The notes under the pieces were generated by a model. That model made no database searches, was not told where the DNA came from, and saw nothing but the letters and a program-made list of their open reading frames with translations. A stretch of 64,000 nt of DNA from a virus, in IMG/VR virus record IMGVR_UViG_3300027836_000009, positions 28,114 to 92,113 of that record; one strand, written 5' to 3'. Both the position numbers and the translations under genes were made by a program. Below, piece by piece: positions 1 to 64,000 of this stretch (position 1 is the first letter of the stretch; every line of letters starts with the position of its first letter).

Positions 1-1065
1 GAGAAAAAGAAATCTATCGTGTCTCCTGCTTTTATTGAAAATTTATCAAAAAAGGTTTCATATGTAGTTAAATCTGAAGAAGGCATTCAAAAACTTAAAG
101 CAAATGCTCAAGAAGCATGGGTTTCTTTTAGATTAGGAACAGTATTAGATACAATACGCAAAAATAAACTTACATTGCCTATTGTTTTTCAAAAAGATCC
201 AAATCGCCCAGCAACTGATAAAGCAATATCTGACGCAGCAGACGCTCACACAAAAGCTGAATTTGCATCAGCAGGAATTGGTGATAGACGTGGAAATTGG
301 GAAAGCAATTTAATTAAAGGCATTGATGACGGCCAGAAAATTTTTAATGGCTGGTGGGAAAAATCTTATTTGCCTACATTAGCATCTGTGCAGAAAGATG
401 TATTATTAACAACCGTTTTAGAAGCTACTCAAGATCATCGTGAAGTACAAGAATCTTTAAGGGATGTTTTTCAAAATGATCCTGATTTTTTAAAGTGGCT
501 TATTTATGAAGCCGCAACAGGGCAAGTAAAATTTAGCGGAAATGTCAATATTGATTCATCCACTGGTGTTACAGCAATTGCTGATAAGTTTTTGATATTT
601 AATGATACTGGACTTGCTGAGCCTATTGCACCAATTACTATTGGATGGGCTAAGGATCATATTAAAGAAGTTAAAACAACGGTAGGGTTTAAGTCATCAG
701 GAAGTAGGTCAGCTTCATCTATAAGATTAGCGATAGGTGGTAAATTAGACGAAAGTGAATCTCTTCAATTATCAGGCATGGAAAGAATAATTTTTGAAGA
801 ATTTAATAAACTAAATAATGATTTATTAGCATTAAATGAATCCTTTATTGATTCTTTTAAGAAAACACTTAATAACGTAAAAACTTTTGCGGCTCAAACT
901 TGGACTGCTGTGACAAACGCAATTTCTTATTTTTATCAAAATATAATAGTAAGAATTTCTAAAGCATTTACAGATGTATTCAGTCAAGGAATTGATGCTA
1001 TATGTAGTTTTTTTGGTTTTACAATAGACGGAGCAGTTGACGGAGAAATTAACATAAGTTTTTAA
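1..1065 (+). CDS. C-terminal part of an unknown protein (5' truncated by window edge)
   Basis: The frame is open from base 1, so the true start most likely lies outside the window; a GTG at 19 is the first possible internal start. About 355 residues are visible. I do not recognise the family. The last 70 residues are amphipathic and rich in Phe, Ala and Ile (around AQTWTAVTNAISYFYQNIIV), which could be a membrane-active or coiled segment. The rest is mixed helical and charged. A baseplate/tail operon follows about 3 kb downstream, so this could be the end of a large virion protein such as a tape measure, but nothing in the sequence proves that. It is followed by a strong terminator, which suggests it ends a transcription unit. 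Confidence 0.6.
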   Translation, partial: EKKKSIVSPAFIENLSKKVSYVVKSEEGIQKLKANAQEAWVSFRLGTVLDTIRKNKLTLPIVFQKDPNRPATDKAISDAADAHTKAEFASAGIGDRRGNWESNLIKGIDDGQKIFNGWWEKSYLPTLASVQKDVLLTTVLEATQDHREVQESLRDVFQNDPDFLKWLIYEAATGQVKFSGNVNIDSSTGVTAIADKFLIFNDTGLAEPIAPITIGWAKDHIKEVKTTVGFKSSGSRSASSIRLAIGGKLDESESLQLSGMERIIFEEFNKLNNDLLALNESFIDSFKKTLNNVKTFAAQTWTAVTNAISYFYQNIIVRISKAFTDVFSQGIDAICSFFGFTIDGAVDGEINISF

Positions 1066-1082
1066 CAAAAGAAATTAAAGAT

Positions 1083-1115
1083 AAACGATTAGGACCGTTT
1101 GCTTGTTACGACAAG
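1083..1115 (+). ncRNA. Two short hairpins preceding a terminator (possible structured 3' RNA)
   Basis: Two small stems precede the terminator. The first pairs AAACG (1083-1087) with CGTTT (1096-1100). The second pairs CTTGT (1102-1106) with ACAAG (1111-1115) around a TACG tetraloop, a UNCG-type loop known for stability. They could protect an mRNA 3' end or be part of a small RNA. The stems are only 5 bp each, so this is weak. Confidence 0.25.
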
Positions 1116-1118
1116 TTT

Positions 1119-1160
1119 AGACTGCAGAGATTCGCTATCATCTGCAGTCTTCCTTTTTTA
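1119..1160 (+). terminator. Rho-independent terminator
   Basis: AGACTGCAGA (1119-1128) pairs perfectly with TCTGCAGTCT (1141-1150). The 12-base loop can add a GAT/ATC inner stem. The stem is followed by TCCTTTTTTA. It lies 53 bases after the stop of the truncated first gene and before the gene at 1203, so it separates two transcription units. Confidence 0.85.
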
Positions 1161-1178
1161 GAACTATTTCAAATTGAT

Positions 1179-1193
1179 GAATATAATATAAAA
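1179..1193 (+). promoter_or_regulatory. TATA-like element before the gene at 1203
   Basis: GAATATAATATAAAA lies between the terminator and the start codon at 1203. It resembles the TATATA-core elements found in other gaps of this window. It is so close to the ATG that the transcript would be nearly leaderless, so it is one of the weaker members of the set. Confidence 0.25.
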
Positions 1194-1202
1194 ATCATAA
1201 TT

Positions 1203-1442
1203 ATGTCAAACGAAAATTTAGAAAAATTAGAAAAATTAGAAAACATAACATATCCTGATTGGGATAACGTTATCGTACAATTGTGCCAAGGTGAAAAAGG
1301 AATTGCTAACATCAAAATGCAACGTCAAGATATGGAAGCAATTCAAGCATTACATGGAAGTGAAAGAACTGAAGTTATTGAAATGATGCTTCAAGCACTT
1401 GAAGAACAAGTTAAACAATCTGAACCAACACAAGAAGATTAA
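1203..1442 (+). CDS. Small acidic hypothetical protein (79 aa)
   Basis: Not recognised. The N-terminus has a short Lys/Glu/Leu repeat (EKLEKLEN) and the C-terminus is a predicted acidic helix (VIEMMLQALEEQVKQSEPTQED). It is the first gene after a terminator and is followed by a gene whose ATG overlaps its stop by one base (TAATG), which suggests translational coupling. There is no Shine-Dalgarno sequence; the upstream bases are A/T only. Confidence 0.7.
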   Translation: MSNENLEKLEKLENITYPDWDNVIVQLCQGEKGIANIKMQRQDMEAIQALHGSERTEVIEMMLQALEEQVKQSEPTQED

Positions 1443-1768
1443 TGCCTTACGTAAAAGATTTTACGGAACTTACAGGTAAAGGATCTTTTAGTATGGAAGT
1501 TCCTAATTGGGTGCCTTTAACGATTGAATATGGATATGATCGTATAAGTTTAGCAACATATTTTTTCTGGCGCATATCAGGAACACAACACACCTTTCGT
1601 ATTAATTATAACGATTTAATGACAGAAACAAATGGGAATTTGGAAGAACATATTTCAACGTTTCTCAAAGGATTCAGAAACGACTATCTTACCTGGGCCC
1701 GAGACGGTTTCTCCGTTGACTGGATGCGAGAATACCACAGAGAATACAGAAATTTTATTGAACTTTAA
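1442..1768 (+). CDS. Hypothetical protein (108 aa)
   Basis: Not recognised. It is a mixed alpha/beta sequence with many aromatic residues (YGYDRISLATYFFWRI) and a charged C-terminus (REYHREYRNFIEL). It starts on the A of the upstream stop codon. A 7-base inverted repeat (CGTAAAA/TTTTACG, 1450-1465) lies just inside its start. Its codon use looks like that of its neighbours. No transmembrane segment or catalytic motif is obvious. Confidence 0.7.
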   Translation: MPYVKDFTELTGKGSFSMEVPNWVPLTIEYGYDRISLATYFFWRISGTQHTFRINYNDLMTETNGNLEEHISTFLKGFRNDYLTWARDGFSVDWMREYHREYRNFIEL

Positions 1769-1796
1769 AGAGGGAATATATACTAAAACAAAAACA

Positions 1797-2375
1797 ATGA
1801 GTGATATTAAAACTTTCCAATGGCTTAAAGGCGAAAGATCAGGGGAATTCGTAAAATGGGATGGTACAATAGTTCAAGACGGGGATCTTAACTTTTTACA
1901 ATTTGAAGACGGATCACGAGGTAACGAAAATTTATTAAACGATTTTTTCATTGAGGTACCTAGTGAACACGAGCCTTTTTACATTACGGAAAAAATGGAA
2001 AATAAGTATGCACAGGATGTTCAAACAATGAATGACCATTTGCATAATTCACATGAATTAAAACAACAAGATTCGTTTCCAGCACCCGGCATTTTTCAAA
2101 CTAACACACAGCCAGATAACCCAATTGCTAAATTGTTAAAAGATAGTAAGAAAATAAAATCATCTATAGAAATTTCGATTGTAGTTGACATACCACCGAT
2201 TGAACTTATGAAGGTTTTGTCTGATTCTTATGACGATGGTGAAAAACGAGTTCTTGATTATTTGTCAAGCAGTTTAAGTTCAGAAGATATTAAGAAACAA
2301 ATAGCCCATCAGATTTGGGTAAATTCATTCGCAAAAAAGAAAACGAAAAGCACAAGAATAAATGAAGCAATATAA
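1797..2375 (+). CDS. Hypothetical protein (192 aa)
   Basis: The frame is open from 1632, but that part overlaps the previous gene by 137 bases. The ATG at 1797, 28 bases after the upstream stop, is the sensible start and follows an AAAGAGGGA stretch. The protein begins MSDIKTFQWLKGERSGEFVK. It has a polar, Gln/His-rich middle and a helical C-terminus (LDYLSSSLSSEDIKKQIAHQ) ending in a basic KKKTKSTR segment. Not recognised. The end overlaps the Nudix-like gene by 14 bases. Confidence 0.65.
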   Translation: MSDIKTFQWLKGERSGEFVKWDGTIVQDGDLNFLQFEDGSRGNENLLNDFFIEVPSEHEPFYITEKMENKYAQDVQTMNDHLHNSHELKQQDSFPAPGIFQTNTQPDNPIAKLLKDSKKIKSSIEISIVVDIPPIELMKVLSDSYDDGEKRVLDYLSSSLSSEDIKKQIAHQIWVNSFAKKKTKSTRINEAI

Positions 2376-2904
2376 CGTATTATTTGAAGATAAGTGGTTT
2401 CAAGTTGTTGACATAGAAGGCCAGATAGGTTTAAAGAACAAAGAAATGTCAGTTGCTATTATGCCATATCGTGTAAACGAATTAGGAGTAATAACTGAAA
2501 TAGGATTACTTAAAGAACTAAATTATTTTAGAGAAGGAAACTATGCACAAACACTTATCACAGGAACAATTGAAAAAGAAGACGATTCCCTTTTGTTAGC
2601 GGCAAAAAGAGAACTTCTTGAAGAAGGTGGATTTGAACTTACTGAAGATGATAACGAAAGATGGTTATTCTTAGGGCCTGTTTATTTATATAAGACTAGT
2701 GACCAAATGATCCCCGTATTTGCTGTTGACGTAACTGGAGTTGAACAAAGAAAAGCAGACGGAGACGGATCGGTTAAAGAAGAAAAGTCTGAATTAGAAA
2801 TGGTTGAAATAGGAAACGGAATTTCATCGTCTGAAGCATTAGTATTATCATCCTTCTTAAAACTATTTAATTATATGTACGCTAAAACTTTAAATTATGT
2901 ATAA
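2362..2904 (+). CDS. Nudix-like hydrolase (180 aa)
   Basis: Nudix enzymes hydrolyse nucleoside diphosphates linked to another moiety; phages use them to clear damaged nucleotides or alter host cofactors. A Nudix-box-like segment lies around residues 73-98: a Gly at the box start, then AAKRELLEEGG, which matches the REUxEExG core. The upstream spacing is one residue longer than canonical and Asp stands where Glu is usual, so the box is slightly degenerate. The following sequence (FLGPVYLYKTSDQMIPVFAVDV) fits the later strands of the fold. About 70 residues precede the box. It overlaps the previous gene by 14 bases and the next by 8. The substrate cannot be predicted. Confidence 0.7.
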   Translation: MKQYNVLFEDKWFQVVDIEGQIGLKNKEMSVAIMPYRVNELGVITEIGLLKELNYFREGNYAQTLITGTIEKEDDSLLLAAKRELLEEGGFELTEDDNERWLFLGPVYLYKTSDQMIPVFAVDVTGVEQRKADGDGSVKEEKSELEMVEIGNGISSSEALVLSSFLKLFNYMYAKTLNYV

Positions 2905-3250
2905 CAGAAAAGAAAGAAGAAATCTTGAAAAACGCATAGGTCTTTTTAAAGAAGTTAAAGATATGCCAGCTGATAAAAAAGCTGAGTTTTCAAGAAGAAA
3001 GCAAGAAGCAGGTCACCAAATTTATTTAAAGAATCTTGAAGATGTTACAAATAAATTAATGGAAGCTGAAGCAGAAAGATATTCACAACAACTTGCAAAA
3101 CTTGTAGAAAGTGGTATTGAACATTCTGACGCAGAAAAAATCCTGGAAAAAAACATCACAACTGAAGAAGCAAGAAAAGAAAAGTTAGCAGAACGTCGTG
3201 AAAGACAAGCCGCAGCTTACGCTGAAAAACTTGCAGCAACTAAAAAATAA
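2897..3250 (+). CDS. Small highly charged helical protein (117 aa)
   Basis: Almost entirely Lys, Arg, Glu and Ala, predicted to be a long helix or coiled coil (AERRERQAAAYAEKLAATKK at the end). It is not recognised and low complexity makes homology hard to judge. The start overlaps the Nudix-like gene by 8 bases. It could be a scaffold-like or nucleic-acid-associated protein, but nothing fixes its role. Confidence 0.65.
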   Translation: MYNRKERRNLEKRIGLFKEVKDMPADKKAEFSRRKQEAGHQIYLKNLEDVTNKLMEAEAERYSQQLAKLVESGIEHSDAEKILEKNITTEEARKEKLAERRERQAAAYAEKLAATKK

Positions 3251-3254
3251 CATT

Positions 3255-3713
3255 GTGCAATTGAATCTTTACATCACATTCGACGATAAGTCAAAAATCA
3301 AAAAGTGTTTCTTAAACCTACGTAAGTATCTTATTATAGAAATCTCGGAGGTAATTGAAAGCTTAGGCTTTGACCAAAATGATTTAGACGACTGTAAGTC
3401 GTTTATTATAAATCAAGAAATCTTAAAATTGATTAAGGATGGTAGTAGCGGTAGGAAATTATTAGGAATCGTTTATAGCAATCCAAATCTTAACGATGAA
3501 ATTGCTAGAGGAATAATTCATTACGTTGAAGAAGTTAAAAATATTGAAAAAGCAATATTCTTAACTGACAAAGATGTACATGATGAATTTATTGAACTAT
3601 TTGAAGAAGCTATCTTTTACCCTACAATGAAAAAGGTTCATATTGTTGAATGCAAAGTTGTTCCTATTGTCTGGCTTGACCGACTGAATGAATTAAACGA
3701 AGAATTTATATAA
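3255..3713 (+). CDS. Hypothetical protein (152 aa), GTG start
   Basis: The frame is open from a GTG at 3198, but that would overlap the previous gene by 53 bases. The GTG at 3255, four bases after the upstream stop, is preferred and gives a protein beginning MQLNLYITFDDKSKIKKCFL. It is mainly helical, with three Cys, and ends in an acidic tail (DRLNELNEEFI). Not recognised. It ends the left + strand unit and is followed immediately by a bidirectional terminator. Confidence 0.6.
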   Translation: MQLNLYITFDDKSKIKKCFLNLRKYLIIEISEVIESLGFDQNDLDDCKSFIINQEILKLIKDGSSGRKLLGIVYSNPNLNDEIARGIIHYVEEVKNIEKAIFLTDKDVHDEFIELFEEAIFYPTMKKVHIVECKVVPIVWLDRLNELNEEFI

Positions 3714-3745
3714 AAAAACTGCAGGTTTAAACCTGCAGTTTTTTT
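3712..3745. terminator. Perfect palindromic bidirectional terminator
   Basis: A 34-base perfect palindrome: seven A, then CTGCAGG, a TTTAAA centre, CCTGCAG, then a T run (eight T, 3739-3746). On either strand it forms a GC-containing stem with a T-tract. The left-hand A run overlaps the stop codon of the + strand gene (3711-3713), and the minus-strand gene ends at 3745, so it serves converging transcription from both sides. Confidence 0.9.
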
Positions 3746-3939
3746 TATTCCTCATCATTATCTTTTGGCTTCTCAAGTTTTTCTTGAGTTTGCTGAATTG
3801 TTTTTAATAAGGTTTGCTTAGGACCCATATTTCTCATAGCCAATGGCTTATTAACTTTTGGCTTTGTTGTAAACGGCTTCTTTTCTTGTTGTTTACCCAA
3901 TGACAAAAAGTCTCGAGTAAACTTGGCGTTTTGTTTCAT
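3745..3939 (-). CDS. Small basic hypothetical protein (64 aa)
   Basis: Lys/Pro/Gln-rich and probably disordered (QEKKPFTTKPKVNKPLAMR), with an acidic C-terminal end (KPKDNDEE). It has no recognisable domain. It is co-directional with the gene at 3942-4193, two bases away, and ends at the palindromic terminator. Being short and low in complexity, it could be a virion-packaged or nucleic-acid-binding peptide; that is a guess. Confidence 0.6.
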   Translation of the reverse strand: MKQNAKFTRDFLSLGKQQEKKPFTTKPKVNKPLAMRNMGPKQTLLKTIQQTQEKLEKPKDNDEE

Positions 3940-3941
3940 AA

Positions 3942-4193
3942 TTAATTAGGTATAGCTGGTGACGATTTAGGTTTCTCACCAGTTTTTAAATATCCTTTAA
4001 TTGCTTGCATATTATGATGCGCAATCGTAATCTTATCTTGAACCCAAGCTTCTAAATCAACATCATCATTAATCATACCAGCGATATCTTGAGCATCTTT
4101 TGATATTTCTTCCAATTTTGGTTTATACATAAACCCTTCAGACTCTTCGTTCATATCTTGAACGTATTCATTATAGCTTTTAACTGTACTCAT
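3942..4193 (-). CDS. Small helical protein (83 aa), phage-conserved type
   Basis: The middle (DVDLEAWVQDKITIAHHNMQ) resembles a short helical segment (xLExWVQxKIT.A...) that I associate with small proteins of many large phages and with C-termini of phage ORFs of unknown function. That resemblance is from memory, not a search. It is the first gene of a two-gene minus-strand unit. On the minus strand a TATATAAA element (4217-4210) lies 17 bases upstream of the ATG. Confidence 0.65.
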   Translation of the reverse strand: MSTVKSYNEYVQDMNEESEGFMYKPKLEEISKDAQDIAGMINDDVDLEAWVQDKITIAHHNMQAIKGYLKTGEKPKSSPAIPN

Positions 4194-4209
4194 TTTCGTT
4201 ATACTTTAT

Positions 4210-4217
4210 TTTATATA
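4210..4217 (-). promoter_or_regulatory. TATATAAA promoter-like element for the minus-strand pair
   Basis: Minus-strand TATATAAA, 17 bases upstream of the ATG at 4193. It faces away from a similar + strand element at 4240, with a 7-bp hairpin between them. It resembles T4 late promoters (TATAAATA) in form. No -35 box is evident. Confidence 0.4.
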
Positions 4218-4238
4218 TTTATGTGTCATTTACATAAA
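4218..4238. promoter_or_regulatory. Hairpin at the centre of a divergent promoter region
   Basis: TTTATGT (4218-4224) pairs with ACATAAA (4232-4238) around a 7-base loop. It sits midway between outward-facing TATA-like elements in the 76-base gap between divergent genes. It could be an operator for a dyad-binding regulator or simply AT-rich chance. Confidence 0.3.
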
Positions 4239-4239
4239 G

Positions 4240-4249
4240 TAATATATAG
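4240..4249 (+). promoter_or_regulatory. TATATA promoter-like element for the baseplate operon
   Basis: TAATATATAG lies 21 bases before the ATG at 4270, the first gene of the long baseplate operon. It shares the TATATA core with elements at 12199, 28367, 29955, 44663, 57015, 57491 and 62662. Confidence 0.4.
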
Positions 4250-4269
4250 AAAAAATAGCAAGTATAATA

Positions 4270-6564
4270 ATGGCTACAGGCACGAATGCACAAGCAACCA
4301 ACCCGCCATCTCCTCCCTATCTGATAGAGATTGTTGGTCCATCTGCTTCCGGTTTACAAGTAAATTACTTAACTGAACCACCTTTTATTAATCAAGAAAC
4401 ACCTGAGGAAGAACCTCAAGAAGATGATGTGCCAGTTCCTGAAGGCTCAACAGCAGAAACTTCATTATCAAGTAGTACAGGAACAAGTCCAGAAAGTGGA
4501 ACAAGTGGTTCAACTGGAGCAGGAGCTCCTGTGGAGGACCCTGCAGCTTCAACAAAAATACCTGCATTTTTAAATAAGTCAGAAGCCGAAGTTAGGTCAA
4601 CATATCCTACGGGAACTGTTTATCCTGAAGCAGCAGGAACTGGTGGTACTGCAACTATCGATACAACAACTGGAGATGATACAGGCAATTCAGCTACGCT
4701 AGATGGTGACGGAGAAGTGCCTCTTGACCCAAGATTAATTTATCTTGTATCCGAACTTGATAATTCAGTTATCTATTCATTTTCATCAAAGGATTCGGTA
4801 ATGGCACCACTATCTGACGGATTTGTTGTTAAAGATCCTAAAGATCCAAACACTGTTATAAGCGCAAATGATCCTAGATATACAGCAGATGATGCAAAAG
4901 GTTTAACCGAATTTTACGGCGTTCCTTCCATAATGAACTACAATGCTTACATTAACATTCAAGCAGCTGGAGGTAAAAACGGTAATAAGTTTTTAATTGA
5001 CCGTGAAAATCAACCTAAGTTTTATGAATTTAGCGGAGGCGGTATTCAAAACGCGGAAACACCAGGCACAAACGATATCACAGTAACGTCATTAGTTAAT
5101 TGGGCACAACAAGATAGGAATCAAAAGTTCCCATATAAGTATCAAGATTTTGTATATCTTAAATGGTGGAAGAAAATTCCACTTAACTATATGATTACTT
5201 TAAGAAGATACCCTGCACCAACAATTGACTCTGTAGGATCTGCTGAAGAAGCAAAAGGACAAGTTTCTAAAGATAAGCTATTACCTGTAGCAACAGCAAT
5301 AACATTTTTAGGTGAAGACACAGGTAATAAAATATCAACGATTCTTGGTCCTATTGAAGCAGGCTTAAGATGGAAAGATGTTAAAGCAGATGTTTGGGAA
5401 GTTTCTTTTAACGGTTCTAAAGCATCAGCTGACTCACCAGCACCAGGATTAGCTAAAGTATTAGGTTTAATTAATGGTGGACCAGGCGGAGCAAATCCAC
5501 AAGTTGATAACGGAACACCGCTTGACCCATATAATAATGGGCCTTACTCAAATAAAGTTCTTGGTCCTGTTACAGTTATTGACCAAGTTCAAGCTCGTGA
5601 TCGTGGTGTTAATTTCAAACATGAACTAAGTCTTATATTTGAATATTCAGCAAGATCTATTGGTGGTATTAATACGAAAGCTGCAATGTTGGATATAATC
5701 GGTAACTTAATGATACTTACGTATAATGAAGCTCAATTTTGGGGTGGTATGAACCGATTCATGCCTCAAGGCCAAGGCGGGGATCTTGACCCATTCTTAG
5801 GTGGCCCTGCTGGTCGTTCTGCTTGGCTAAACGGTAATCCTGAAGGATTCTTTAAAGCAGTAGGAGATCAGTTTACAAAAGCTTTTGATACATTAGGTGA
5901 TGTCTTTAATAAATTCTTTGAAGATCCTATTGGAGGACTGAAGGAGCTTGCGGGTAAAGGTATGCAAACTTACATGAAGTTAAACACAACTGCAGCTAAA
6001 GGACAAATGCAAGGTATTCACTCATTATTAACTGGAGCACCAGTTGGTGAATGGCACGTTACGGTAGGTAACCCAATGAATCCAATGATGATGATTGGTA
6101 ACTTAATATGCACAGGAATTAAAATTGAATTTAATGATGAACTTGGCCCTGATGACTTCCCAACTGAATTAAAAGCAACAATCTCACTTGACCATGGTAT
6201 GGCTCGAGACAGATCAGGAATTGAGTCAATGTTTAACCGCGGTCAAGGTCGTTTATATTCATTACCTAAAGGTTACGAAGAATCTCTTTCATCGGTTAAT
6301 ATGACTGCAGTTGATAAAACAACAGGCAAAGACTACGGAGCTAATCCTAGTGAAGTTGAAGTAACAAAAAGTAGTACGCCTGGCACAAGTAATTCAAATG
6401 GCAGACCGAAAAGTAATGCAAGTAGGAGAAGCCCTTCAAGTGGTGACCCAGGGATTATTGATGGAATATTTGGTTACTATAAGCAATCGTTTGTTCCTCG
6501 CGTAAAAAGTACTTCATCTGCAATTTATAGTCACGGTGTTAAATTCGTTGCAAGCAAAACTTAA
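4270..6564 (+). CDS. Large tail/baseplate structural protein (764 aa)
   Basis: First gene of the baseplate operon. Residues about 35-150 are a low-complexity Ser/Thr/Gly/Pro/Glu region. The middle is globular. The region around residues 590-680 (GEWHVTVGNPMNPMMMIGNL, then a strand ending in FNDELGPDDFPTELKATISL) has the look of a tail-tube or baseplate-hub fold seen in large phages, where a tube-like barrel caps or initiates the tail tube. The C-terminal 80 residues are basic and Ser/Asn-rich, probably flexible. The gp53-like gene follows 15 bases later. A role in the central baseplate or tail tube is an inference from context and the tube-like segment; I cannot assign a T4 equivalent with certainty (gp48 or gp54 are candidates). 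Confidence 0.65.
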   Translation: MATGTNAQATNPPSPPYLIEIVGPSASGLQVNYLTEPPFINQETPEEEPQEDDVPVPEGSTAETSLSSSTGTSPESGTSGSTGAGAPVEDPAASTKIPAFLNKSEAEVRSTYPTGTVYPEAAGTGGTATIDTTTGDDTGNSATLDGDGEVPLDPRLIYLVSELDNSVIYSFSSKDSVMAPLSDGFVVKDPKDPNTVISANDPRYTADDAKGLTEFYGVPSIMNYNAYINIQAAGGKNGNKFLIDRENQPKFYEFSGGGIQNAETPGTNDITVTSLVNWAQQDRNQKFPYKYQDFVYLKWWKKIPLNYMITLRRYPAPTIDSVGSAEEAKGQVSKDKLLPVATAITFLGEDTGNKISTILGPIEAGLRWKDVKADVWEVSFNGSKASADSPAPGLAKVLGLINGGPGGANPQVDNGTPLDPYNNGPYSNKVLGPVTVIDQVQARDRGVNFKHELSLIFEYSARSIGGINTKAAMLDIIGNLMILTYNEAQFWGGMNRFMPQGQGGDLDPFLGGPAGRSAWLNGNPEGFFKAVGDQFTKAFDTLGDVFNKFFEDPIGGLKELAGKGMQTYMKLNTTAAKGQMQGIHSLLTGAPVGEWHVTVGNPMNPMMMIGNLICTGIKIEFNDELGPDDFPTELKATISLDHGMARDRSGIESMFNRGQGRLYSLPKGYEESLSSVNMTAVDKTTGKDYGANPSEVEVTKSSTPGTSNSNGRPKSNASRRSPSSGDPGIIDGIFGYYKQSFVPRVKSTSSAIYSHGVKFVASKT

Positions 6565-6579
6565 AATTAATCTCTATAT

Positions 6580-7197
6580 ATGTTACCATTTTTATATACA
6601 CAAGATACTAAAAAAGAAATAACTCACCCACAAACAGGTGTTAAATATGTTGATCTTTTAGAAAAAGATATTGTTTACGGTGATACAAATAATGGGCCAC
6701 AAGGAGTTGCTTATTATCTTATCACCGCAGATACTGCAATGCGACCAGACTTAATATCAAAAAGCATGTATGGGAATTTTGACCAAGTTGAAAAAATGTT
6801 AAAATTTAACGGCATATCAAATCCTTTAAGTCTTGATGAAGGCGACATATTAATACAATGGGATATCTTTTCATTAGAACGTAATATGAGAAGTCGTAAT
6901 AATGAAGGGGAAGCTAAAATGGATGTAAGAAAACAATACATCACACCTGAAAAGAAATCAAAAATTGATCCTGCTTTACAAGAATTTAATAAAAGACTTA
7001 CAGCTAAGAAAATTCCTGATACTGCGTTACCGCCTAATTACGCAAACTTTGGGGAAAAAGAAATTGAACTACGAAACGGAACAATGGTTTTTGGCGCTAA
7101 TGTAAGTAAAAGTAGTAATGGTGCTGCTGGAAACGAACCTTTAGCAAGAACTGAATATATTAAAAATTTGGTGAATAACCGAAATAATAACTTATAA
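6580..7197 (+). CDS. gp53-like baseplate wedge protein (205 aa)
   Basis: The pattern YGD..YYLITADTAMRPDLISKSMYG, followed by a hydrophobic turn and GISNPLSLDEGDILI, matches the LysM-type core of T4 gp53, which joins neighbouring baseplate wedges. The C-terminal half is polar and likely extended, ending in an Asn-rich tail (NLVNNRNNNL). It lies between the first structural gene and the hub gene, with two bases before the next ATG, so it is almost certainly co-translated. T4 gp53 is of similar length (196 aa). Confidence 0.7.
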   Translation: MLPFLYTQDTKKEITHPQTGVKYVDLLEKDIVYGDTNNGPQGVAYYLITADTAMRPDLISKSMYGNFDQVEKMLKFNGISNPLSLDEGDILIQWDIFSLERNMRSRNNEGEAKMDVRKQYITPEKKSKIDPALQEFNKRLTAKKIPDTALPPNYANFGEKEIELRNGTMVFGANVSKSSNGAAGNEPLARTEYIKNLVNNRNNNL

Positions 7198-7199
7198 AT

Positions 7200-8705
7200 A
7201 TGGCAAATGATAAATCAGTCATAAGATCTCTATTTGGTCCAACTATAAAATTGGATGATATGGTATTAGAAGATTTATCCACAGGTACGTCTGCTGAAGT
7301 TGATGCTAAAGGTGGAAAAAGCGGAAGACAATACCAAAATACATTAGGAACAGACTATCCTTTTATTATTATAAATAGTTACGTATTTAATGTTGGCGAA
7401 ATTATTGACTTTGAAATTGATGCAGATGGCTTTTTGCCTAGTATTGACTTAACAGTATCAATGTCTAATACAGCTGGCTTTAAAACAACAAAATTTCCAA
7501 AAGATGGGGATATCATATCTGTTTTTATTAGAGCAAAGAATGATGCGTTTAAACCGATTCGTAATGATTATTTGATAACATATGTTGATAGTGGGCCTGG
7601 TAGTTCAGAAGGCCGAGGTTCAACAATAACATTAAGAGGAAGTCTTTTTATACCTCACATGGACGATGAAGTTATTAAATCATTTGAAGGTACTTCAGTT
7701 GATGTACTGCAAAAAATTTGTAAAGAACTGAAGCTAGGATTCGCAACAAACGAAGATACTACCGACGATTCACAAATTTGGATATGTCCAGGTGACACTC
7801 TAAGGAACACAATTACAAGTATTGTAGATCATGCTTACAAAGATGATAAAAGCTTTTTTAAATGCTTTATTGATGTTTTTTATCATTTAAACTTTGTTAA
7901 TGTTAATACTCAAGTTGCTAGCGAAGGCAAAATGACTGCAGCCATACTTGACATTGTTTTTATGAAAGACGATAAGCCAGATCTTGCTTTAGAAAAATCT
8001 TCACAACAACAAGTTAAGAAATTCTTATGTGATATGGATAACTTTAAAGATACGAATATGTTTATTGAAACATACACAGTACAAAATAATAGTTCTGACA
8101 TATCAAAAAGATGGGGCTACAAAACGTTTGCCCAATTTTATGACCAACAAACACAGGATACTTGGAGCTTATATGTAGATCCTATTGTAACTGATGGCGC
8201 AAATGATACTGCAATCTTATTAAAAGGTAGACCGTATCCTAAAGCTGCTGATGGAACAGCTGAAGAAAAATATTGGGAAAAACAAAATAGATATGTTTGG
8301 CTAGGTGTGCAATCAAAAAATTCACATGATATGTATCTTTATTCAGAAATCTGGAATAGAAGAAATCTTGAAGAACTTGACAAATTATATATTGAAGCTC
8401 ACGTTACACGTTGGAACCCAAACATATATCGAGGTGAAAAGATTCCTATCTTATTACATTCGTTTGGTGATATCAACGATAGGGTTGCCAACAGAACTCC
8501 CAATGATGCAAACTTACCTACTAGTGAAACTGCTCCTACAGCAAATCAATTCTACAGTGGATATTATATGGTTGATGGTATCAAATTAAAGTACACAATT
8601 TCTAAAACTGATACATCAAGTAGTCCACCAGCTGAAGGAACACCAGGTATGACACAAGTTTTTTTATTACGTAGAAGAGAATGGCCAATTCCTGCTACCG
8701 GTTAA
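7200..8705 (+). CDS. Baseplate hub protein, gp27/gpD-like (501 aa)
   Basis: The N-terminal half has the alternating beta pattern of the tail-hub family (T4 gp27, Mu gp44, P2 gpD): YVFNVGEIIDFEIDADGFLP, then a strand-rich region ending GSTITLRGSLFIP. A helical segment with the family-typical EGTSVDVLQKICKELKLGF (around residues 162-180) follows. These proteins form the trimeric ring that joins the tail tube to the central spike. The spike gene lies one gene further downstream (10855). The C-terminal part (YSGYYMVDGIKLKYTIS, then FLLRRREWPIPATG) ends in strands. Confident as a hub-type protein; exact equivalence to gp27 is inferred. Confidence 0.75.
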   Translation: MANDKSVIRSLFGPTIKLDDMVLEDLSTGTSAEVDAKGGKSGRQYQNTLGTDYPFIIINSYVFNVGEIIDFEIDADGFLPSIDLTVSMSNTAGFKTTKFPKDGDIISVFIRAKNDAFKPIRNDYLITYVDSGPGSSEGRGSTITLRGSLFIPHMDDEVIKSFEGTSVDVLQKICKELKLGFATNEDTTDDSQIWICPGDTLRNTITSIVDHAYKDDKSFFKCFIDVFYHLNFVNVNTQVASEGKMTAAILDIVFMKDDKPDLALEKSSQQQVKKFLCDMDNFKDTNMFIETYTVQNNSSDISKRWGYKTFAQFYDQQTQDTWSLYVDPIVTDGANDTAILLKGRPYPKAADGTAEEKYWEKQNRYVWLGVQSKNSHDMYLYSEIWNRRNLEELDKLYIEAHVTRWNPNIYRGEKIPILLHSFGDINDRVANRTPNDANLPTSETAPTANQFYSGYYMVDGIKLKYTISKTDTSSSPPAEGTPGMTQVFLLRRREWPIPATG

Positions 8706-8709
8706 AAAT

Positions 8710-8720
8710 GAATATATAAA
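8710..8720 (+). promoter_or_regulatory. GAATATATAAA element just before the start at 8723
   Basis: Same core as the other TATATA elements, but it ends two bases before the ATG, so a transcript from it would start within the gene. It may be only the A/T-rich start context. Reported for completeness. Confidence 0.15.
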
Positions 8721-8722
8721 TT

Positions 8723-10858
8723 ATGCAATATACAGATAAACTAACAAAAGGTTTTTTAAACGGTAATGGCTTTCTAACTCAAGACGCGCGTTCACAAGGC
8801 GTTGGTAGTGGTATAAGATATGATATTGAAGATCCTACTTATTTAGGATTTTATTGGCACATAGTGCCAAACACTGTTAAAGATCCACTTAATTATGATT
8901 TAGATTATTTGCCTCAAGGATTATTTTTACCTGAGGATCATCCTGATTCAGCTATAGATTATTTAAAAAGAACTGGTGAATATTACCGCGCCAATATGAT
9001 GCGTGAATTTTCTGAAGGTTTTAAAACATTATTACGAGATCAACCTTGGGCTTGGGACAAAGTATCTGGGCTTGGTGAAATTTCAAAAATAGATCCAAAA
9101 CAAAACTTTAGAGGTAAAGAGAAAAAAATAATTTTTGAAGGCAACGAAACAATTTCTATGCGTTTAACTTATCTTTTGGATCTTTATCGCAAAGCTGCGT
9201 TTGACCCAATTTACATGAGGTGGAAATTGCCTGAAACTCAAAGACTTTTTGAAATGCGAGTTGTTGTTGCTGAAATCCGAACTTTAGGTAATGGATTTGG
9301 TGGAATTAATGAGCCAGCAACTTTTATAGATTTTATTTTTGAAGAATGTGAATTTACAGCTATTGAAGATGGCTTTGAACACATTGATGAATTAACCAAT
9401 TACCCAGGTGAATCTCCTAGGGTTAAATTTGGTATAAAAGTTGGTCGTATTCGTGAAAGCAATCATTATGGTTTATTTGGTGCTCTTTTAGCTGATACAT
9501 TTCAACCTTGGATGAATGGTAAAGGTTTTGGTTCAGCTGCTTTTAATGAATTAACACGAGCAGTTAACCCAACTGGTGAAGCAATTAATTTAGCAGGTAC
9601 TATATTACAAGCACTTAGATCACCAGATGGTATAAATGATTACTTAACTCCTGATAGCATAAGATCTGATAGAGAACAAAGGTTTGCTGCAGGCAGCGAT
9701 TCTCGTATTAGGCCAGACGGAACGTTTAAATGGTCAGAAGTTGGTGAAATATTAAAAGGTATTGATGTTGCGACAGAAGGAATTAATATTGGTTTAAGAG
9801 AAGCACCTAATAATGAATCCGAGCAACCATTAGGTAATAATAATCCTGAAGAGCCACAGAAAAATACGGATCCTACAGATTTAGGAAAGGGGGATTTAAC
9901 AACAGTAGGGAAGCCAATAGGAAAAGGCGATTTACAAGTACAAAAAAGTCAGCAAGAATCTTTTTTAGGTAGGGCTATTCGTAATTACATAGACCAACAA
10001 ATCAATGCAGCTAAACTAGGAAACGTTTATGGTTTTTCTTTAGCAAACATAAGTGCTCAATTAGCGCTTGCTGCTCAAGATCCACTTTATGCTGCACAAC
10101 AGCTTATACAAAAACTTTCAAAGCCTAAGCCGCCTGGAACTTTAGGTAACATAGGAATAAGTAAAACGCAAACAAACTTATTACAAATATTTGCTTCAAC
10201 ATTATCAAATGCAAATGCTGAATATTCAGCCGCAGCTAAAAAAGCAAAGGCTTCACAAATATTAACTGGTAAGCCTGGAACTGAAACGTTAGCAAACGCA
10301 ATTGACCCTTCTGGAAACCCAGGAAAAGCTTTTGACGCGCCTAAGCCTTCAAGTTCATTGATAAACCCAATTGATAAATTATTATTAGGTGGTAGTTCAA
10401 ATTTAGTAGGTAATCCTGGGAAAGAAATAATTTCAGGTTCACCTTCATCAATACAAGGATCGTTAGGAAAAGAACCTTTAATGATCCCACCAAAAAGTAC
10501 AGGCGATGATAAAATAAAACTTGAAGGGCCACAAGTTAATCTTGTAGGTGATCCAGGAAAAACTGAGTTATTAGGAAACAGTTTATCATCAAGTGCTGAA
10601 TCAGCGGTTGAACTTAGCGGACCAAATGTAAGTATAAGCGGTAAACTTGATAAAGAAATTCTTGAAGGCGAAGGTTCTTTTTCTGGTGATTCATTAGGAC
10701 AAGAAAAACTTACAGGTGAAGGATCTTTATCTGGTGATTCGTTAGGTCAAGAACAACTTAAAGCGCCACAATCAGGTCCTGCCGAAAAACCTGGAGCTGA
10801 AGAACTTAAAGGACCAGTTATTAAAAATGAGAAATTAGGTAATATAGGATTATCATGA
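8723..10858 (+). CDS. Tail-tube-fold baseplate protein with repetitive C-terminal extension (711 aa)
   Basis: Residues about 1-270 look like a tail-tube initiator or cap: YMRWKLPETQRLFEMRVVVA, then TFIDFIFEECEFTAIEDGFE, which resembles the paired sheets of tube proteins (compare T4 gp48/gp54/gp19). Residues about 370 onward are low-complexity. From about 510 to 711 degenerate repeats of the form G-(D/N)-x-G-(K/Q)-E-x-L-x-G occur, including a near-perfect 48-base tandem repeat at 10668-10763. Such a flexible tail on a tube initiator is unusual. The stop overlaps the next start as ATGA. It lies between the hub and spike genes, which supports a central baseplate role. Confidence 0.65.
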   Translation: MQYTDKLTKGFLNGNGFLTQDARSQGVGSGIRYDIEDPTYLGFYWHIVPNTVKDPLNYDLDYLPQGLFLPEDHPDSAIDYLKRTGEYYRANMMREFSEGFKTLLRDQPWAWDKVSGLGEISKIDPKQNFRGKEKKIIFEGNETISMRLTYLLDLYRKAAFDPIYMRWKLPETQRLFEMRVVVAEIRTLGNGFGGINEPATFIDFIFEECEFTAIEDGFEHIDELTNYPGESPRVKFGIKVGRIRESNHYGLFGALLADTFQPWMNGKGFGSAAFNELTRAVNPTGEAINLAGTILQALRSPDGINDYLTPDSIRSDREQRFAAGSDSRIRPDGTFKWSEVGEILKGIDVATEGINIGLREAPNNESEQPLGNNNPEEPQKNTDPTDLGKGDLTTVGKPIGKGDLQVQKSQQESFLGRAIRNYIDQQINAAKLGNVYGFSLANISAQLALAAQDPLYAAQQLIQKLSKPKPPGTLGNIGISKTQTNLLQIFASTLSNANAEYSAAAKKAKASQILTGKPGTETLANAIDPSGNPGKAFDAPKPSSSLINPIDKLLLGGSSNLVGNPGKEIISGSPSSIQGSLGKEPLMIPPKSTGDDKIKLEGPQVNLVGDPGKTELLGNSLSSSAESAVELSGPNVSISGKLDKEILEGEGSFSGDSLGQEKLTGEGSLSGDSLGQEQLKAPQSGPAEKPGAEELKGPVIKNEKLGNIGLS
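10668..10763 (+). repeat. Two 48-base tandem repeats
   Basis: Two adjacent 48-base units encode EGEGSFSGDSLGQEKLT-like and GEGSLSGDSLGQEQLK-like peptides. They differ at only a few, mostly third-position, bases. They are the best-preserved of a longer series of degenerate repeats in this C-terminal region. Confidence 0.75.
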
Positions 10859-11595
10859 GAGGATTATCAAAAGAAGTTTTAAAAGCATCATATTTTATTG
10901 GAAAAATAGTTGATGCAGACGATCCCGATAAGGAAGGGAAAGCTAAGATCCGTGTGTTTGGTTTATTTGACGATTTAGAAGATGACAAGCTTCCTTGGTA
11001 TCAGCCATTTAATCGTCAAATGTTTTCAGGCGATGGCGGGTTTGCTGATATATCAATTCCAAAGAAAGATGTGTTTGTACAAGTCAGATTTTCTGAAGGT
11101 AATGTTTATTCAGGCGAATATGCGTCAATCCAAAATTTTAGCGAAGCTGTTAAAAAAGATATTTCTGATACATATCTAAATTCGCATGTCCTTGCATATG
11201 ATACTGAAGAAGAATTAAAAGTTTATTATACACCAGGCAAAGGTTTGGTTATAACTTTAAAAAGTTCTTTAATTAATATTGCACCAGATTCAAGTATCGT
11301 AATTGAACACAAAGATACTAAAAGTTCAATTTATTTAGTAGGCGATGAAATACAAATATCATCAGAAAACACTGTTAACGTTACAACAAAAAATGTTGTT
11401 ATAGATCATAGTGAAACTGTTGAACTTGGTGCTGGAGCTAGTGAACGACTTGTTCTTGGTGATTCATTTAAAAGTTTTTTTAATTCACACGTACATATTG
11501 GAAACTTAGGTGCTCCAACAACACCACCTACTATGCCAATGTTAGATGTATTATTAAGCGGCAAAGCTAGTCAACCCGTAGTTAAAACAGTATAA
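10855..11595 (+). CDS. gp5-type central spike protein without lysozyme domain (246 aa)
   Basis: Residues about 10-105 form an OB-fold-like domain (FIGKIVDADDPDKEGKAKIR, then VFVQVRFSEGNVYSGEY) as in T4 gp5 and P2 gpV. Residues about 120-205 are short repeated strands (SSIVIEHKDTKSSIYLVGDE, then NTVNVTTKNVVIDHSETVEL) typical of the trimeric beta-helix needle. The tip has SHVHIG, an H-x-H motif like the metal-binding histidines at the tip of P2-type spikes. There is no lysozyme insert, unlike T4 gp5 (575 aa), so peptidoglycan digestion must be supplied elsewhere. It overlaps the previous gene by four bases. Confidence 0.8.
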   Translation: MRGLSKEVLKASYFIGKIVDADDPDKEGKAKIRVFGLFDDLEDDKLPWYQPFNRQMFSGDGGFADISIPKKDVFVQVRFSEGNVYSGEYASIQNFSEAVKKDISDTYLNSHVLAYDTEEELKVYYTPGKGLVITLKSSLINIAPDSSIVIEHKDTKSSIYLVGDEIQISSENTVNVTTKNVVIDHSETVELGAGASERLVLGDSFKSFFNSHVHIGNLGAPTTPPTMPMLDVLLSGKASQPVVKTV

Positions 11596-11611
11596 ACCAA
11601 ATATTAAAAAT

Positions 11612-12178
11612 ATGTTAGTACCAGAAGTATTAGAACAACAATTAAAGAAAGCTTTCGAAGATCTTCAGCCTACAATAGAATCTGAACTGAACACTCATTT
11701 TTCTGCAAAAATGACAGGTCACACAGCGCTAGGTGTTAATGAAGATCTTGACATGGGTGGAATTGTAGAAACTGAAAGTGTTAATAGCATTTACACAGTT
11801 CAAGAAAAAACTGATAAGTGGGCTATTGAAAATCCGGCAGGAGAAATTAATTCAACAATATTACGAGCAGTATATAAAGATAAGCTATGGACTGAAGTTT
11901 CAAAAAACTGGGCAAAAAGTTTATCTGAACATATCTCGAAAGATATCACAATGACAATGTCAAAAGAATTAGCTCCTGCATTAACAGAAATTATAACTGA
12001 CTATTTAAAATCTGCAACGATATCAGTAATTATACCAGCACTCGCGATAAACATCCCAAGCCCCACTGGACTTCCAATACCGAATCCATTACCATTGGAA
12101 CTTCTTCTTAGCCCAATCATACCAGACGCAATAGAAGCTTTATTGTTTAAGATTAATTCGTTTGGTGGAATAAAGTAA
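11612..12178 (+). CDS. Hypothetical baseplate-operon protein with hydrophobic Pro-rich C-terminus (188 aa)
   Basis: The first 125 residues are soluble and helical. Residues about 130-180 are strongly hydrophobic and Pro-rich (VIIPALAINIPSPTGLPIPN). That is not a classical transmembrane helix, but it could insert in a membrane or pack into a cavity of the spike or hub. It directly follows the spike gene, a common place for spike-associated proteins. Family not recognised. Confidence 0.65.
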   Translation: MLVPEVLEQQLKKAFEDLQPTIESELNTHFSAKMTGHTALGVNEDLDMGGIVETESVNSIYTVQEKTDKWAIENPAGEINSTILRAVYKDKLWTEVSKNWAKSLSEHISKDITMTMSKELAPALTEIITDYLKSATISVIIPALAINIPSPTGLPIPNPLPLELLLSPIIPDAIEALLFKINSFGGIK

Positions 12179-12187
12179 TTAGTTATC

Positions 12188-12210
12188 TTAGGGTATGATA
12201 TATACCTTAA
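12188..12210. promoter_or_regulatory. Imperfect palindrome containing a TATATA element, upstream of the S1-like gene
   Basis: TTAGGGTAT (12188-12196) faces ATACCTTAA (12202-12210): nine positions, eight complementary, with GATAT between. The TATATA core (12199-12204) overlaps the right arm. The start at 12224 is 13 bases on. It could be a promoter under dyad-operator control, or an RNA hairpin bound by the S1-like product itself. Confidence 0.4.
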
Positions 12211-12223
12211 CAAAAATAAAAAT

Positions 12224-13420
12224 ATGATCATTCAAAAAACATTAGAAGAAGCGTCTTGGGAAGCAATAATGCAACAAGACAAGAAGACTCCCAACCCGGA
12301 GATCTTGGAGAAGTACGGAGTAAAAGTTTTTAACAATCAGCCTTATGCTTTAGAGTATTACGAAAAGGTGTTTTTAGGTTCGGATCCTGAAAGTAAAGAA
12401 CCAATTATTGGGGAATCTCGTAGAATCTTAACTATCAATTCAGTTAACGATAAAGATATGTTAGTTACATTAAGTGGATTTGTTGAAGCCTCAATTGATA
12501 TTAGAGGTGAAAAACATTTCTGTTCTTTAATGAATACTACGCCAGCTGATTTATTAGAGTGGTTAAAAGAAACTGAAAACAGAGAATCGTTTGTTGCTAG
12601 CGGACATACCGTTATTGTTGAAATGATTAAGCCGTATGTTAAAGCTTCAATTTCAAAAGGACATTCATTAAAAATGAAGTCTGAATTCTTTGGGGAAATT
12701 CGTAAACCGTCTGCGGCATATTACGGAAAAATCAAAGAAAAGAACGGAGGAGGATTTATTATTAACGTACAAGGAATTGACGGATTCTTACCTGGGTCAT
12801 TAGCTGCAACAAATATCGTTCGTGATTTTGACTCAATGTTAGGAAAAGAAATTCCAGTAATGGTTGAAGATTACTTAAAAGAAAGTGACACATTTGTTTT
12901 TTCTTATAAGAAATATATTAGTACTGTGATGAACAGTAAAATTAATGAACTTGATTTAGACAAAAAATACGCAGGTACAGTAACTGGAAGTGCGAAGTAT
13001 GGTGTCTTTGTTGAATTTGATGAACTTTTTACAGGTTTAATTCATACAAGCAAAATGACTCCGGAATTGCATAACAAATTTGTTAAAGGAACATTTAAAT
13101 CTGGAGACAAAGTTGAATTTTGGATAAAAGAAATTACTGACGATAAGAAATTGATCTTAACTGATGAAGATCCTTCAATTCGTCGTAATCAATTAGAAGA
13201 ATTCAAAACTGCAAGCCTAGGAAAAATTGTTGAAGCTGAAGTTGTTTCAGTTCAACCGTTTGGTGTACTATTTAAAGTTCAAAAAGATATTGTTGGTTTA
13301 GTTTCCCAAAAAGAAATCAAGACCAAGAAAAAGAACTACTCAATTGGTGACAAAGTAATGGTTACAATTGATAGAGTTCACAACGATAAAATTTTCCTTT
13401 CACTGCCAAATGAAGATTAA
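12224..13420 (+). CDS. S1-domain RNA-binding protein, ribosomal protein S1-like (398 aa)
   Basis: At least three S1 (OB-fold RNA-binding) repeats are visible: residues about 165-230 (YYGKIKEKNGGGFIINVQGI, then DGFLPGS), 247-315 (KYAGTVTGSAKYGVFVEFDE, then LFTGLIHTSKM) and 332-396 (GKIVEAEVVSVQPFGVLFKV, then GLVSQKEI). Residues 66-145 may be a degenerate fourth. Repeats 2 and 3 have the classical G.V....~GvfV....~~GL.h signature. S1 binds mRNA at the 30S platform and promotes initiation; phage proteins with S1 repeats could redirect ribosomes or bind phage RNA. Host S1 usually has six repeats. Its position inside a baseplate operon is odd. It is preceded by a palindromic TATA region and overlaps the next gene by 11 bases. 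Confidence 0.85.
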   Translation: MIIQKTLEEASWEAIMQQDKKTPNPEILEKYGVKVFNNQPYALEYYEKVFLGSDPESKEPIIGESRRILTINSVNDKDMLVTLSGFVEASIDIRGEKHFCSLMNTTPADLLEWLKETENRESFVASGHTVIVEMIKPYVKASISKGHSLKMKSEFFGEIRKPSAAYYGKIKEKNGGGFIINVQGIDGFLPGSLAATNIVRDFDSMLGKEIPVMVEDYLKESDTFVFSYKKYISTVMNSKINELDLDKKYAGTVTGSAKYGVFVEFDELFTGLIHTSKMTPELHNKFVKGTFKSGDKVEFWIKEITDDKKLILTDEDPSIRRNQLEEFKTASLGKIVEAEVVSVQPFGVLFKVQKDIVGLVSQKEIKTKKKNYSIGDKVMVTIDRVHNDKIFLSLPNED

Positions 13421-14825
13421 AAAGAACTACTCAAAAGCTGAAGTACTTGACGGAATTAAAATAGGATTCGAGTTTGAATTCTATTCCTCACTTGATGTTT
13501 TTGAAACTGCAAAACAATTAGCTAAATATACTAAGAAGAGAGTGGTAGTTCCACTTTCTCTTAGTGATATTTCAAATCCTAAACCACTTTACCATTCACC
13601 AGTTACACCAACTGCTGATATCTTTAAACTTGAACCTGATTACTCAGGAGGTAAAAAGATGTGTGAACTTGTAACAGGACCTATAAAATATGCAGATGCC
13701 AGAAACATCTTAATTAAAGTTTTTGAGTGGATTCAATCAAATGGTTATACAAATGAAAGATGTTCAATTCACGTTAACATGAGTATTGACGGTGATGTTG
13801 TTCCAACTTTATACACAATTCAAAACATAAACATACCAAAGTTTATTCTTTCGTTTGATGAAAACAAAATTTTTGACAAATTTCCTGAACGTAAAGATAG
13901 TGTTTATGCAAGAAGTATAAAACAAATCAGACCTAACCGAGTTCTTTTTTATTCTCCAACGCTTGAAGATTTTAGTCGTTCAACACTTAATCTTCCGTCT
14001 GACGAAAAATACTACGGTGTTAACTTTTTGAAAGCTGAGAAAGGATATCTTGAATATCGTTACTTAGGTGGGAAAGATTATCAAAAGAAAAGCAAAGTTA
14101 TTCTTGACATAATTGATTACCAAGCTTTACATTTATTTGACACACTTAACTTTACAGGTTTTAGTGATAAAGAAAGAGCTGACTTTAAAAAGATGATAGA
14201 TCTTGACAAAAAGATTTATGAAGGCTTTAGTAAATATTCGGAATTTAGAAAGAAATTTCCTGATATTAAAGTTGGTGTTGATATGGTTGACGATCCACAA
14301 GTTCTTGAAGCTGTTTGGGGTAATTTGAGAGAGAAATTATATGAATTAATCGTTACAGGTAAAATGTCAAAAGGTGAGTTTAATTACGATACTGAATTAG
14401 GACGTTACCAATTGAAGAAAACAAAACTTAAAAACTGTAATCTTTCTGATTTTGAATTTATTGATTGTGAAATAGAAGGTATTATGACAAGATCTTGGTT
14501 TTACGAATGTAAAATTAAAAACAGTCGTATAACAGAAAGTGAGTTTTTAAAAGCAAACACAATTGACTTTTCAAAAATTGCTGATAGTGAATTACATGTA
14601 GGTAATACTTGTAATGACTGTTACATTGAGAATAAAAAAATGAGTATCAACTGTGAAGTTAATGCTGGTGTTATTCGTAACGGCGAAATTGGTAAATTAG
14701 CAAAAATATCAAAAGATACACTTATCGTTGAAGGTCAGCCTGCTGAATCTGGAAACGCTGGTAGTAGTTCTTATAGTGATCCTAATCAAGATAAGAATAA
14801 TAAGAAAAAAATAAAAGAAAAATAA
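13410..14825 (+). CDS. Amidoligase-like enzyme with pentapeptide-like C-terminal domain (471 aa)
   Basis: The start is taken at ATG 13410; the upstream extension to 13368 would overlap the S1-like gene by 53 bases. GIKIGFEFEF near residue 20 and ERCSIHVNMSI near residue 115 match the G-x-E-x-E and H-x-N/H signatures of the amidoligase family (glutamine-synthetase-like fold, ATP-dependent carboxylate-amine ligases), which includes uncharacterised phage members. EYRYLGGKDY around residue 215 fits a further conserved segment. After about residue 330 the sequence changes to short repeats (LKNCNLSDFEFIDCEIEGIM) like a pentapeptide-repeat or right-handed beta-helix domain. The role could be peptide tagging or capsid/baseplate modification; neither is proven. 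The C-terminus is Ser/Lys-rich. Confidence 0.65.
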   Translation: MKIKKNYSKAEVLDGIKIGFEFEFYSSLDVFETAKQLAKYTKKRVVVPLSLSDISNPKPLYHSPVTPTADIFKLEPDYSGGKKMCELVTGPIKYADARNILIKVFEWIQSNGYTNERCSIHVNMSIDGDVVPTLYTIQNINIPKFILSFDENKIFDKFPERKDSVYARSIKQIRPNRVLFYSPTLEDFSRSTLNLPSDEKYYGVNFLKAEKGYLEYRYLGGKDYQKKSKVILDIIDYQALHLFDTLNFTGFSDKERADFKKMIDLDKKIYEGFSKYSEFRKKFPDIKVGVDMVDDPQVLEAVWGNLREKLYELIVTGKMSKGEFNYDTELGRYQLKKTKLKNCNLSDFEFIDCEIEGIMTRSWFYECKIKNSRITESEFLKANTIDFSKIADSELHVGNTCNDCYIENKKMSINCEVNAGVIRNGEIGKLAKISKDTLIVEGQPAESGNAGSSSYSDPNQDKNNKKKIKEK

Positions 14826-14827
14826 TC

Positions 14828-15196
14828 ATGAAGTACATTAAAAAATTTGAAGATTATGTTGCTTCTTATAAAGACAGCAATCTTCAAAATGATGACGAGG
14901 AACAATTCAAAAAAGCTGCAAAAGTAACAACTAACGAAAGTGGTTTTGTTATTGAATATAATGATGATAAAGTTACAATTGAAAGCGGTCTTGATGAAGG
15001 TAATGAAGAAGTTCCTGTAGATGAAATTGCTGAAGCACTAAAAAAACTTGGCGCTGAAACTGTTACTTTTGAAAATGAAGATGGTGAAACTGAATCTCAT
15101 CCAGTTAATGAGTTTTTAAGAAAATTGAATCCGCTTCGTTGGAAATTATCAAAGAAACATAGGTCAATTGCTGGTGCAATAAAAGACGACGAATAA
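14828..15196 (+). CDS. Acidic small protein with capsid-targeting-like N-terminus (122 aa)
   Basis: It begins MKYIKKFEDYVASYKD, similar in outline to the MK-x-aromatic-x-E-F starts at 55996, 62687 and 63085, though this is the weakest match and has no clear cleavage site. The middle is acidic with a beta pattern (VIEYNDDKVTIESG) and the C-terminal 25 residues are basic (NPLRWKLSKKHRS). Not recognised otherwise. A perfect 10-bp inverted repeat (14846-14855 with 14879-14888) lies just inside the gene. It starts two bases after the amidoligase-like gene. Confidence 0.6.
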   Translation: MKYIKKFEDYVASYKDSNLQNDDEEQFKKAAKVTTNESGFVIEYNDDKVTIESGLDEGNEEVPVDEIAEALKKLGAETVTFENEDGETESHPVNEFLRKLNPLRWKLSKKHRSIAGAIKDDE

Positions 15197-15211
15197 AATT
15201 ATCATAATGAC

Positions 15212-15943
15212 ATGACTAGAGATGAATTAATTGAAATGGTGAACGCTGAGGTTACAGGAAGTGGTTCCTTGCCATATTCAGTTCCTCCTAGGGAATCTGA
15301 ACGTATCGTCAATCAAGCTCTTAATTGGTTTTATGCAAATTACGGTCCTTCTGTTGAAACTCAATATTATGTAATTGAGAAAGCTTGGTTTACCAGTGAT
15401 GAGTTTAAAAAGACAAGAAGTATTCTCTTGCCTGAATGTGTTATGTCAATTACCGAATGTAAAGAAATTAGTGGAGGCGGTCGTTTAGGAACAATTGACA
15501 AAGACTTTTCTGACAACCGTTTACTTGCAGCTGAGATTTATCTTGCACCTTTTGCTTCTGATGATTTAGTTTTAAGAACTGCTCAATATTCATATTGGGA
15601 TTTAACTAAAGCGTTCATTCTTGAAAAGGTACGTTTTGATTTTAATAGAAATACTCATCGTTTAAAAATCACAGGTCGTAACCCAAAGAAAAATGTTTTC
15701 ATTGACACGCTTGTAAAAATTGAAGAAAACAAATTATATGATGATTGGTTTTTTCAAAGATGGGTTACTGCTCAAACAAAAATATCTCTAGCAAATATTA
15801 TTGGATTCTTTCAATTCAACTTGCCTGGCGGAATTGCTGTTAATGCTGACGGTTTAAGAGATGATGGTAAAGAAGAGATCGAACAAATTAAACAAAGAAT
15901 AGATGACGAGAACACACCAGATTGGTTCTACATCTTCCATTAA
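15212..15943 (+). CDS. Virion structural protein, neck/baseplate-associated type (243 aa)
   Basis: The N-terminal MTRDELIEMVNAEV, followed by a helix ending in IVNQALNWFYANYG, and the C-terminal YDDWFFQRWVTAQTKISLAN with FNLPGGIAVNADGL resemble a family of structural proteins in large myoviruses (helical N-terminus, small beta domain, then a gly-rich loop before an acidic helix). The comparison is from memory. It lies just before gp25 and gp6, so a tail or baseplate role is likely. No enzyme motif is seen. Confidence 0.6.
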   Translation: MTRDELIEMVNAEVTGSGSLPYSVPPRESERIVNQALNWFYANYGPSVETQYYVIEKAWFTSDEFKKTRSILLPECVMSITECKEISGGGRLGTIDKDFSDNRLLAAEIYLAPFASDDLVLRTAQYSYWDLTKAFILEKVRFDFNRNTHRLKITGRNPKKNVFIDTLVKIEENKLYDDWFFQRWVTAQTKISLANIIGFFQFNLPGGIAVNADGLRDDGKEEIEQIKQRIDDENTPDWFYIFH

Positions 15944-15949
15944 TAAATT

Positions 15950-16312
15950 ATGTTAAAAGAAATTTATTGCCGAAACGAAAACGATCCTAAATATGTTAAC
16001 ACCATATTGGAAACGACAGATGCGATAGAAGCACTCTTAACAAAATTACGCATGATCCTCTTTACTGCAAGAGGTGAAGTCCTTGGATATCCTAATTTAG
16101 GCCTAGATCTTGATTCTATGTTGTTTGAGTTAAATTACTCAGGATTCCAAATCCAACGAGACTTTTATGCGCAAATTGCGTCATATTGTCCTGAAGCTAA
16201 AAATTATAAAATAAATATTGAAGTCAATTTCGTACCAGGAAGTGTTAGGGATATCTGCTACATAGATATATACATAGACGGTACAAAGTATCTAGGTGTC
16301 GTCGCAAAATAA
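15950..16312 (+). CDS. gp25-like baseplate wedge protein (120 aa)
   Basis: Belongs to the GPW/gp25 family of lysozyme-fold-derived baseplate wedge components. ILFTARGEVLGYPNLGLDLD matches the family core (gE..~~P~~G~dL), followed by helices and a C-terminal beta hairpin (INIEVNFVPG, YIDIYIDGTKYLGVV). T4 gp25 is 132 aa. In the baseplate it sits next to the sheath initiator, and the adjacent gp6-like gene supports the call. Confidence 0.85.
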   Translation: MLKEIYCRNENDPKYVNTILETTDAIEALLTKLRMILFTARGEVLGYPNLGLDLDSMLFELNYSGFQIQRDFYAQIASYCPEAKNYKINIEVNFVPGSVRDICYIDIYIDGTKYLGVVAK

Positions 16313-16322
16313 GACATCAGAA

Positions 16323-18020
16323 ATGGCATTAGAAATTTTTAAGTATAACAGGATTCGTTTTGAGCAACTTTATCAAGACTCTAAAGATTACCTCACAAAT
16401 AAATTTTTACAAGTTGGGGATGTGTTCTCTCCAGCCAGTGCATACGGTCAGCTTTTAGGTGTAATAATTGATTTAGGTAAACTTATCTTTTATTATGTTG
16501 AAGACAGTATTACTGAATTAAACATCTACACGGCAACTCGTGATTCATCAATCCGAAGTCTTGCCAGAATCGCTGGGCATAACCCAACGCGAGCAATTGC
16601 TGCATCAGGTACAGTTATGATATCATATAACGGTAACCCAATTGATATGTATGGCAATACAGCAATCATCCCTAATTACACTAGAATTATTAATAATGCT
16701 ACAGGTTTAACATATACAATTGTTGCCGATAGTGAAGATATAAGAGTTCAACTTAGTGGTTCAACTACAATTGAAACTAAATTACTTCAAGGAATCATTG
16801 AAGCTCAAACTGTTACAGGAACAGGATTTGCATTACAATCATATAACATAAATGTAAAAAGAGGATCACAAGTTGATAACTTCTTTGTGTATGTTTATGT
16901 AAATGGGGAAAAGTGGCAAACATACGATTCTATTTATGATATGCCATATGAAAAGAAAGGCGTTGTTGTAAAAACAGGTATTAATGCAGGTATTGACCTT
17001 TACTTTGGTAACGGTTTCTTTGGATCAATTCCTGATTTAGGTGCTTCTATTAGAGTTGAGTACTTATCAACAAGTGGAAACGCTGGAAACATTCTTGAAG
17101 GCGAAACTACACAATTTACATTTGTTGATGATGTTTACGATTTAGCAGGTAACGTTATTCCTATTAATGATGCTGTTAAATTAAACATTGGTAAACCTAT
17201 CATTTTTGGATCTGATGCTGAACCTATTTACTTAACAAGAATTCTTGCGCCAAAAACAAGTAGATCATACGTATTAGCAAATGCTGATTCTTACGTTTAC
17301 TTTTTAGAAAAATTTAATATCTTTAGTGTAATTGATGCTTTTAATACATTTGATGATAATGACTTAAGTGACGATAATGTTGTTTACTTATTTTTAATAC
17401 CAGACGTAAATAAAAGAAAGCCATCAAACGCTGATTACTTTACTGTTCCTATTAAGTTATTTACGCTATCTGAAGCAGAGAAAAATAAAGTATATGATTT
17501 TATTGAACAAAGCGGGCAAAAGATAATCACAACAGTTGTTAAAATTGTTGACCCAATCATAAAGAAATACGTTCTTAATATAAACATTACTGCATATGAA
17601 GGGTATAGTAAAGATAATGTAAGACAACAAATCATTTCTAAATGTAGCGATTATTTCTTAAAGAATCGTCGTAGAGATCGTATACCAAAATCTGATCTTA
17701 TTTCAATCATTGAAAACATACAAGGTGTTGACTCAGTTAACTTGTGGTTTGTTGGTGAAGAAAATGAATACATTAAATCAGACCCAGCAAATGCTTCTTT
17801 ACCTGACGTAGGAATTGATACATTTGGTGACATTGTTATTAATCGTGGTGAGTATGCACTTATAAGAGGGGGTTGGAATGATCGTAATGGATATGTTTAT
17901 TATGATACTTCATCAGCAACTAAGCCTGGAAGTATTAATATTGCATTTGGTAAAGATTCGTCAAACTCAATTAATATGGAATTACATCGTATAAATGTAG
18001 ATAGCATAAAAACATCTTAA
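16323..18020 (+). CDS. gp6-like baseplate wedge protein (565 aa)
   Basis: A Baseplate-J/gp6-type protein that forms the inner wedge ring and iris dimer. TRDSSIRSLARIAGHNPTRA near residue 80 is the conserved N-terminal region of the family (usually ...IksiArl.GyNPtr). Later segments, IIKKYVLNINITAYEGYSKD and RRRDRIPKSDLISIIENIQG, match its C-terminal strand-helix unit. ATG 16323 is preferred; a GTG at 16296 in frame would overlap gp25 by 17 bases. T4 gp6 is 660 aa. Six bases separate the stop from the next ATG. Confidence 0.85.
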   Translation: MALEIFKYNRIRFEQLYQDSKDYLTNKFLQVGDVFSPASAYGQLLGVIIDLGKLIFYYVEDSITELNIYTATRDSSIRSLARIAGHNPTRAIAASGTVMISYNGNPIDMYGNTAIIPNYTRIINNATGLTYTIVADSEDIRVQLSGSTTIETKLLQGIIEAQTVTGTGFALQSYNINVKRGSQVDNFFVYVYVNGEKWQTYDSIYDMPYEKKGVVVKTGINAGIDLYFGNGFFGSIPDLGASIRVEYLSTSGNAGNILEGETTQFTFVDDVYDLAGNVIPINDAVKLNIGKPIIFGSDAEPIYLTRILAPKTSRSYVLANADSYVYFLEKFNIFSVIDAFNTFDDNDLSDDNVVYLFLIPDVNKRKPSNADYFTVPIKLFTLSEAEKNKVYDFIEQSGQKIITTVVKIVDPIIKKYVLNINITAYEGYSKDNVRQQIISKCSDYFLKNRRRDRIPKSDLISIIENIQGVDSVNLWFVGEENEYIKSDPANASLPDVGIDTFGDIVINRGEYALIRGGWNDRNGYVYYDTSSATKPGSINIAFGKDSSNSINMELHRINVDSIKTS

Positions 18021-18025
18021 TTATC

Positions 18026-18292
18026 ATGGAATATAAAAAAGGAAAATATTTAACTAGAGAAAGTTATTATGATGTTATGCATCACCAGTTTGATGACCTG
18101 AAAAATAACGGTTTTGACTGGAGGGATAAAATGATGACAAATTCAGTGTCAGGATATCTTTTAAGCGATCCTAAACGATTAACGATAATTAAAAAGTTTA
18201 CAGAAATGATGGTGTATATCATGGATTGCGCAAGTCAAATCAAGAAAGCTTTTAATTATACGGTAAATAAAAACTACAAGCACTTAAATTAA
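18026..18292 (+). CDS. Small baseplate-operon protein (88 aa)
   Basis: Helical, basic and Tyr/Met-rich (VMHHQFDDLKNNGFDWRD). Not recognised. It lies between gp6-like and the giant gp7-like gene, and its stop shares a base with the next start (TAATG), so it is translationally coupled. It could be a small wedge-linking protein, but that is context only. Confidence 0.65.
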   Translation: MEYKKGKYLTRESYYDVMHHQFDDLKNNGFDWRDKMMTNSVSGYLLSDPKRLTIIKKFTEMMVYIMDCASQIKKAFNYTVNKNYKHLN

Positions 18293-21200
18293 TGTTACTA
18301 ACGAATCGATTTAAGCTTTTTAATAAGCAAGGATATAACCTTAACCCGGACTATACAAGTCCTATAGGCGTAATTATAAACGATCCTGAAGGTATAGGTT
18401 ACGGAGCTGTGATTAATGCTTACACAAACCCAAGTGGTGAAATTACTTACGTAGAAATTTTAAGTGGTGGTAGCGATTATTCAACAGATACATACTTTGA
18501 ATTTTTTGATGAATTTACAGGTTCAAGATTTGTCACTAGCACTAGCGATATAACATTAAGTGTCACCGGTGAAATCTTATCATTTATAATTCCTATAAGT
18601 TCAAACAATAAAGGTTTTACATATCCGTCTACAACATTTTTTGTTAACGAATTCTTAGAGCCTGTTTCAACTGGACTTATAGCAACGGATCACATTTTCG
18701 TTATTGAGAATGTTTTTGATTCTGACGGTAGAGAAACATATACTAAACCTAGAGTTGAAGAATACGGTCCGTTTAACATTGCTTCGTATAGCAGCAATGG
18801 TCTTACAGCAAATATCAAAATTGAAACATTTGCTATAACAGGATCAGTTCTTGGTGGGAATCTTAATAGGATAGTTGGAATACCTGCATTATTGATACCT
18901 AACTTAAAAGTAGGTATGTATCTTATTGGTACTGGAATTCCAACAAACACAAAGATTACTGAAATAAACACAACGTATAATTACATAACTGTTTCAAATA
19001 ATCTTGTATTAACTGGTGCTTATTCGTTTACTTGTTATGAACCACATAATTTAAGAAAAGGAAATAAGATACGTATTTTTGATACATCATCGCCAACTCT
19101 TTTAGATGGGGAACAAGTTGTAACTGGTGTAACAATTACTGACATTTATTTTGCCAGTACTCAAACTATATCAACGACTGTAACATCAACTACTCAGTTT
19201 GGTGTTATTCCTGTTTATAGTGCGTACTTAACACCTAGTAGTGATTCTGAGTTTTTCTTATTTGATGTTTCTTATAATGTAGATTACCCAACAATTAATA
19301 AAAGAAAACAAGTTTACTTTCAATTAAATAATGCTTCGTTAGCAAGCCCCGCGGATTCAATTCCATCAGGAACTAACACAATTTATCAAAGAACAGTAAA
19401 CGAATACATTCATAAAGAATCGCTGCAGTTTAATATCGGACTTCAATCAGACGTTGAAGGCGTGTACACAGCACAAATTATGATTGACGATATTACATAT
19501 CCTACACCTAAGAAAATATTTGTAGGACTGTATGAAGGTGAAACAATACCTGAAGATGAACGATTAGGTTCATTGCTTGAAAACTTTGGTCGCGATGTTG
19601 ACATGGAGGAAGAACTTATTATGCGTGATTCTGATGTCAATGAAGATCGTGTAGATAATAAGTTGTTAAACGAGAAAAGAAAAGAGATGTTACTTGAAGG
19701 AGATAACATCTGGCCTTATGTAGGTTCTTATCGTGGTTTGGTTAACATCGTTAACTGGTTTGGCTATTATGATATTCGTATTAAAGAATATTGGTTAAAT
19801 GTAAATATTGAAGACGAGTACTATGGTAAGTATCGTCAAATGGAAATTCCTTTTCAGCTTAAAGATAAAGCAAAGGAAAGCGAAATGATATCTTTACTTC
19901 CAAGTAGCCACTATAAGAAGACAAATAAATTTGGACTGTATTATGATATTGTTAGAAATAGTGGGGAATTTGACGAATTTGGTGTACCTGTTACAGAAGA
20001 TGCGTTTGCTTATACAAACGAGGAAGTTTTAATAAAACTTTTTGCATTAAAAAGATACTTAAAAAATAAATTCTTACCTCTTAATACAAGAATCGTTGAT
20101 ATTACAGGCGAAGGTGTTTATTATGAAAGATACGCAGTAAACAGTTGGTACGATCCTAACGTTTATTTAAACATTGAATTAACTCGTGATATTGATTTTA
20201 AAACAAATTCACCAGTTCAAATAATTGATGCAAGGCCTTTTGATAATAATGATGGGATGACAAGTCCCGATATGAATACTCTTGTGTCAAATTACTACAA
20301 CCAATTTAAAATTTCAGATGCATTTATTGATAACCCAGGTGGACCATACTATGGTGTTATACCTCTTGTTTCATTTGTAGGAAATTCTGTTAATCAGCCT
20401 CGAGGCATTGTTAAAATGAAAGGCAATGTAGCATCTATAACGTTTGCTTCTGTTACAGGAACTGGCTATTTAGCTGGAGACGTTATAACATTAGCAGGAG
20501 GCTCTTATATAAATCCTATACGTTTAACAGTAACAAATGTTAACGCAAATGGCGGTGTCATTGATGCTGATATTTTAGCAGGTCCTGACCAAGGATCTCT
20601 TTATGCTTCATTACCACCAACTTTTTACCAAGCACTTGTATTAAGACCAAGTGGTACAACTTTTTTTGTTCCTAACGCAACTGGGTTTAATTGTCTTGCT
20701 ACTGACATCCCGTTAATTGCTGAAGATATTTATTTCTACGATCGTTTTGACAGCGGCGAAACATTTTCAACATTGCCTACCGCAGTTTTCTCGCCAGCAA
20801 TAGGCGGTATATCTGCATTATTAGATGTAACTACTGTTCCTGGAACACCTATTGGTTATTTTACCGATACTGATACAGTAGATCCTTGGGTTGATGCTCC
20901 AGGTATTCCTGTGGGTGGTCCTCTTAATTTGTCAACATCTTTTGATGTTACATGGGATGATATGCAATACGTATGGAAAGATTTAAGCGGTGCGTCTGAC
21001 GCGTCTTTTAAGGCATGGGTAGATGGTCAGCTTCAAGCAATTGAGATTCTTAACCCAGGAACTGACTATGCTTATGCACCAGATATATTTGTATCAGGAG
21101 GAGGAGGGTTTGGCGGGACAGCTGATTCTTCAATTATTAACGGCAAGATTAAGATACTTGAATATGAAATACTAACTGTTAGTAACTCAGTAGGTATTAA

Positions 21201-24200
21201 TGACTTAATAACTGTCACGCCTGCATTACCTGTAGCTGGCTTATATCAAGTAAGTATTAATAAAATTGTTAAAAGCCCTAATGTACCTGACGGTACAATG
21301 ACAAGCATAGTTAATCAGCCGCTTGATGAAATTGAATTATCTCTATACGATGGTTCGGCAATTACAACAGCGTTAGCGCCCGGTGATAAAATTTACATAC
21401 ACGAAGGTATAAATGTTTTAACAAGTGGTACTTATTTAGAATCTCCAACAGTATCAGCAAATGGCGGTAGAGGTGATTCTTACACTTGGGATAAAATGGG
21501 AAGATACGATATGTATCAAATGGCATGGAGAATTTCTTTGACTGGTCCTGAAAATCCTAATCAACAGTTTAACTATTATACTGATATAAAGCCTATAGAT
21601 GAACTTATAAATCATACTGTATTGTTACCTTATGAAGGTGTTTACGCAGTAGAAATGGTGATATATGATACAGATAACAATTTCTTAATTAAAAGAAAAG
21701 ATATAACTGTGACAATGCCATATGCAAACTTTTCGTTTGTTGCAAGATTTGTTACTGATTGTGTTGACACGTGGGATGATTTAGCTCAAGTACCTACTCC
21801 GGTGTTTTCGCAAACGCCAGGTCAATTAAACCCACCAGACAATGAAGGACCTCTTTATGATTGGGATCATGCAACTGGTCGTTGGGTAAATCCAGTGTTT
21901 AACCCAACAACATGGGATGATTCAGAAATCACATGGAATCATTTAGAAGGAGGACCTTTATCTGTATTTAATGATTATAATTTCCCATTAGAAAATCCTT
22001 TAGAAGTGATCCAAATCTCTGCAGAAGATAATCTTGAATACTATGTTTTATCATATAAAGATTCAACAACAAATCCTGCTGTAGTTAACCCAACGATATC
22101 TGTCTTTGGGCAAAGACCATATCCAAAAATTGAACCTTTAATAAATCCTAATGATTGGATTTTTATTAGAAGAGATGATGTTACATATCAATTAGAAGTG
22201 TTATACACAGATTATTCTGTGGCTAATGAAACTAAAATTGAATTAACTACAACTCCGCCATTAGCGTTTACACAAAATCCAACTACGTGGGAAGTTCTTA
22301 GAGAAATAGGCGGCACTATTGTATTAAAAGGAAATCAAATATACGATCCTATCACAAATCCTACAGGTATTGAAATTGGAAAGTACATTAGATTAATTGG
22401 TGTTGACGATGTACCAAAACAAAAAAGAGTAGGAATTGTTGGAAAAGATAATTACGCAGGAAATCCTAATTACATAGTTTTAAATGGTGATGTTAACAAT
22501 TACACAAAAGGTGGCGAAATTGGAAAGATTTATAAAATACGTAATTACGATTCAGCAAATGGCAATCTTAATTGGAATTCTGTAGAATCTACGTCAGCTT
22601 GGGTAGTAAGACCAGGAATAACTGATAATGTTGAAAAAAATAAATATGTAGGTAAACTTTATATTAATAGTTCGATTGAAGTAGGGTGTTTACCTGCGGT
22701 CCCATCATCTGAAATAAGACCAGGGTTTACAAACATTATTATTTTTGTTCAACTTGATGGCAAAATTATTTATGAACAAAGATTAAGAACTTTACATACG
22801 TTCTTTGACACTAGTAACACTGGTGTTATTTATGATGTATGGAACGGAGCTGGAGTAAATTATAATGGAATTCATGTAATTGACATTTCTACAGTTGACG
22901 GCGGTGAATTATTTAATTTAAACGCGCAGCTTGCCGATTGGTTTACAGCTGGTGCTTCAATTTGGCTGGAGTATGAATATAATGAATTTCCAACTCGTAC
23001 TTATTTAGGTTTAGGATCTGCTGGTGTACCAGAAGTTTATATGGACTTTAATATGTTCCCACCATCAGGCGAATTTATAAGTGCAGACCTAAGTTCATTC
23101 CCTGCGTCATCATTACCTTTTACAGGTTGGTATTATGATCATGGCATAGCAACTGGTGATTACAGTTTATACGTAGTAAACACAGGTACTTGGAGAAATG
23201 GATTAGGCACAATTATAACTGTTGATGATTCAGCTTCTGAATTGCTTAGAAGTTCATCGAGTTTTACCGCATATCAATATGACTTTGATACTGATAATTC
23301 AGAAAAGTATATTGGTTCATTAACTAAAACATGGGAAAATTCTCAACTTATTAATTGGACTGAAGCATGTAACCAATCATGGGATACATATGATTATCAA
23401 GATAACTTAGGTTGTAATTTTAACTTAAGCAAAATTGCGCAAAACGGCGGAATACAAATGAATAACGATATTAGTTTCTTATTCACTGGAATTGTAGGTG
23501 GTATGTCACCGGCACAGCAATGGTCACAAGCACTTTATGAATTAAGAAAAACTGATAACCCATCACTTTCAAGATTTAGTTATCAACTTAATAGCGTTTC
23601 AGATATGAAATTTATATTAGGAAGAGTTGATACATACACGGATCCTACAAAGATATTTGATTACCAAACTTCTGGTCCAACCCCAGTTGTAGGAGATGTC
23701 ATTGTTGCTGAAAACGTCGGACCTGCTCAAGATATTGTTAATGTAACATCTGATTTAGAATTAGCAAATCCTATACCTAAAAAGGTTGCTTTTACAGCAA
23801 CGGCTACTGCTGGTGATTATTCAATTAAGAATATTACAGGCTTAATGGAATCTGAAATTTATATAGGAGATACAATCACAGGTCCTGGATTACCCGTTAC
23901 GCCAAGTACTGGAGCAACAGTTTTAGAAATATATGCTTATGATGGTGTTGTTAGAACTTTAAGATTATCTGAACCTGCGTCAGTAAATGCAACATGGAAT
24001 ACTTATTACTTAGAATGGGTAACGCCTGCAAACAGTTTATTAGGTTTACAACATTTATTGGAAAACGGAACTTTTTTAATTGATGCATTTGCGAATACGC
24101 CAAGTGTTGACCAATTAGGATGGTTAATTGGACAAAATGGTATTGAATTCTATAATGAAGTAACAAGATCAAACGATCCTATTTCACATACATATCCTAT

Positions 24201-24747
24201 TAAAAATCTTTATCACAATGTAGGCTATGGAATCGGTAAAGTTGGTGGTTTCTTAACGGGGATGAAAGAACTTGTAATTAATGAAAGATCATTACAAGTT
24301 TATTTTTATGAAGGCATAAATCCAAATGCTGGTGAACCTGGATGGTATCCTGCAGCTTCGTTAGCGCCTGCTTATTCATTTTTTAATGACCCAGCTTTTA
24401 GTAATGTTTTAGAAGCTGAAACACAATCTAATCGTTTACCTTATGAATCAGCAATAGGCGGATCTTGGAGATGGGAAGATTCAATTATAGGAACGCTACC
24501 TGCAAAAATACCACAAGGCACAAGCGTTTTACTTACACCGGATGCAAGTAAAATAGCAGGAAAAACAAAATTTGGTTGGAAGATATATGAAGATTCAAAT
24601 CTTCTTGTCGAAACAACTGACCCAACTATCTTATGGGAATTTTCATACCCGGGTAAGTTCACTGTTGAATTAACCATAGAAGATACAAACGGTAATGTAA
24701 GAATAGATACGAAAAAAGATTTCTTTGAAGTTTATGGCGAAAACTAA
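18292..24747 (+). CDS. Giant gp7-like baseplate wedge/appendage protein (2151 aa)
   Basis: Position after gp6 and before gp8-like matches T4 gene 7, whose product (1032 aa) forms the outer wedge. This protein is twice that length. Residues about 460-620 (GDNIWPYVGSYRGLVNIVNW, then FGYYDIRIKEYWLNVNI) are the best candidate for the conserved wedge core. Added modules are: three copies of a gly-rich beta unit (about 47-75, 703-745, 907-945; for example AIEILNPGTDYAYAPDIFVS); PKD-like domains at about 1065-1142 (LPYEGVYAVEMVIYDTDNN) and at the C-terminus (about 2073-2150; YPGKFTVELTIEDTNGN); and several W-D-D/W-E-N motifs (TWDDMQYVW, TWDDSEITW, WENSQLINW). These are typical of surface-exposed, receptor-contacting proteins. 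gp7 equivalence is inferred from order. Confidence 0.65.
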   Translation: MLLTNRFKLFNKQGYNLNPDYTSPIGVIINDPEGIGYGAVINAYTNPSGEITYVEILSGGSDYSTDTYFEFFDEFTGSRFVTSTSDITLSVTGEILSFIIPISSNNKGFTYPSTTFFVNEFLEPVSTGLIATDHIFVIENVFDSDGRETYTKPRVEEYGPFNIASYSSNGLTANIKIETFAITGSVLGGNLNRIVGIPALLIPNLKVGMYLIGTGIPTNTKITEINTTYNYITVSNNLVLTGAYSFTCYEPHNLRKGNKIRIFDTSSPTLLDGEQVVTGVTITDIYFASTQTISTTVTSTTQFGVIPVYSAYLTPSSDSEFFLFDVSYNVDYPTINKRKQVYFQLNNASLASPADSIPSGTNTIYQRTVNEYIHKESLQFNIGLQSDVEGVYTAQIMIDDITYPTPKKIFVGLYEGETIPEDERLGSLLENFGRDVDMEEELIMRDSDVNEDRVDNKLLNEKRKEMLLEGDNIWPYVGSYRGLVNIVNWFGYYDIRIKEYWLNVNIEDEYYGKYRQMEIPFQLKDKAKESEMISLLPSSHYKKTNKFGLYYDIVRNSGEFDEFGVPVTEDAFAYTNEEVLIKLFALKRYLKNKFLPLNTRIVDITGEGVYYERYAVNSWYDPNVYLNIELTRDIDFKTNSPVQIIDARPFDNNDGMTSPDMNTLVSNYYNQFKISDAFIDNPGGPYYGVIPLVSFVGNSVNQPRGIVKMKGNVASITFASVTGTGYLAGDVITLAGGSYINPIRLTVTNVNANGGVIDADILAGPDQGSLYASLPPTFYQALVLRPSGTTFFVPNATGFNCLATDIPLIAEDIYFYDRFDSGETFSTLPTAVFSPAIGGISALLDVTTVPGTPIGYFTDTDTVDPWVDAPGIPVGGPLNLSTSFDVTWDDMQYVWKDLSGASDASFKAWVDGQLQAIEILNPGTDYAYAPDIFVSGGGGFGGTADSSIINGKIKILEYEILTVSNSVGINDLITVTPALPVAGLYQVSINKIVKSPNVPDGTMTSIVNQPLDEIELSLYDGSAITTALAPGDKIYIHEGINVLTSGTYLESPTVSANGGRGDSYTWDKMGRYDMYQMAWRISLTGPENPNQQFNYYTDIKPIDELINHTVLLPYEGVYAVEMVIYDTDNNFLIKRKDITVTMPYANFSFVARFVTDCVDTWDDLAQVPTPVFSQTPGQLNPPDNEGPLYDWDHATGRWVNPVFNPTTWDDSEITWNHLEGGPLSVFNDYNFPLENPLEVIQISAEDNLEYYVLSYKDSTTNPAVVNPTISVFGQRPYPKIEPLINPNDWIFIRRDDVTYQLEVLYTDYSVANETKIELTTTPPLAFTQNPTTWEVLREIGGTIVLKGNQIYDPITNPTGIEIGKYIRLIGVDDVPKQKRVGIVGKDNYAGNPNYIVLNGDVNNYTKGGEIGKIYKIRNYDSANGNLNWNSVESTSAWVVRPGITDNVEKNKYVGKLYINSSIEVGCLPAVPSSEIRPGFTNIIIFVQLDGKIIYEQRLRTLHTFFDTSNTGVIYDVWNGAGVNYNGIHVIDISTVDGGELFNLNAQLADWFTAGASIWLEYEYNEFPTRTYLGLGSAGVPEVYMDFNMFPPSGEFISADLSSFPASSLPFTGWYYDHGIATGDYSLYVVNTGTWRNGLGTIITVDDSASELLRSSSSFTAYQYDFDTDNSEKYIGSLTKTWENSQLINWTEACNQSWDTYDYQDNLGCNFNLSKIAQNGGIQMNNDISFLFTGIVGGMSPAQQWSQALYELRKTDNPSLSRFSYQLNSVSDMKFILGRVDTYTDPTKIFDYQTSGPTPVVGDVIVAENVGPAQDIVNVTSDLELANPIPKKVAFTATATAGDYSIKNITGLMESEIYIGDTITGPGLPVTPSTGATVLEIYAYDGVVRTLRLSEPASVNATWNTYYLEWVTPANSLLGLQHLLENGTFLIDAFANTPSVDQLGWLIGQNGIEFYNEVTRSNDPISHTYPIKNLYHNVGYGIGKVGGFLTGMKELVINERSLQVYFYEGINPNAGEPGWYPAASLAPAYSFFNDPAFSNVLEAETQSNRLPYESAIGGSWRWEDSIIGTLPAKIPQGTSVLLTPDASKIAGKTKFGWKIYEDSNLLVETTDPTILWEFSYPGKFTVELTIEDTNGNVRIDTKKDFFEVYGEN

Positions 24748-26146
24748 TAGATTAATAATTAATGTGCCTGACGCTTTATTAAAAGCTCAAGACCAATTTT
24801 TAAGAACACCTTCTATTGAAGATGGTAATAGTGATGATGTGCTACAAGGAAAGATATACACATCTGAGTTAACAATTAATGATAACTATAGTGTAAATTA
24901 TACATCAAGTATAACAAAAGTTGACTTTCAAAATATAAAGTCAGGAAATTTTTACATTGTTAACATACATTGTTCATATCTTGCGCAACAAGCAAGCGTA
25001 GCAGCAACAAATCCTGGACTATACGGGTCTGAATTAATAAAAACAGGTGAGCCGTTCACAATTATAAGTTCAACTGGTGATTATGTAAGAGGTGTTGTTT
25101 CGGAAATTGTTGAAATTATACCTACGCAATTACAATCTAATTATCCTGAAGTTTGGGAGTATAATTTTGAACTTTCATGTATTATTGCGCAAGGCAATCC
25201 TAAAGAAATCTCGCCAGGCCAGTGGTTTATTTGGAAAAGACAAATGTATCAAGATCATTCAACATTTAATGAAGCATATCCGCCAGTTAATTTAACTGCG
25301 TCTTTTAATTCAACGACAAAAGAAATCTTCTTTTATTGGGATGATGTTAATCAATCAAGTAGAACTTACAGGCTACAGCTAAGAGACCCATCAGATAGTA
25401 TTACCCCTTACATATATAAAACACAAGTTCATGGCCCGCTATCAAATAGCGATACTTCGTTAAAAGCTTTTGTTAATAATGGAAATGTACAAACAATTAA
25501 AATAGTTGAGCCGGGCGTAGGTTTAAATTCCAATCGTTCTTTAATAATTAAAGGAGTTGGAACAGGCGCAGTTTGGGCAACTCGTCTTGATAATAAAGGA
25601 GCATTAATGATAAACACGTTTGATGTTTGTGCCATATCTGGTTCTGCAAATCCTTCATACCTTGAACTTGGTTTATTTGCAAGAAAGACACGTCCTGAAT
25701 ATGGCGGCACATATCCGCTACCTACAATTAATTCATACATTGAAGGTTTACCGCCTTTAGGCACAACAACAAATTTTTATGTGCATTCTATATTATATTC
25801 AGGCAGACAATTTGGAATTGAGGTTCGCGATGCTGATACAGGATTGGGGGTAGACATTACACAAGAATGGTATGATGAAGTTCTTAAATCTGAAATCAAA
25901 ACACATGATGGTGTATATAAAATACAAAACGGATCAGGATATAATTACAGAACATTGGCTAGTGTAAAAACTATACCTAATGGCGTTCGTGCTTATTGGG
26001 ATCCCGTTTTTGGAGTACCTACCAATTCAGCTCCGTTTAATTATTCAACAAATAAACTCTGGGCTTGGTCAGTATCCGCAACATATGATGAGATAAATAA
26101 ACTATACACAGAATGGACAGCAGAAGAATACATAAACCTAGCATAA
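24734..26146 (+). CDS. gp8-like baseplate protein with FN3-like domain (470 aa)
   Basis: A TTG at 24725 is in frame, but the ATG at 24734 is preferred; it overlaps the giant gene by 14 bases. Position after gp7-like fits T4 gene 8 (334 aa). N-terminal strands include LQGKIYTSELTINDNYSVNY. Residues about 178-230 look fibronectin-III-like (PPVNLTASFNSTTKEIFFYW). Around residues 243-275 there is a unit (NNGNVQTIKIVEPGVGLNSN) very like the gly-rich unit of the giant neighbour. The C-terminal 100 residues are aromatic. The gp8 equivalence is from order, not from a clear family motif. Confidence 0.6.
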   Translation: MAKTNRLIINVPDALLKAQDQFLRTPSIEDGNSDDVLQGKIYTSELTINDNYSVNYTSSITKVDFQNIKSGNFYIVNIHCSYLAQQASVAATNPGLYGSELIKTGEPFTIISSTGDYVRGVVSEIVEIIPTQLQSNYPEVWEYNFELSCIIAQGNPKEISPGQWFIWKRQMYQDHSTFNEAYPPVNLTASFNSTTKEIFFYWDDVNQSSRTYRLQLRDPSDSITPYIYKTQVHGPLSNSDTSLKAFVNNGNVQTIKIVEPGVGLNSNRSLIIKGVGTGAVWATRLDNKGALMINTFDVCAISGSANPSYLELGLFARKTRPEYGGTYPLPTINSYIEGLPPLGTTTNFYVHSILYSGRQFGIEVRDADTGLGVDITQEWYDEVLKSEIKTHDGVYKIQNGSGYNYRTLASVKTIPNGVRAYWDPVFGVPTNSAPFNYSTNKLWAWSVSATYDEINKLYTEWTAEEYINLA

Positions 26147-26700
26147 ACGAAATTTCAATAAAAGGGAAACGATCTGAAAAGCTTGCTATATTTGACTTAG
26201 ATGATACGCTCATCATTTCACAAGCGAAGATACAGGTCATAGATCCTAAATCGGGGAGGGTTCTTAAATCCCTTACACCGGAACAATTTAACCATTATGT
26301 ACATGATCACAATCACGCATTATCATTTACTGAATTTGAGGATGCGGAAATTTTGAGAAGATCTACATTTATAACAGAGATATTGGAAAAGTTATTAAAT
26401 TTTTACACCAGCGGAGTACATGTCTCAATTGTAACAGCAAGATCTAATACAAAACTGATTCGTGATTTTTTCTTAGAAAAAGGAATAAACATTCACCCGG
26501 ATTTGGTGTTTGCCGTAAATGATCCCAGGTATAATTTTAAAGGTAATGTTGCCGAAAAGAAAAAGCAAGCAATACACGGGCTCATAGAATACGGTTATAA
26601 AGATTTAGTTTTCTTTGACGACAACGATGACAATCTCCGATTAGCAAAAGAAATTGAAAAGGAGAAAGATGTCAAAGTTGAAACTGTCAAAGTTGGTTGA
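26113..26700 (+). CDS. HAD-superfamily phosphatase (195 aa)
   Basis: All four HAD motifs are visible: DLDDT at 28-32 (motif I, nucleophile Asp28 and acid Asp30), TAR at 108-110 (motif II), Lys149/150 (motif III) and the acidic DDNDDN at 169-174 (motif IV). The cap is small and helical. Substrates could be nucleotides or polynucleotide 3'-phosphate ends, as in T4 Pnkp; there is no kinase domain here. The only upstream start is the ATG at 26113, which overlaps the gp8-like gene by 34 bases in another frame. It heads an enzyme island after the baseplate operon. Confidence 0.8.
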   Translation: MDSRRIHKPSINEISIKGKRSEKLAIFDLDDTLIISQAKIQVIDPKSGRVLKSLTPEQFNHYVHDHNHALSFTEFEDAEILRRSTFITEILEKLLNFYTSGVHVSIVTARSNTKLIRDFFLEKGINIHPDLVFAVNDPRYNFKGNVAEKKKQAIHGLIEYGYKDLVFFDDNDDNLRLAKEIEKEKDVKVETVKVG

Positions 26701-26706
26701 AATTAT

Positions 26707-26723
26707 ATAGGACGAGATCCTAT
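26707..26723 (+). promoter_or_regulatory. Small hairpin upstream of PhoH-like gene
   Basis: ATAGGA (26707-26712) pairs with TCCTAT (26718-26723) around CGAGA, 18 bases before the ATG at 26741. It has no T-tract, so it is not a terminator. It may shape the leader of the PhoH-like gene. Confidence 0.35.
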
Positions 26724-26740
26724 GCAAAAAATAAAAGATT

Positions 26741-27529
26741 ATGGCAAGACCTAAAAATAAAGCCAAGACAGATGAATACTTTGATGAAGTATTTCCACTT
26801 GGATATACATCTTCATCACAAACATCAAACAAGTTTAATCTTGATAAGATTACGGTTGATTTGAAATGTAAAAATCCAAACCAAAAAACTTTTATTAACT
26901 TAATCAGTGATAACAAAATTACAATCGCTGCTGGCCCTGCAGGAACAGGGAAAACATATCTTGCTTGCGCACAAGCATTGAAAATGTTAAAGTCAGATCC
27001 AAAATTTAAAAGAATAATACTTGTAAAAAGTGTAACGGTTTTAGAAGGCGAAGAAATAGGATTCCTAAAAGGAGATATGAAAGAAAAAATGTATCCTTTT
27101 ACAATTTCTTTTCTTGATAACTTTCACAAACTTATTGGAGAAGGCATAACACAAATCATGCTTGACATGGGACTTATTCAAGTTCTACCATTAGCTTATA
27201 TTCGTGGTCGTTCAATTGACAACGCAATCATAATCGTTGACGAAGCTCAAAACATTACTAAAAAGAATATGAGGTCTACATTGACCCGTATCGGTACTGA
27301 TTCTATAATGATCATTACAGGTGATACTAAACAAATTGATATGAAGAATCATCAGATGTCTTCACTCGAATTGGTTGTTCACTTATTTGCCGATAAGCCT
27401 AATATAGGAGTATTGGAATTTGATAAAAATGATATCGTTAGGGATCCTATCGTTATGTTAATCGAACAAACTTTTGATGATTGGGAAGAATCCCAAACAA
27501 CTACACATCCTAAAAAGGATATTTCGTAA
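26741..27529 (+). CDS. phoH: PhoH-like ATPase (262 aa)
   Basis: Walker A GPAGTGKT at 65-72 and Walker B IIIVDEAQ ending at residue 170, followed by GDTKQID, define the PhoH family of RecA/helicase-like NTPases that is common in phages. Function is debated: RNA-linked NTPase or helicase activity and phosphate-starvation links have been proposed. The first 45 residues are Lys-rich and variable. A 7-bp stem (26775-26781 with 26787-26793) lies 34 bases inside the gene. The 3' end overlaps the convergent SET-domain gene by 20 bases, so transcription from both sides meets here without an obvious terminator. Confidence 0.9.
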   Translation: MARPKNKAKTDEYFDEVFPLGYTSSSQTSNKFNLDKITVDLKCKNPNQKTFINLISDNKITIAAGPAGTGKTYLACAQALKMLKSDPKFKRIILVKSVTVLEGEEIGFLKGDMKEKMYPFTISFLDNFHKLIGEGITQIMLDMGLIQVLPLAYIRGRSIDNAIIIVDEAQNITKKNMRSTLTRIGTDSIMIITGDTKQIDMKNHQMSSLELVVHLFADKPNIGVLEFDKNDIVRDPIVMLIEQTFDDWEESQTTTHPKKDIS

Positions 27530-27962
27530 TATAACCAATTTTTGAATTAAACCAATGTTCGCCGTATGAAACAAATAACTGTTCTTCGGCGGATATTGGT
27601 TTTATTGTTTTTATACCAATAAGATTAAGTTCGTAGTCAGCAATAAACTGACAATTATTATCATCTTTATGATTATACAGAGCCACCCATCCCATTGGGA
27701 ATCCACCGTCTGCTTGCCAGTTCACAGTGTATTGGTCAAGTTTTAAATCTCCGTTTGGAATTCCTTCAGCTTGACAAGACCAAATTGCTATTTCCATTAA
27801 CTGTCGTGGATAAACAACAACAGGAGCTATTTCAATAATAACTCCGTCGTTGATGTTTTCTTTTGTAAAAATCCCCCAGCCGCCTATTTGTGGAACTGAC
27901 TGAATTTCTAATCTCGAATCTATAAAAGGTTTATAATTCGAGTCCTGAAGATTTTTTTGCAT
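27510..27962 (-). CDS. SET-domain lysine methyltransferase-like protein (150 aa)
   Basis: SET proteins transfer methyl groups from S-adenosylmethionine to lysines. The signature is complete in order: GGWGIFTKENINDGVIIEI at residues 27-45 (G-x-G SAM-binding region), LYNHKDDNN at 95-103 (the NH[S/x]..N pseudoknot motif) and EEQLFVSYGEHW at 126-137 (the EE[L/I]..dYG tail). It is a minimal SET domain with no post-SET cysteines. It lies on the minus strand as the second gene of a two-gene unit with a zinc-ribbon-like protein and overlaps that gene by 32 bases. A bulged 13-bp hairpin spans 27913-27942, just inside its start. The target could be a host nucleoid, ribosomal or phage protein; this cannot be told. 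Confidence 0.8.
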   Translation of the reverse strand: MQKNLQDSNYKPFIDSRLEIQSVPQIGGWGIFTKENINDGVIIEIAPVVVYPRQLMEIAIWSCQAEGIPNGDLKLDQYTVNWQADGGFPMGWVALYNHKDDNNCQFIADYELNLIGIKTIKPISAEEQLFVSYGEHWFNSKIGYITKYPF

Positions 27963-28221
27963 TACAAGTACTTTTTAAATTTTCAGGAAAATCTGGTACT
28001 TGAGAATAAACAAACTCAGGTACTTTCCCACATTTTTTACAAATGACAACATCCATAGGTAGATATTCTTCTTTGCCACTTGGACTCAATAATGCTGGTA
28101 ATCTTTTAAATATAGATACAGATTCAAATAGCTGTGGTTCCTCATCACATCCTACCCATTCTAATGTTCGTGGATCGACTCTCATCTGTCCTAATCCATC
28201 TTCTTTTCCTAGATTCATCAT
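27931..28221 (-). CDS. Small zinc-ribbon-like protein (96 aa)
   Basis: VICKKCGKVPEFVYS (residues 59-73) contains a C-x-x-C-G knuckle; a third Cys follows near the end (LKSTCNAK) and one lies earlier (VGCDEE), so a four-Cys zinc site is possible though not canonical. It is the first gene of the minus-strand pair with the SET protein, so it may recruit or assist it. Its ATG is near the start of a 173-base divergent gap. Family not identified. Confidence 0.65.
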   Translation of the reverse strand: MMNLGKEDGLGQMRVDPRTLEWVGCDEEPQLFESVSIFKRLPALLSPSGKEEYLPMDVVICKKCGKVPEFVYSQVPDFPENLKSTCNAKKSSGLEL

Positions 28222-28394
28222 TCTTTCTTTTCTTATGTTTCTACTGTTGTTTACTATCTTAGTCTACCTACTTCAATCTATCTATCCTTCCACCTGACTA
28301 ACCGTATAGTTTTTATACATAGTTTGTAAATAGTTCTGTCTAATATGAACTAATTAAAGAAAAATGTATATAAAAATTAAAATAAATTAAAATT
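28222..28394. promoter_or_regulatory. Divergent intergenic region (173 bases)
   Basis: It lies between the minus-strand zinc-ribbon gene and the + strand exonuclease gene. On the + strand, GTATATAAAA at 28366-28375 lies 19 bases before the ATG at 28395. On the minus strand, TTTACA (about 28324-28329) and TATACG (about 28302-28307), 16 bases apart, resemble a host-type -35/-10 pair. GTATA/TATAC (28304-28318) can form a small hairpin. The part nearest 28222 is pyrimidine-rich on the + strand. No gene is seen. Confidence 0.4.
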
Positions 28395-29117
28395 ATGTTT
28401 AGTGAAAGTAAATTAAAAACAATGCTGTTCTTTGATATTGAAACAGCTGGTAAGTATTCAAACTACGAAGAATTTGAAAACGCAGATCCTGCAGGTGCTG
28501 AGATGTGGCATAAGAAAATGAATCGTCAAAAAATTGAAGACTACAAAAAAGGTTATGAACAAAACGTTGCTCTTTATCCAGAGTTTGGACAAATCGTAAC
28601 AATGTCGTATGGCTTATGGAATCCTGATAAATATGCAGGAGGGAACGGTTATAATGTAGGTTCAATAACATTAGATGACGGCGATACTGAATATGATTCT
28701 TTAAAAAGAATTGCGATGGTATTTCATAATGCATCAGCAAACGGTTTAGTTCCTACCGGCTGGAATATCAAAAACTTTGACGTTCCGTGGATTGTTCGTA
28801 AATTACATAATGTAGGATTACAAGTTCCATCTTGCTTAAGTACTTATGATAAAAAGCCTTGGGAAGTTGGTGTTATTGATTTAAAAGAAATGTGGAAAAG
28901 TAATTCAAGTCTTGATGTAACTTTTGAAGAAGCTGCTTATAGTATGGGAATCCCAACTCCTAAAGATGACATTGATGGAAGTCAAGTACATGAAACATAT
29001 CATAATTATGGATTGGATAGAATTCAAACTTATTGTGAAAAAGACGTTAAGACAATGATTCATCTTGTTACTGCTATTTCAAAAATTTACAACCCAGGAG
29101 TATTAAAAACTGTTTAA
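28395..29117 (+). CDS. DnaQ-like 3'-5' exonuclease, PolB-exonuclease type (240 aa)
   Basis: The three DEDDy motifs are visible: FFDIET at residues 12-17 (Exo I), GWNIKNFDVPWI near 121-132 (Exo II) and YCEKD near 214-218 (Exo III, Tyr at the start of YxxxD). This is the arrangement of predicted PolB-related 3'-5' exonucleases found free-standing in phages. It could proofread, degrade host DNA ends or process RNA. There is no polymerase domain. It starts behind a TATATA element and ends one base before the glycosylase gene, so the two are probably co-transcribed as a DNA maintenance pair. Confidence 0.8.
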   Translation: MFSESKLKTMLFFDIETAGKYSNYEEFENADPAGAEMWHKKMNRQKIEDYKKGYEQNVALYPEFGQIVTMSYGLWNPDKYAGGNGYNVGSITLDDGDTEYDSLKRIAMVFHNASANGLVPTGWNIKNFDVPWIVRKLHNVGLQVPSCLSTYDKKPWEVGVIDLKEMWKSNSSLDVTFEEAAYSMGIPTPKDDIDGSQVHETYHNYGLDRIQTYCEKDVKTMIHLVTAISKIYNPGVLKTV

Positions 29118-29118
29118 T

Positions 29119-29946
29119 ATGCCTGAATTAGCAGAAGTAAAAATAATGTCCGACTTCATTAATAATGTTGTCGGCATTGACCCATTTTTTGAAGTTGTTG
29201 AAAAATCAGAAGTTTCAAAAGTAAAAACTGATCTTGATGTTTTTGAAGGAGGAATCTTTGCTATTTCTGCTCAATCACGTGGAAAGGAATTAATGCTTAA
29301 TCTTGAACTTGTTGGCGGTGACATTAATGGCGTTTTAATGAAAAGACTATCTTGTTCAATGGGTATGAGCGGTAATTGGATTTACATAAAGAAAGATAGT
29401 GCAAAATTAGAAACAGCTTTAAAACATGCGCATTTAAGATTCATAAGTACTCGAGGCAATTACTTAATTCTCTATGACGTAAGAAGATTCGCAAAGTGGA
29501 AATGGGCAGATACTTGGAATAAAGGCAGAGGTAACTGTCCGCTAATTGAATATAATGATTTTAATCTTGTTTTAAGAACAAACATATTTAAACATAAAGA
29601 TTTTAATAAACCTATTTGCGAAGTTTTAATGAATCAGAAATGGTTTAACGGTGTTGGTAATTATTTAAGAGCTGAAATACTTTATCGGTTAAACATTAAT
29701 CCTTTTCAGTCCGCCAACCAATTAACAGATCAAGATGTTGATCTTTTATGTACAATTACACATCTTTGTGTTAGAGATGCATATCAATTAGGTGGTGGCC
29801 AATTAAAAGATTGGTATAATCCTAATGGTATAAGTGGTGATACATTTAAAGAATGGGTTATGTGTTATGGCAAATTAAGTTCAATGGTTGATAAAACAGG
29901 CCGCAAGTTTTGGTATGATCCAAAATGGGAATCTTACCGAGTTTAG
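29119..29946 (+). CDS. Nei/Fpg-type DNA glycosylase with zincless finger (275 aa)
   Basis: It starts PELAEV after Met1: the N-terminal Pro2 is the nucleophile and Glu3 the acid in this family of oxidised-base glycosylase/AP lyases. SRGKELML (about residues 53-60) carries the conserved Lys. MNQKWFNGVGNYLRAEILYR (about 172-191) is the helix-two-turn-helix DNA-binding motif. The C-terminal region, where Fpg has a four-Cys zinc finger, has only one Cys (MCYGK) but keeps TGRKFWY, so Arg can still be presented to DNA. This matches the 'zincless finger' known from NEIL1 and giant-virus Nei. It follows the exonuclease gene directly. A 9-bp bulged stem lies at 29145-29178. Confidence 0.85.
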   Translation: MPELAEVKIMSDFINNVVGIDPFFEVVEKSEVSKVKTDLDVFEGGIFAISAQSRGKELMLNLELVGGDINGVLMKRLSCSMGMSGNWIYIKKDSAKLETALKHAHLRFISTRGNYLILYDVRRFAKWKWADTWNKGRGNCPLIEYNDFNLVLRTNIFKHKDFNKPICEVLMNQKWFNGVGNYLRAEILYRLNINPFQSANQLTDQDVDLLCTITHLCVRDAYQLGGGQLKDWYNPNGISGDTFKEWVMCYGKLSSMVDKTGRKFWYDPKWESYRV

Positions 29947-29952
29947 CAATTA

Positions 29953-29962
29953 GATATATAAA
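29953..29962 (+). promoter_or_regulatory. GATATATAAA promoter-like element
   Basis: In the 44-base gap after the glycosylase gene, 28 bases before the ATG at 29991. Shares the TATATA core with the other elements. Likely drives the structural block 29991-52258. Confidence 0.45.
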
Positions 29963-29990
29963 ACAAATCATAAGAAAATAACTTAGAAAA

Positions 29991-30806
29991 ATGGCAAACA
30001 TTTCAATCACGGAATTGTTAGGAGGGGATAATATCGCAGGATCTCGTATAACAATTAACGACAACTTCAAAAAATTAACAAACGCAATCAATACTCTTGA
30101 AGGACGTTTGGACACTTCTTTTAACCCAGGTGGAGCCTTAAATGTAGGTAACGCAATTATTAAGAAGTACACTAATCCTGCATCAGCACAAATATTTACA
30201 TGTGAAGCTACTGGTTTATTCCAAGGCAATTTAAATGTCGCATTAAGTTTAGGTGTTACGCAAAGTATAACAGTTGCACAAAGCTTAACTGTTAATAAAA
30301 ATATAACTTTTGATGGTTCAGCTGTTGGCGGTGGAACATTAACATCTGCAGTGCCTTCAACTTTTTCTAATGAATTCCGTATTTCACAATTAGGAACAGG
30401 TGGTTTATTGTTAGATCCACAAACTTTAACAGGAGGCACAACAACAAGAACAATGGCTCCAGGCACGTTAAATAACAGATCAGTGTTAAGACTTAACTTG
30501 TCAGCTTATACTGGTACAGCACCATCTGATTGTGATACTATTAATTTACCAGCAGGTAATTTAGGACAAATTGTAACTATCTTTATACAAACACCAATTA
30601 CATCAGGCATTTCATTAAGTACATTTACAATCGGAACTGCAAATTTAGCAACTTCTGCGCCAATTGAATTTAAAGCAATATCAAGTCTATCTTTTGCAAG
30701 TACAGACGTTAAAAAATTAGCGGTAACGTTATTTTATGATAATTCTGGTTGGAGAGTAATAAGTGCAGCTAATCCAGGTGATAGCGTATACTCAATTGAA
30801 TACTAA
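29991..30806 (+). CDS. Virion structural protein, fibre-like (271 aa)
   Basis: It begins with a helical adaptor (ISITELLGGDNIAGSRITIN and a following coiled segment DNFKKLTNAINTLEGRLD), then Ser/Thr/Gly-rich strands (SLGVTQSITVAQSLTVNKNI) typical of trimeric fibres. The C-terminal domain is beta-rich (LAVTLFYDNSGWRVISAAN). It begins a block of five large structural genes. Possibly a short head or tail fibre; no family assigned. A perfect 8-bp inverted repeat (30013-30020 with 30049-30056) lies inside the start. Confidence 0.6.
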   Translation: MANISITELLGGDNIAGSRITINDNFKKLTNAINTLEGRLDTSFNPGGALNVGNAIIKKYTNPASAQIFTCEATGLFQGNLNVALSLGVTQSITVAQSLTVNKNITFDGSAVGGGTLTSAVPSTFSNEFRISQLGTGGLLLDPQTLTGGTTTRTMAPGTLNNRSVLRLNLSAYTGTAPSDCDTINLPAGNLGQIVTIFIQTPITSGISLSTFTIGTANLATSAPIEFKAISSLSFASTDVKKLAVTLFYDNSGWRVISAANPGDSVYSIEY

Positions 30807-30823
30807 AAAATTAGAGACCTTAA

Positions 30824-32968
30824 ATGATAGCTCCATTAATTAAACCAATCCGTTTACAGGGTGGTACATTTTATACGTTTTCATCAGCATCAGAAGATTT
30901 AGGACTGTCTTTGAATAATTCGCAAAAGAAATTTAAGTTTTCTACATTTGCGTTATTAAACATACCTGACATAAAATCTTCTCCGTTAGGTGAAAATAAT
31001 ATAGGCTTGTCAAATACACCTGGCGCGTTTACAGTTATTGACCAAAGCAAGACATTAAATGATTACTTTGCGGAATCATTACAAAATTACTGTCTTAACT
31101 TAGAATCAATGATCACATCTGATCCTGATTATGATCCAACATTAAGTCGTACAGTTTCTGAACGTGTTTTTTATAAATGGTTAAAGGAAATTGGAGCAAT
31201 TCGTTTTCGTGAAGCTAATGCAAGTGAATTAAGTTCAAACATATACGGTTTAAGATGGGTTGAAGAAGATGAAACACCAACTTACAAAAGAGTTGTAAGA
31301 TATGTTGGTGATATAAACATCATTAATAGTGTTAGAAATAATTTTAATGCTTTTACTGAAGTTTATATTTACGTTCCTACATCACATGGTAACACACCAA
31401 CTGTATTATTTAATTCAATTAGTGATGCTAATTATGCTCCTAATAAAGTTTTTACAAACACACCCGAAAATCCTTTAGCTGCTGAATACTTAAACGGTAG
31501 AGATGCTGCAACTGTTCAGCCTGCAGGTTTAAGTACATTAGCGTTTTTTGACAGTGATACATTTACTTATACAGTTGATGATCCACAAAGTACATTAGGT
31601 GAATACTATTACTATAGTCCTGTTACAAATTCTTACATTCAAGAAGGATTCCCAGGGTTCCAGTGGTGGTTCCCAAATCCAATTGCGAATACGTATTTCT
31701 TAGAGCCTGCTGCATTTGGTGATTCAGCAAATGACAAGTTTAAAATTGAAAGTACTTATAAAATTGTAGAATACACAAGATCACGTCTCGATGGTATTTC
31801 AGTTGAATTTAAAACCGATGTTTATGCAGGAATTAAAGGCGCTATAACAGATTTTGGTACATTTAATGATTCAGCATTAGCACAATCTTTTGATTTTAAT
31901 GCTGTACTTATTTATTATGATTTATACGATCCATTAAATCCTAGCGATTCAACAACTAACTTATTTGGAGTTTTATTCCTAGATAATGTAGATCCTCTTG
32001 CAAGTGGTGGCGGATACATACCAAGATTAACAAAATATAAGCCTAATTCATTAACAGGTGATAACGGTAACTCTTATGCTTACCGAGTTAACTTGAAGTT
32101 TGATTTGAATACTCAAGATACTTCAATTGAGACAAACATTAATAACTATAACCCATTTTCATTACAGCTCTATATGGATGCTTTAAATGAAATGAATGCT
32201 GCAGTTACAATATTAATGAATAACAATCAGTTAGTTAATGATCTTTATGCTGAATTTCAAAACTTACAAAGTTTAATTTTATCTAATGAAACTGCGCAAC
32301 AGATTGAAGCTCGAATGACAGCTTTAGAAGATAGCATTACAACGAACGCAGGGCTTTACGCAAATACAACAAACATCTTAAACTTAATTCAACGAAATTA
32401 CGAAGAGATAACAAACATTTATAAAAATCAGACAAGTGTTCAAATGTCTTATAACCTGGATCTTTTACAACCAGGTCAAGGTATTTATTTAGATAAGAGT
32501 CAAGCAGGGACTGTTCAGATTGTGAACACGAATCAGCAATTTAATTTAGGAACTAAACCTCTTGTTTCAATCTTAGATGATTTCTTATCAAATCCTAACA
32601 GTTATTCATACGTTAAACCACTTATAGATTTTACAAATTATATTAAGATAACAGACGGCACACCAAACAACCCACTTATTGTTGACCGTGATGTTGTAAT
32701 GTACATCGATGATACAAATAAAAGTTGGCAAAAAGGCCAAGTATTAAGAATATCTTTTGTTAATGGTATTGACTTAAATAACGCAAACGGCAAATTTAAC
32801 TTTATTGTGTATTCTGATGCAACTGATTACTTGAACACAGGATTCCCTTATTCAGCTGAAATTGGTTTTATTACTTATCTTGATTTTGAGAATAAAGGAA
32901 ATTCTCCAATTATTGAACTTGTATGTTTAGATCCTGCGACATTTACGTTTGCAGTTGATATATTCTAA
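30824..32968 (+). CDS. Large virion structural protein (714 aa)
   Basis: Not assigned to a family. The N-terminus (MIAPLIKPIRLQGGTFYTFS) is followed by a globular alpha/beta region with FYKWLKEIGAIRFREANASE around residues 117-136, a segment I recall from large Bacteroidota phage virion proteins (memory only). Residues about 450-540 are helical and coiled-coil-like (LYAEFQNLQSLILSNETAQQ). The C-terminus is beta-rich. It has no signal peptide or enzyme motif. The neighbours are all structural, so it is most likely a tail or baseplate appendage component. Confidence 0.6.
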   Translation: MIAPLIKPIRLQGGTFYTFSSASEDLGLSLNNSQKKFKFSTFALLNIPDIKSSPLGENNIGLSNTPGAFTVIDQSKTLNDYFAESLQNYCLNLESMITSDPDYDPTLSRTVSERVFYKWLKEIGAIRFREANASELSSNIYGLRWVEEDETPTYKRVVRYVGDINIINSVRNNFNAFTEVYIYVPTSHGNTPTVLFNSISDANYAPNKVFTNTPENPLAAEYLNGRDAATVQPAGLSTLAFFDSDTFTYTVDDPQSTLGEYYYYSPVTNSYIQEGFPGFQWWFPNPIANTYFLEPAAFGDSANDKFKIESTYKIVEYTRSRLDGISVEFKTDVYAGIKGAITDFGTFNDSALAQSFDFNAVLIYYDLYDPLNPSDSTTNLFGVLFLDNVDPLASGGGYIPRLTKYKPNSLTGDNGNSYAYRVNLKFDLNTQDTSIETNINNYNPFSLQLYMDALNEMNAAVTILMNNNQLVNDLYAEFQNLQSLILSNETAQQIEARMTALEDSITTNAGLYANTTNILNLIQRNYEEITNIYKNQTSVQMSYNLDLLQPGQGIYLDKSQAGTVQIVNTNQQFNLGTKPLVSILDDFLSNPNSYSYVKPLIDFTNYIKITDGTPNNPLIVDRDVVMYIDDTNKSWQKGQVLRISFVNGIDLNNANGKFNFIVYSDATDYLNTGFPYSAEIGFITYLDFENKGNSPIIELVCLDPATFTFAVDIF

Positions 32969-32989
32969 TATTCTAAAAAATTAAAAAAT

Positions 32990-35900
32990 ATGAGCACACC
33001 TAATACGACTGAAAATAGTCTTGGCACAATATTAGCTAATTTTATTCGCTTACAAAATAATTCATTAGATACACTGCAGGCAATTCAAACTGCAACAACT
33101 TCTAATGCGGATACTGTAGCTATAACTGTTTCAAACAGCGATGGAACAACTACGTCATACACAATCCCTTCGTTTGGGTATCTTAAAGGCAGTATTGATA
33201 GAATTGATAACACAATTCAAAAACTAACAGGATTTGACGGTAGCGATGCTTATATAAGAATGCCTGATGGAACATTTAAAAGAATTTACCAAGCAGCACT
33301 TATAAAGAATCCTGCACCAATTGGTAATCTTACAGTTCCGTCAAAATTCATTACTGAAAATAATTATTTCTTTGAGAGTATGTACACACCTGCTCTTAAA
33401 GTTAGTTTTGATGTAACGCCTTACATACCACAACAAGAATCAAAAATTTATGCTCAACGATTAATTCTTAATCTTGACGATAAAACGAAACAAGATTATT
33501 TTAACAATAACTTAAAAGGTAAAAATAATCTTGATTATGTGCAGCTTCTTGTTGGCTTACAAAAACAAAACATTAATTATTTTACAGACGATGCTGTTCT
33601 TGACATGCCTCTTTCAATTGTAAGATATGCCGGTGATTTTTTAGTTGTAAACATACAAGATAGAGAAGTTACAAATCCTGATGGTAGTACAGGTAAAAAG
33701 AGATGGTACTTATTTAATAAGTTATCATATACCGATAATCTTTCGTTAACAAAAGATACGCTTTCATTAAAAATAGGTGATCGCCTTGTTAAAGGCGAAA
33801 CGATGTATGAAATAGTAGAAATTGATAATTCAACAAAATACGTTAGAGTTACAAGATTAAATGGATACGACCCTTTTATCGTTGGTGAACCTGTAGGATT
33901 TTATTCTGAAACATTCTCGCCTAAAATTGCTAATGTAGGAATCGGCTTTAACGAATATAATGTTATTTTCTTTAGAACTGTTAATGATGAAGAAAACTTA
34001 ATCTCTACAATTTATTCACCAGGCGTTGCTTTTGCTACTAATGACTTAAGTACTGAAACTGGTGCAGGAACAATGATAATGAAAGATTTTTATCAAAAGA
34101 ATGTTCTTGATTTTGGTAACATTTTATTATCACAAGCAAAAGAAAATAAAATATCAGCAGTTGATGGTATTACACCGATAGCTCCTGAGTTAGATCCGTC
34201 AAACTTTAAAGTTGTTACAATTAACGATCATAAACTTGACCAAGCTGAGATTGACTCAATCAGAAAGAAACAATCTGATAAGGTTACACTTGAGTCTGAG
34301 ATTACTGAATTAGAAAAATCAATTGATAAAAAGAAAGAAGAACTAAATTCACGTAAGTTTAATTCGGATACTGAACGTCGTGGAGTTAAAAATGAATTAG
34401 ATAATTTAATTCGCGAGAAAAGCACAAAATCTTCCCTCTATGCATCTATTGTAAAAGAACTTGCGGTTATTGCTGAACAAAAACCGGCAGCATTAGACAC
34501 ACCTAAATTTCGTATTAGAGGGTTCTTTAATATGCCTGACCCACAATATAGTGAGAAAACAGGTAACCAAAGTGTAATGCAATTTAGAATCTATTGGAGA
34601 TACGTTAGGCCTGATGGAAGTCAAAATAATGTTCAGCAGTTTGACTTTATTGATGCAAATGGACAAATTAAAAAAGGTACTTACTCAAATTTAAATGAAT
34701 ACACATCAGCTATACGAGCAAAAATATACGATGTAGGCACAGGTAAATACGTATGGGCTTCAGAAGATATTGAAAATCCCGATGCTGTAAATATTAACCA
34801 AATTGATATTCCTATTAGTAAAGGTGAAAAAGTTGAGTTTTATGTAATTTCAGTTTCTGAAGCAGGCTGGCCTGATAACCCTCTTCTTTCAAATTCTTCT
34901 AATGTTATATCAATTGACTTTCCTACTGATCTTGCTACTGAAGATGAAGCAACTATTGCGCTTCAACAAGCAAATGCAGAAGCTGTGCGAGTTCAACTTA
35001 ATAATGATTTAGCTGCTAAAGGAATTGATACCCATTTAGAAAGTTCATTCTTTGTCGGCCAAAAATATTATGCTCACAATGCTGAAACAGTTTCTTCAGG
35101 ATATTATACGTCTGAAGGCAATGTTATTACACTTTTACAAAAACTTCAAGAATATGAAATAAGAATTCTTGAATTAGAAAATAGAGCTAATCGTGTTGCT
35201 GGTATTCTTAGCATATATCTGATTGATCCTGATAAGAAAACTAAAACAGCTATTACACGAGGAAGTGTTATTCAACTTTTTGCTGGCTATTACTTAGATT
35301 ATGTAACATTATTACCTGTTAATGAGAGACGTGGCGCAATTGTAAATAAGACATACCAAATTTCATTAGAAAACGCTGAGGCAACACCTTTACAATTAAT
35401 TTCAAGATTCCCAGGTGGAATTGGTGCTGCTTTGCCTACTACATTAACAACAGCAAATATTCCTGTGTTCCCTTCAGTACAACCGTTTGTGTCTCCGTAT
35501 AATACAACGACTTTATTCCCAACTACTAGTGATAGCGATTATAATAACTTTAGATTATATGACCAAACGCCTATAGTTCAAACTTCTATACAAAAAGATG
35601 ATACAAATAACGGTAACAAGTACGCAACAGCGTTTTATCAAAGCGGCCAATCAAAAGGGCAATACATTTATAGCAGATTTAAAGATGTAGGACTTGTTAA
35701 CAATTTATATGAAAATCCAATAACAGGAAGATATTATGTTCCACCAACGCCAACTACGTCAGGTGCCGTTAACGCGGAAACATGGATATGGAATGGAACA
35801 TATTCATTGACAAATGTCCCTAATGGCGGTTTAGCTGGTGAAATTAGCGATTTTTGTATACATACAGATCACCCAGCAATAAACCCAGGGTTTCCAGGAA

Positions 35901-36637
35901 CTGCGCTTACATTCAACAATTTACAATTACCTTCTGTTAATATTGACCCAACGACTGGGTATCCTATTGCTCCTGAGGCTGCATCAACATTCAGACATGC
36001 TAAAAATGTTGAACTTGAAGCAAGTACAGTAAATGGATATCGTCCACAATTAGGATATTACCAGGCATTCTTAGACAATGTTAAAGTTGCTGTGTTGCCT
36101 ATACCAGCGCCTCCTGCGTCACCAACTTATAAATATGAAAATGTTTATCAGCCAGTTTCTCTAAACGAATATCCTGATAAGTTTGGATTCGTATCAAACG
36201 ATAGATATTTAATAGGGAACAAAACTTGCGGATCTTATTTATTTTTAGGACCAAGCACATTTAATCAATTAAATGTAAACGGCATTGATGCTAGAGCTAC
36301 GCAAGAACTTAAAACCGGTGACACAAATGCAATTGTAATTCCTGTAGTTTTTCAATTTAGAATGGAAGATTATTGGGGTCCGTCAGGCGGGGCTGGCGCA
36401 GGTATCATAGGTGGATATAAAGGATCTACACCTCCAACTAATTTAACTTATGGTAGAAGAATAGGTCTTGACCTTTATGCACAAGATGAAGATACATTCT
36501 CTTTTGATATTCAAGTAAGCGCTACATATAAGAAAACTTCGTTAAGTCAAGTTATAGCAACAGCTTACCCAACATTTAACAAAGAAACTAAAAATATTGT
36601 TTATGATAAATACACTATCAAAACACTTATCTCATAA
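32990..36637 (+). CDS. Large virion structural protein with coiled coil and FN3-like domain (1215 aa)
   Basis: The N-terminal 400 residues are mixed alpha/beta. Residues about 410-497 are a strong coiled coil (ESEITELEKSIDKKKEELNS), likely a trimeric stalk. Residues about 503-645 look fibronectin-III-like (RIYWRYVRPDG..., then EKVEFYVISVSEAGWP). A second coiled segment near residues 710-740 (LLQKLQEYEIRILELENRAN) precedes a C-terminal beta domain. This domain order fits a long appendage or fibre. Stop and next ATG are three bases apart. Confidence 0.6.
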   Translation: MSTPNTTENSLGTILANFIRLQNNSLDTLQAIQTATTSNADTVAITVSNSDGTTTSYTIPSFGYLKGSIDRIDNTIQKLTGFDGSDAYIRMPDGTFKRIYQAALIKNPAPIGNLTVPSKFITENNYFFESMYTPALKVSFDVTPYIPQQESKIYAQRLILNLDDKTKQDYFNNNLKGKNNLDYVQLLVGLQKQNINYFTDDAVLDMPLSIVRYAGDFLVVNIQDREVTNPDGSTGKKRWYLFNKLSYTDNLSLTKDTLSLKIGDRLVKGETMYEIVEIDNSTKYVRVTRLNGYDPFIVGEPVGFYSETFSPKIANVGIGFNEYNVIFFRTVNDEENLISTIYSPGVAFATNDLSTETGAGTMIMKDFYQKNVLDFGNILLSQAKENKISAVDGITPIAPELDPSNFKVVTINDHKLDQAEIDSIRKKQSDKVTLESEITELEKSIDKKKEELNSRKFNSDTERRGVKNELDNLIREKSTKSSLYASIVKELAVIAEQKPAALDTPKFRIRGFFNMPDPQYSEKTGNQSVMQFRIYWRYVRPDGSQNNVQQFDFIDANGQIKKGTYSNLNEYTSAIRAKIYDVGTGKYVWASEDIENPDAVNINQIDIPISKGEKVEFYVISVSEAGWPDNPLLSNSSNVISIDFPTDLATEDEATIALQQANAEAVRVQLNNDLAAKGIDTHLESSFFVGQKYYAHNAETVSSGYYTSEGNVITLLQKLQEYEIRILELENRANRVAGILSIYLIDPDKKTKTAITRGSVIQLFAGYYLDYVTLLPVNERRGAIVNKTYQISLENAEATPLQLISRFPGGIGAALPTTLTTANIPVFPSVQPFVSPYNTTTLFPTTSDSDYNNFRLYDQTPIVQTSIQKDDTNNGNKYATAFYQSGQSKGQYIYSRFKDVGLVNNLYENPITGRYYVPPTPTTSGAVNAETWIWNGTYSLTNVPNGGLAGEISDFCIHTDHPAINPGFPGTALTFNNLQLPSVNIDPTTGYPIAPEAASTFRHAKNVELEASTVNGYRPQLGYYQAFLDNVKVAVLPIPAPPASPTYKYENVYQPVSLNEYPDKFGFVSNDRYLIGNKTCGSYLFLGPSTFNQLNVNGIDARATQELKTGDTNAIVIPVVFQFRMEDYWGPSGGAGAGIIGGYKGSTPPTNLTYGRRIGLDLYAQDEDTFSFDIQVSATYKKTSLSQVIATAYPTFNKETKNIVYDKYTIKTLIS

Positions 36638-36640
36638 CCT

Positions 36641-39600
36641 ATGAGTACTCCAAACTTTTATAATATAAATTTTGAAAGAGAAGTAGTTGTTCAAGGAAAG
36701 AACACTACTTTTCTTTCTATTACAAGGAATGACGAAGAAATTGGTGCTGACCAAGATTTAGTTATCGTTCTTTATCCACAAAGAAATACATGGGAACAAT
36801 ATAAAAATGTTAGTGTAATTTCAAAAGGACAAGATAATACATATTATCCTGAAATTGTTTGGAAATTCCAATATACATCACCGCAGGAAATTTCTAAAGT
36901 AAATGACCCAAAATTTGAAAGAATCTTTAATGACTTAGAGGTTCTGAATTGGTATGATATAGATCCTAATTTAATTACAGCTGGAGGGGTGCCTCTTACA
37001 GTTATTGATTATAAGCCTGGCATAGGATTTTCTTTGAAGTCATTAAACAACCAATATTTTACGCCCCCAAATAATGTGATAAATCTAAACTTAGGTAAAA
37101 ACGATATAACTGATGCAGATAATTGGAAAATAAATGCCGGTGTTGTAAGTGAACAAATTAAAGCATTAGAAAATCAAATTTCACCCACATACTGGAAGCC
37201 ATTTGATAATTTACCTAACCCGTTTGACGGCACGACTCTTACTGTTGTATCTGATTATGGAAAATACACAGGATTCTTTAGTAGAAAAAATGCGTCTTGG
37301 ATAAGAATCCCTAAGGATAACACAAACGTAAATAATAATGGCGCAAGTATACGTATAGATTTTGACGGCAAAAAAAATAGTCATTTAAAACTTAACATAC
37401 TTGTTGCTAGGATGAGTAATTTAGCAGCCCAACCACAAGATTTAGTTTATGGTCACACTACTACTGGGGAATTTGGATGGAAAATTCAAGGTGCATCACA
37501 AGATGAATCCCGCGATTATCAAGAAGTACATTTCTTTGGCTATACTGAAGATTATGTTAAAACAAAAAGAGATAACACACCGGTTTCATATAAAATTGAA
37601 AATCCTATATACGATGACCAGGCTTCTTATGCGTTATTAAAAACTAACCCTAAAATTAGTGGTAACGTTAAACTTACAACAGATTCTAATGGTGATATTT
37701 GGCTAAACTCATTTGACGCAAATGATGAGCTTGCAAACTCATCATACAAAAAATATGCTATAAGTCCGTCTTCAACATACCAAAGAGATTTACATTACTT
37801 CTTTAAAAAAGGTAAAACACCAAGTAATATAGTATTTGAGCCTTACCAATTTGACAACCAATACTTAAATACAAAAAGAACATTTGAGCAACAATATGAT
37901 AACTTTTACAATTATGGCGTTGAACAATTAAGAAGTAAGTTGTATGATGAAGATTTTACTTTTTTAGCTCCTCTTTGGTTAAGAAAGGATGTACCAGATT
38001 TCTTTTTAATTTTTAGAATTGACGGACCTCTTAATATTGATTCTTACTTAAATAAAGGTAATGATGATAAGTTTAACAGTTTCTTTGCTGGAGCAAGACT
38101 GATAAAAACTTTTGATATGCGAAACTCATCTAAGCTAGGTTCGTATATTAGAAAAATTGTTAACGATCCTCGTTATCAAGAAAGACCAATTGAGGTTTCA
38201 TGGGAAACTGATGTTGCTACATATTGGAATGGTCTTTCATATAAAGATGGCACAATGACAGCAAAAGGTGAATTCTTATATGATTATTATAAACAAGATC
38301 GTCCTATTAAAGAATTTGAAGAATTTGTGACAAATGGCTTTGAACGTAATGGAATTATTAGTTCAAATTTATTAAACTTAGAATTTTTATTTGATGATGA
38401 CGAAGCTGATCTTTATAGCATTAATCGTTATTTTGGAATTTATGTAAACGAGAACCAACTTGCAGAATTTCAAATTGAGCCTTCAGTTTTAGGCAAGATA
38501 CAAGTTCCTTCACTATCAAGTCCAGATCCTTCAGTTTTACCTATTTATCAAACTCCACCACCTAAACCTGGTGTTGATGGCGAGCCTTATACTTTAAGAG
38601 AGTTTACACAAACTAATCCTGATGGTATACAGCTACCTATACATTATTATCATAATTCAGTTTTTACAAATAACACAACAAACATACCTGAGTACCAAGG
38701 AAACGTTATAGGCAAATTACCTTTGCCTGCAATGGTTGACGATCCTTTAAGATTCTTTTATGTAAAAGATAGAAATGATGTATTTAAAAGAGTTAATAAA
38801 TTAACTGAAGTTGATTATGGTGTACCAGGATCAAAAGATTATATTAGAGCAACACAATTACAGTTATTTGATAACGAAGAAAACATTAGTTCATATGGTG
38901 GTGTAACAAATATCACTTCTCAATTAAAAGCTGAACTACTTGACTCAGGCAAATCACAACTTGTTTTGGAATTATTTGACCAAGCAGGCACTGGTGTAAT
39001 TGCTGAGGATGAAGAATTTATTATAAATGTAGAAAATTATAATGACTATTCTTTTGACGATGACGTTAAAAAATATTATGTTCAAGTAACTGATACTGTT
39101 CTAGGTAATTATGTAAAAGTAAAATACTTTATAGGTGATTACCTTACTTCAACAACATCGTCTACTTACATTCAGCCTCCTGTGAATGATATTACACCGG
39201 TTGCTGTGGAAGATGCATCTGAATTGTTACTAGGCGACTTTATTTATATTATAGGTGGCGGTTATTACCAAATTACAGGTTTAAATACTGTTATTGCATT
39301 TAATAATATAGCACAAATTCAGCCAAAAGGACAACCTGTTTTTTCCTTAGGCTCAATTCAAACTAATACGGTGTCAGGTGCAACTCCTGGTATTACAATA
39401 TGTCCACAGTTATCAAATAGCGGAAATGGCATAGGAGCTAATTTTAATGTTACAGTTGATGGCACTGGTGCTGTTACAGTTGTTTCGTTAAATTTACCTG
39501 GCACGCAATACACATTATCAGATGTTATTACAATTGACCTAACTCCTATAGGCGGTTCTGGTACATTAACAATTTCACCAGCAACATTATTAGAGATAAC

Positions 39601-42600
39601 ATATAATGTAATAAACACAACGTCTTCAGGCAATGGAACAGGAGCAAAATTTACAGTAAGCTATGATAATTTAGGTGTAATGACAGTTCTTCATATTTCA
39701 GGAGGATCTAATTATGTTGTTGGTGATACGATTACAATACCTGCTTCTGAAGTAGGTGGGTTGCCAGGGACAGATATTACGTTTGATGTTACTGTAGCAT
39801 TGTATAGTATTATTATTAAAAATTTAGGTTTAACAGGTAATGCGCCAGCGTCAACAATAATAAATGGATTTGCTTTAATAGGTAAACATTTTGATGGTGA
39901 GCAAACTTATTATGTAAATCCTATAAGTACTAATCTTCAATTAGACACTTACCTAACAATTAATTTATATGGCGGTACATATTCAGTAGGTGACTGTTGG
40001 GAAATAAGTGTTGATAATGGGAAAGTTATTAAAACACAGTTAGGAAACACAACACATAAATTAGATGCTTTTATACCACAAGATTATGGGCAATTCCGTT
40101 GGAGGCTAATAGCTAATGGCACAGGTTTACAGCCTGGCGATTCTTGGGACTATCCAATTTATGATCCTAATGGTATTGATTACATTACACATTTCTCTCC
40201 TGAAGGAACAGCTGAACAAGTTGCTGCTGCAATAACTAAAGCTGTTTCAACTTTTGATAACATACCTGTTAAATCATATTCCAAAGGAAGCAAAGTTTAT
40301 CTTAAAGGTAAGTTAGAATACGAAGATGGAAACACAATTCTTTTAACAAGAAATTTAAAGCCAACAAGTTATTATACAAATGTAGGTTTTTATGAAAAAG
40401 GCTTTTGTAATAGAAAGGAAAAATTGTCACAGATTACGATTGATGGTTCTCCTCTATTAAACATAAATCTTAATACTAAATTTGTTGAATATGTAGACCA
40501 ACCTACTGATACGTATTATTACATTAAAATTGAAAAAAATGACTTAGGCGCAATAGTTTCAGGGAAATTAAAATGTTTAGGGGGTACATATGCAAATTTA
40601 ACTTCTACAGGTACACTTTTTTGGGATAACCTCGTAGGTGATGTTTTTGAGTATTCAGGATTACCGATATCGCTTGACATATCAAAACTTGTTGCTGGCG
40701 AAACATACGAAGTTGCATATTCTTTAACTTCAACATCAGAAATAAAACAAAATTTTATTGGTGGAACTAGGAGAAAAAGAAATCGAGCTAAAGTATCATA
40801 CACTGATGGAACTAAATATTTCATCGATAGAAGATCTATTCGTTTAGGCAATACGGTAAATGGGTCAAAGACAATTAAACTTGATACAAGTGATCTATAT
40901 GTAGGAGCGGCTGTCTCTGGTAATGGAATCCCAGCCAATACTTTTATAGTTGACGTTAATGCAAATGATATTAAATTAAATAATGCTGCATCTGTAACTG
41001 CATCAAATGTTACACTAAACATTGGGGAAATCACCGCATTAAACGATAATAAAATTAACAATCAATGGTTTCAGTCTTTAAAAGGGATGTATAGTCAAAT
41101 TAAAGGTTGGGATGTACAAGGAAAGTTTTTATACAGTTTGCCTTACTTAGAAGAACCTACGTATAATGAAGTTGATGAAATCTCAAGTTACACAAGTTTA
41201 AATGAAAATTTAATTATTCAGATTGAAAATCCTACACAGGAAATTTATATAACCGATGATAAAAGAATCGTTGCTTGGGATGTGTATAAACCAGTGATGG
41301 GAATATTTTCTTTATATCCTATTAAAGAATTTGATTTTGACTTTATACTTTCTGATTATTCTTATACACCAACATTAGAAATATTTCCATATTTTTATAA
41401 AGAAACACTAAAAGAAAACGAAGAAATTGAATTAAGTATAAATGAAAACTATAAGTTAGAATCTAGAGATAAATTTAGTCTTGAGATTTCAGTAAAAAAT
41501 CCAAATGATAATATTTGGTATAATATTGATACTTTAACTTTTAACGGGGCAATGGGAACAGACCCAAGCGCAAATCTTGAAATTTTATTTAATACATTTT
41601 ACCCGCTTTATGTTTATGATAAAAATGAATATCCTTACTTAGCAGTTGGTCCTAAACCAGATTATACTATTTACCAAAATAATTATAATTATCGTGGTAC
41701 AGGTAAAAGAAACTTTGAAAGAATTTATTTAAAAACAGAAAATGCAAAAACTGGAGCTGAAGAAATCTTTTACCCAGAAACATTAAAAATTAAATACATT
41801 CCAATTTCGCCATTATTAAATCCTGAGCTAATAATAACAAAGTACAATTATGAACAAGATCTCGATTTAAAACAATTTAATGGATTTGCTGGTCTGCAAG
41901 ATATCACAAGTGTTAATGACATAAGTATAATACAAGATTTAAAAAATGAAGGTAAATATCTTGATGCTTTTACATATCAGTTACTTTTATCTGAATATGA
42001 TCGTTTAAGAGAAAATTTTAATATAGATTGGGCAGTAAAGTCTATTGTTGTACCTTATGTAAATAAATGGGTTCTTGAAGGAACTGATGCAAGAGATAAT
42101 TATTATCGATTAAATAACTCAATGGCTTTCGGCATTAATAATATGTCGCCAAGTGATCAGATTGACTTTACGGATACATCTGTACTTACTAATGAATTCC
42201 CATATATAGACGCTACACCAAAAGACTATTTTGTTTCAGCATTGGAAGGATCAAGATCATATATGTTCCAAAGACTTGACGATGTTGCATATGATGGTAA
42301 AACTTGGTATGAATTACTTACAACAAATAACGAAAACGATTGGTTTACAAAATACTTTAGTGTAGGATACCCTACTGAAGAAACTTATTCAGGTGATAAA
42401 ATTACAAAGTCTAGAGAAGAAAGATTTACTTTTTTCAGATACATAAATGGCTTAGGCAAATCTCAAACAGTTTTCAGAGGTGTGAAAATACAAGCTGTTA
42501 CTTTTGATGATGCTGGCATTGACCCAATTGAAATATCTGACTCAACATATTTTGACGATTACAAATTCGCTTCTGTTGCAAGATTTGTAAAGCCTGGTGT

Positions 42601-44656
42601 TAATTTTGATAAAGAAACTCCTGTAAAAATTGAAGTAATAAAAAACGATACTTATAAAACAATCGTTATGATTTTTACTGTGTATGTAAATGATTACCGT
42701 ACACAAAGTGGACATAATAATTATTTCTTACAGTATGTGATGAATGATATTCTTAAAAATGAAAATCAAAATCAGTTACCGTTTATATCTTCCGGTAAAG
42801 TTTCTTTAGCGTTAAAATCATTTTTACCATACGGGCCTCTTAATAATCTTCCCCCATACATTTATTTTAATTATTTCTCCCCATTTCAGAATCAAGTAGC
42901 AAGGCCAAGACAAGGATTCTTAGGTGGAGGATATTTACAATTAGGAAATAAAAGATTAGGCGGTAATTTGGATTTTAGAAAATTTACAGCAAGTATGCGA
43001 AATTCAGTTACAGGTGAAATTGTAATGCCATTTAAAAATGTGCTTCCTACATATTCTTTTAATATGTTAAACGAATTAAGCACTACTGTAAATAATTATA
43101 ATAATGATTTAACAAAATTTATAATTAATAAGACTTATATTAGGGTTTACCCTAAAGAATTAACTAAGGAGGGTTTCTTTAGTTCCTTTTCAACTGCGTC
43201 AAAAGATCCAAATGCAGGATTTGTTTCTGTTCGTAACTTTTTTGACTCACAGGTAGGACAAGTTAGTATTAACCCGCTTTCTTTAAAATTCTTTACATCG
43301 AAAAAAGCTGGTAGAACAAACGTAGCAAATTACGCAAGTTTAAATACTGGACTTGAGTACCAACCATTTGGTATGAATACAACTTCAACTTCAGATAAAA
43401 ATAATGAAGTTGAAACTTATATAATAAGTGGCGGAACTAATGGATATGTGTCAACACAAAAATATTTAACAATAGGAAACATTCAATTTTTAGTAAATAG
43501 TGAAAGCCCTGCTATTGAATATTATAATGTAGGTTCAACTGAAATATCGACAAAATACAGAATAAGATTCGTATCACCGGATTCTATCATAAAAGATGGA
43601 GTATTACAATTTGCTGATGATACAGATAAGCCACAAGAATACTCAAACGTGCCTTTAATAGGATATGATATTGTTGACACAAACACGCAAGAATACATGT
43701 TAAGACACCGTGGATATTATGAACCTAAGGCTCGTGATATTATAAGTTTCTGGGTAAGAGAAAATAATGAATTTTCTAATCATTATGAAAAAGATTTCTT
43801 ATTAGGTAATACACACATTAATACAAGTTATTCAATTTCAGGATTATTAAGAAATTACGGAATTAACAAAGTGGCGACAAGTGGCGAAGTTTTAAAAATT
43901 GCTCGTGAATCTGCATACAAAAGTTTATACCCTCTTATTGATGAAGTTTCTGTTGATTCTATAACTGCTTTTGCATTAAATAGTTCTTGGGATGATAAAT
44001 TTTATCGCGATTACGCAACAACTAGTGATTGGGTTAATGTTGAAGGAATTGCTGAAATGAAGGAACTTAAATCGTTCTTAGCTTCTAAAGCAATGAACAT
44101 ACCTAAGTCACATGAATTTAATACTTTTAATAATACAGAAGTTACATATGTACTTGATAACCCAACTCAATCAATTGGCGTAAATTATTTAGCTGCAAAT
44201 AATTCTTCTACTAATCAGCAATTACCAAATTCTGACAAACCGGTGTTAACAATTAACATCAATGTTAAAGATAGATTATTAAGACAACTTATAGAAGATA
44301 TTAATAGTGGAAGCTATACTGATGAATTTGGGAAACTTCCTTATTATTCTGTTGACGTACCTGTGTTACATGATTTAACTAGTCCTCAAATTAATACACT
44401 GAAAACTAATTACTTTAATAAGAATATAATTAATCTATATTATGTTTCTGAAATTAATCTTTGGTCTGTCATACGTGAAGGTGTTCAGTTAATGTCACTT
44501 GAGCTTACCGAATTAGATAAATCAAACGCAGGCTATAATATTGATAAAGATTGTGTTGTTACGCAAGTAACTGATTACAACTTCAAGATTACAAAAACGC
44601 TTGACACAAAAGTGCCTTCAGGATTTGCATTATCTATTTTAGTGAAAAGAATATGA
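36641..44656 (+). CDS. Giant virion structural protein (2671 aa)
   Basis: Among the largest genes in the window. No enzyme motif is seen. Residues about 907-1053 hold two tandem gly-rich beta units (GNGIGANFNVTVDGTGAVTV and GNGTGAKFTVSYDNLGVMTV, each followed by a G-x-x-Y strand) closely related to units in the gp7-like and gp8-like proteins. The rest is a long series of beta-rich segments, with a region around residues 430-460 (FLAPLWLRKDVPDFFLIFRI) that may be a conserved core. Size and neighbours suggest a baseplate-attached appendage. A 17-bp bulged stem (36675-36716) lies 34 bases inside its start. Confidence 0.6.
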   Translation: MSTPNFYNINFEREVVVQGKNTTFLSITRNDEEIGADQDLVIVLYPQRNTWEQYKNVSVISKGQDNTYYPEIVWKFQYTSPQEISKVNDPKFERIFNDLEVLNWYDIDPNLITAGGVPLTVIDYKPGIGFSLKSLNNQYFTPPNNVINLNLGKNDITDADNWKINAGVVSEQIKALENQISPTYWKPFDNLPNPFDGTTLTVVSDYGKYTGFFSRKNASWIRIPKDNTNVNNNGASIRIDFDGKKNSHLKLNILVARMSNLAAQPQDLVYGHTTTGEFGWKIQGASQDESRDYQEVHFFGYTEDYVKTKRDNTPVSYKIENPIYDDQASYALLKTNPKISGNVKLTTDSNGDIWLNSFDANDELANSSYKKYAISPSSTYQRDLHYFFKKGKTPSNIVFEPYQFDNQYLNTKRTFEQQYDNFYNYGVEQLRSKLYDEDFTFLAPLWLRKDVPDFFLIFRIDGPLNIDSYLNKGNDDKFNSFFAGARLIKTFDMRNSSKLGSYIRKIVNDPRYQERPIEVSWETDVATYWNGLSYKDGTMTAKGEFLYDYYKQDRPIKEFEEFVTNGFERNGIISSNLLNLEFLFDDDEADLYSINRYFGIYVNENQLAEFQIEPSVLGKIQVPSLSSPDPSVLPIYQTPPPKPGVDGEPYTLREFTQTNPDGIQLPIHYYHNSVFTNNTTNIPEYQGNVIGKLPLPAMVDDPLRFFYVKDRNDVFKRVNKLTEVDYGVPGSKDYIRATQLQLFDNEENISSYGGVTNITSQLKAELLDSGKSQLVLELFDQAGTGVIAEDEEFIINVENYNDYSFDDDVKKYYVQVTDTVLGNYVKVKYFIGDYLTSTTSSTYIQPPVNDITPVAVEDASELLLGDFIYIIGGGYYQITGLNTVIAFNNIAQIQPKGQPVFSLGSIQTNTVSGATPGITICPQLSNSGNGIGANFNVTVDGTGAVTVVSLNLPGTQYTLSDVITIDLTPIGGSGTLTISPATLLEITYNVINTTSSGNGTGAKFTVSYDNLGVMTVLHISGGSNYVVGDTITIPASEVGGLPGTDITFDVTVALYSIIIKNLGLTGNAPASTIINGFALIGKHFDGEQTYYVNPISTNLQLDTYLTINLYGGTYSVGDCWEISVDNGKVIKTQLGNTTHKLDAFIPQDYGQFRWRLIANGTGLQPGDSWDYPIYDPNGIDYITHFSPEGTAEQVAAAITKAVSTFDNIPVKSYSKGSKVYLKGKLEYEDGNTILLTRNLKPTSYYTNVGFYEKGFCNRKEKLSQITIDGSPLLNINLNTKFVEYVDQPTDTYYYIKIEKNDLGAIVSGKLKCLGGTYANLTSTGTLFWDNLVGDVFEYSGLPISLDISKLVAGETYEVAYSLTSTSEIKQNFIGGTRRKRNRAKVSYTDGTKYFIDRRSIRLGNTVNGSKTIKLDTSDLYVGAAVSGNGIPANTFIVDVNANDIKLNNAASVTASNVTLNIGEITALNDNKINNQWFQSLKGMYSQIKGWDVQGKFLYSLPYLEEPTYNEVDEISSYTSLNENLIIQIENPTQEIYITDDKRIVAWDVYKPVMGIFSLYPIKEFDFDFILSDYSYTPTLEIFPYFYKETLKENEEIELSINENYKLESRDKFSLEISVKNPNDNIWYNIDTLTFNGAMGTDPSANLEILFNTFYPLYVYDKNEYPYLAVGPKPDYTIYQNNYNYRGTGKRNFERIYLKTENAKTGAEEIFYPETLKIKYIPISPLLNPELIITKYNYEQDLDLKQFNGFAGLQDITSVNDISIIQDLKNEGKYLDAFTYQLLLSEYDRLRENFNIDWAVKSIVVPYVNKWVLEGTDARDNYYRLNNSMAFGINNMSPSDQIDFTDTSVLTNEFPYIDATPKDYFVSALEGSRSYMFQRLDDVAYDGKTWYELLTTNNENDWFTKYFSVGYPTEETYSGDKITKSREERFTFFRYINGLGKSQTVFRGVKIQAVTFDDAGIDPIEISDSTYFDDYKFASVARFVKPGVNFDKETPVKIEVIKNDTYKTIVMIFTVYVNDYRTQSGHNNYFLQYVMNDILKNENQNQLPFISSGKVSLALKSFLPYGPLNNLPPYIYFNYFSPFQNQVARPRQGFLGGGYLQLGNKRLGGNLDFRKFTASMRNSVTGEIVMPFKNVLPTYSFNMLNELSTTVNNYNNDLTKFIINKTYIRVYPKELTKEGFFSSFSTASKDPNAGFVSVRNFFDSQVGQVSINPLSLKFFTSKKAGRTNVANYASLNTGLEYQPFGMNTTSTSDKNNEVETYIISGGTNGYVSTQKYLTIGNIQFLVNSESPAIEYYNVGSTEISTKYRIRFVSPDSIIKDGVLQFADDTDKPQEYSNVPLIGYDIVDTNTQEYMLRHRGYYEPKARDIISFWVRENNEFSNHYEKDFLLGNTHINTSYSISGLLRNYGINKVATSGEVLKIARESAYKSLYPLIDEVSVDSITAFALNSSWDDKFYRDYATTSDWVNVEGIAEMKELKSFLASKAMNIPKSHEFNTFNNTEVTYVLDNPTQSIGVNYLAANNSSTNQQLPNSDKPVLTININVKDRLLRQLIEDINSGSYTDEFGKLPYYSVDVPVLHDLTSPQINTLKTNYFNKNIINLYYVSEINLWSVIREGVQLMSLELTELDKSNAGYNIDKDCVVTQVTDYNFKITKTLDTKVPSGFALSILVKRI
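36675..36716 (+). terminator. Terminator-like stem-loop inside the start of the 2671-aa gene
   Basis: AAAGAGAAGTAG, a bulged T and TGTTC (36675-36692) pair with GAACA, CTACTTTTCTTT (36700-36716) around AAGGAAA, with one G-U pair. The 3' side is T-rich. It is 38 bases after the upstream stop and could attenuate transcription between the two giant genes, or act on translation. Confidence 0.5.
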
Positions 44657-44660
44657 TCTT

Positions 44661-44669
44661 GAATATATA
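44661..44669 (+). promoter_or_regulatory. GAATATATA promoter-like element
   Basis: In the 42-base gap between the two giant genes, 29 bases before the ATG at 44699. Same TATATA core as the other elements. It probably gives the fibre gene its own start site. Confidence 0.45.
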
Positions 44670-44698
44670 CATTATAAAGAATAAAAAATACTAAACGG

Positions 44699-47600
44699 AT
44701 GTTAACACTTAAGCAATTACTTGAAAGTGATAGCTTGGCTACGATAGTTGCCAAACTAAACCAAAACTTACAAGTTATATCAAATTCAAACGGAGGTCCA
44801 CAAGGTATTCGCGGTCCACAAGGTATTCCTGGATTGCCGGGTAAAATAGGCCCATTAGGTCCAACTGGAGCTGTTGGCCCAACAGGTACTATTTTAGGGA
44901 TTGTTCCTTTTGCTGAAACACTTTACGATAGCAGCATAGCAGGTCCTCTTTTTGATAATTTTCCTCCTTATGGAAAGATAGGTCCTTGGCCTATATCTTC
45001 GTTAACATGGCTAGAAGCATATCATACGCCAGCAGCAGCTGGTGAAATATACCTAGATCATCGAAATAATGGATACTGGAAGTATTTAACAGCACCTGAT
45101 GTAGATGGCGCAGCTTATCCTGGAAATACCACTGGTAACCCATATCAATATGCAGCAAATTTATCTTTTGTATATCCACATCTCGGTGATGGATCTAATC
45201 CACCTACACCAGACCCAGGATTTTATGCAGGGCCAGGGTGGTATTTTTATCCTGTTCAAGATTCTGCGTCTTTAGGTATAGGGCAAGTATGGGTTGAAGA
45301 TTATAGTACATACACAATTAAAAATTTAGGAAGCACAGGCCCTTACGCTCAAGGACCTACTGGTACTATGGGTGCAGGTAATTTAAAAATACCAAATGCA
45401 AGACTTGTAACAAAATATGGAACTGTTTGGATAACATCAGGGAATGACGCATCAGCATCAGCAAATGATGGAACATTAAAAACTTCTTTAATAGGGAAGT
45501 GGGGCGAAGGGCCAGGATTGGATAATTCTCAGCCAGGAAGATATAGCTCAGGCGTTGATCGTTTATTCTTTAAAATGAGTATAGACGGTTTATCATTTTA
45601 TAATAATGTTGCTGCTAGAGGATACACAGGACCTGCTACAATGTTATCTGGTCTTACTGAACCAAATCTTTTAGAATCTAATGAATTCCCAATTAATAAA
45701 GATCTCGTACAGTATAGTAGCGCGTCTGACCAATTTTGGGTAAAACCTCAGTATGAAGTTTCGATTGACCAATATACTCCTTTATTATTCTTATCACATA
45801 GAAATGACGAAGATGATCAGACTAAAGGTACATACGGTACATTGGGTATTTATATGTTTACTGACGTTGCAGATGATGGACAAACAGAAGGCTTGTACCC
45901 ACAACCAACTGAACCTTATGGCCATGGTGATTTAAACTATAATAATGTATCAAAAACTTTACATTTATTTACATCAAGATACGCTCCAGATCCGTTAATA
46001 ACTTGGGATCCTGTAAATGCTCCATTAAGTAGCAATCAAACTGTAAACTACGGCGAAATGATTCTTGACTTTAGAAGAGTCATTGCATCAAATCAATACG
46101 TTTGTTCTTTACCAACTGATATGAAATTATCAAGTGACCATAGAACAGGTGCAAACGGAAATTATGTTGAATCATTAGGAAGCTCATCGCTTAGATATAG
46201 AACATATCAAGGATTCGTTTCAGCAATTAATGGTAAATCATTAACAGGTAATGGTTTAACTCCATACCAATGGGAATATGGTTTAGGCGATGGTGTTCCT
46301 TATGGCGCAACTGCAGGTAACCACGATACCACGTCAGGCACTGATGGCATGTTAACACGTCGTACTTGGTACGGAACATCTGTATTATCAGAATCACAAT
46401 TTAATACAATAGCGCCTGGCACTAATGATTATATCAGAAATGCTGGTATGTTAGAACGTGGCCGTAGATTTACAACAACTACAGCATCAGGTGGTGGCTC
46501 AGGAGCTACAGGATCATACTTTTTATCGGAATTAGTTTTTTATACTTCACAATTTAAAGTTAATGGAGCAACTGCAAGTTCACCAATTAATGATACTGAT
46601 AAAGACCCTCAAAACAATGAGCATAACAGTTTACCTTCATTATATGTTTCACCTTTTAGAAATATAGGTATAGGTACATTCGTTGGAGCTACAGGTGGAA
46701 GCGATTTAGGACCTCTTGAACCTTCCGCTAAAATGCATGTTCATGTTAAAGAAAATTTAAGAGATTCAGATCCAACGTTTACGTATTTTGCTAATACAGC
46801 AGGAACAAATGCTTTTGCTACATTACCAACAAAAGTTTTTGCTGCAGCTGCATTTAGCGGTCAAGTTGTTAACTCTAATAGACAAGCATTAACTGATATC
46901 TTATTAGGTAACATTGTTACAACAACTGATGAAAAAGTTATTCCTACTGGTAATGTTGTAAATCAAGTAACAGTTGATAAATTTAGAAACGCTGTTCGTA
47001 CTGAATCTTGGAGAAACTCTACAGTAAGTTCAATGCACTTAGGAGCACAACCTTATGCTATGAATGTAACAATTGGTAGAAATGGTGTTGAGGCGTATCG
47101 TAAAGAATTCCAAATTACTTTAGCTCCTTTAAATATTTCTGCAAACACAGCAACAGGATTTGCTGCAAACACAGGTGTAGGTATTCATAACTTATATCCA
47201 AGAGCAAGATTTCATATGTATGGTAAAAATACATATAATGAAACAGAATTTGGTCAAGAACTATGGACTCCTGGTTATACAATTGCTGGAAGTACTTCAC
47301 CAGGATTAGGCATTAATTATCCTTTTTATGGTACAGCTGCGACAAACACAAATTCAGCAAATCAAGTTGCTATTGATTATTTAGGAAGTACATATAATTA
47401 TCCTGTAGGTATTTATGAATACCAATATTATGTGTTTAACGTAAGTTCATTGGCTAACTTAGGTAGTCCTACATTAACATCGCAATATTCAGCAAATGCT
47501 GCTGTTTATCCTAACCGTGATTCTATTACACCAACAAGAAACGCTGTTCCTTATGGTGGTGTTTTTAATGCAAACTTTGCGTTTCCATTTACATCACCCT

Positions 47601-50600
47601 CTACTGTATTAAATAATTCATATAAACATGGGGGGACAGGAAATGCTTTCTGGGATCCGCAATCATATATAGGGTTTAACTTATACAGAGATTTGTCATC
47701 CGCAAATGGCGGAGCAAGTACAGGTCAAAACACAACAGGTGATAACCAAGATAACACGAGATGGATCTTAGGTACACAAGGAGCAACAGCTGTTGGACAT
47801 GGTAATAATGGTGGAGCTGCAATTATAAGTAGTTCACATGGGGAATTAGGTATTATTACAATTCCTAGAGGACGTGATGGAGGCCGTGCTTATGAACAAT
47901 GGGAACAGAGAGGATTAGGAACACGTGATGTTCTTAGTCATATGAAAATTGTGTTTGATAAAAACGGTAACATTGCTGTAGGTAATGCTGCTGGTTGGGA
48001 TCTTGATGCTTACCCATCGTTGGATCTTAACATTAACACAGGATACATCAATTACTTGCCATTGTCAAATGCTGATGCGGTTGGTCCTGTAAGTGCATTA
48101 AATGCTACAAGTTCACGTAATAGATATGGAAATGTATTGTATGCTGGTTATAATGAAACATCTTCTATAAGTACAGCCGCATTAATTAATAAAAAAGCAA
48201 CAAATTCCGAATATGTTCGTTTAGAAGTTGCAGCTGAAAAGGCTTGGTCTAGAGATGGTCGTTTAATTCAAAAGAAAGGTTTTGGTTACCCACCGAATTC
48301 AACAATCACAATCACAGGCGCTGCTTTATCAAATTACATTAGAACAGACTTCAATTTCTTACCATACACACCTACCATTTTAAATTGGGTATTAGTAACA
48401 GATAATGAAGGCCGTATTACAACAAGTAGAATAACATATAATGTATCGCCTACCCCATTAAATATATGGCTCAGTAGTCCAGTAACAAGCTCAAATTATA
48501 TTGCAGTTGTTTACCCACACCCTACTGAATTTAACGCAACTGGCCCTTTAGCAAATTTAATATCAATTTCTTATATTGCACCCGCGGGAGCAATAGCTGC
48601 TGAATGGGCAGGATTAAATGATATGCCTTCGGATTTTGGCCCAACTATATACACAGGAAATAACGCAGGTGGAGGCAATTTGTTTACACAAATCTATATA
48701 GATCCAGTATTAACAATCGATTTAAGAGGTAGCGCAAATGTTCGTTTAAATAACTTTGTTTACGGAGAAGGCTTTGGTTTTAGCGGTGGTAATAACATGA
48801 ACACTTTTGATGATCTTACAAAAGTTTATGTTCAAATGCAAAGACAAAACTCGCCAAAACTTATATTATCATTTTTAGAAAAAACTCCAAACGCTGCAAG
48901 ACCACAAACAGGTGTTTCTCCATATAAGAAAGTTAATACTGTTATTCAATCTGCGCAAAATGAAGTATCATTAAGAGAATATTGGATTCCTAAAACTGAT
49001 AACACAGGCGGTACATTTATGGTATTCACTGATCATTTTGGTAAAAAAGAAAAAGATAATCTTTTCCAAGATACTCCAATATACTCAGGTACGGTTACTA
49101 CTGGCGGCACAGCTCGAAGAGCAGGACTGCATTTAGAAGAAGTTGTTACACAAGAATTTCTTGGTGGATATACAGGAATAGACGCAACCGTAATTACATC
49201 ACCATTAATAGGAAATAGCGATTTCTTAAATAATATAGATGGCCGACCAATTAATATGTCGCCTGGATATGTAAGATATTACAATAGAAGTTTTAATACT
49301 CCTAATGTGCCTTCAGTGTTTACTGGAACGCAGTATGGACAAATAATAGCAAATAACCCACCTGCGCCACCAGAAATAAGCACGGGCTCAAATACCTTTA
49401 CAACAACAGGCGCTACAGTACAAACGTCACCAAAAAATACTTTTGCTTGGCACGCAACGGCGGTACAAAATAGTGGTCCGTGGGAATTTGAAATTGCTGG
49501 AGGTGGCAGTACCACAGCCTTCGGTATGCAAGGTGTTGTTCAGCAATGTGATACTGATAGTGACAATTGTAATTATGGAAGAGACAACCGTCCGCTCTTT
49601 ACTTGGTTCAACTTACCTGAATTCACACCTTGCACAGCAAGAACCGTTGATGTTGTTGAAGTAAATGGCGGTGGTCCTTCGGGTTCGCAAGGCGCTAACT
49701 GGTATAATAGCTCTACTAAACAAATCAGATTACCTGCGGGAAATTATGAATTTGAGGTAGCGTCAAGCTATTTATGTTCAGGCACACCATATCCAACTGG
49801 TTTAAGTTCGGGTCAGTATAGCAGAGGTAATAATGGTAAAACAGTTGAGCTGTTTATGACTTATGGAACGCCGTTCACTGAATTTGAATATATTGCCAGT
49901 TCTGTGCAACACGGCTGTGGCACTGTTGCGAATGGCCCAAATGAACAACGTTTAACTTGGCCAGGTCCTTTTCCTAATCCTGAAACTGGTGGTACGGTAA
50001 CCAAAACATTTTCACAACTTTTTACGTCTGCACAAGACATTGATTTATTATATCGATTTGGTGGTAATGTTATTCATGGTTGTTCCTGTTGCACCGGTAA
50101 TACGCAATCAACAAATAGCGTTGAGTCGTATTGGAACATAAAAATACGTTCCCTTGACGCAGCTTGTTCAACTGAACCAACTCCTGGCATAATGTATCTT
50201 AACCCAAGTAATTCACAGCCATCCGGTGCGCTTGATACTAGATTTTCTACACCAGACGCCGAAGCTTTTATTTGCCCTTCACACTCAGCTATAAATGTGG
50301 CTGATACGAATCCTACAAATATAGGTACGCTTTCAGGCTCAGCCGCAAGTGTGACACAAGCTAATAATCCTGCTGTATCCGATAACTACTTTGTTAGGAT
50401 CAGTCAAACACCAATAGTAGGTGATTACGAGGGTGTAAAAATTGGAATAAACTTTTTAGCTAAAACGCCAAACGGCAAACCATATTATGATTCTCAAAAT
50501 AGAGATCTTGTATTAAGATTTATGAATGCGTGGACTGGAGGCGTTAATGGAACAGAAGATAACCCCGCATGTACAGGATCTGGTGTGACAGACTACAGCC

Positions 50601-52258
50601 CATGTAGTTTTTCTAAAAATGCATCAGGTTTATACACAGGGTCACAATTAAATAACGTTAATTATCCAGAGGCTGTTGTTTATGCGGTTATGCCAGGCTC
50701 TGCTGTGCCAGGCGCAACAGCAGGCGTTAGTAGATACCAATACGGCGGGTATGCTGAACTTTACTTCCCTAAAGATTTATGGGAACAAAATTTTATACAG
50801 CCTACCAACCAAAATGATATGTATTTGTGTGGTGCATTTTTAAGAAAAGGCTCTGATTACCCGCCAACTCCAGATCCAAATATAATGAACTCTAATAATT
50901 TTTTTGTAGCCATAGAGAGTTCTCAAGATGCTTGGGAAGTTGAAAGATTACAAATGACATTTGAAGTATTACGCGGGTCTGCAAGCGCAACAACTCCAAT
51001 AAACACATCTACAGCAACTTCGCCTGGTTTAACTGGAGCAAATCGAGTTTCTGTAAGAAGAAACATTGATCATTTCTATGAATTATTTACGCCTAATACA
51101 AATTATGATAATGGGTGGAATACATTAAGTGAATCTACTCCTTTACAAAATCCAGCGACAGCAATTAGAATGAAACGAATAAATTCTGAATTTGCTCTTG
51201 TAGATTTTAACATTACGGTAAAAGCTAATAATCCTTGGATAGGGAATCAGAGTAATGCAGCTAAAAGTTTAGTTGATTTAGGTACTCCTAGGTTTACACA
51301 GTATTTAAGATTTACATATACACCGGATGAAGCATTTTGGTCTGAATCTGAATATGATTTAGGTATTGCGCAAAATCTTTACGGTAACGGAATGTGGCTA
51401 AGCAATTGGAGTTCATATAAAAACTGGTACCCAGGTACAGCAATTGTTGGTGACGATGTAAATAATACACAATATACTGCATCACAAGCTTCAATAGGAA
51501 ATAGGGCAAGATATCAGCCTGGCACCGGAATAGGCCCAGGATCTAATTTATTAAATGTTACTAGTGACTGGAGCCCTAGTTTTTATGACAATGGACTTAC
51601 TCAATATGTAAATCCACAAAACAATCAACCTTTTGTTAGAAGTTGGAATGGAAACATATTAGAAACTTTAGCGTTTCATGCACGATATCGTTGGCAAGAA
51701 ATGGCTGTTTTAAGAGGATCTATAAATTTTGGAATATTAACAGATCCGTTATTAAACACAACCAACACATTCGGAATTGCTAATGATTCTCCTGGTGATT
51801 CTGTATTTTCAGCATTTGGGCAAAGCGATAATTCATTAAGAAATGCTAGACTGTTATTTAATTACGCTGAAATATCTAACCTTAATATTGGTACATATGC
51901 ACAAAGGGAAGAGCTACAGCAAAAACAAACCGCATTTGTTGGTTATCTTGGTGCAATGTATGCACTATGGGGGAATCAAGCATTTGAACGAAATACTAAT
52001 GTACAGTGGAGAATATCCCCTACGCAAAATTTTGCTACGGATGCAGATATACAGCAACAGCCATACACTGAAAACACAGGGTTTAATTTAGAAGTACAGT
52101 TCTCTAAACCTATATTACATACGGATACTCCATTAGGTGCTTCATACTATGGGTTGCCATCAGGTACTTACCCACAGCAAATGATTGTTCAGCCTTATAG
52201 ATATTTAACAGTAAGTGGACAAGCTATCGTACGATATGCAAGAACTAAGAACCAATAG
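44699..52258 (+). CDS. Giant tail fibre with collagen-like and Cys-rich regions (2519 aa)
   Basis: Residues about 31-66 are collagen-like Gly-x-y repeats (GPQGIRGPQGIPGLPGKIGP), common in phage fibre trimers. The body contains degenerate repeats of the Bacteroidota-type pattern GIGT..P..LHV: IGIGTFVG then SAKMHVHVK; TGVGIHNLYPRARFHMYG; and a third around GNIAVGN...YPSLDL. A Cys-rich island occupies about residues 1614-1825 (HGCSCCTG, CDTDSDNCNYG) with a C1q/TNF-like look (IRLPAGNYEFEVASS). The protein most likely binds the host surface. There is no S74 chaperone signature that I can see. It is the last of the fibre block. Confidence 0.75.
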   Translation: MLTLKQLLESDSLATIVAKLNQNLQVISNSNGGPQGIRGPQGIPGLPGKIGPLGPTGAVGPTGTILGIVPFAETLYDSSIAGPLFDNFPPYGKIGPWPISSLTWLEAYHTPAAAGEIYLDHRNNGYWKYLTAPDVDGAAYPGNTTGNPYQYAANLSFVYPHLGDGSNPPTPDPGFYAGPGWYFYPVQDSASLGIGQVWVEDYSTYTIKNLGSTGPYAQGPTGTMGAGNLKIPNARLVTKYGTVWITSGNDASASANDGTLKTSLIGKWGEGPGLDNSQPGRYSSGVDRLFFKMSIDGLSFYNNVAARGYTGPATMLSGLTEPNLLESNEFPINKDLVQYSSASDQFWVKPQYEVSIDQYTPLLFLSHRNDEDDQTKGTYGTLGIYMFTDVADDGQTEGLYPQPTEPYGHGDLNYNNVSKTLHLFTSRYAPDPLITWDPVNAPLSSNQTVNYGEMILDFRRVIASNQYVCSLPTDMKLSSDHRTGANGNYVESLGSSSLRYRTYQGFVSAINGKSLTGNGLTPYQWEYGLGDGVPYGATAGNHDTTSGTDGMLTRRTWYGTSVLSESQFNTIAPGTNDYIRNAGMLERGRRFTTTTASGGGSGATGSYFLSELVFYTSQFKVNGATASSPINDTDKDPQNNEHNSLPSLYVSPFRNIGIGTFVGATGGSDLGPLEPSAKMHVHVKENLRDSDPTFTYFANTAGTNAFATLPTKVFAAAAFSGQVVNSNRQALTDILLGNIVTTTDEKVIPTGNVVNQVTVDKFRNAVRTESWRNSTVSSMHLGAQPYAMNVTIGRNGVEAYRKEFQITLAPLNISANTATGFAANTGVGIHNLYPRARFHMYGKNTYNETEFGQELWTPGYTIAGSTSPGLGINYPFYGTAATNTNSANQVAIDYLGSTYNYPVGIYEYQYYVFNVSSLANLGSPTLTSQYSANAAVYPNRDSITPTRNAVPYGGVFNANFAFPFTSPSTVLNNSYKHGGTGNAFWDPQSYIGFNLYRDLSSANGGASTGQNTTGDNQDNTRWILGTQGATAVGHGNNGGAAIISSSHGELGIITIPRGRDGGRAYEQWEQRGLGTRDVLSHMKIVFDKNGNIAVGNAAGWDLDAYPSLDLNINTGYINYLPLSNADAVGPVSALNATSSRNRYGNVLYAGYNETSSISTAALINKKATNSEYVRLEVAAEKAWSRDGRLIQKKGFGYPPNSTITITGAALSNYIRTDFNFLPYTPTILNWVLVTDNEGRITTSRITYNVSPTPLNIWLSSPVTSSNYIAVVYPHPTEFNATGPLANLISISYIAPAGAIAAEWAGLNDMPSDFGPTIYTGNNAGGGNLFTQIYIDPVLTIDLRGSANVRLNNFVYGEGFGFSGGNNMNTFDDLTKVYVQMQRQNSPKLILSFLEKTPNAARPQTGVSPYKKVNTVIQSAQNEVSLREYWIPKTDNTGGTFMVFTDHFGKKEKDNLFQDTPIYSGTVTTGGTARRAGLHLEEVVTQEFLGGYTGIDATVITSPLIGNSDFLNNIDGRPINMSPGYVRYYNRSFNTPNVPSVFTGTQYGQIIANNPPAPPEISTGSNTFTTTGATVQTSPKNTFAWHATAVQNSGPWEFEIAGGGSTTAFGMQGVVQQCDTDSDNCNYGRDNRPLFTWFNLPEFTPCTARTVDVVEVNGGGPSGSQGANWYNSSTKQIRLPAGNYEFEVASSYLCSGTPYPTGLSSGQYSRGNNGKTVELFMTYGTPFTEFEYIASSVQHGCGTVANGPNEQRLTWPGPFPNPETGGTVTKTFSQLFTSAQDIDLLYRFGGNVIHGCSCCTGNTQSTNSVESYWNIKIRSLDAACSTEPTPGIMYLNPSNSQPSGALDTRFSTPDAEAFICPSHSAINVADTNPTNIGTLSGSAASVTQANNPAVSDNYFVRISQTPIVGDYEGVKIGINFLAKTPNGKPYYDSQNRDLVLRFMNAWTGGVNGTEDNPACTGSGVTDYSPCSFSKNASGLYTGSQLNNVNYPEAVVYAVMPGSAVPGATAGVSRYQYGGYAELYFPKDLWEQNFIQPTNQNDMYLCGAFLRKGSDYPPTPDPNIMNSNNFFVAIESSQDAWEVERLQMTFEVLRGSASATTPINTSTATSPGLTGANRVSVRRNIDHFYELFTPNTNYDNGWNTLSESTPLQNPATAIRMKRINSEFALVDFNITVKANNPWIGNQSNAAKSLVDLGTPRFTQYLRFTYTPDEAFWSESEYDLGIAQNLYGNGMWLSNWSSYKNWYPGTAIVGDDVNNTQYTASQASIGNRARYQPGTGIGPGSNLLNVTSDWSPSFYDNGLTQYVNPQNNQPFVRSWNGNILETLAFHARYRWQEMAVLRGSINFGILTDPLLNTTNTFGIANDSPGDSVFSAFGQSDNSLRNARLLFNYAEISNLNIGTYAQREELQQKQTAFVGYLGAMYALWGNQAFERNTNVQWRISPTQNFATDADIQQQPYTENTGFNLEVQFSKPILHTDTPLGASYYGLPSGTYPQQMIVQPYRYLTVSGQAIVRYARTKNQ

Positions 52259-52276
52259 ATAAACATAAGTAATATA

Positions 52277-53059
52277 ATGAAAACAAAATTACAAAACATT
52301 GACTTCCGGCTAATTCTTTTAGCCGGAATTGTCCTTTTAGGTTTTTTCCTATTTAGACAATGTGAAGAAACTAAATCTTTAAAATCAGATTTAGCAAACT
52401 CAAAGAATAATCAAGCTGCTCTCGTAGATTCAGTTCGTGTTTCAAAAAATCGAGCTGGTGAATTACAGTATCAAATAAGATCGTTTATCTCCAGCGCTGA
52501 AGAATTAAAAACACTAAATGCTGATCTTGCAGCTGAAGTACAAAAACAAAAAGGACAAGTTGCTCAGCTAACAAAAATTATTGGCCGATTAACTACTGTA
52601 CATGTAGATCCTATTCCAGGAATAACTATAGCAAGCGGACAGCCTTGTGATTCATTAGGAGGCTCTTTTGTTACAAAATGGGAATCTTATAAACAATATG
52701 ATAGTGTAAACTCTAGAAGACTTAAAGGCGAAACGACAGTAAAACTTAAAGATAAAAAAGTACTAAATTCGGAAACGAATATATTAATTGATGATATTAG
52801 TTTTGATCTTGTAACTGGGCTTACTCAAGTTAATGATCATTTTGAAATATTTGTTAAAAGCAATTACCCAGGGTTTAAACCTACAAGTATAAAAGGCACT
52901 TTCATACCTACTGATAAACTTTGTCCTAAAGATCCTCCAAAGAAATGGAGTTTTGGTGCAGGTCCTCAAGTAGGCGTTGGAGTATCAGGTCCAGGTCTTT
53001 CACTTGGATATTACTTTGGAGTCGGACTCAGCATTCAATATACACTGTTTAAATTTTAA
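52277..53059 (+). CDS. Membrane-anchored coiled-coil protein with outer-membrane-like C-terminus (spanin candidate, 260 aa)
   Basis: One N-terminal membrane segment (LILLAGIVLLGFFLF, residues 12-26) with a positive side before it, then a long coiled coil (about residues 30-105, ETKSLKSDLANSKNNQAALV), then a beta-rich C-terminal domain ending GLSIQYTLFKF, a final-aromatic pattern like outer-membrane beta proteins. An envelope-spanning product fits a spanin that disrupts the outer membrane at lysis. The topology is seen; the function is inferred. No lysis neighbours are recognised. A perfect 10-bp stem-loop (52304-52328) lies inside its start. Its stop overlaps the next ATG by one base. Confidence 0.6.
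   Translation: MKTKLQNIDFRLILLAGIVLLGFFLFRQCEETKSLKSDLANSKNNQAALVDSVRVSKNRAGELQYQIRSFISSAEELKTLNADLAAEVQKQKGQVAQLTKIIGRLTTVHVDPIPGITIASGQPCDSLGGSFVTKWESYKQYDSVNSRRLKGETTVKLKDKKVLNSETNILIDDISFDLVTGLTQVNDHFEIFVKSNYPGFKPTSIKGTFIPTDKLCPKDPPKKWSFGAGPQVGVGVSGPGLSLGYYFGVGLSIQYTLFKF
52304..52328 (+). terminator. Perfect 10-bp stem-loop at the start of the spanin-like gene
   Basis: TTCCGGCTAA pairs with TTAGCCGGAA around TTCTT. It follows the fibre stop by 46 bases. The downstream tract (TTGTCCTTTT) is a weak terminator tail, so it may attenuate read-through from the fibre gene or act on translation of the membrane protein. Confidence 0.5.
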
Positions 53060-55449
53060 TGGCTACATCAACTTACATACAGATATCCGAATACCTTCTT
53101 TTAGAATACATTTATTCTAATGAGACTATCCAAACGACTAAAGCAAAGCCTTATCGTTTATACAACAAGTACAGTAATGAATATCAATTCTTAAACAGTA
53201 CTCAAGCAATAAATCTTACAGGAAACGTTTTAGACTATAGTGCTGTGCGAATGGGTAGGGAATCTACCCAATGGGGATATCTTGATATGGATACACCATC
53301 TCCACTTGTTCAGATTGATTCTAATTTAAAGCTTGAAGATGTATCAGCTTTAATGGGTGCTACTATAAAATATGATAGAGTTAAGTTACATTTGCTTTCA
53401 GGATATGACCTTCCAGGTATTGACGGATTTATCATGGAAATTGGTTGGAGAGAATGGGATATTAACGGTGACACGGGAAGAAAATTTACTCCAGCTGCTC
53501 AAGTTTATGTTAAAGGGGAAGAAAGAATTGACTTTAGCCCAATTCCTCTTTTTTTAGGTGACCGTTTTTATGACAGATACATTGAGTTTGCTCTGCCTTC
53601 ACTTGCTGATGCAAATTTTGATTTTTGGAATTCTCCAACTGCACCAACAACATTAGGTTATAACTATACTTTTAATAATGTAGGTTTTTCAAAGACATCG
53701 CAGATTTATGCAACTCTTTGGGAAATAAATTCAACATCTGAAAGCCGTGGTAACCGATTCTTTATTACTGGAGCTTCTTACTCAGCTTCTTTTAATCAAG
53801 CTGACCTTTACTCTTACGTAAATGCTGTAGTTCAAGAAAATGCTGAATATGATTACATTGAGTATTACCCAACTTGGAACGGACAGTTCTTAGAAGATTA
53901 CATTAATCTATTAAATGATAGCGGTGGAGATTGGGTTGTTATTAATCAACTTGACTTGTATGAACAACTTGGAATGAACTTTATTAAATCATTTAGTATG
54001 TCTTCGTTACAAGATACAGCTTTTAATGCGCCTGCTGCTTACAGACCTATTATCCGTAATGCTGCATTAGCAATATCATATACAATTGAGTATACGATGC
54101 GATTAATGAATAAAACAAATGGACAGGAAATTATTCGTAAAGCAACTTGGACTTCAACAGATCCTAAAAAATACGGCCCTAGCCTACAAAGAATAAATGT
54201 TCTTGAAGGATTCCGACCTGTTAAAGTTTATAATAAGATTGTAAATCAAACATCTGATACGATTAACACAAGTGTACAGTATTTAGGATCTCCTAATTTC
54301 TTAACACAAAATGTTTATGTAAATACTTATTATGATGTTAATTACATTAGTGTTGATAGCTCAACCGATTTAAGCGTTACATTAGGAAATGTTGTTTACC
54401 CACAAGGAACTAACTACATATTCATAAACAAATTTGATAATTACGTTAAGTTTAAAGTATTTACAAAGTCTGCTGATAAATTACAAAACGTAACAATGGA
54501 CTTTGCTTCAACTGGTATGAATGTTAAATTAACTTTTATACTTGATGATAGTACAAAAATTTATATTGACCTAACGAGTGATTTAAATGCAGCTAATCCA
54601 GGTGCTCGTGAATTGTTATTCTTTCTTGATGATACATTAACAACAAAACTGTTAGGAAACGCTGAGAAGGAATATTATTTAGTTAATAAAAATCCTGATG
54701 GAACTGAAACTTTAATTTACAGAGGACAATATGCTGACTTAAAAAATAGGTCTCAAATATTATCTGAACTTTCCGCGACATTATTTAATCAAATCGGTAA
54801 TCAAGCAAATGGTGCAGGCAATGCTGCTGGCATTGGACCTGCGTCAACCGTTATCTTAGGTCTAGGTAATGTAAATAGCTTTGCTGATCCTAATAATGCC
54901 AATTTCGGTGGAGGGCTTGATCCTAATAATTTAGGTTTTGATCCTGCTGGAGGTGGTAGAAATAACGGAGCTGGTGGGAATGGAACTAACGGAGCTGGTG
55001 GATTTGGAACTAACGGCGTGGGAGGTAACGGAACTAATGGTGGAGCTGGAGGTAACGGAACTAACGGTGGAGCTGGAGGTAACAGTTCAGGCAATGCTGC
55101 TTTAAATAATTCACAATCAGCTCAAATTTCTCAATCGCAATCTTCTTTATCTCCGTCGTCTGCTGGTGCTCAAGGAGTTCAATCAGCAATTGCTAATGCT
55201 GCAGGAAACGCAAACAGTTCAGCTGCAGGAAACGCAGGTGGAGGTGGTGCTGGAGGAAACGGCAGTACATCAAACTTAAACATTGTTAGCATCCCAGGTG
55301 TAACACCAGGATTAGGAGCAAATATAAATAGTTCTTTAACGCCAAATGTTGTTAAGCCATCAAGTCCAAAAACTGTATTATCTTATGCTGCTATGGCGCT
55401 TGCTGCTTTTCAAATGTTAAGAGACTTAAAGAAAAAAGCAGGATTGTAA
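53059..55449 (+). CDS. Virion structural protein with Gly/Asn-rich repeats (796 aa)
   Basis: Residues about 1-570 are globular and beta-rich without a recognised family. Residues about 630-690 are a Gly/Asn/Thr/Ala-rich repeat (GGNGTNGGA units), followed by Ser/Gln-rich linker and a C-terminal hydrophobic helix (VLSYAAMALAAFQMLRDLKK). The C-terminal helix could anchor in a membrane or pack into a multimer. It directly precedes a tube-fold gene, so tail assembly is likely. A perfect 8-bp hairpin (53101-53120) lies in its start region. The stop is followed by the next ATG after one base. Confidence 0.6.
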   Translation: MATSTYIQISEYLLLEYIYSNETIQTTKAKPYRLYNKYSNEYQFLNSTQAINLTGNVLDYSAVRMGRESTQWGYLDMDTPSPLVQIDSNLKLEDVSALMGATIKYDRVKLHLLSGYDLPGIDGFIMEIGWREWDINGDTGRKFTPAAQVYVKGEERIDFSPIPLFLGDRFYDRYIEFALPSLADANFDFWNSPTAPTTLGYNYTFNNVGFSKTSQIYATLWEINSTSESRGNRFFITGASYSASFNQADLYSYVNAVVQENAEYDYIEYYPTWNGQFLEDYINLLNDSGGDWVVINQLDLYEQLGMNFIKSFSMSSLQDTAFNAPAAYRPIIRNAALAISYTIEYTMRLMNKTNGQEIIRKATWTSTDPKKYGPSLQRINVLEGFRPVKVYNKIVNQTSDTINTSVQYLGSPNFLTQNVYVNTYYDVNYISVDSSTDLSVTLGNVVYPQGTNYIFINKFDNYVKFKVFTKSADKLQNVTMDFASTGMNVKLTFILDDSTKIYIDLTSDLNAANPGARELLFFLDDTLTTKLLGNAEKEYYLVNKNPDGTETLIYRGQYADLKNRSQILSELSATLFNQIGNQANGAGNAAGIGPASTVILGLGNVNSFADPNNANFGGGLDPNNLGFDPAGGGRNNGAGGNGTNGAGGFGTNGVGGNGTNGGAGGNGTNGGAGGNSSGNAALNNSQSAQISQSQSSLSPSSAGAQGVQSAIANAAGNANSSAAGNAGGGGAGGNGSTSNLNIVSIPGVTPGLGANINSSLTPNVVKPSSPKTVLSYAAMALAAFQMLRDLKKKAGL
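55021..55083 (+). repeat. 27-base tandem repeats (Gly-rich)
   Basis: Two 27-base units (55021-55047 and 55048-55074) differ at one base and a partial third follows. They encode GGNGTNGGA. Degenerate copies extend back to about 54960. Likely slipped-strand expansion. Confidence 0.8.
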
Positions 55450-55450
55450 T

Positions 55451-55996
55451 ATGATTTTAAATGCTCGAAATAACAACTTTATTGTAAGATTCAATAAAGG
55501 ATTCTTTTACCCGACAATCGTTAAAAAATATGAAACTTATTTAAAACGATTACCGATGCCGTATGAGAACTTACATGATTATATGACTGCTTCAATTCAG
55601 GCTATGACATTTCCGCCATTAACAGCTGAACCTGTAGAACAAATTCTTAATACAGATAACTATTCATCTAAAGGCGGTTTACGTTTAGAGAGATATCTTG
55701 ATCGTAATATTACATTAACCTTTAAACTTTATGAAGGTTATATAAACTACTGGGTAATGTTTGATATGTTTAGAGCTTTTTATGATCTTGACAATAAAGA
55801 AACTTTTTTACCTGACATTACTTTAAGTTTCCTAGACCAAACAGGATTTGAATTTATTGCCGTTAATCTTAATCAGATAATAATGACAAACATATCGGAA
55901 CTGGAACTTAACTATTCATCAAACACAGCGGAGTTCAAAACATTTAATATGAATTTCAGATACAATTTTATAGACATTAAAAAACGATTAGATTAA
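55451..55996 (+). CDS. Tail-tube-fold protein, gp19-like (181 aa)
   Basis: The strand order resembles T4 gp19 tail tube (163 aa): an N-terminal strand (NNNFIVRFNKG), a loop with SIQAMTFPPL, a strand-helix unit (DRNITLTFKLYEGYINYWVM), and a C-terminal sheet ending in NTAEFKTFNMNFRYNFIDI. Such proteins stack as hexamers to form the tube. Either the main tube or a tube-fold baseplate part; the main sheath gene is not in the window. The start is preceded by the upstream stop at 55449. A perfect 8-bp stem (55477-55499) lies 26 bases inside the gene. Confidence 0.6.
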   Translation: MILNARNNNFIVRFNKGFFYPTIVKKYETYLKRLPMPYENLHDYMTASIQAMTFPPLTAEPVEQILNTDNYSSKGGLRLERYLDRNITLTFKLYEGYINYWVMFDMFRAFYDLDNKETFLPDITLSFLDQTGFEFIAVNLNQIIMTNISELELNYSSNTAEFKTFNMNFRYNFIDIKKRLD

Positions 55997-56331
55997 TGAA
56001 AACATTTAAAGAATTTAAGTACACAGGTAGTGATGGACCAATTTTTGAATCACATGAAATTTCGCACTTAAACGAAGCAGAAATCCTAGAAGCAGAACGT
56101 GTTTATAAAGATCTGTCCGAATACATTGCTGAACATGGTATTGAAAACATCGACGAAGGAATCTTTGGTAAGATCTTAGGTGGTATTGCAGGTTTTGTAG
56201 TAGGACCAGCAATCGGTAGAATTATTGCTCGTGCTTTAGGAGTTGAGAAAGGAATACTATATGACATGTTTACATCACGATTAGTTTCAGCTGCGTTAGG
56301 TGCTGCTATCGGCAATAACGTAACTAAATGA
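55996..56331 (+). CDS. Small protein with capsid-targeting-like start and glycine-zipper C-terminus (111 aa)
   Basis: It begins MKTFKEFKYTGSDG, like the T4 internal-protein signal (MKTYQEFIAEA), and contains HLNEAEILEAE (about residues 25-35) with L-N-E|A and I-L-E|A, which fit the prohead protease preference (L/I-x-E before A/G). The C-terminal half is a Gly/Ala-rich hydrophobic segment (ILGGIAGFVVGPAIGRII) that could insert in a membrane. If cleaved and packaged, it could be delivered with the DNA. It overlaps the previous stop by one base and the next start by four (ATGA). Confidence 0.6.
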   Translation: MKTFKEFKYTGSDGPIFESHEISHLNEAEILEAERVYKDLSEYIAEHGIENIDEGIFGKILGGIAGFVVGPAIGRIIARALGVEKGILYDMFTSRLVSAALGAAIGNNVTK

Positions 56332-57005
56332 TCATAGGAATTGATTATTCTATAAAGAGCCCTGCCCTAACAATACTGAATGCAAATAATGAAATCATTT
56401 TTGTTACGTTAGCTCGTAATTCAGTTATTAAAAAAGGGATCGTCACTGCTTTAGAAGCGGCTGACGTTAAAGTGGTTTTAATTAATGATGAACCTGCACA
56501 CCCGAAAAAAACTGTTCTTGAAAAAAGAGAACGATCTTCACTTGAGGACGCAATAATGCAAACTGCAACTATTAGCAGTCTTATCAAGGAATACGAAGAA
56601 AAAGATTTAACAGGCCTGAGTGAACATGAATTACATATAGGAATTGAAGGTTTCTCTTTTGGCTCAACTGGTAATCGTTTAGCTCAAATAAGTGGGTATC
56701 AGTATATGCTTAGGTACATGCTCTATTCAAAACATGATTTGAATCCTGCGAACTTTTGGGTATATGCACCAATGACAATTAAAGCTATAGCAGGAAAAGG
56801 TAACTTCAAGAAAGAACAAATGATTGAAGCTTTTATCAATTGCGAAGACCCACGTTTACGAGCAACAGGATTATGGAAAGCTATTTCTGAAAACCCTGCT
56901 CAATTCCAAACCAAACGTGGATTGTGGGAAAAACCACTCGATGATATTATTGACTCTTTCTGGGTCTTAATAACACTGGAATCCAAAACTATTAAAACTA
57001 TTTAA
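56328..57005 (+). CDS. RuvC-like Holliday-junction resolvase (225 aa)
   Basis: An RNase H-fold endonuclease: MIIGIDYSIKSPALTI supplies the first Asp (residue 6), HIGIEGFSFGSTGNR the Glu near residue 107, and KPLDDIIDSFW the final Asp pair near 205-210. RuvC-type enzymes cut four-way junctions in recombination-dependent replication and before packaging. T4 uses the unrelated endonuclease VII (gp49) for this, so the phage has a different solution. Alternative: another RNase H-like nuclease. It starts on ATGA overlapping the previous gene. Confidence 0.7.
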   Translation: MIIGIDYSIKSPALTILNANNEIIFVTLARNSVIKKGIVTALEAADVKVVLINDEPAHPKKTVLEKRERSSLEDAIMQTATISSLIKEYEEKDLTGLSEHELHIGIEGFSFGSTGNRLAQISGYQYMLRYMLYSKHDLNPANFWVYAPMTIKAIAGKGNFKKEQMIEAFINCEDPRLRATGLWKAISENPAQFQTKRGLWEKPLDDIIDSFWVLITLESKTIKTI

Positions 57006-57058
57006 AGGACTCTGTATATAATTATTAAATACCAATAACAATTATATTTAAAGTCCTT
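57005..57058. promoter_or_regulatory. Long stem-loop enclosing a TATATA element
   Basis: AAGGACT (57005-57011) pairs with AGTCCTT (57052-57058); after a 4-by-4 internal loop, ATATAATT (57016-57023) pairs with AATTATAT (57040-57047) around 16 bases. The promoter-like TATATA core (57015-57020) overlaps the inner arm. It could be a dyad operator or a leader/termination structure between the resolvase and the 123-aa gene. Confidence 0.45.
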
Positions 57059-57083
57059 CTAAAGGCATCTATTTACACAAGAT

Positions 57084-57455
57084 ATGAGTAATATAAAATT
57101 TACAGAAGAAGAAAGAAAAACAGTTTGGGATATCGTAACGGAATACACAAATCTCAATTCATCAGCTGCTACACTTAAAACAGAAATATTAAGTAATAAA
57201 GAAACTGTTGCTGAACTTATTGATAAATTACAAAATGGCAAAATAGCTGAATCTGAAGATGCTTTAGTGTTAAATGAAAGACTAGGTAGCATAATGCAAA
57301 ATCATCAAGATCATTCTCAATCATTAAACAATATCATTGAAGAAATTACAGTCGTAAAGTCAAAAGAAGAATCTTTTTACAAACAACTTGCATCAAAATA
57401 TGATGTTGAAGTAAATACGATTATATCAGAAGTAACGAATTTTATTTTATCATAA
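57084..57455 (+). CDS. Small coiled-coil protein before the SSB gene (123 aa)
   Basis: Entirely helical and acidic (AATLKTEILSNKETVAELID). It lies just upstream of the gp32-like gene, where T4 has genes 59 (helicase loader) and 33 (late transcription coactivator), but I see no sequence similarity to either. Unassigned. It is separated from the SSB gene by a 210-base leader with its own promoter-like element. Confidence 0.6.
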   Translation: MSNIKFTEEERKTVWDIVTEYTNLNSSAATLKTEILSNKETVAELIDKLQNGKIAESEDALVLNERLGSIMQNHQDHSQSLNNIIEEITVVKSKEESFYKQLASKYDVEVNTIISEVTNFILS

Positions 57456-57665
57456 TTTAAAAAATGTTAAAACTTTTTTAGTCTTCGTGAATATATAATC
57501 TACAAACAACTCAAGGATACACTAACCGTAAATATAGCAGATTGACTTATCGAGTACAAGTCAAAATGTAAAAGAAAGCTGACAGTATACTTAAAGCATT
57601 TAAGATCTAACAGTTAAAGTACTCACAGATAAATTTTTATAAACTTAAAACAACTAAAAGAAAAC
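57456..57665 (+). promoter_or_regulatory. SSB gene promoter and long structured leader (210 bases)
   Basis: No gene here. GAATATATAA (57489-57498) is a promoter-like element with about 160 bases to the ATG. The leader contains a perfect 7-bp stem (TTGACTT 57542-57548 with AAGTCAA 57558-57564), a 6-bp stem (CTTAAA 57590-57595 with TTTAAG 57599-57604) and an overlapping alternative pairing (AGTATACTT 57584-57592 with AAGTACT 57617-57623, one bulge). T4 gp32 represses its own translation through leader binding; a similar autoregulation is plausible. There is also an ATG-TAA start-stop at 57566-57571. Confidence 0.6.
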
Positions 57666-58607
57666 ATGGAAAATCTAAATGACATTTTTAACTTATCACT
57701 TGACGATTTTAAAGAAACAGAAAAGCCTTCAGGAGGCGGTAGAGCAATCTTCAAACCTGAAGCAAAATCTGGTAAAGACGGAGTTTACAAAGCAGTAGTT
57801 CGTTTCTTGCCTTGGCACCAGGATGTTAAAAAATCCGTAATGAAAAAATGGTCTTGCTGGTTAACCAATACAGCAACGAATGAGTCTAAAATGGTAGACT
57901 GTCCTTCAACAATTGGTAAAAAATCTGTATTACAAGATTTATTCTGGAAGTTTAAAAAATCTGACTCAGTAGCTGAGCAAAAACTTGCAGATAATTTCTC
58001 TCGCCGTCAACGTTTTGCATCCCTAGTACAAATTGTAAAAGATGATAACAATTCTGAAAACGTTGGTAAGATTATGGTATGGCCTTACGGGGTTAAAGTC
58101 TATAACAAACTTCAGGCTGAAATGAAACCTGAGTTCGGTAAACCTCACATTCCTTTTGACCTTTTTGAAGGTAAACCTTTCTTAGTTCACGTAACACTAG
58201 TTGCTGGCTTTAACAATTATGATAACTGTCGTTTCTTGGATGAGAAATTGCCTATCACAATTGACGGACAACAAATGGAAAAGAATCAAGATGACTTGAC
58301 TAAAATCAAAGCATTCTTAGAAACTTCCCCTGATTTGAACACATATGATTACCAAGATTGGGATCAGACAACTGAAGACTTCGTACAAGGAGTTATCAGA
58401 TCAACTGTACCAGGCGGTCACATCTCATCTTCTGTTGAGACACAAAATCGTTCTGCTGTTCCGCAAGCTCCTAAAACAGTTATTGCTGAATCTGCACCTG
58501 CTGCATCTTCTCAATCAGTACCTCCTGTCGCATCGGCTACATCAAACTTTGATGAGCTAACACTTGATGATTCAAGTTTTGATGATGACTTATATGGAAG
58601 CTTATAA
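57666..58607 (+). CDS. 32: gp32-like single-stranded DNA-binding protein (313 aa)
   Basis: The core match to T4 gp32 is clear: YKAVVRFLPWHQDVKKSVMK near residue 41, a kinked OB-fold region (SENVGKIMVWPYGVKVYNKL) and VTLVAGFNNYDNCRFLDEKL near 177-196, parallel to the T4 VSGFSNYDESKFL segment. The C-terminal end is acidic (DELTLDDSSFDDDLYGSL), as in gp32, where it contacts replication partners. T4 gp32 binds zinc through His and three Cys; here the CPVC motif is absent and only VDCPST remains, so the zinc site appears lost. A linker of Ser/Ala/Pro (about 250-290) is longer than in T4. It has its own leader and a strong terminator. Confidence 0.9.
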   Translation: MENLNDIFNLSLDDFKETEKPSGGGRAIFKPEAKSGKDGVYKAVVRFLPWHQDVKKSVMKKWSCWLTNTATNESKMVDCPSTIGKKSVLQDLFWKFKKSDSVAEQKLADNFSRRQRFASLVQIVKDDNNSENVGKIMVWPYGVKVYNKLQAEMKPEFGKPHIPFDLFEGKPFLVHVTLVAGFNNYDNCRFLDEKLPITIDGQQMEKNQDDLTKIKAFLETSPDLNTYDYQDWDQTTEDFVQGVIRSTVPGGHISSSVETQNRSAVPQAPKTVIAESAPAASSQSVPPVASATSNFDELTLDDSSFDDDLYGSL

Positions 58608-59709
58608 TAATAACAACAATGAAAACGAGAGGGATAACCTCTCGTTTTCTTTTTCAGATAAGACTAAGGTTGTATCTGTTGAAACATTATCATATACAGT
58701 TAAGGAATCGTTACAAAGAATCTTAAATGAAAGACATTCTTATGGTGAGAAAAGAATCATTGATCCTAAACACGAAAGATTAAACTTTGCTTGTCCTTAC
58801 TGTGGTGACTCTACTCACGATCATTACAAAAAACGTGGTAACATTTATTTAACAAAAGGATTTTACTTTAAGTGTTATAACTGCGGTAAGTATCGTGACA
58901 TTGAAGGTTTTATGAAAGACTTTCAACAACCTCTAGCAGCTGATGAAATTGTTTTAGCTCGTGAACTAACATCAAAACTGACAAGCTCAGTTAAAGGTAT
59001 TGACCCAACAATGTTTCTTGACGTTGAAGGATTAAAGAAATGGGCAATTGACCGCAAAGTGATTGAAGAAAAGAATAAACTTGTTCAAATTGATAAGTCA
59101 TCAATTTATGTTTATTTACTTAAACGTCTCCAATCCGATATGAATAGATTTGCCTGGGATCCTGAAAAGGAACAGCTTTACATCTTTCACCTAATCCCTG
59201 AAACAACACTTGTGTTAGGTTACCAAATACGTAACTTTAAATACAAACCAAAATATATGACATGGAAACTGTCAAAAATTTATGAAGACTACGGATATGA
59301 CATACCTCAAGAGGTTTTAGACATTGATGATATCTCTACAACTTTTGGCATTCTTGAACTTGATTTAAGTCAACCTATAACCGTTTTTGAAGGTCCACTT
59401 GATTCATTCCTGTTTCGTAATTCAGCAGGAACTTGTTCTTCAAATATTGACTTCCCTATTGATTTAGGATCGTTAAGATACTTATATGACTATGATGACG
59501 CAGGTAAAAAAGCAGCAATGGCAAAACTTGAAAAGGGCCGTCCTGTTTTTTTATGGAGGAAACTATTGCGTGACTTAGGTATAACAATTGAATGGAACAA
59601 GAAAATGGACTTAACTGAATTACTTGTTTACTGTAAACGAAAAGATATCAAACTGCCTGCTTTAAGTGGGTATTTTAGTCAAAGCAAATATGACATATAT
59701 GACATCTGA
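58594..59709 (+). CDS. 61: DNA primase, gp61/DnaG-type (371 aa)
   Basis: Zinc-binding domain at about residues 65-100 (FACPYCGD, FKCYNCGK: two C-x-x-C pairs) and a Toprim catalytic domain with VFEGPLDSFLF near 264-274 (Glu), DYDDAGKKAA near 299-308 (Asp-x-Asp) and a further acidic cluster. T4 gp61 (342 aa) has this order. It makes RNA primers for lagging-strand synthesis with the gp41-type helicase, whose gene is not in the window. The ATG at 58594 overlaps the SSB stop by 14 bases; no other in-frame start exists before the zinc domain. A strong terminator hairpin lies inside its first 20 codons. Confidence 0.85.
   Translation: MEAYNNNNNENERDNLSFSFSDKTKVVSVETLSYTVKESLQRILNERHSYGEKRIIDPKHERLNFACPYCGDSTHDHYKKRGNIYLTKGFYFKCYNCGKYRDIEGFMKDFQQPLAADEIVLARELTSKLTSSVKGIDPTMFLDVEGLKKWAIDRKVIEEKNKLVQIDKSSIYVYLLKRLQSDMNRFAWDPEKEQLYIFHLIPETTLVLGYQIRNFKYKPKYMTWKLSKIYEDYGYDIPQEVLDIDDISTTFGILELDLSQPITVFEGPLDSFLFRNSAGTCSSNIDFPIDLGSLRYLYDYDDAGKKAAMAKLEKGRPVFLWRKLLRDLGITIEWNKKMDLTELLVYCKRKDIKLPALSGYFSQSKYDIYDI
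58621..58655 (+). terminator. Strong terminator embedded in the primase start
   Basis: A perfect 12-bp stem (GAAAACGAGAGG 58621-58632 with CCTCTCGTTTTC 58638-58649), GATAA loop and TTTTTC tail. It follows the SSB stop by 13 bases but lies within codons 10-21 of the primase gene. Most transcripts from the SSB promoter should end here, keeping primase low relative to SSB. Confidence 0.85.
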
Positions 59710-59899
59710 CAGAGATAAATTAGGGCTCGAGAAAAATAAAGATACAATAAAAGGTGGTCTTTGTTCCTTTCAGATAGATAATCTGGAATTCGTAAATTTA
59801 GAAATGAATGAAATGAAACCAAAGTTAAAAACGAATGATGAAATAGTAATCGTTAGAAATGGAAAATCAAGGAACAACAGAAACACAAGTCTCTTCTAA
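59699..59899 (+). CDS. Small hypothetical protein (66 aa)
   Basis: The frame is open from 59666, but the ATG at 59699, overlapping the primase stop by 11 bases, is preferred (an ATG at 59690 is also possible). It is Lys/Asn-rich with a short strand pair (CSFQIDNLEFVNLEM). Unknown function. Its end overlaps the UvsY-like gene by 41 bases, which is unusually much for this genome, so the reading frame is less certain. Confidence 0.45.
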   Translation: MTSDRDKLGLEKNKDTIKGGLCSFQIDNLEFVNLEMNEMKPKLKTNDEIVIVRNGKSRNNRNTSLF

Positions 59900-60320
59900 T
59901 AACGAGCCAATTTATACAAGATTCGCAAAAGAACGCGATGAATGGAGTTTAAAGGTTCAAGATATGGCAGAAAGGCTAAAAGACATTTATAAGTTATCAG
60001 ATCTCTTAACGGACTTGTACTCGTATAGACAAATTGCATTGGAATATACACACACACTGATGTCACATCTAAGCAAATTAAATGCAACATTTCGAGTTAA
60101 GAAAGTTGAGAGATATGATTACTATTCAAGAGGATATGATTTAAGATTGGATAAAGATCCGAAAAATGATCATATCAATGCTGACTTGAATTTAATCGTT
60201 GAACGACGAGAATTGCTACAAAATCATTTAGACTATTTTCGTTCAACAGTAGGTACAATTGACTCAATGTGTTTTGGTATTAAACATCGTATGGCACTTG
60301 AGGAATATAAAAGAGGATAA
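59859..60320 (+). CDS. uvsY: UvsY-like recombination mediator (153 aa)
   Basis: UvsY loads UvsX recombinase onto gp32-coated DNA. The alignment to T4 UvsY (137 aa) follows by eye: YDYYSRGYD against DYYSGRGD in T4, then HINADLNLIVERRELLQNHL against the T4 segment that begins VLSADKDVLKVDTSLQYW, and FGIKHRMALEEYKRG against FAIKHIQDMRAFEAG. The N-terminal 30 residues are polar and extra. UvsW lies two genes downstream, as in T4 where they are neighbours. Stop and next ATG overlap by one base. UvsX is not in the window. Confidence 0.8.
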   Translation: MENQGTTETQVSSNNEPIYTRFAKERDEWSLKVQDMAERLKDIYKLSDLLTDLYSYRQIALEYTHTLMSHLSKLNATFRVKKVERYDYYSRGYDLRLDKDPKNDHINADLNLIVERRELLQNHLDYFRSTVGTIDSMCFGIKHRMALEEYKRG

Positions 60321-61102
60321 TGGGACAAGTAAAAAGAATTGATACACCAGTAGGTAGATTTTATAAATATACGATTGACGCAAACAAATCGTACGACGAA
60401 GGTGGATTTAAACTTATGCCTAGCGTTACAACTGTTTTAGGAATTTTAGGTTCTGATAAGTTGGATAAACTTGAAGCTGCGATGGGTAAAGAAGCTCTAC
60501 AAAAATTGGGACAAAAAGCGGCCTTGAGAGGGACTGCAATGCACATGTTTTTGGAGAACTATTTTATCTGCATCAAGAATGGGAAAGACGCAGATTCTTG
60601 TTTATTATACACACAGAAGAAATCTCCAACCGATTTAGTACATGATGGTTTAGAAATGGAAAGAATCACAGCAGGTCGTGAGCTATTTTATAATTATCTT
60701 TACGAAGGATATCTTGACCGAGTTAAAAAAGTAATCTTTACTGAAAGATTCATTTGGTCAATCATAGCTTTATTTGCTGGTACTGCAGATTTCTGTTTTG
60801 TAAATGAAAACGGACAACTTGTAATAGGTGACTTTAAAAGTGCAAGTTCAATTAAAGACGAAGAAACAATACATAAGTATGAGTTACAGCTTGCTGCATA
60901 CATCATTGCTTTTGAGGAAATATATAAAACAAAGGTTCATCACGCTGAATTATGGATATCTCATCCGCTTGGGATTCAAGAACAGATTTTAGGTGGTGAT
61001 GAATTAGAAGAAAGAAAAAAACAATTTTTAAGCCTAGTTGAGAAATATCATAATGGCTGGGATGCAAGAACTGTCGCAAACAAGTATTGCACCACAGCAT
61101 AA
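60320..61102 (+). CDS. PD-(D/E)XK family nuclease, RecB/Cas4-like (260 aa)
   Basis: The core GTADFCFVNENGQLVIGDFK near residues 153-172 gives the motif Asp ... Asp-x-Lys, and KYELQLAAYIIAFEE near 189-203 gives the QxxxY motif of RecB-like nucleases. The N-terminal helical part has RGTAMHMFLENYF near 74-86, the H of motif I. No cysteine cluster, so not a classical Cas4. Its place between UvsY and UvsW suggests a role in processing ends in recombination-dependent replication. Overlaps the previous gene by one base. T4 has no such gene at this position. Confidence 0.8.
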   Translation: MGQVKRIDTPVGRFYKYTIDANKSYDEGGFKLMPSVTTVLGILGSDKLDKLEAAMGKEALQKLGQKAALRGTAMHMFLENYFICIKNGKDADSCLLYTQKKSPTDLVHDGLEMERITAGRELFYNYLYEGYLDRVKKVIFTERFIWSIIALFAGTADFCFVNENGQLVIGDFKSASSIKDEETIHKYELQLAAYIIAFEEIYKTKVHHAELWISHPLGIQEQILGGDELEERKKQFLSLVEKYHNGWDARTVANKYCTTA

Positions 61103-61113
61103 AATTACTACTA

Positions 61114-62646
61114 ATGGAAGTGAAAGCAAGAGTAACGCCAGATAACAGATTCTTACAGATAACTGAATGCTCAGAAATAGAACTTGAACAAATAAGATTT
61201 TCATTTAAGAAAAGAATTACTAATTGGAGATTCCACCCACTTGTAAAAAAGAAAATCTGGGATGGCTATATTGCATTTATTGATAAGTACAACAGAATAC
61301 CTGTTGGTCTTTGGAATGAATTAAACGAAACTTGTAAAAAATACGGATTTGACTTACAAGTTGAAGGATTCGGCAATGTTATAGATGAAGAATTTGATGA
61401 AGAAGATTTTCGTCAATGGGTTACTGAGTTTTTTACCGATCATCCAAAAATAGTACCACGTGATTATCAAGTTGACGCATGTATTCCGATTCTTAAATAC
61501 CGTAGAAGTATTAGTGAAATTGCTACATCAGCAGGAAAGACATTAATCATATTTATGATTTTTGGTTATTTACAAAATCGTAAAGGTGCTGGTAAGTTCT
61601 TAATGATTGTTCCTAACACTAACTTAATCTTACAAACTGTTGAAGATTTTGAACTTTACAATAATGATAAGTTAAGATACCAAACTCAAATGTTACATGG
61701 TGGAACTGACAAAGCAAAAAAGAGTGTTGACTTCGCAATAGGTACTTATCAAACACTTGTGAAACAAGCTCCAGAATACTTTGACGATATTGATACTGTT
61801 TGTGTTGATGAAGCTCACCATACTCAAGCAAGTTCAATCAAAAAGATTCTTGTTAACTGTATTAACTCCAGATATGCTTTTGGTTTATCAGGAACCATGT
61901 TACAAAATGGAAGTACTGAAGCAATCACAGTTCAAGCTTACTTAGGACCACTTGTAAATAACATTAGTGCTTCTTTCTTAACAGCAAATAAATTCGCAAC
62001 TCCAATTATCGTTAAAGTTGTTGAAATGGACTATCTTGAATCTGAAGCTCGTGACAAACTGGAAGAACTCCGTAGTCGTAAAGCTGAAATTGAAGGATCT
62101 AAATTATTGGATCTTGAAAGAAGATTAGTTATAGATAACCGTTCAAGATTTCTTTTTGTTTGTGACTTTATTTGTCGCTCAACTAAAAACTCACTTGTTC
62201 TTTTCCAAAATGTAAAAGACGGATACGGAAAAAGGATTTATGATTATATCCGAGAAAAAACAAATGATAAAGTTGTCTTTTATGTAGACGGAAGCACATC
62301 ACCAGATTTACGTGATGATTATATTCACCGTATGGAAGAAGGTGAAGACAAAATAATGGTTGCATCATTTGGTACATTCAGTACAGGTATCTCAATTAAC
62401 AACATTCATAATGTTTACTTTGTTGAATCTTATAAGTCTGAAAAAATCATTCGTCAATCAATTGGTCGTGGAATGAGATTATTTGAAGGCAAGGAAAGAA
62501 CAACTATCATAGATTTCGTTGATGATTTTTCAACAAGCAAGTCAAGTAAAAATGGAAAAAACTATTTAATGAAACATGCGGAAGCAAGAATTCAAATCTA
62601 TCAAGAACAAGGATTCCCATACAAGAAATATAAGGTAAAATTTTAG
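61114..62646 (+). CDS. uvsW: UvsW-like DNA helicase (510 aa)
   Basis: Superfamily 2 helicase for branch migration, R-loop and fork regression. ATSAGKT near residues 136-142 (Walker A), VCVDEAHH near 230-237 (DEAH-type Walker B), SGT near residue 260 and RQSIGRGMR near 447-455 (motif VI) are all present. The N-terminus (TECSEIELEQIRFSFKKRIT) is the DNA-binding domain seen in T4 UvsW (587 aa). An in-frame TTG at 61087 would overlap the nuclease gene, so the ATG at 61114 is preferred. Confidence 0.9.
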   Translation: MEVKARVTPDNRFLQITECSEIELEQIRFSFKKRITNWRFHPLVKKKIWDGYIAFIDKYNRIPVGLWNELNETCKKYGFDLQVEGFGNVIDEEFDEEDFRQWVTEFFTDHPKIVPRDYQVDACIPILKYRRSISEIATSAGKTLIIFMIFGYLQNRKGAGKFLMIVPNTNLILQTVEDFELYNNDKLRYQTQMLHGGTDKAKKSVDFAIGTYQTLVKQAPEYFDDIDTVCVDEAHHTQASSIKKILVNCINSRYAFGLSGTMLQNGSTEAITVQAYLGPLVNNISASFLTANKFATPIIVKVVEMDYLESEARDKLEELRSRKAEIEGSKLLDLERRLVIDNRSRFLFVCDFICRSTKNSLVLFQNVKDGYGKRIYDYIREKTNDKVVFYVDGSTSPDLRDDYIHRMEEGEDKIMVASFGTFSTGISINNIHNVYFVESYKSEKIIRQSIGRGMRLFEGKERTTIIDFVDDFSTSKSSKNGKNYLMKHAEARIQIYQEQGFPYKKYKVKF

Positions 62647-62660
62647 CATACCTCAGCAAA

Positions 62661-62669
62661 GATATATAG
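62661..62669 (+). promoter_or_regulatory. GATATATAG promoter-like element
   Basis: In the 40-base gap after UvsW, 18 bases before the ATG at 62687. Shares the TATATA core. Likely directs the capsid-targeted genes 62687 and 63085. Confidence 0.4.
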
Positions 62670-62686
62670 TTTAAATTAGATCATAA

Positions 62687-63058
62687 ATGAAGAACTATTC
62701 AGAATTTATTACTGAAGGTAAAAAAGGTCCAACTCCAGCAGGTAATGTTATTACACCTACCAATGCAGGAGCTATGAAGTCAACAATCAACACTACTGAT
62801 GAAACGTCAGAAGCATTGAGAAGAAATCTTCTAGACAAATTTTATACAAAGCTCGAGAATGACGAGGACAAAGACGCAGTTAATAAATGCGTCTCTACAG
62901 TAGTTTATTGTCTGAGCAAAAATATGCGAGTTGATAGTGACATAATTGAGCTTCTTGCGAAAAAAACAGGTAAAGAGAAAAAAGATGTTGTAAAAACTAT
63001 TGAAGATGAAACAAATAGTTATTACGGCGGTGCTGATAATCTTTACGGAAGAAAATAG
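62687..63058 (+). CDS. Putative internal head protein with capsid-targeting signal (123 aa)
   Basis: The N-terminus MKNYSEFITEGKK matches the T4 internal-protein signal MKTYQEFIAEA at seven of the first ten positions, and the cleavage context I-T-E|G fits the prohead protease rule (L/I-x-E before A/G). In T4 such proteins enter the capsid core, are cleaved and are injected with DNA. The remainder is helical and charged (DNLYGRK end), with no recognised domain. Located after UvsW behind a TATATA element, next to a second protein with a similar start. Confidence 0.65.
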   Translation: MKNYSEFITEGKKGPTPAGNVITPTNAGAMKSTINTTDETSEALRRNLLDKFYTKLENDEDKDAVNKCVSTVVYCLSKNMRVDSDIIELLAKKTGKEKKDVVKTIEDETNSYYGGADNLYGRK

Positions 63059-63084
63059 TATTAAAAATAAAATCATAATATAAC

Positions 63085-63996
63085 ATGAAAAAGTTTACAG
63101 AATGGGTAGGAGCAATTCGCGAAGCTGAGGAAAAACAGATGTCAGAATTACAAAAATCCTATAAAGATTACTTTGGAGCAAAGCTTAATAAATTTAACGC
63201 AAAATCTCCAGCTGATTTAACAGAAGAACAAAAGAAAGAGTTCTTTAACGAAATCAAAAAAGATTGGGAAATAGGAACTGGCGCAAAACCTGCGGGTAAG
63301 AAAGATGTTGAAGAACATGGTGTTAAAGAATCAGAAGAGTTTGATATGAGTGAAGGAGTTTTTTATAGACTTCCTAGAAAAATGATTCAAGATGAATTGT
63401 GGTTGACTACAAAAAATTTACAAAACTTCTTTAATAATGCATCAGCTGGTACTGATGTTGACCCAGGAGTTCTTGACACAATTATTAAAAGTTTAGGAAA
63501 TGCTAAAAAGGAATTAAAAAAATTCACTAACGTTGAAGATGTTAAAGGTTCTGTTTACGAATCTAAAGAAGTTAAAGAATCTTTAAATGAAGGTGGCCAA
63601 GAAGAACAAGTAAAGAAAGAATGTATTACTAAACTTTCTCAATTTTTCGGGGTAAATCCAGGTAACTTATCTAAATTTAATTTTGACGGTAAAGATAATA
63701 TCAAAGAACTTACTAAAGCTCTTGGATCTACATCAGATGAAGGTACTGAACATATTTACAGAGTTGCTGTTACGGTGGCAAAAAGTAATTTGGGTGTTAA
63801 AGAATCTGAAGAAGTTAATGAAGCAGAAGTAAAAAATGCTAAAGACTTTGAAGAATATGCTATGGCTATTCTAAAAAAACAACACGGTGATGATTTTGAC
63901 GAAGCTAAAGCTAAAAAAACAGTTAGTGGTTTAACTGCAGCTGCTGAGAAAGATGGTGACTGGGGCGCTGCTGTTGGAAAATTACAAAACGCATAA
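63085..63996 (+). CDS. Putative capsid-targeted / prohead core protein (303 aa)
   Basis: Begins MKKFTEWVGAIREAEEK: MK, aromatic, E, aromatic, then I-R-E|A, which fits the prohead protease rule. Further L-N-E|G (in ESLNEGGQE, about residue 168) and V-N-E|A (about 249) sites suggest cleavage into several pieces. The chain is helical and Lys/Glu-rich like head core proteins. The C-terminal 50 residues (EYAMAILKKQHGDDFDEAKA and on to the end) recall a short module of T4-like phage proteins. The last three bases of the window (ATG at 63998) start the next gene. Confidence 0.6.
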   Translation: MKKFTEWVGAIREAEEKQMSELQKSYKDYFGAKLNKFNAKSPADLTEEQKKEFFNEIKKDWEIGTGAKPAGKKDVEEHGVKESEEFDMSEGVFYRLPRKMIQDELWLTTKNLQNFFNNASAGTDVDPGVLDTIIKSLGNAKKELKKFTNVEDVKGSVYESKEVKESLNEGGQEEQVKKECITKLSQFFGVNPGNLSKFNFDGKDNIKELTKALGSTSDEGTEHIYRVAVTVAKSNLGVKESEEVNEAEVKNAKDFEEYAMAILKKQHGDDFDEAKAKKTVSGLTAAAEKDGDWGAAVGKLQNA

Positions 63997-64000
63997 TATG

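What the first reader, a model, noticed from the sequence alone, without database searches (positions are those of the whole stretch)
62687..63996. T4-like capsid-targeting signals on two adjacent genes
MKNYSEFITE|G matches the T4 internal-protein signal MKTYQEFIAE|A at 7 of 10 positions and has a valid I-x-E|G cleavage context. The neighbour MKKFTEWVGAIRE|A keeps MK, aromatic, E, aromatic and I-x-E|A. Both may be packaged and injected. In T4, such proteins counter host defences (IPI blocks a restriction enzyme), so these are candidates for anti-defence effectors.
Basis: partly seen in the sequence, partly recalled or inferred. Interest (0 to 1): 0.65.

Follow-up and report, generated by a model that had tools for sequence, protein, structure and literature searches.

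The report
Phage cargo tags and cleavable polyprotein
Two neighbouring genes of an uncultured T4-like phage start with an address label that, by strong sequence evidence, sends their proteins into the virus head, and they are the visible edge of a system in which dozens of unrelated proteins, some strung together as cuttable chains, carry the same label, probably to be injected into the host with the phage DNA.

Summary
Both ORFs exist as described. ORF1 (MKNYSEFITE|G) matches T4's capsid-targeting sequence at 7 of 10 residues, including the four positions shown experimentally in T4 to control targeting (4, 7) and processing (8, 10). The signal is phage-wide: about 15 proteins on this 92-kb contig and 25-35 in close relatives carry it. 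Both ORFs are the first two genes of a conserved island of tagged genes behind uvsW. A weight matrix learned only from tandem 14-residue repeats in the protease-scaffold protein of related phages ranks ORF1 first among 88 N-termini here, and ranks IPII and IPIII first among all T4 N-termini. So the tag looks like one scaffold repeat. ORF2 is a mosaic of four modules joined by linkers that resemble cleavage sites. In relatives the same modules occur singly behind tags or in other orders, with homology starting right after the Glu. I infer that cargo docks on the prohead scaffold through the tag, and that a gp21-like protease cuts tag and linkers. The protease was found in relatives; this contig lacks head genes. 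Packaging, cleavage and injection are not shown. The anti-defence role is untested; recognisable cargo is mostly enzymes.

The parts
62687..63058 (+). ORF1, 123 aa tagged cargo (family conserved as first gene after uvsW)
   Evidence: AF2 predicts disordered residues 1-37 and a helical core 38-113
62687..62716 (+). ORF1 capsid-targeting tag MKNYSEFITE, predicted cut after Glu10 (E|G)
   Evidence: 19.1 bits with scaffold-repeat matrix, top N-terminus of contig; M1, F7, E10 invariant in 7 homologues
63085..63996 (+). ORF2, 303 aa tagged polyprotein-like cargo (conserved as a gene just after ORF1)
63085..63123 (+). ORF2 tag MKKFTEWVGAIRE, predicted cut after Glu13 (E|A)
   Evidence: 10.3 bits; F4 and late I/V-x-E kept in most homologues
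63124..63330 (+). ORF2 module A (SELQKSYKDYF...FFNEIKKDW); stand-alone in Vibrio phage Va1; within a protein between portal and protease in Pseudomonas phage Illi-2; PHROG 28651
63331..63354 (+). linker A/B SEEFDMSE with cuts VKE|S and MSE|G
   Evidence: low pLDDT 63-101
63355..63561 (+). ORF2 module B (GVFYRLPRK...); separate gene with its own tag in L107 and L109
63562..63591 (+). linker B/C SKEVKESLNE with cuts VYE|S, VKE|S and LNE|G
   Evidence: low pLDDT 148-173
63592..63804 (+). ORF2 module C (GGQEEQVKKECITKLSQFFGV...), 61-68% identical in L003 and L005 polyproteins
63805..63822 (+). linker C/D SEEVNE with cuts VKE|S and VNE|A
   Evidence: low pLDDT 230-244
63823..63993 (+). ORF2 module D (AEVKNAKDFEEYAMAILKK...), found in other orders in L107, L109, L113, L116, L117, L004
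   Evidence: confident helices
61117..62646 (+). UvsW-like helicase that precedes the tagged island here and in relatives
1..1065 (+). 3' part of a tagged protein starting upstream of the window (MSLLNYQKFILNEV..., contig 27388)
3942..4193 (-). tagged 83-aa protein MSTVKSYNEYVQDMNEE
   Evidence: 12.7 bits; look-alike gene in G007 at 88650
14828..15196 (+). weakly tagged 122-aa protein MKYIKKFEDYVASY
   Evidence: 6.8 bits
55996..56331 (+). 111-aa protein MKTFKEFKYTG...HLNE|A with aromatic pair and distant putative cut, IpI-like; weak glycine-zipper match at C-terminus
   Evidence: positional counterparts in L116, G002, G006

Best explanation
Both ORFs are internal-head cargo proteins of a T4-like phage. 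The N-terminal tag (aromatic-x-x-aromatic-aliphatic-x-Glu) imitates one unit of the prohead scaffold and co-assembles the protein into the core. A gp21-like prohead protease then cuts after the tag's Glu, leaving mature cargo in the head, to be injected with the DNA. ORF2 is several small cargo modules in one chain, separated by linkers that carry only the cleavage part of the motif ([VLI]-x-E|[AGS]) and not the aromatic docking pair, so maturation would release separate proteins. Shown by sequence: tag, its breadth, scaffold resemblance, linkers, module shuffling, protease in relatives. Inferred: docking, cleavage, packaging, injection, function of cargo.
For: Tag statistics in five genomes. 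Independent control: scaffold-only matrix puts IPIII and IPII first of 251 T4 N-termini and finds FGSFLTE at gp23 residues 59-65, the residues removed by T4 protease (65-residue propeptide, PMC9958956). Tandem scaffold repeats [YFH]xx[YH][LIV]xE every 14 aa in 80 loci, fused to a PF03420 protease. Closest relative with head genes (G007) has that fusion plus homologues of both ORFs. P1' is A/G/S in 40/62, P=4e-16, with synonymous codons varied. One tag on about 158 cargo families. Tag pattern: at least 119 viral stretches, 1 in 257 Gb of prokaryote genomes. Same modules follow a tag in one phage and a linker in another, homology starting at P1'; alignment ends fall within 4 aa of a predicted linker in 38/111 against 10% expected, P=3e-12. 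Aromatic pair rare in linkers (8-9%).
Against: No virion data. The protease and scaffold of this very phage are not on the contig. P1' is K, Q, L, V or T in some tags, so cleavage may not be universal. ORF2's second aromatic is not conserved in its family. Scaffold repeats have mostly A, G or S at P2 where tags and linkers have mostly N. G006 and G007 have few internal linkers. T4 gp22 lacks tandem repeats.
Confidence: 0.83

Rival explanations
1. The tag is only a prohead-protease recognition site, not a docking element; proteins enter the core by their own bodies and the resemblance to the scaffold reflects shared protease sites.
For: Scaffold, tags, T4 gp23 and linkers share aliphatic-x-Glu.
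Against: The aromatic pair is in tags and scaffold repeats but in only 8-9% of linker sites, where only cutting would be needed (the pair was part of the rule that selected the tags). T4 mutagenesis assigns residues 4 and 7 to targeting and 8 and 10 to processing (PMC9026906). About 158 unrelated body families share the tag.
Confidence: 0.1
2. The shared N-termini come from gene duplication or a conserved translation-start element rather than selection on the peptide.
For: Tagged genes cluster in islands.
Against: Bodies fall into about 158 families, 111 of them singletons; 96 representatives align only at the N-terminus; synonymous codons vary freely at conserved residues; spacer length before the core varies.
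Confidence: 0.02
3. The tag sends proteins to another site (tail, membrane, replication compartment), and the protease-like context is incidental.
For: No direct localisation data; one tagged protein has weak tape-measure-like coiled-coil matches.
Against: Match to proven T4 CTS and gp23 cut site, scaffold resemblance, A/G/S at P1', tagged gene between portal and protease in G002.
Confidence: 0.04
4. ORF2 is an ordinary multidomain protein: the tag is real but the internal Glu sites are flexible linkers that are not cut.
For: Linkers are predicted disordered, as any linker would be; no cleavage data.
Against: Linker consensus matches the tag's cut site, including Asn at P2, which was not used to select tags; modules begin right after the Glu whether behind a tag or a linker; alignment ends concentrate at linkers; linker density is 2.66 per 1000 aa in tagged against 0.04 in untagged proteins of this contig.
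Confidence: 0.25

Closest known systems
T4 internal proteins IPI, IPII, IPIII and their capsid-targeting sequence (CTS)
   Same: Length, N-terminal position, aromatic 4/7, aliphatic 8, Glu 10; ORF2 resembles IPI, with the cut further downstream; a gp21-like protease in relatives (PMC9026906, PMC9958956).
   Different: Dozens of tagged cargo types per genome instead of a few; cargo chained as polyproteins; scaffold fused to protease and built of 14-aa repeats that resemble the tag.
T4 gp21 protease / gp22 scaffold
   Same: PF03420 protease with the GELDHP and SSRA regions aligning to T4 gp21 structure 5jbl; gene order portal-protease-scaffold-MCP.
   Different: Protease and scaffold are one polypeptide with 9-11 tandem repeats.
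P1 DarB N-terminal packaging signal
   Same: N-terminal signal sufficient to target a reporter to the head (PMC9024508).
   Different: No sequence comparison was made; P1 is not reported to use this motif.
Polyvalent proteins of phages and plasmids (Iyer et al. 2017, PMC5512222)
   Same: Multidomain proteins proposed to be injected with DNA and proteolytically processed.
   Different: Those are proposed to be cut mainly by built-in metallopeptidase domains and show no tag; here small modules are joined by prohead-protease-like sites and led by a CTS.
phiKZ/SPN3US head propeptides
   Same: Cleavage after Glu (A-x-E) of head proteins by a gp21-type protease (PMC5694885, PMC10052503).
   Different: Most propeptides are longer, no common short tag on many cargoes, no cargo polyproteins reported in the passages read.

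Membership tests
T4-type capsid-targeting sequence | N-terminal peptide of 10-20 aa with aromatic residues at the T4 targeting positions 4 and 7 | tested here: met
   ORF1 Y4/F7, ORF2 F4/W7; ORF2's W7 is not conserved in its family
T4-type capsid-targeting sequence | Processing residues: aliphatic two before Glu, small residue after (E|A/G/S) | tested here: met
   ORF1 I8-T-E10|G, ORF2 I11-R-E13|A; 40/62 tags A/G/S at P1'
T4-type capsid-targeting sequence | gp21-type prohead protease in the same phage | tested here: inconclusive
   Absent from this incomplete contig; present in G007, G008, G009, G002, G003
T4-type capsid-targeting sequence | Protein present inside the virion and processed at the tag | not testable with these tools
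   Needs virion proteomics
T4-type capsid-targeting sequence | Tag sufficient to package a foreign protein | not testable with these tools
   Needs reporter fusion; shown for T4 (PMC9026906)
Polyvalent proteins | Several disparate domains in one injected polypeptide | tested here: inconclusive
   Four modules in ORF2; injection not testable and modules lack known domains
Polyvalent proteins | Built-in metallopeptidase-type processing domain typical of the class | tested here: not met
   No such Pfam match in ORF2
Anti-restriction internal proteins (IPI function) | Similarity in mature domain to IPI or known anti-defence protein | tested here: not met
   No convincing PADLOC, Pfam or fold match; such proteins can be unrecognisable

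The most novel reading that the evidence does not exclude
A group of T4-like phages delivers a large, rapidly reshuffled set of proteins by one address code copied from its own scaffold, and chains cargo modules into polyproteins that the prohead protease cuts inside the capsid, so that new effectors are added by inserting a module between cleavable linkers.
Probability: 0.6. Interest if true: 0.87.

Novelty: new variant of a known kind. Interest (0 to 1): 0.76.

Why it matters
It turns a ten-residue signal known from three T4 proteins into a readable code that predicts, from sequence alone, which of the many uncharacterised proteins of uncultivated T4-like phages travel in the virion. It proposes a mechanism for how the T4 CTS docks (it resembles a scaffold repeat), a point left open in the T4 papers read here. 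It also suggests capsid-matured cargo polyproteins, for which no description was found in the library searched. The tag could help find injected host-takeover proteins and package reporters.

Tried and rejected
Direct relatives of ORF1 by pattern scan of IMG/VR: none confirmed; found later by synteny behind uvsW. Fold searches of the ORF1 and ORF2 models: no match at E below 0.001. PADLOC: nothing convincing (one DpdE match at E=0.005 over 63 residues is treated as chance). Tag search in the parts of Tenacibaculum PTm1 and Flavobacterium MaF61 that were read: no tags. Vibrio phage Va1: several look-alike starts, but the matrix gives only 6 against 4.0 expected, not significant. T4 overall count at 8 bits: 3 against 2.8, so the matrix works in T4 by ranking (IPs first) and not by count. 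T4 IpI and Alt are not found by the matrix. A first alignment-end test that included scaffold proteins and gapped alignments gave a weaker signal (27% against 10%) than the cleaned test (34% against 10%). In G006 the linker motif is not enriched in tagged proteins (P=0.36), so polyproteins are not universal.

Full report
What is there. The window is the right end of a 92,113-base virus contig. ORF1 (62687-63058) and ORF2 (63085-63996) are the last two genes, behind a UvsW-like helicase. In T4, residues 4 and 7 of the CTS govern targeting and 8 and 10 processing (PMC9026906); ORF1 keeps all four.

It is phage-wide. Reading the rest of the contig showed many unrelated genes with starts such as MKYIKTFEAYLNE, MKNLQTYQEFLNE and MKNIHTFEEFLNE. 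A strict pattern is met by 9 of 88 starts against 2 of 400 internal methionines, P about 8e-10; two related contigs gave 8/98 and 8/159. With the first ATG only and shuffled N-termini as control, five genomes gave 9, 8, 8, 18 and 19 hits against means of 0.7 to 1.9. In the loci read, 398 different strictly tagged proteins were found; those of 80 aa or more fall into about 158 families by single linkage, and 96 representatives align only at the N-terminus. The tagged sets were chosen by the motif itself, so conservation of its defining residues there is not evidence; P2, P1' and body diversity are.

Link to the head. Relatives G002 and G003 carry a PF03420 prohead protease, with MCP gp23 (PF07068) next to it in G003. 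The protease of G003 and of 80 further loci is fused to a region with 9-11 repeats of [YFH]xx[YH][LIV]xE, spaced almost always by exactly 14 residues. A matrix made from 40 unique repeat heptads, with no tag used in training, gives on this contig 10 N-termini at 8 bits or more against 0.54 expected; ORF1 is first at 19.1 bits and ORF2 scores 10.3. In T4 the same matrix puts IPIII and IPII first of 251 N-termini, and in gp23 its best site is FGSFLTE, residues 59-65, the end of the 65-residue propeptide removed by gp21 (PMC9958956). The same caveats hold as for any motif: the T4 total count is not raised (3 against 2.8), and IPI and Alt are not detected. The closest relative with head genes, G007 (uvsW 72% identical), has both ORF homologues and the repeat-bearing protease fusion. 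In G002 a tagged gene lies between portal and protease, the place of T4 genes 67 and 68.

Island and homologues. Behind uvsW in L107-L116 lie up to 15 consecutive tagged genes; homologues of ORF1 and ORF2 are usually the first two. In the ORF1 family M1, F7 and E10 are invariant while the spacer after the tag is not. In the ORF2 family F4 and a late [I/L/V]-x-E are kept in most members, but the second aromatic varies, as in T4 IPI, where the cut lies further downstream.

ORF2 as polyprotein. Splitting ORF2 at [LIVM]-x-E|[AGS] gives four modules separated by short Glu-rich linkers. The modules occur elsewhere: A alone in L108, G006 and G007, B as a separate gene with its own tag in L107 and L109, A followed by D in L109, and D before a copy of A in L116. 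The same holds for other modules. The ASVQVAG module follows SVNE| or EVNE| in polyproteins and the tags MKHIQNFDSFIGE| and MNYTKSFETFVAE| in single genes, with homology starting at the residue after Glu; two further modules behave alike. Ends of ungapped alignments lie within 4 residues of a linker in 38 of 111 cases against 10% expected, P=3e-12. Linkers occur at 2.66 per 1000 aa in tagged and 0.04 in untagged proteins of this contig, but are rare in G006 and G007. At the final cut, 117 linkers have V/L/I at P3 and A/G/S at P1' by construction; Asn at P2 (62 of 117) was not selected and agrees with the tags (284 of 419), while an aromatic residue at P4 or P7 is rare (9%, 8%). This separates cutting from docking: the aromatic pair appears where a protein must enter the core, in tags and scaffold. 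AlphaFold2 gives low confidence at the tag and at all three linkers of ORF2 and a disordered start of ORF1, with helical bodies; mean confidence of the ORF2 model is low (57.6).

What the cargo does. Most cargo is unknown. Recognisable cases in the group are nucleotidylyltransferases of the NMN adenylyltransferase type, ferritin-like proteins, RimK-type and other ATP-grasp ligases, PAP2 phosphatases and a YkuD-type protein. Supplying NAD or modifying host proteins would fit host takeover, and an NMN adenylyltransferase could oppose NAD-depleting defences, but that is inference. Nothing ties ORF1 or ORF2 to anti-defence. ORF2 module A occurs in a Pseudomonas phage protein between portal and head protease, which suggests a core-associated role.

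What is shown and what is not. Shown by sequence: tag, its breadth, its resemblance to scaffold repeats and to T4 signals, linkers, module shuffling, the protease in relatives. Inferred: docking by mimicry, cutting of tag and linkers, packaging, injection. Not known: this phage's own head genes (off the contig) and its host; its sheath-like protein resembles those of phages mostly of Bacteroidota. Searches of the open-access library found no description of cargo polyproteins or of scaffold mimicry by the CTS; subscription journals are mostly not held, so novelty claims carry that limit.

Noticed in passing
L013:10509-12242 (G003), L125 (G007), L023-L102: Prohead protease and scaffold are one polypeptide with 9-11 tandem 14-residue repeats, an unusual arrangement compared with separate T4 gp21 and gp22.
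   Followed up: yes
L007:2992-3177 (Vibrio phage Va1, Va1_209): A 61-aa protein annotated 'DNA ligase 1' is a tag plus ORF2 module A; the annotation looks wrong. Va1 has several other starts like MKFKEYLNE.
   Followed up: partly
L006:5250-6683 (Pseudomonas phage Illi-2): ORF2 module A lies inside an untagged 477-aa protein between portal and head protease, suggesting a prohead core role for the module.
   Followed up: partly
L266 (RECS01000123.1): The only match of the tag pattern in 84,980 prokaryote species genomes is in a Saprospirales MAG contig of 98.5 kb, perhaps a phage contig binned with its host.
   Followed up: no
L114:11750-12328, L111:14206-14775, L016:8507-9454: Tagged enzymes: NMN adenylyltransferase-like, ferritin-like, ATP-grasp; candidates for injected host-takeover enzymes.
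   Followed up: partly
L114:10426-11745 and homologues: A tagged family of about 430 aa (GGAYGHLSHPFED...EKTDGQN) is the second largest cargo family seen and has no Pfam match; the KTDG stretch recalls the nucleotidyl-transfer motif of ligases.
   Followed up: no
window 44699-52258: A 2519-aa predicted tail protein begins with a collagen-like GPQGIRGPQGIPG stretch.
   Followed up: no
L236, L160, L208: 24 of 419 tags are followed at once by a linker (MKHIQTFESFLNE|SILNE|A), so tag and linker can be stacked.
   Followed up: partly
G000:C1:1-15000: The left end of the contig, outside the window, encodes what look like glycosyltransferase- and nucleotidyltransferase-type proteins, a transaldolase-like protein and a cytosine-methyltransferase-like protein (by eye, not searched).
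   Followed up: no
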